Of a stretch of DNA of 10,611 nt, positions 1 to 10,611 are shown in pieces; position 1 is the first letter of the stretch, and every line of letters starts with the position of its first letter. The position numbers were made by a program, and so were the translations under genes. The notes under the pieces are model-generated. The model saw only the letters and a list, made by a program, of their open reading frames with translations. It ran no database searches and was not told the origin of the DNA. This DNA comes from Oscillospiraceae bacterium (lineage in GTDB: Bacteria > Bacillota > Clostridia > Oscillospirales > Ruminococcaceae). The stretch lies in assembly GCA_016295545.1 (NCBI GenBank), contig JAEDLA010000026.1, positions 1 through 10,611 on the forward strand, in the 5' to 3' direction.

Positions 1-38
1 AGATTAATGTAAGCTTAGTATAAATATCAATATCTCTA

Positions 39-61
39 ATTGGAAATTAACCAATCGGAGG
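39..61 (+). promoter_or_regulatory. Leader hairpin and ribosome binding site of the first operon gene
   Basis: A small inverted repeat (ATTGG at 39-43, CCAAT at 51-55) sits just before the GGAGG ribosome site at 57-61, which is 9 nt from the ATG at 71. The hairpin is only 5 bp with a 7-nt loop, so any effect on translation is a guess. A TATAAA at 19-24 could be a -10 element, but its -35 would fall at the window edge, so no promoter is called. I see no Fur-type or DtxR-type operator and no cobalamin riboswitch in these 70 nt; most of the leader may lie outside the window. Confidence 0.35.
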
Positions 62-70
62 AATTAATTT

Positions 71-1084
71 ATGAAAAATCACAGGAATATCAACGCCGCA
101 TTTCTTGCTGCATCTTTCATTGTTGCAATGATATCAACAGGCTGCACAGATAGGAGTTCAGATATGAAAACTTCCAAAAATGATAACGGAGCAAATTCAG
201 TTTCAGAGGAATCAAAGGCTGTTCAGAAAAGTGATGATGAGGATTATTCAACTGGTGATGCTAAGCTTGATGATCCCCGCAATCAGGATAATATCGGAGA
301 AAATGAGCTTCTTGTCCTCAGTTTCGGTACAAGCTTCAACGACAGCCGGCGACTAACTATCGGTGCAATCGAAAATTCGCTGGAATCAGCTTTTCCGGAT
401 TATTCGGTAAGGCGAGGTTTCAGTGCAAATATTGTTATCGACCACATAAACAGACGTGACAATATTCTTATAGATGATATTGACGCTGCACTTAAAAGAG
501 CTGTTGACAATGGAGTAAAAAATCTTGTGGTACAGCCTACGCATCTCATGAACGGAATTGAATATAATGAGATAGTGGACAAAACTGCTGCTTATTCAGA
601 TGCGTTTGAGAAAGTTGTTTTTGGTGAACCGCTTCTTACAAGTGACGAAGATTTTGAAAGAGTTGAAAAAGCAATTGTTGACTGGACTTCTGAATATGAC
701 GATGGCAATACTGCAATTTGTTTTATGGGACACGGAACAGAAGCTGACTCCAACTATGTTTATGAAAAAATGCAGAAGCTTCTTAAAGAAAACGGACATA
801 CAAATTATTTTATAGGTACAGTTGAAGCTTCTCCAACTCTTGATGATGTGATGAATGCCGTTAAAAGCGGAGGATATAAAAAGGTTATTCTTGAGCCCTT
901 AATGGTCGTTGCCGGAGATCATGCCAATAATGATATGGCAGGAGACGAGGATTCATGGAAAACTGCTTTTGAGGAAGAAGGCTTTGAGGTCGAATGTCTG
1001 CTTCGTGGACTTGGTGAGAACGAGGAAATCAGACAGATCTACGTTGATCATGCACAAGCGGCTATTGATTCGATTAACAAATAA
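71..1084 (+). CDS. Exported CbiK-type metal chelatase lipoprotein (sirohydrochlorin cobaltochelatase family)
   Basis: 337-residue protein with a lipoprotein signal peptide: basic N-terminus, hydrophobic stretch 9-21, lipobox ISTGC with Cys25 as the lipidation site. Residues 26-76 are a Ser/Asp/Glu/Lys-rich tether. The chelatase domain runs from about 78 (ELLVLSFGTSFND) to 337, about the size of a whole cytoplasmic CbiK. Class II chelatases of this family insert cobalt (or iron) into sirohydrochlorin using two His and one Glu; here H221 (FMGHGTE), E253 (GTVEASP) and H284 (AGDHANND) are spaced 32 and 31 residues apart, as expected for the metal ligands. Exported relatives are known: periplasmic CbiK of Desulfovibrio and the CbiK-like haem-binding lipoprotein of Porphyromonas gingivalis (IhtB/FetB). 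No other cobalamin biosynthesis gene is nearby, and the gene heads an ABC importer operon, so a role in handling metal-tetrapyrroles at the cell surface is more likely than B12 synthesis. The family call is firm; the substrate is inference. Confidence 0.88.
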   Translation: MKNHRNINAAFLAASFIVAMISTGCTDRSSDMKTSKNDNGANSVSEESKAVQKSDDEDYSTGDAKLDDPRNQDNIGENELLVLSFGTSFNDSRRLTIGAIENSLESAFPDYSVRRGFSANIVIDHINRRDNILIDDIDAALKRAVDNGVKNLVVQPTHLMNGIEYNEIVDKTAAYSDAFEKVVFGEPLLTSDEDFERVEKAIVDWTSEYDDGNTAICFMGHGTEADSNYVYEKMQKLLKENGHTNYFIGTVEASPTLDDVMNAVKSGGYKKVILEPLMVVAGDHANNDMAGDEDSWKTAFEEEGFEVECLLRGLGENEEIRQIYVDHAQAAIDSINK

Positions 1085-1095
1085 AAAAATTATTT

Positions 1096-1124
1096 CAGGC
1101 GGCAGAAAATTTGCTGCCTGTTTT
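1096..1124 (+). terminator. Intercistronic hairpin with short U tract (partial terminator or mRNA stabiliser)
   Basis: Positions 1096-1106 pair with 1110-1120 (11 pairs, two of them G-U) around an AAA triloop, followed by TTTT at 1121-1124. It lies 11 nt after the stop codon of the chelatase gene and before the ribosome site of the next gene. The U tract is short, so full termination is unlikely. A partial terminator, or a 3' stabilising stem raising the amount of chelatase mRNA over the downstream genes, fits the layout. Seen directly: the pairing and T run. Function is inferred. Confidence 0.5.
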
Positions 1125-1125
1125 G

Positions 1126-1145
1126 AAAAGGTGAAAATTATTATG
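1126..1145 (+). promoter_or_regulatory. Ribosome binding site that fixes the start of the NEAT-like lipoprotein
   Basis: AAAAGGTGA at 1126-1134 precedes the ATG at 1143 by 8 nt. The same frame stays open upstream to an ATG at 909, but that stretch lies inside the chelatase gene and does not look like protein. Starting at 1143 gives a perfect lipoprotein signal peptide. Confidence 0.7.
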
Positions 1146-2000
1146 AGAAATAGATTTATATTAATAATGCTGACTGCTGTACTTCTTGTCGGCTGTTCTT
1201 CTGAGAATATAGCTTCTGAAATCTCCCCTGCCGATAATGTTGCTGGCGAAGCTGAAACTGCTCCGGTGGAAGAACTTGATACTTCAAATCTGACGCCTGT
1301 TTACGGCACTGATATCAGGGACGGAGAATACGAAATTTCTGTGGATTCAAGCTCCTCAATGTTCAATATCGAAAGCTGTAAACTTAATGTTTTAAACGGA
1401 GAAATGACTGCTGAAATGACAATGAGCGGCACAGGATATTTGTATGTTTTCATGGGAAAAGGTGCTGATGCCGAGGAAAAGGGATATATCCCATATAAGG
1501 AAAACGCTGACGGAAAACATACTTTTACTGTGCCTGTAAAGTCCCTTGATACGTTGACTGAATGTGCTGCATTCAGCAAGAAAAAAGATAAATGGTACGA
1601 CCGCACATTGATTTTCCATGCCTCTGACCTGCCTTTAGAAGCATTTAACGAAGATAAAATCATAACTGCTGAATCACTTGAACTTGCTGATGGTGATTAT
1701 ACTGTTGATGTGAAGCTTGAGGGCGGTTCAGGAAAAGCTTCAGTTGAAACTCCCACGAAACTGACTGTTAAAGACGGCACAGCCTATGCAGAAATAATCT
1801 GGAGCAGCTCCTCCTATGACTATATGAAAGTCGATGATTTTAAGTTTGAACCTATAAATACTGAGGGGAATTCAGTCTTTGAAATTCCGGTGAAATGCTT
1901 TGATTTCAAAATGCCTGTAAAGGCAGATACAACTGCAATGAGCACTCCCCATGAAATCGATTACACCCTGTACTTTGACTCGTCAACTTTAAGCAAATGA
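1143..2000 (+). CDS. Lipoprotein with two NEAT-like (iron-transport-associated) domains
   Basis: 285 residues. Signal peptide MRNRFILIMLTAVLLVGC with lipobox LVGC, Cys18 lipidated, then an acidic tether to about residue 56. Two beta-rich repeats follow. Domain 1 is about 57-159 (opens RDGEYEISV, closes KWYDRTLIF); domain 2 is about 181-279 (opens ADGDYTVDV, has SSSSYDYMKV, closes STPHEIDYTLYF). Both open with DG-E/D-Y, hold a Ser-rich turn ahead of an aromatic (MSGTGYLY and SSSSYDYM), and end in a matching strand after an A-F/M-S triplet. This resembles NEAT-type iron-transport-associated domains of Gram-positive surface proteins, which bind haem or pass it on. The YxxxY haem-ligand motif of classical NEAT domains is not seen in either copy, so haem binding is uncertain. 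The gene sits between the chelatase and the binding protein, with which it overlaps by 4 nt. Likely role: surface receptor or relay for the transported ligand. Confidence 0.75.
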   Translation: MRNRFILIMLTAVLLVGCSSENIASEISPADNVAGEAETAPVEELDTSNLTPVYGTDIRDGEYEISVDSSSSMFNIESCKLNVLNGEMTAEMTMSGTGYLYVFMGKGADAEEKGYIPYKENADGKHTFTVPVKSLDTLTECAAFSKKKDKWYDRTLIFHASDLPLEAFNEDKIITAESLELADGDYTVDVKLEGGSGKASVETPTKLTVKDGTAYAEIIWSSSSYDYMKVDDFKFEPINTEGNSVFEIPVKCFDFKMPVKADTTAMSTPHEIDYTLYFDSSTLSK

Positions 2001-3133
2001 ACAGACTGAAATATATTGCAGCAGCTGTTTTTATGTTTTCTACAGCTGTATCATGCTCCTTTCATAATGAGGAGCATGATTGTCTGCTTACGGATATGAA
2101 TAAAATAGGCAGCATGAAGCTTGAATATGCTGAGATGTTTACTGTCGATTTTTATGAGAATGATTTGTCTTTAGTTACTATAGGTGAGAATGATTATTAC
2201 CTTATTGTTCCGGAAAAATCAGAAATTCCCGAAAATATTCCGGATAATACAGTTGTTCTGACTCAGCCGGCTGAAAACATCTATCTTGCCGCTTCGTCTG
2301 CTATGGATTTATTTGAGGGAATCAGCGCTCTTGATTCTGTTAAAGCTACCTCTACTACCATTAATGACTGGTCATTGCCTGCTGTTAAGGAGGCTATGGA
2401 GGAGGAAAAAATTCTTTACGCCGGAAAGTATTCAGCGCCGGATTATGAACTTATTATTGAAGAGGATTGTTCCCTTGCCATAGAATCAACAATGATTTAT
2501 CATAGTCCCGAAATAAAGGAACAGCTTGAAAATATAGGCATTCCTGTAATGGTGGAAAAATCAAGCTATGAATCGCACCCTCTCGGACGAATGGAATGGA
2601 TAAAGCTGTATGGTCTGCTTACAGGAAAAACAAAAGAGGCTGAGGCTTTTTTCAATGAAAAGGTCAGGCAGACAAATGATATCCTTGCTGATGAACACAC
2701 AGGAAAAACTGCAGCATTTTTTTATATTACCTCCGACGGAAAGGTCAATATTCACAAACCGGGAGACTATGTTTCAAAAATGATAGAACTTGCAGGCGGA
2801 GAATTTATCTTCACAGCAGAGGAACTGAACGTGGAAGAAAATTCACTTTCTACTATGAATATGCAGTTTGAAGCCTTTTATTCAAAGGCAAAGGATTCCG
2901 ATTTTCTGATTTATAACAGTGCTATAGACGGTGAACTTTTTTCAATTGACCAGCTTATCCAAAAAAATAGTCTTTTTGCTGATTTTAAGGCTGTGCAGAA
3001 CGGTAATGTCTGGTGTACAGATAAAAATATCTTTCAGCAGACTGCTGATGTAGCTGATATGATTGCAGATATGCACAAAATTTTTACCGGACTTGATGCT
3101 GATAAAACCATGTATATCAAAAAGCTGAATTAA
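1997..3133 (+). CDS. ABC transporter substrate-binding lipoprotein (TroA/BtuF/FhuD-like, iron-compound type)
   Basis: 378 residues. Signal peptide with a relaxed lipobox AVSC, Cys20 lipidated. From about residue 70 the protein reads as a helical-backbone class III binding protein: LAASSAMDLF, then ILYAGKYSAPDYELI at about 134-148, AIESTMIYHSPE at about 156-167, a long linker helix near 200-230, and a C-terminal lobe with VNIHKPGDYVSKMIELAGG and NVWCTDKNIFQQ. This fold delivers iron chelates, haem or corrinoids to FecCD/BtuC permeases. Its ATG overlaps the stop of the preceding gene (ATGA at 1997-2000), and I see no good ribosome site in front, so translation is probably coupled. A perfect 11-bp inverted repeat lies in the coding region right after the lipobox codon (2050-2080). 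The closely packed permease and ATPase genes follow. The family is clear; the ligand is not readable from sequence. Confidence 0.88.
   Translation: MNRLKYIAAAVFMFSTAVSCSFHNEEHDCLLTDMNKIGSMKLEYAEMFTVDFYENDLSLVTIGENDYYLIVPEKSEIPENIPDNTVVLTQPAENIYLAASSAMDLFEGISALDSVKATSTTINDWSLPAVKEAMEEEKILYAGKYSAPDYELIIEEDCSLAIESTMIYHSPEIKEQLENIGIPVMVEKSSYESHPLGRMEWIKLYGLLTGKTKEAEAFFNEKVRQTNDILADEHTGKTAAFFYITSDGKVNIHKPGDYVSKMIELAGGEFIFTAEELNVEENSLSTMNMQFEAFYSKAKDSDFLIYNSAIDGELFSIDQLIQKNSLFADFKAVQNGNVWCTDKNIFQQTADVADMIADMHKIFTGLDADKTMYIKKLN
2050..2080 (+). repeat. Perfect 11-bp inverted repeat inside the binding-protein gene
   Basis: ATCATGCTCCT (2050-2060) is the exact reverse complement of AGGAGCATGAT (2070-2080), with a 9-nt loop. 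In the mRNA it forms a stable stem at codons 18-28, around the lipidated Cys codon. The right arm contains AGGAG next to ATG, but only 1 nt apart, so it is not a workable internal start. Confidence 0.75.
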
Positions 3134-3134
3134 T

Positions 3135-3148
3135 GGAGGAAAAGTGTG
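3135..3148 (+). promoter_or_regulatory. Ribosome binding site and GTG start of the permease
   Basis: GGAGGA at 3135-3140, 5 nt before a GTG start codon at 3146. The strong site and the 12-nt gap from the previous stop support the GTG start; translation from it gives a basic N-terminus followed at once by the first membrane segment. Confidence 0.7.
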
Positions 3149-4159
3149 AAAACTAATACAAAAAGATACCTGATCTGCTTTGGAATACTTTTTGTCCTTA
3201 TTGCAGCGGCATTTATTTTAAGCCTTTATTCCGGCAGCATTAATGTTCCTGTCAGAGAAATAACCGATATTATTACTGGTAAAAGCGGAAGTCTAACATC
3301 AGCAAACATAATTTTAAGGATTCGCCTGCCACGAATCCTTTCTGCTGTTATTCTCGGTGGAGCTTTGTCAGTTTCCGGTTTTCTGCTTCAGACATTTTTC
3401 AATAATCCAATAGCTGGTCCTTTTGTTCTGGGAATTTCCTCTGGTGCAAAGCTTGCAGCTGCTTTTGCAATGATACTTTCACTAAAATCAGGGGTAATGC
3501 TGAGTTCTGCCGGACTTCTCACTTCTGCATTCTGCGGCTCAATGGCGTCAATGGGACTTATCATACTTGTTTCAGGAAGAACTGAAAAAAACTCCACTCT
3601 TATTATCAGCGGAGTTATGATAGGATATATTTGCTCAGCAATAACTGATTTTGCTGTCACATTTGCTGATGATTCCAACATTGTTAATCTTCATAACTGG
3701 TCAATGGGAAGCTTTTCCGGCATAGATTCGGGCGATGTCAAAACAATGGCTGCTGTAGTTTTTCCGGCACTTGCTGCTGCTTTTCTTATGTCAAAACAAA
3801 TAGGTGCATATCAGCTGGGCGAAATCTATGCACGCAGCTCAGGAGTAAATATCCGTCTTTTCAGAATATTGCTTATTCTTCTTTCAAGCTTTTTATCAGC
3901 TGCTGTAACAGCTTTTGCCGGTCCTGTTTCATTTGTGGGAATTGCAGTACCTCACCTTATAAAAAGTCTGTTCAGGACTTCAAAGCCTCATGTCGTGATA
4001 CCGGCTTCATTTCTCGGCGGAGCTTTTTTCTGCCTGCTGTGCGACTGGATAGCACGCACTGCCTTTGCTCCCACTGAACTGAGCATTAGTACAGTTACTG
4101 CCGCTTTCGGAGCACCGGTTGTTATACGTATAATGCTTCACAAAAAAAAGGACAGGTGA
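3146..4159 (+). CDS. FecCD/BtuC-family ABC transporter permease
   Basis: 337 residues, usual length for this family (about 330-350), rich in hydrophobic segments, first one at about 8-28. Family marks in order: ILRIRLPRILSAVILGGALS at 56-75, FLLQTFFNNPIAGPFVLGIS at 79-98 (the conserved N-P-x-A-x-P-x-x-LG-x-S-x-G block), and GPVSFVGIAVPHLIKSLF at 259-276, the cytoplasmic coupling region that contacts the ATPase. Such permeases work as homodimers in the cytoplasmic membrane and pass iron chelates, haem or cobalamin. The GTG start is preceded by GGAGGA. The stop is 4 nt before the ATPase start. Only one permease gene is present, consistent with a homodimer. Confidence 0.92.
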   Translation: MKTNTKRYLICFGILFVLIAAAFILSLYSGSINVPVREITDIITGKSGSLTSANIILRIRLPRILSAVILGGALSVSGFLLQTFFNNPIAGPFVLGISSGAKLAAAFAMILSLKSGVMLSSAGLLTSAFCGSMASMGLIILVSGRTEKNSTLIISGVMIGYICSAITDFAVTFADDSNIVNLHNWSMGSFSGIDSGDVKTMAAVVFPALAAAFLMSKQIGAYQLGEIYARSSGVNIRLFRILLILLSSFLSAAVTAFAGPVSFVGIAVPHLIKSLFRTSKPHVVIPASFLGGAFFCLLCDWIARTAFAPTELSISTVTAAFGAPVVIRIMLHKKKDR

Positions 4160-4163
4160 TTTT

Positions 4164-5270
4164 ATGGAAAAAGCTTTGATTTATACAAAATCACTATCCG
4201 TTGGATACAGTGGAAAAGTACTCATAGACGGAATTGAAATATCCGTAAATTCAGGAGAAATACTTACCCTGATAGGTCCGAACGGTGCAGGAAAATCTAC
4301 AATTCTGAAAACGCTTTGCCGTCAGCTTCAGAAAATTTCAGGAGCTGTTTACATCAACGGAAAAGAATCAGATTATTTCAGGAATCGTGAACTTGCAAAA
4401 AATATGTCTATACTTATGACAGGACGTGTTGAGCCTGAGCTTATGACCTGTGGTGATGTAGTAAAATCCGGAAGATATCCATATACAGGTCAGCTTGGAA
4501 TACTCTCGGAAAATGACAGAATCATAGCAATGGAAGCTATGAACCTAACATCAGTCGAGGAACTGGCAGACAAAAGTTTCAGCTGCATCAGTGACGGTCA
4601 GCGGCAGAGAGTTATGCTTGCAAGGGCAATCTGTCAGGAGCCTGAGATTCTTATTCTTGATGAGCCGACTTCTTTTCTTGATATTCATCACAAGCTCGAA
4701 CTTCTCAGCATTCTGAAAAAACTTGTATATGAGAAAAAGATTGCAGTGATTATGTCAATGCATGAAATCGAGCTTGCTCAGAAAATTTCCGATTATGTTG
4801 TATGCATCAGTAGCAGAGGTATTGATAAATGCGGCACTCCGGAAGAAATTTTCACCAGTGAATACATAAGCAGACTTTACGCAATCAGTCCGTCAAGCTA
4901 TAACTCAGATTTCGGTTCAGTTGAGCTTGAATGCGTCAAGGGCTCACCGGATGTTTTTGTAATTGCCGGAAATGGTTCGGGAATCAGAACATTCCGCCGG
5001 CTGCAAAGAATGAATATCCCCTTTGCTGCCGGAGTTCTTCACGAAAATGATATCGACTATGCCGCTGCAAAGTCACTGGCTTCGGAAATAATCTCAGAAA
5101 AGCCTTTTGAACCTGTTTCCGGAATCAATATAGATAAAGCCACAAAACTAATGGATTCTTGCTGTAAGGTCATCTGCTGTCTTGAAAGCTTCGGAACCTT
5201 TAACGCCGGTAATAAACAGCTTTTAAAATATGCTGAGGAAAAAGGATATCTTGTGAATAAGCTATTTTGA
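4164..5270 (+). CDS. ABC transporter ATPase of the iron/cobalamin importer type, with an extra C-terminal domain
   Basis: 368 residues, about 100 longer than usual FhuC/BtuD ATPases. Walker A GPNGAGKST 38-46; signature region CISDGQRQRVMLARA 141-155 (SDGQ in place of SGGQ); Walker B ILILDEPTSFLD 162-173; H-loop His200 (SMHEIEL). Where a Q-loop Gln is expected (LPQ in FhuC-like proteins) the sequence reads ILMTGRVEPELMT (83-95), with Thr86 at the Gln position. The extra region, about 253-368, begins after a short linker and holds VFVIAGNGSGIRTFRRLQR (264-282), a Gly-rich turn after a beta strand like a Rossmann-type nucleotide-binding turn, then PFAAGVLHENDIDY and SCCKVICCLESFG with Cys 333, 334, 338 and 339. 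I do not recognise a named domain there. It is the last gene of the operon and would energise the permease from the cytoplasm. ATPase call firm; function of the tail unknown. Confidence 0.9.
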   Translation: MEKALIYTKSLSVGYSGKVLIDGIEISVNSGEILTLIGPNGAGKSTILKTLCRQLQKISGAVYINGKESDYFRNRELAKNMSILMTGRVEPELMTCGDVVKSGRYPYTGQLGILSENDRIIAMEAMNLTSVEELADKSFSCISDGQRQRVMLARAICQEPEILILDEPTSFLDIHHKLELLSILKKLVYEKKIAVIMSMHEIELAQKISDYVVCISSRGIDKCGTPEEIFTSEYISRLYAISPSSYNSDFGSVELECVKGSPDVFVIAGNGSGIRTFRRLQRMNIPFAAGVLHENDIDYAAAKSLASEIISEKPFEPVSGINIDKATKLMDSCCKVICCLESFGTFNAGNKQLLKYAEEKGYLVNKLF

Positions 5271-5450
5271 TATTCATGCATCAGCTTTCAGGCAGGTTAT
5301 CGATTAACTGTGCTACCTTTTTTCTGAATAGAAAGTGCATCAGAGATAAACACTCCGTCTCTAAAAAAGTTTATTTACAAGAGATTCATATCCCTACTCA
5401 TTACCCCAAACAATAATTATAGTTAAATCTAAAAAATATTCTTTATTCAC
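5271..5450. other. Intergenic strip after the importer operon
   Basis: No credible gene. It contains the weak terminator candidate at 5290-5323, a direct repeat TGCATCAG at 5277-5284 and 5336-5343, and a 5-bp inverted repeat (AGAGA/TCTCT) near 5343-5363 followed by an A run, which has the wrong polarity for a plus-strand terminator. The rest is AT-rich sequence leading into the tRNA promoter. Confidence 0.6.
5290..5323 (+). terminator. Weak Rho-independent terminator candidate for the importer operon
   Basis: An imperfect stem (AGG at 5290-5292 with CCT at 5316-5318; GGTTA at 5295-5299 with TAACT at 5305-5309) ends in a run of six T at 5318-5323, 48 nt after the ATPase stop. The stem has large internal mismatches, so the call rests mainly on its position and T run. 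If it fails, the transcript would read on to the strong terminator at 5596-5641. Confidence 0.35.
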
Positions 5451-5479
5451 TTGACAAGTAACTGTTTTTGTAGTATAAT
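5451..5479 (+). promoter_or_regulatory. Consensus sigma-A promoter of tRNA-Leu
   Basis: TTGACA at 5451-5456 and TATAAT at 5474-5479, both exact consensus, separated by the optimal 17 nt. Transcription should start near 5486, about 17 nt before the mature tRNA 5' end. A perfect match is typical of strongly expressed stable-RNA genes. Confidence 0.9.
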
Positions 5480-5502
5480 ATTAAAGTAATAAAATTCAAT
5501 AA

Positions 5503-5589
5503 GCGGATATGGCGGAATAGGCAGACGCGCTGGCTTCAGGTGCCAGTCGGGGCAACTCGGTGCAGGTTCAACTCCTGTTATCCGCACCA
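5503..5589 (+). tRNA. tRNA-Leu (anticodon CAG)
   Basis: Full class II cloverleaf, 87 nt including the encoded CCA (5587-5589). The acceptor stem GCGGATA (5503-5509) pairs with TATCCGC (5579-5585), discriminator A5586. The anticodon stem CTGGC/GCCAG encloses the loop TTCAGGT, giving anticodon CAG, which reads CUG leucine codons. The long variable arm (TCGGGGCAACTCGG) is as expected for leucine. The T arm has the loop TTCAACT between CAGG and CCTG. It stands alone with its own promoter and terminator. Confidence 0.96.
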
Positions 5590-5595
5590 AATTGA

Positions 5596-5641
5596 AATAA
5601 TCCGAACACTATTTATCTAAATGGTGTTCGGATTATTTTTT
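5596..5641 (+). terminator. Strong terminator after tRNA-Leu
   Basis: A perfect 14-bp stem (5596-5609 with 5624-5637) is extended by a T-G pair and four more pairs (5611-5614 with 5619-5622), about 19 pairs in all around an ATCT loop. A run of six T at 5636-5641 follows. It starts 6 nt after the tRNA CCA end. The left arm is A-rich at its base, so it may also act on minus-strand transcripts. Confidence 0.92.
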
Positions 5642-5659
5642 GGTGTTGTTCATCTAAAA

Positions 5660-5698
5660 TAAAAGCCTGACTTGCTTTTTGTGGCAGGCAGGCTTTTA
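5660..5698 (-). terminator. Terminator of the lon-engB-lysA operon
   Basis: AAAAGCCTG (5661-5669) pairs with CAGGCTTTT (5689-5697), and inside it CTTGC (5671-5675) pairs with GCAGG (5684-5688), leaving one bulged A. Read on the minus strand the stem ends in TTTTATTTT, a proper U tract, about 30 nt after the lysA stop. Read on the plus strand the right arm also ends in TTTT, so it may work both ways. A smaller 7-bp inverted repeat, TACGTAT/ATACGTA (5702-5723), lies between it and the lysA stop. Confidence 0.85.
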
Positions 5699-5727
5699 AA
5701 TTACGTATCATCAATTATACGTAGACA

Positions 5728-7026
5728 TTATATATCATTTCTGATTATATCATCAAGAGTTTCCCTCTTGACAACAACTCTTGACTGACCGTCCTTAATA
5801 AATACAACAGCAGGCTTAGGAATTCTGTTGTAGTTTGAGGACATGGAGTAGTTATAAGCACCGGTAGCACAGACAGCAATGATATCTCCTGATTCAGCGT
5901 GCTGGAGAGGCATATTTTCACCGATAAGGTCACCACTTTCACAGCATTTTCCTGCAATAGTGACTTTTTCTGTACGTTCTTCACCAGCCTTGTCAGCAAC
6001 AACAGCCTCGTACTCTGATTTATAGAGAGCGTATCTGGGATTATCTCCCATGCCGCCGTCAATTGAAATATATGTCCTTATATTCGGAATCTCCTTGCGT
6101 GCTCCTACTTTATAGAGTGTTATGCCTGCCGGAGCAGCAATTGAACGTCCGGGTTCAATAAGTATAAACGGCTGAGTAATTCCATACTCTGCACAGCTGC
6201 TTTTAACGACCTGAGAAACCTTTTCCATGTAAGTTTCAAATGGTACAGGATCATGCTCGTTAAGATATTTAATGCCGAATCCACCGCCAAGATTAAGCTC
6301 CTTAATCTCGTAGTCAAGTTCATTTTTAATTTTTGCAATGAAACCAAGCATTACCTTTGCAGCCTCCTCAAAGGGAGCTATATCGAAAATCTGTGAACCT
6401 ATGTGGCAATGAAGTCCTCTCAGAATAACATTTTTGCATGAAACTGCCTGCTTTACTGCTTCAAAAGCCTCCCCTGTCTCAAGGGCAAAGCCGAATTTGC
6501 TGTCAATCTGACCTGTTTTTACAAAGTCATGAGTATGAGCATCAATTCCTGGTTTGATTCTAAACATTATCTTTGCAGTAATATTCTTTTCCCCTGCAAT
6601 TTCTTCAAGGCGGATAAGCTCGCTGATATTGTCAACAATGATATGTCCCACACCACATTCAAGAGCATAGCTTAGCTCCTCATCGGTCTTGTTATTTCCG
6701 TGGAAACACATCTTCTCACAGTCGCAGCCAGCCTTAACAGCAGTATACAGTTCTCCGATAGATACAACATCAAGACCGATTCCTTCGTCTTTCATGATTC
6801 TGCACATTTCCTTGCAGCAGAAAGCCTTGCTTGCATAACAAACCAAGCCCTGACCGCCGTAGTACTTGTCAATACTGCTTTTGAAACGACGCACATTGTT
6901 CCTGATAAGGTTTTCGTCCATTACATAAAGAGGTGTACCATACTGCTCTGCAAGTGACACAGTATCAATACCGCCGGCAGCAAGATGCCCTTTTTCATTA
7001 ACGCTGAGATTTTCAGATACAAACAT
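5728..7026 (-). CDS. lysA: Diaminopimelate decarboxylase
   Basis: 432 residues from the chosen start. PLP-dependent fold type III decarboxylase that turns meso-diaminopimelate into L-lysine and CO2, the last step of lysine synthesis, in the cytoplasm. Motifs: YASKAF with the PLP Lys67; HCHIGSQ 206-212; GGGFG 247-251 for phosphate binding; EPGRS 291-295; CCESGD 361-366, the active-site Cys region supplied by the partner subunit of the dimer; GAYNYSMSSNYN 389-400. Length is normal for the family. The start at 7026 is chosen because AGGAAG lies 8 nt upstream and the protein opens FVSENLSVNEKGHL, an ordinary LysA N-terminus; the frame remains open to 7080 but that stretch overlaps the end of engB. 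Third gene of the lon-engB-lysA run, 16 nt after engB. Confidence 0.96.
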   Translation of the reverse strand: MFVSENLSVNEKGHLAAGGIDTVSLAEQYGTPLYVMDENLIRNNVRRFKSSIDKYYGGQGLVCYASKAFCCKEMCRIMKDEGIGLDVVSIGELYTAVKAGCDCEKMCFHGNNKTDEELSYALECGVGHIIVDNISELIRLEEIAGEKNITAKIMFRIKPGIDAHTHDFVKTGQIDSKFGFALETGEAFEAVKQAVSCKNVILRGLHCHIGSQIFDIAPFEEAAKVMLGFIAKIKNELDYEIKELNLGGGFGIKYLNEHDPVPFETYMEKVSQVVKSSCAEYGITQPFILIEPGRSIAAPAGITLYKVGARKEIPNIRTYISIDGGMGDNPRYALYKSEYEAVVADKAGEERTEKVTIAGKCCESGDLIGENMPLQHAESGDIIAVCATGAYNYSMSSNYNRIPKPAVVFIKDGQSRVVVKRETLDDIIRNDI

Positions 7027-7043
7027 AAATTCAACTTCCTTTT
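7026..7043 (-). promoter_or_regulatory. Ribosome binding site that fixes the lysA start
   Basis: On the minus strand AAAAGGAAGT (7043 to 7034) precedes the ATG at 7026, with 8 nt between AGGAAG and ATG. It touches the engB stop codon region, so lysA translation may follow closely on engB. Confidence 0.7.
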
Positions 7044-7651
7044 CAAAAATTTTCCTCGTCATCGGCTGCAATGTCGTCAATTATCTGTCTTAACTCCTCA
7101 ACTCCCTCAAAGGTCTGGGAAGAAAAAGGAATTACGTGTATATCGTCAAAGCACGGGATTTCAGTTCTGAAAGCCGCCATACGCTTTTCACGCTCAGTTT
7201 TTTTCAGCTTGTCTGCTTTTGTAAGGACTATTACAAAAGGCAGCTCCGTATCAATAAGATAATTTATCATGTCAAGGTCGTCGGCTGAGGGAGCATGGCG
7301 CATATCCACAAGAAGAAATACCAGCCGCAGGTCCCTGTCTGAATTAAGATATCCCTCTATCAGTCCTGACCACCGCTCCTTTTCGCTTTTGGAAACCTTT
7401 GCATAGCCATAGCCGGGTAAATCCACAAAGTAAATATTCTCCATTCCATAAAAATTTATGGTTGCTGTTTTACCAGGTACAGAGCTTACTCTTGCAAGAC
7501 TTTTCCTGTTGAAAAGCTTGTTTATCAGAGTAGACTTTCCAACATTTGAACGTCCTGCAAAAGCTATTTCGATACGCTCAGGAGGTGGTATCTGGGAAAA
7601 TTTTCCGTAAGAAGCACAAAACTCCGCTTTATTGTAATTCATTGGGAACAT
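7043..7651 (-). CDS. engB: Ribosome biogenesis GTPase EngB/YsxC
   Basis: 202 residues, usual size for this small TRAFAC GTPase needed for 50S subunit assembly in the cytoplasm. G1 GRSNVGKS 33-40; G2 Thr62 in PGKTATINF; G3 DLPG 77-80 in the family mark VDLPGYGYAKVSKSEKERW; G4 TKAD 144-147; G5 FSSQT 176-180. Two starts are possible: the ATG at 7651, only 3 nt from the GGAGG, and an in-frame ATG at 7642, 12 nt from it (10 nt from a second, overlapping GGAG). The protein proper begins NYNKAEF after the second Met, so 7642 is a real alternative (199 residues). It lies 11 nt after lon; the lon-engB (lonA-ysxC) pair is conserved in many Firmicutes. Confidence 0.95.
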   Translation of the reverse strand: MFPMNYNKAEFCASYGKFSQIPPPERIEIAFAGRSNVGKSTLINKLFNRKSLARVSSVPGKTATINFYGMENIYFVDLPGYGYAKVSKSEKERWSGLIEGYLNSDRDLRLVFLLVDMRHAPSADDLDMINYLIDTELPFVIVLTKADKLKKTEREKRMAAFRTEIPCFDDIHVIPFSSQTFEGVEELRQIIDDIAADDEENF

Positions 7652-7652
7652 T

Positions 7653-7660
7653 CTCCTCCT
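7653..7660 (-). promoter_or_regulatory. Ribosome binding site of engB, ambiguous between two starts
   Basis: AGGAGGAG on the minus strand. GGAGG is 3 nt from the ATG at 7651 and 12 nt from the ATG at 7642; neither is the usual 5-9 nt, so the start cannot be settled from spacing alone. Confidence 0.6.
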
Positions 7661-7662
7661 TT

Positions 7663-10005
7663 TTATGATTCAAGAGCAGTACCAAGCACATCGCTGATAT
7701 TTTCGGCATAAACAAACTCAATTTTTTCCTTGACAACATCATCGACTTCTTCAAGGTCAGGCTTGTTTGCCGCTGGAATAACAACTGTTCTTATATCAGC
7801 TTTATAAGCAGCCATTGTCTTTTCACGAAGTCCGCCTATGGGAAGAACTTTTCCGTGAAGCGTTATTTCTCCGGTCATTGCCACATCTGACCTAACAGGA
7901 ATACCTGACAGTGCTGAAACAAGAGCTGTTACCATTGTAACTCCGGCAGAGGGACCGTCTTTCGGAACAGCTCCCTCCGGTGCGTGAATGTGTATATCAT
8001 TTTCCTTGTAAAAATCAGGATTGATATTGTACTTGTCGGCAATGCTCCTGCTGTAGCTTACAGCAAGCTTTGCACTCTCTTTCATTACATCGCCAAGAGA
8101 GCCGGTTACCTCGATTTTTCCGCTGCCTTTGAGCACAAGGACTTCAAGTGGCATAAGAACTCCGCCCACTGATGTCCATGCAAGTCCATTTACTACACCC
8201 ACCTGATTTTCCTTTGAAACAAGGTCGGGAAGATACTTATAAACGCCAAGAAGCTCTTTCAGGCTGTCTGACTTGACTGCAACTTTTTTTACTTCGCCGG
8301 AGGCAATTTTTTTAGCAGCTTTACGGCAGAGTGATGCAATATATCTTTCAAGTGTTCTTACGCCGGCTTCCTTTGTGTAGAACTGAATCAGGTCATGAAC
8401 TGCTCCGTCCTCGATTTTCAGCTGACTTGCTTTCAGTCCGTGTTCTTTAAGCTGCTTCGGTATAAGATGATTTCTTGCAATATGGAATTTTTCTTCTGCA
8501 GTATAGCTGGGCAGTTCAATAATCTCCATACGGTCAAGAAGCGGCTGCGGTATTGCTGAAATATTATTTGCCGTTGTTATGAATACAGCCTTGCTTAAAT
8601 CAAAGGGAATTTCTATGAAGTGGTCTCTGAAAGCATTGTTCTGCTCACTGTCGAGTACTTCAAGCATGGCAGAAGACGGGTCACCCTTTATATCGCTGCA
8701 CATCTTATCAATCTCGTCAAAAAGGATAAGAGGATTTGCTGAGCCTGCCTGCTGCAATGCAGTAATGATACGTCCCGGCATAGCTCCGACGTAAGTTTTT
8801 CTGTGTCCACGAATATCAGCTTCGTCACGAACGCCGCCCAGAGATACTCTTGCATATTTTCTTCCCATTGCCCGGGCAATTGACTTTGCAATGGAAGTCT
8901 TTCCTACTCCGGGAGGGCCGGCAAGGCAGATTATCTGTCCCTTGATTTCGGGATTAAGTGCATGAACTGCAAGAAATTCAAGTATGCGCTCTTTGACCTT
9001 TTTAAGACCATAGTGATCCTTTTCAAGAATTGCCTCCGCCTTGTCAATGGACAGCTTGGCTCTGGTATATTTCCCCCATGGCAGGTCAAGAACAGTGTCA
9101 AGATAATTCTTTATTACAAACGCTTCCTGTGATGAGGGCGGCAGCTTTGTCAGCTTATCAGCCTCCTTTAGCAGTTTTTCACGACTTTTCTCATCAGTTT
9201 TCAGGCTCATTATATCGTTGATATAATTAAATGCCTCGTCACCGTCGTTTTCGCCCAGCTGTTCCTGAATAACACGCATCTGCTCTCGTAGGAAATACTC
9301 TTTCTGACCTTTTTCAATGCTGTTTTTAGTCTGTTCATTGATAAGGGTTTCAAGCTCAAGTATCTCCACTTCTGAGCTGAGGCAGGCAAATAATACTGAA
9401 AGCTTGTTGATTATATTTGATTCCTCAAGAAGTGTCTGCTTGTCACGGTAGTTCAGATTGCAGTTAAAGGTCACGGCTTCAAAAAGCTTTACCGGTGATT
9501 CCTGTGCCATTACAGAAGCAAGCAGCTCCTTAGGCATACGTGGGAAAAATGACGCATAATGTTCAAAAATATCCTTGACAGAGCGCATAAGCGCCTCTGC
9601 TTCAACTTCATCATATCTGGCTCTTGAATAAGTCGGAATTCTCTTTACCTCTGCTTTGAGAACATCACCTTCATCAGAAAGGTGAACAAGATTCGCTTTA
9701 TAAACGCCCTCTACAAGAACTTTCATAATATTATCCGGAAGTTTAAGAACCTGGCGGATTTCAGCCACAACGCCAACTTTATATAAATCAGAAGCCTTTG
9801 GATTATCCACATAAGTCTCATGCTGTGCAACAAGAAAAAGCTTACCATTCTCCTTTAATGCTCTTTCAACAGCATTTACAGACTTTTCACGGGCAACATC
9901 GAAATGCATGACCATTTTAGGGAATGCAACAAGTCCACGCATAGCTACGGTATAAAAAACGTTTCCGTTATCTGTATTTTTATCACTTTTAATTATTTGT
10001 TCCAT
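7663..10005 (-). CDS. lon: ATP-dependent serine protease Lon
   Basis: 780 residues, normal for LonA. It is a cytoplasmic hexameric AAA+ protease that degrades misfolded and some regulatory proteins. N-terminal substrate-binding domain about 17-205 ([19 protein letters not shown]), then a helical coiled-coil stretch about 215-260 ([18 protein letters not shown]). AAA+ module: Walker A GPPGVGKT 363-370, Walker B ILFDEID 427-433, sensor region [10 protein letters not shown] 477-486. C-terminal protease domain: catalytic Ser686 in PKDGPSAG and Lys729 in GGLREKT, 43 residues apart as in E. coli Lon (Ser679, Lys722). All key residues are intact. Start at 10005: GGTGG, a G-U-tolerant ribosome site, lies 4 nt upstream. 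First gene of the lon-engB-lysA run. No CIRCE or CtsR-type heat-shock operator is seen upstream. Confidence 0.97.
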
Positions 10006-10043
10006 TATTCCACCACATTTCTTCTATATCTGACAGATGTCTG

Positions 10044-10059
10044 AACGGTATAATCCGTT
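10044..10059 (-). repeat. Small palindrome in the lon leader
   Basis: AACGG (10044-10048) and CCGTT (10055-10059) flank a 6-nt TATAAT spacer. It lies between the lon -10 element and the lon start, in the transcribed leader. It could be an operator or a weak RNA hairpin; with only 5 bp, chance is also possible. Confidence 0.4.
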
Positions 10060-10067
10060 ACTTTATT

Positions 10068-10096
10068 ATTATACTATATCCGCCGCAAAAATGCAA
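10068..10096 (-). promoter_or_regulatory. Probable sigma-A promoter of lon-engB-lysA
   Basis: On the minus strand the -35 is TTGCAT (10096 to 10091) and the -10 is an exact TATAAT (10073 to 10068), 17 nt apart. The -35 matches the consensus TTGACA at only three positions. The start of transcription would be near 10061, giving a leader of about 55 nt before the lon ATG. Confidence 0.6.
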
Positions 10097-10196
10097 GTAT
10101 AAAATAACCCATGCAATAGATAGGTATTGTTCCATTCTGTATATAATTTCGTGTCAGAATATGATGAACGACAGCAGTCTTACCCACAACATCAAT

Positions 10197-10216
10197 TAAC
10201 AATGCTATCATTGTTA
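10197..10216 (-). terminator. Hairpin at the end of the fic-like gene, weak terminator candidate
   Basis: TAACAATG (10197-10204) and CATTGTTA (10209-10216) form a perfect 8-bp stem with a CTAT loop. On the minus strand the stop codon of the fic-like gene is inside the stem. The stem is AT-rich and only a scattered T stretch follows, so termination is doubtful. Confidence 0.35.
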
Positions 10217-10611
10217 TTGAGCGTCACTTCTTGTATAGAATGTGCTGCGTCCTGTTCCATGCCTTACAAGCAATCCCTGTTCTACAAGCTGCTTGATTGC
10301 ATTCTCAATGGATGCCTTGCTAAGTGTAGGACAAAGCTCCATGACTTCACTCTTGGTAAACTTCCCAATCTTATTGTAGACGGCTCGACGAACCATTTCT
10401 ATTGCAGGCAGCTTCTCATCAACCAGCGCTACACGCTCCTCGAAGTCACGGTACGCAGCAAGAACGGTCTGCAACAGATACTTGATAAAAAGTGTAGGAT
10501 CTTCTGCATTTTCTGTCCAGCCTTTCTGACACTGCTCCAATGCATCGTAGTAAAGATTCTTGTTCTTTGCAATCTTGCTTTCAAGGGAAATATACCTTCC
10601 GATCACATAAC
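10214..10611 (-). CDS. Fic-family protein, C-terminal part (5' end outside the window)
   Basis: The frame is open to the window edge; about 131 residues of the C-terminus are visible and the stop is at 10214-10216. The part seen reads YVIGRYISLESKIAKNKNLY, then ALEQCQKGW and DPTLFIKYLLQTVLAAYRDFEERV, which match the helical C-terminal part of Fic/DOC-family proteins after the catalytic loop. The end, about 85 residues later from GKFTKSEVMELC through IENAIKQLVEQGLLVRHGTG, is a winged helix-turn-helix as found in many Fic proteins. Fic enzymes usually transfer AMP to target proteins; the HPFxxGNGR loop that would prove activity lies upstream, beyond the window, so activity cannot be judged. A GTG codon at 10606 is just an internal Val. 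The family call is by sequence character. Confidence 0.75.
   Translation of the reverse strand, partial: YVIGRYISLESKIAKNKNLYYDALEQCQKGWTENAEDPTLFIKYLLQTVLAAYRDFEERVALVDEKLPAIEMVRRAVYNKIGKFTKSEVMELCPTLSKASIENAIKQLVEQGLLVRHGTGRSTFYTRSDAQ

Follow-up and report, generated by a model that had tools for sequence, protein, structure and literature searches.

An exported chelatase of the CbiK type beside an ABC importer raises the question of which metal-tetrapyrrole is handled at the cell surface, and for what. We addressed it for an operon in a window of 10,611 nucleotides (the whole stretch of DNA analysed) from an Oscillospiraceae bacterium. The operon comprises five plus-strand ORFs with intergenic gaps of 58, −4, 12 and 4 bases:

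71..1084, plus strand: gene 1, CbiK-type class II chelatase, an exported lipoprotein (ORF, Pfam, NCBIfam, PDB relatives)
1143..2000, plus strand: gene 2, lipoprotein with two NEAT-type domains (ATG start inside the listed TTG ORF 909-2000)
1997..3133, plus strand: gene 3, substrate-binding lipoprotein (SBP) of the Peripla_BP_2 family (Pfam, alignment, fold comparison)
3146..4159, plus strand: gene 4, FecCD-family permease (GTG start; best NCBIfam model BtuC, below cut-off)
4164..5270, plus strand: gene 5, ABC ATPase extended at its C-terminus by about 125 aa (Pfam, NCBIfam)

The five packed genes, with three lipoproteins, a FecCD permease and an ATPase, had been described in a first-pass annotation of this DNA, and the ORFs, Pfam matches and recurrence in relatives bear this out. 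Inspection by eye revealed a signal peptide and a lipobox-like cysteine at the N-termini of the products of genes 1–3 (Cys25, Cys18 and Cys20, respectively). Cys25 of the CbiK-type protein (alignment A1) and Cys18 of the NEAT protein (alignment A2) are invariant, and Cys20 of the SBP is nearly so (alignment A5). All five genes were present in 63 of the 80 loci of relatives, and 10 of the 17 loci without the full set end at a contig edge. In the neighbourhood check proposed earlier, for exported CbiK together with the NEAT lipoprotein, the NEAT gene was found in 78 of the 80 loci. We also observed fusions of CbiK with NEAT (L075, L080 and P0111) and of NEAT with the SBP (L058, L060, L066, L070, L073 and L074). 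The carriers, relatives of Ruminococcus, come from gut and rumen. Since the gene order recurs in relatives, the arrangement is not due to chance, which confirms that the operon is real and conserved.

The product of gene 1 belongs to the CbiK domain family of Pfam (262.1 bits, cut-off 26.2; E 6.4e-78), while its score against the NCBIfam equivalog for sirohydrochlorin cobaltochelatase CbiK stayed below the cut-off (219.8 vs. 400 bits). Its PDB relatives are CbiK 1qgo, FetB 9b86 (E 3.5e-56) and CbiKP 2xvx. The closeness to FetB speaks for haem capture with iron removal, after the FetB/IhtB model, which was the earlier interpretation and the first hypothesis of this work. Residues equivalent to those of Salmonella CbiK were located as follows:

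542..544, plus strand: His158, equivalent of His83 (structure-relative alignment; invariant in A1)
560..562, plus strand: Glu164, equivalent of Glu89 (structure-relative alignment; invariant in A1)
731..733, plus strand: His221, equivalent of the catalytic His145 (alignment; role of His145 from the literature)
920..922, plus strand: His284, equivalent of the catalytic His207 (alignment; role of His207 from the literature)

The catalytic residues of the exported CbiK are invariant in alignment A1, including both catalytic histidines. Class II chelatases have poor metal specificity, which weighs against our cobalt reading, as does the Mn-protoporphyrin product reported for FetB. Some tandem CbiK proteins also drew Pfam matches under other names, such as carrageenase and Fe-ADH. 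These we took as spurious; most score below their own cut-offs, and one, on P0001, lies above (32.6 vs. 27).

The product of gene 2 combines a match to Pfam NEAT (33.7 bits, cut-off 32.8) with a NEAT fold. Its assignment as a NEAT-like lipoprotein was thus upheld as to family, but the protein carries two NEAT-like domains, not one:

1296..1646, plus strand: NEAT-like domain 1, with conserved SSSSMF ... WYDR (Pfam NEAT stretch; hhalign to domain 2; alignment A3)
1656..1997, plus strand: NEAT domain 2, with [HY]xxxY in the last strand (His270...Tyr274; codons 1950-1964)

The two halves match each other (hhalign, E 1.3e-8); Pfam matches the first domain and fold comparison the second, which superposes on the NEAT domain of IsdX1. 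Domain 1 gave no NEAT match in a profile search against PDB sequences and was barely covered in the fold comparison. The ligand signature of haem-binding NEAT domains is YxxxY. This motif was absent from the NEAT protein of the window, in which domain 2 has HxxxY instead; this counts against haem, though YxxxY occurs at the domain 2 site in 8 of the 23 sequences of alignment A2. NEAT folds fit haem as well as corrinoids.

Pfam placed the SBP in Peripla_BP_2 (E 5.5e-27), the permease in FecCD (E 1.6e-77) and the ATPase in ABC_tran (E 3.2e-29). The SBP scored only 24.2 bits against the NCBIfam IsdE equivalog (cut-off 298.65), a further point against haem. The best Foldseek match of its model was a BtuF with haem and siderophore binders close behind, and comparison of the modelled structure does not tell corrinoid, haem and siderophore binders apart. 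For the permease the closest NCBIfam equivalog was BtuC, at a score below the cut-off (205.7 vs. 334 bits). A corrinoid ATPase model ranked second best for the ATPase and covers most of its C-terminal extension, a feature that also corrects the earlier description of gene 5. The matches of SBP, permease and ATPase to corrinoid systems speak for a BtuFCD-type importer of cobinamide or cobamide with a NEAT-type receptor, in which CbiK would be an accessory, e.g., a corrinoid or cobalt binder that no longer inserts metal. The invariant catalytic residues of CbiK and its fusion with NEAT in some species argue against such a role.

Analysis of relatives linked the locus to cobalamin. The cobalamin riboswitch RF00174 was found 5′ of exported cbiK in 42 of the 44 relatives scanned among the 80 loci (15/15, 16/17 and 11/12 in three scans) and in 15/17 of a separately drawn family sample, and cobalamin-synthesis (cob/cbi) genes lie at 44 of the 80 loci. 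Within the window no match to the aptamer was detected, with only 70 bases preceding gene 1. In the 39 relatives with a placeable start the aptamer ends 61–473 bases (median 174) before the start codon; therefore, 70 upstream bases could hardly show a riboswitch, and that of the window, if any, would lie before position 1. One element was seen in this leader:

33..61, plus strand: possible hairpin covering GGAGG, the ribosome-binding site of gene 1 (folding vs. shuffles)

This hairpin may form the last part of a riboswitch expression platform. The evidence is weak, as its z reaches only −1.54 and folds as good arose in 16 of 200 shuffles. Both a riboswitch just upstream and cobalamin-synthesis neighbours had been named in the first-pass annotation as signs against its haem reading, and both hold in relatives; on these grounds we dropped haem dechelation. 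In its favour there are still the NEAT and SBP folds, which match haem-binding proteins, and IhtB, whose protein level is given in the accessible part of PMC10913741 as rising about twofold under iron and haem starvation in P. gingivalis A7436 and as unchanged in strain 33277. Taken together, we regard haem capture with iron removal as very improbable. The earlier interpretation was thus partly supported. What stood was a metal-tetrapyrrole system at the cell surface that joins an exported chelatase of the CbiK type and a NEAT-type lipoprotein to an importer, in a design like Iht/FetB; its corrinoid or cobalt alternative is now favoured by riboswitch, neighbours and gene content. Corrinoid importers, too, are typically under B12 riboswitch control.

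To distinguish the remaining readings we compared the gene content of 68 genomes, of which 41 (24 + 17) carry an exported CbiK; all of these are genomes of relatives, and absence counts come from genomes of unstated completeness. HemB, HemC and SUMT were all absent in 29 of the 41, i.e., there is no ring synthesis, and none of the three was found in the isolates R. flavefaciens ND2009, Y1 and YL228 and F. naviforme ATCC 25832. Ring salvage is not universal, as HemB was detected in ten genomes, HemC in 12 (in one of them only part of the gene, at the edge of a contig) and SUMT in 11. CbiD was nevertheless kept in 22/24 and 17/17 genomes, including all 29 that lack the ring genes, and CbiD, F, G, H and J in 9/9 clusters inspected. 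Corrin-ring genes without early ring genes, the pattern of tetrapyrrole precursor salvagers, thus occur in 29/41 genomes, as judged by marker genes, with the fuller pathway inspected in the 9 clusters only. Six of the ring-lacking genomes are also without CbiL, yet retain CbiD, F, G, H, J, E/T and A. A second full-length CbiK was missing in 38 of the 41 genomes; no other CbiK was found in 21/24 and, at a stricter threshold, 16/17 (a second copy occurs in G003, G014 and G036, a partial one in G018). Although genomes without ring synthesis might hold the pathway as a relict, a sole CbiK alongside a retained corrin pathway, and CbiD, F, G, H and J, which a cobinamide salvager does not need, make a plain corrinoid importer unlikely. 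As scavenged ALA, PBG or uroporphyrinogen would be unusable without SUMT, the ring must enter at the level of sirohydrochlorin or later. This level is that of the product of CbiK.

Of the cobalt importers CbiM, NiCoT and Cbt, the counts cover CbiM only. Full CbiM was present in 2/41 genomes with exported CbiK vs. 13/25 with cytosolic CbiK, and in 1/10 vs. 9/15 of those containing HemB, when counted at ≥178 bits (17/68 genomes; 22/68 at the Pfam cut-off of 23.1 alone); at that cut-off the first count becomes 7/41, owing to partial matches of 24–26 bits in G008, G010, G059, G085 and G154. The cytosolic class includes G031, G055, G108 and G112, assigned by frame length and score only, and the N-terminally anchored CbiKs of G169 and G030 are in neither class. 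These counts speak for cobalt-only scavenging, in which CbiK, alone or with a porphyrin-like ring from the gut, would capture Co(II) and the chelate would be imported for its metal in place of CbiMNQO. We consider this quite improbable, as it leaves the absence of ring synthesis in 29/41 genomes unexplained and as CbiM is likewise missing from most ring-lacking genomes with cytosolic CbiK; our advance prediction that these retain it failed (1/7), which also weighs against the ring-import reading given below. In addition, we know of no system for the intracellular removal of cobalt from such a ring. Cytosolic CbiK has a FecCD gene no more than 7 kb away in 3/5 ring-lacking genomes vs. 0/16 others fetched, a pattern spotted post hoc that speaks for the ring-import reading. 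Fisher tests of exported vs. cytosolic genomes gave p 0.008 for HemB, 1.7e-5 for CbiM and 0.018 for CbiM among HemB-containing genomes; p was 0.0075 for FecCD near cytosolic CbiK (tested after sighting) and 0.13 for loss of CbiL. These values are descriptive, because tree-aware pair tests, not significant and without power, had 1 independent pair for export. In a quick tree the exported CbiKs group as one clade (support 91) with 1 change, and hence all contrasts between exported and cytosolic CbiK amount to one event.

The gene content points to insertion of cobalt into an early ring rather than removal of a metal. On balance, we think it more likely than not that this is a B12-regulated operon whose surface CbiK loads cobalt into a ring that a NEAT/SBP relay and the importer deliver to the corrin pathway. 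The gene order, the riboswitch and neighbours in relatives, the intact catalytic residues and the relatives' gene content are observed; from these we infer the substrate, cobalt insertion instead of removal, the extracellular site and the order of hand-over. The CbiK lipoprotein would insert Co(II) outside the membrane. The acceptor would be a ring of the sirohydrochlorin type, namely factor II or, in some species, perhaps factor III, supplied by neighbours or by the cell itself. The two-NEAT lipoprotein would receive the cobalt-tetrapyrrole and hand it to the SBP, and the FecCD/ATPase pair would import it. Inside the cell, CbiL/H/F/G/D and the rest would convert it to a cobamide, which would close the riboswitch. 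For most carriers, such an operon may stand in for both ring synthesis and the CbiMNQO cobalt importer. A wider version, possible if rather doubtful, is that throughout this clade of gut Clostridia surface CbiK loads a shared sirohydrochlorin or factor III "cobaltophore", secreted or leaked, which is imported via NEAT, SBP and FecCD even in ring makers, with P. gingivalis Iht/FetB as its Gram-negative version. If cobalt loading at the surface holds true, a step of B12 synthesis thought to be intracellular moves to the cell surface, exported CbiK proteins gain a role other than haem iron, NEAT domains become possible carriers of cobalt-tetrapyrroles, and sirohydrochlorin or factor III is predicted as a traded metabolite in gut and rumen. 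The operon is also a candidate uptake route for rings later than uroporphyrinogen; the accessible part of the work on B12 precursor salvagers (PMC6461909), together with searches, names none.

The whole domain of the exported CbiK aligns with Salmonella CbiK and Desulfovibrio CbiKP (2xvx), with the catalytic histidines kept. The Salmonella enzyme is cytosolic, whereas CbiKP is periplasmic. With BtuFCD the operon shares a FecCD-type importer under a cobalamin riboswitch, here seen in relatives, and a permease nearest to the BtuC model; it differs in that the permease falls below the BtuC cut-off and the importer is coupled to a chelatase and a NEAT protein. The Isd/NEAT haem relay of Gram-positives likewise combines NEAT domains with an SBP lipoprotein and a FecCD importer. 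Isd NEAT proteins are wall-anchored, whereas the NEAT protein here is a lipoprotein with [HY]xxxY instead of YxxxY, encoded with a chelatase in an operon that is B12-regulated in relatives. Tetrapyrrole precursor salvagers (Shelton et al., PMC6461909), described in the accessible text as mostly Firmicutes and 78% host-associated where a habitat is given, also have the corrin pathway without early ring steps; neither an importer nor an exported chelatase that would handle the precursor is named in that text, and its verified cases need 5-aminolevulinic acid, while the 29 genomes here also lack HemB, HemC and SUMT. The P. gingivalis Iht system (IhtA-E; IhtB = FetB) has so far been interpreted as a haem/iron system. 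That P. gingivalis lacks precorrin-2 synthesis is said to go back to Roper et al. in 2000. The lack itself, a trait shared with the ring-lacking genomes here, is stated in the available portion of PMC6461909. FetB is reported to produce Mn-protoporphyrin (accessible part of the review PMC13402209), and IhtB is reportedly not PgFur-regulated (PMC10913741, in the part accessible). P. gingivalis is Gram-negative with the TonB receptor IhtA, while there is no TonB-dependent receptor among the five genes of the window, and the accessible part of PMC10913741 names no NEAT protein for Iht; as described there, both systems place an exported CbiK-type lipoprotein beside an SBP, a permease and an ATPase.

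Relatives of the operon were collected by scanning the alignment of exported CbiKs against one genome per species and keeping the best 80 of at least 589 (L-numbers denote loci, G-numbers genomes and P-numbers proteins). Within these 80 best loci, all five genes were co-oriented in 63. The first-pass annotation had paired exported CbiK with the NEAT lipoprotein, and gene neighbourhood bore out this co-occurrence, NEAT being present in 78 of the 80 loci (exceptions L022 and L048). A contig edge lies at or within ~300 bases in 10 of the 17 incomplete loci (L003, L004, L007, L023, L024, L026, L028, L043, L058, L059), while seven lack a member for non-edge reasons (L018, L022, L037, L044, L048, L057, L078). 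Conservation of the operon spans rumen and gut Clostridia. CbiK is fused to NEAT in L075, L080 and P0111, and NEAT to the substrate-binding protein (SBP) in L058, L060, L066, L070, L073 and L074. These are draft assemblies; still, sequencing error is hard to invoke for six independent NEAT-SBP fusions. As both kinds of fusion exist, we suggest that CbiK, NEAT and SBP may act on one common substrate.

In the window protein, His158, Glu164, His221 and His284 align with His83, Glu89, His145 and His207 of Salmonella CbiK and are invariant among the 20 aligned exported CbiKs. Section 5.4.1 of PMC7689651 gives His145 and His207 as the catalytic pair, and judging by residue conservation the exported chelatase looks active. 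The same source describes class II chelatases as having no metal specificity. Among solved structures, CbiK (1qgo/2xwp), FetB (9b86), for which Mn-protoporphyrin is reported as product (PMC13402209), and CbiKP (2xvx) come nearest. Chains with two chelatase domains in tandem were also seen (P0001, P0007, P0012), as was a 621-aa CbiK frame at L078:6984-8849.

An RF00174 cobalamin riboswitch was detected 5' of exported cbiK in 42 of 44 scanned loci taken from the 80 (15/15, 16/17 and 11/12 by batch, missing in L044 and L060), and in 15 of 17 from a separately drawn family sample (missing in L100 and L103). In L105 it lies ~2 kb upstream of cbiK, ahead of the FecCD and ATPase genes. Scanned loci with cytosolic or anchored CbiK carried it in 3 of 11 cases (L110, L118, L120). 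In 39 relatives, 61-473 bases separate the end of the aptamer from the cbiK start codon, and the window starts 70 bases before the first gene, so the absence of an aptamer from the window is uninformative. At least one cobalamin-synthesis neighbour was found in 44 of the 80 best loci, up to 8 kb on each side. The neighbour clusters, named by NCBIfam from one representative each, were CbiP/CobQ, CbiC, CobT, CobD, CobS, CbiB, CobU, CobC, CbiF with CbiG, and CbiD; 5 of the 10 (CbiC, CobD, CobS, CobU, CobC) missed the equivalog cut-offs. The R. flavefaciens YL228 genome has a CbiL-less corrin cluster, a riboswitch and the exported cbiK in succession. The operon thus belongs to the B12 regulon. At L091:7453-8088 two cobalamin riboswitches stand back to back and divergent, one for the exported cbiK operon and the other toward the CbiD side.

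To describe gene content, we used 24 genomes hand-picked from the 80 loci; absences throughout mean that no match was found, in genomes whose completeness is not stated. CbiK was single in 21 of the 24, with an extra copy in G003 and G014 and a partial second copy plus a fragment in G018; no CbiX other than the CbiK genes themselves was found in this set. CbiD was present in 22, CbiL in 17, HemC and SUMT in 8 each and HemB in 7. HemB, HemC and SUMT were all missing in 16 (ring-lacking), including the isolates R. flavefaciens ND2009, Y1 and YL228 and F. naviforme ATCC 25832.

In a second sample, 148 genomes drawn evenly from one family, 45 matched exported CbiK at E 1e-30, all with CbiD. By sequence, these CbiKs comprised 18 exported lipoproteins, 25 cytosolic proteins (21 read, 4 assigned by frame length and score) and 2 N-terminally anchored forms. 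G004 was the sole exported-CbiK genome common to both sets; NEAT lay near exported CbiK in 16 of the 17 new ones. In G036 a second CbiK, of cytosolic length, adjoins CbiD. Pooled exported-CbiK genomes (n=41) had HemB in 10, HemC in 12 (the G036 gene being partial, at a contig edge), SUMT in 11, none of the three in 29 and CbiM, counted only at 178 bits or more, in 2, vs. 15, 15, 18, 7 and 13 of the 25 cytosolic ones; because a quick tree built from 64 CbiK domains joins the exported CbiKs into one group (1 change, SH-aLRT 91), such contrasts amount to one event, and no pair test reaches significance. HemB state changes 15 times on this tree. The two exported-CbiK genomes with CbiM are G018, where one CbiK piece lies ~2 kb from CbiM, and G020. 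Partial matches of 24-26 bits, just above the Pfam cut-off, in exported-CbiK genomes G008, G010, G059, G085 and G154 we take for other proteins of the same transporter type; those in G150 and G104 fell below the cut-off. Cbi/NikMNQO is named in PMC2667541 as the most widespread bacterial nickel/cobalt importer. Two CbiKs with an apparent N-terminal membrane anchor, L108 (G169) and L110 (G030), adjoin the exported group on the tree; both genomes have HemB, HemC, SUMT and CbiM, and the anchored forms could be intermediates toward export.

Without SUMT, salvaged ALA, porphobilinogen or uroporphyrinogen III cannot yield precorrin-2, so the ring must enter at the sirohydrochlorin level or later. 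CbiK joins sirohydrochlorin and cobalt, and the only CbiK of most ring-lacking exported-CbiK genomes bears a lipobox and adjoins the importer. CbiL is missing from both genome (at the model cut-off) and cluster in six ring-lacking genomes, which retain CbiD, F, G, H, J, E/T and A:

Corrin clusters lacking CbiL (locus, genome)
L081, G009
L082, G001
L083, G011
L084, G010
L085, G002
L086, G021

This loss would fit uptake of factor III, a ring with its C20 methyl group in place, or pathway decay. The missing CbiM, the cobalt importer looked for, fits cobalt arriving inside the ring. Against import of a cobalt-loaded ring count the missing metal specificity of class II chelatases, the Mn-protoporphyrin reported for FetB, and ring synthesis in roughly one exported-CbiK genome in four; the boldest answer to this last point is that in ring-making species with a surface chelatase a secreted ring would serve as cobalt catcher. 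A prior prediction, that ring-lacking genomes with cytosolic CbiK keep CbiM, failed (1 of 7). FecCD lay near cytosolic cbiK in 3 of 5 ring-lacking vs. 0 of 16 other fetched genomes, a pattern seen post hoc, as if the bare ring were imported first. Taken together, the evidence makes the operon one for B12-regulated, chelatase-coupled tetrapyrrole import, its cargo likely a cobalt-loaded early corrin ring; annotation alone would give "cobaltochelatase plus iron ABC transporter".

The last strand of NEAT domain 2 reads [HY]xxxY in all 24 aligned rows (21 His, 3 Tyr), in the window His270-Glu-Ile-Asp-Tyr274; Tyr takes the place of His270 in 8 of the 23 aligned NEAT lipoproteins. Haem NEAT domains carry YxxxY. 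That [HY]xxxY may be its counterpart, matched by motif and by eye, is a suggestion because the match demands a two-residue shift vs. C-terminal anchoring. Alternation between His and Tyr at a ligand site would be in keeping with a ring that carries a metal.

The ATPase extension and the rest of the window hold the following features:

4890-5267, plus strand, ATPase C-terminal extension (~125 aa) with no Pfam domain of its own, into which the corrinoid ATPase model NF007082 aligns
5503-5589, tRNA-Leu (CAG), directly 3' of the operon
5728-10606, minus strand, PLP-dependent decarboxylase (diaminopimelate/ornithine type), small ribosome-type GTPase, Lon protease and a partial small regulator-like gene with a DIP2311-like C-terminal domain (match below cut-off)

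The minus-strand genes look like housekeeping genes. Several loci have a short ATPase (~252-256 aa; e.g., L049, L050, L060, L065), and tRNA genes also occur in loci of some relatives (e.g., L046, L048, L054, L075).

Titles and abstract starts among the open-licence matches listed held no description of this operon. Tetrapyrrole precursor salvagers were defined by Shelton et al. (PMC6461909), where P. gingivalis is given as lacking precorrin-2 synthesis, and PMC12654859 classes a rumen contig set with 8 of 10 corrin and 0 of 5 early steps as a cobinamide salvager. The P. gingivalis Iht system is described in PMC10913741 as hardly characterised, with IhtB not regulated by PgFur, although its protein level rose ~twofold in one strain starved of iron and haem. 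In design, this Iht system is the closest known relative of the operon.
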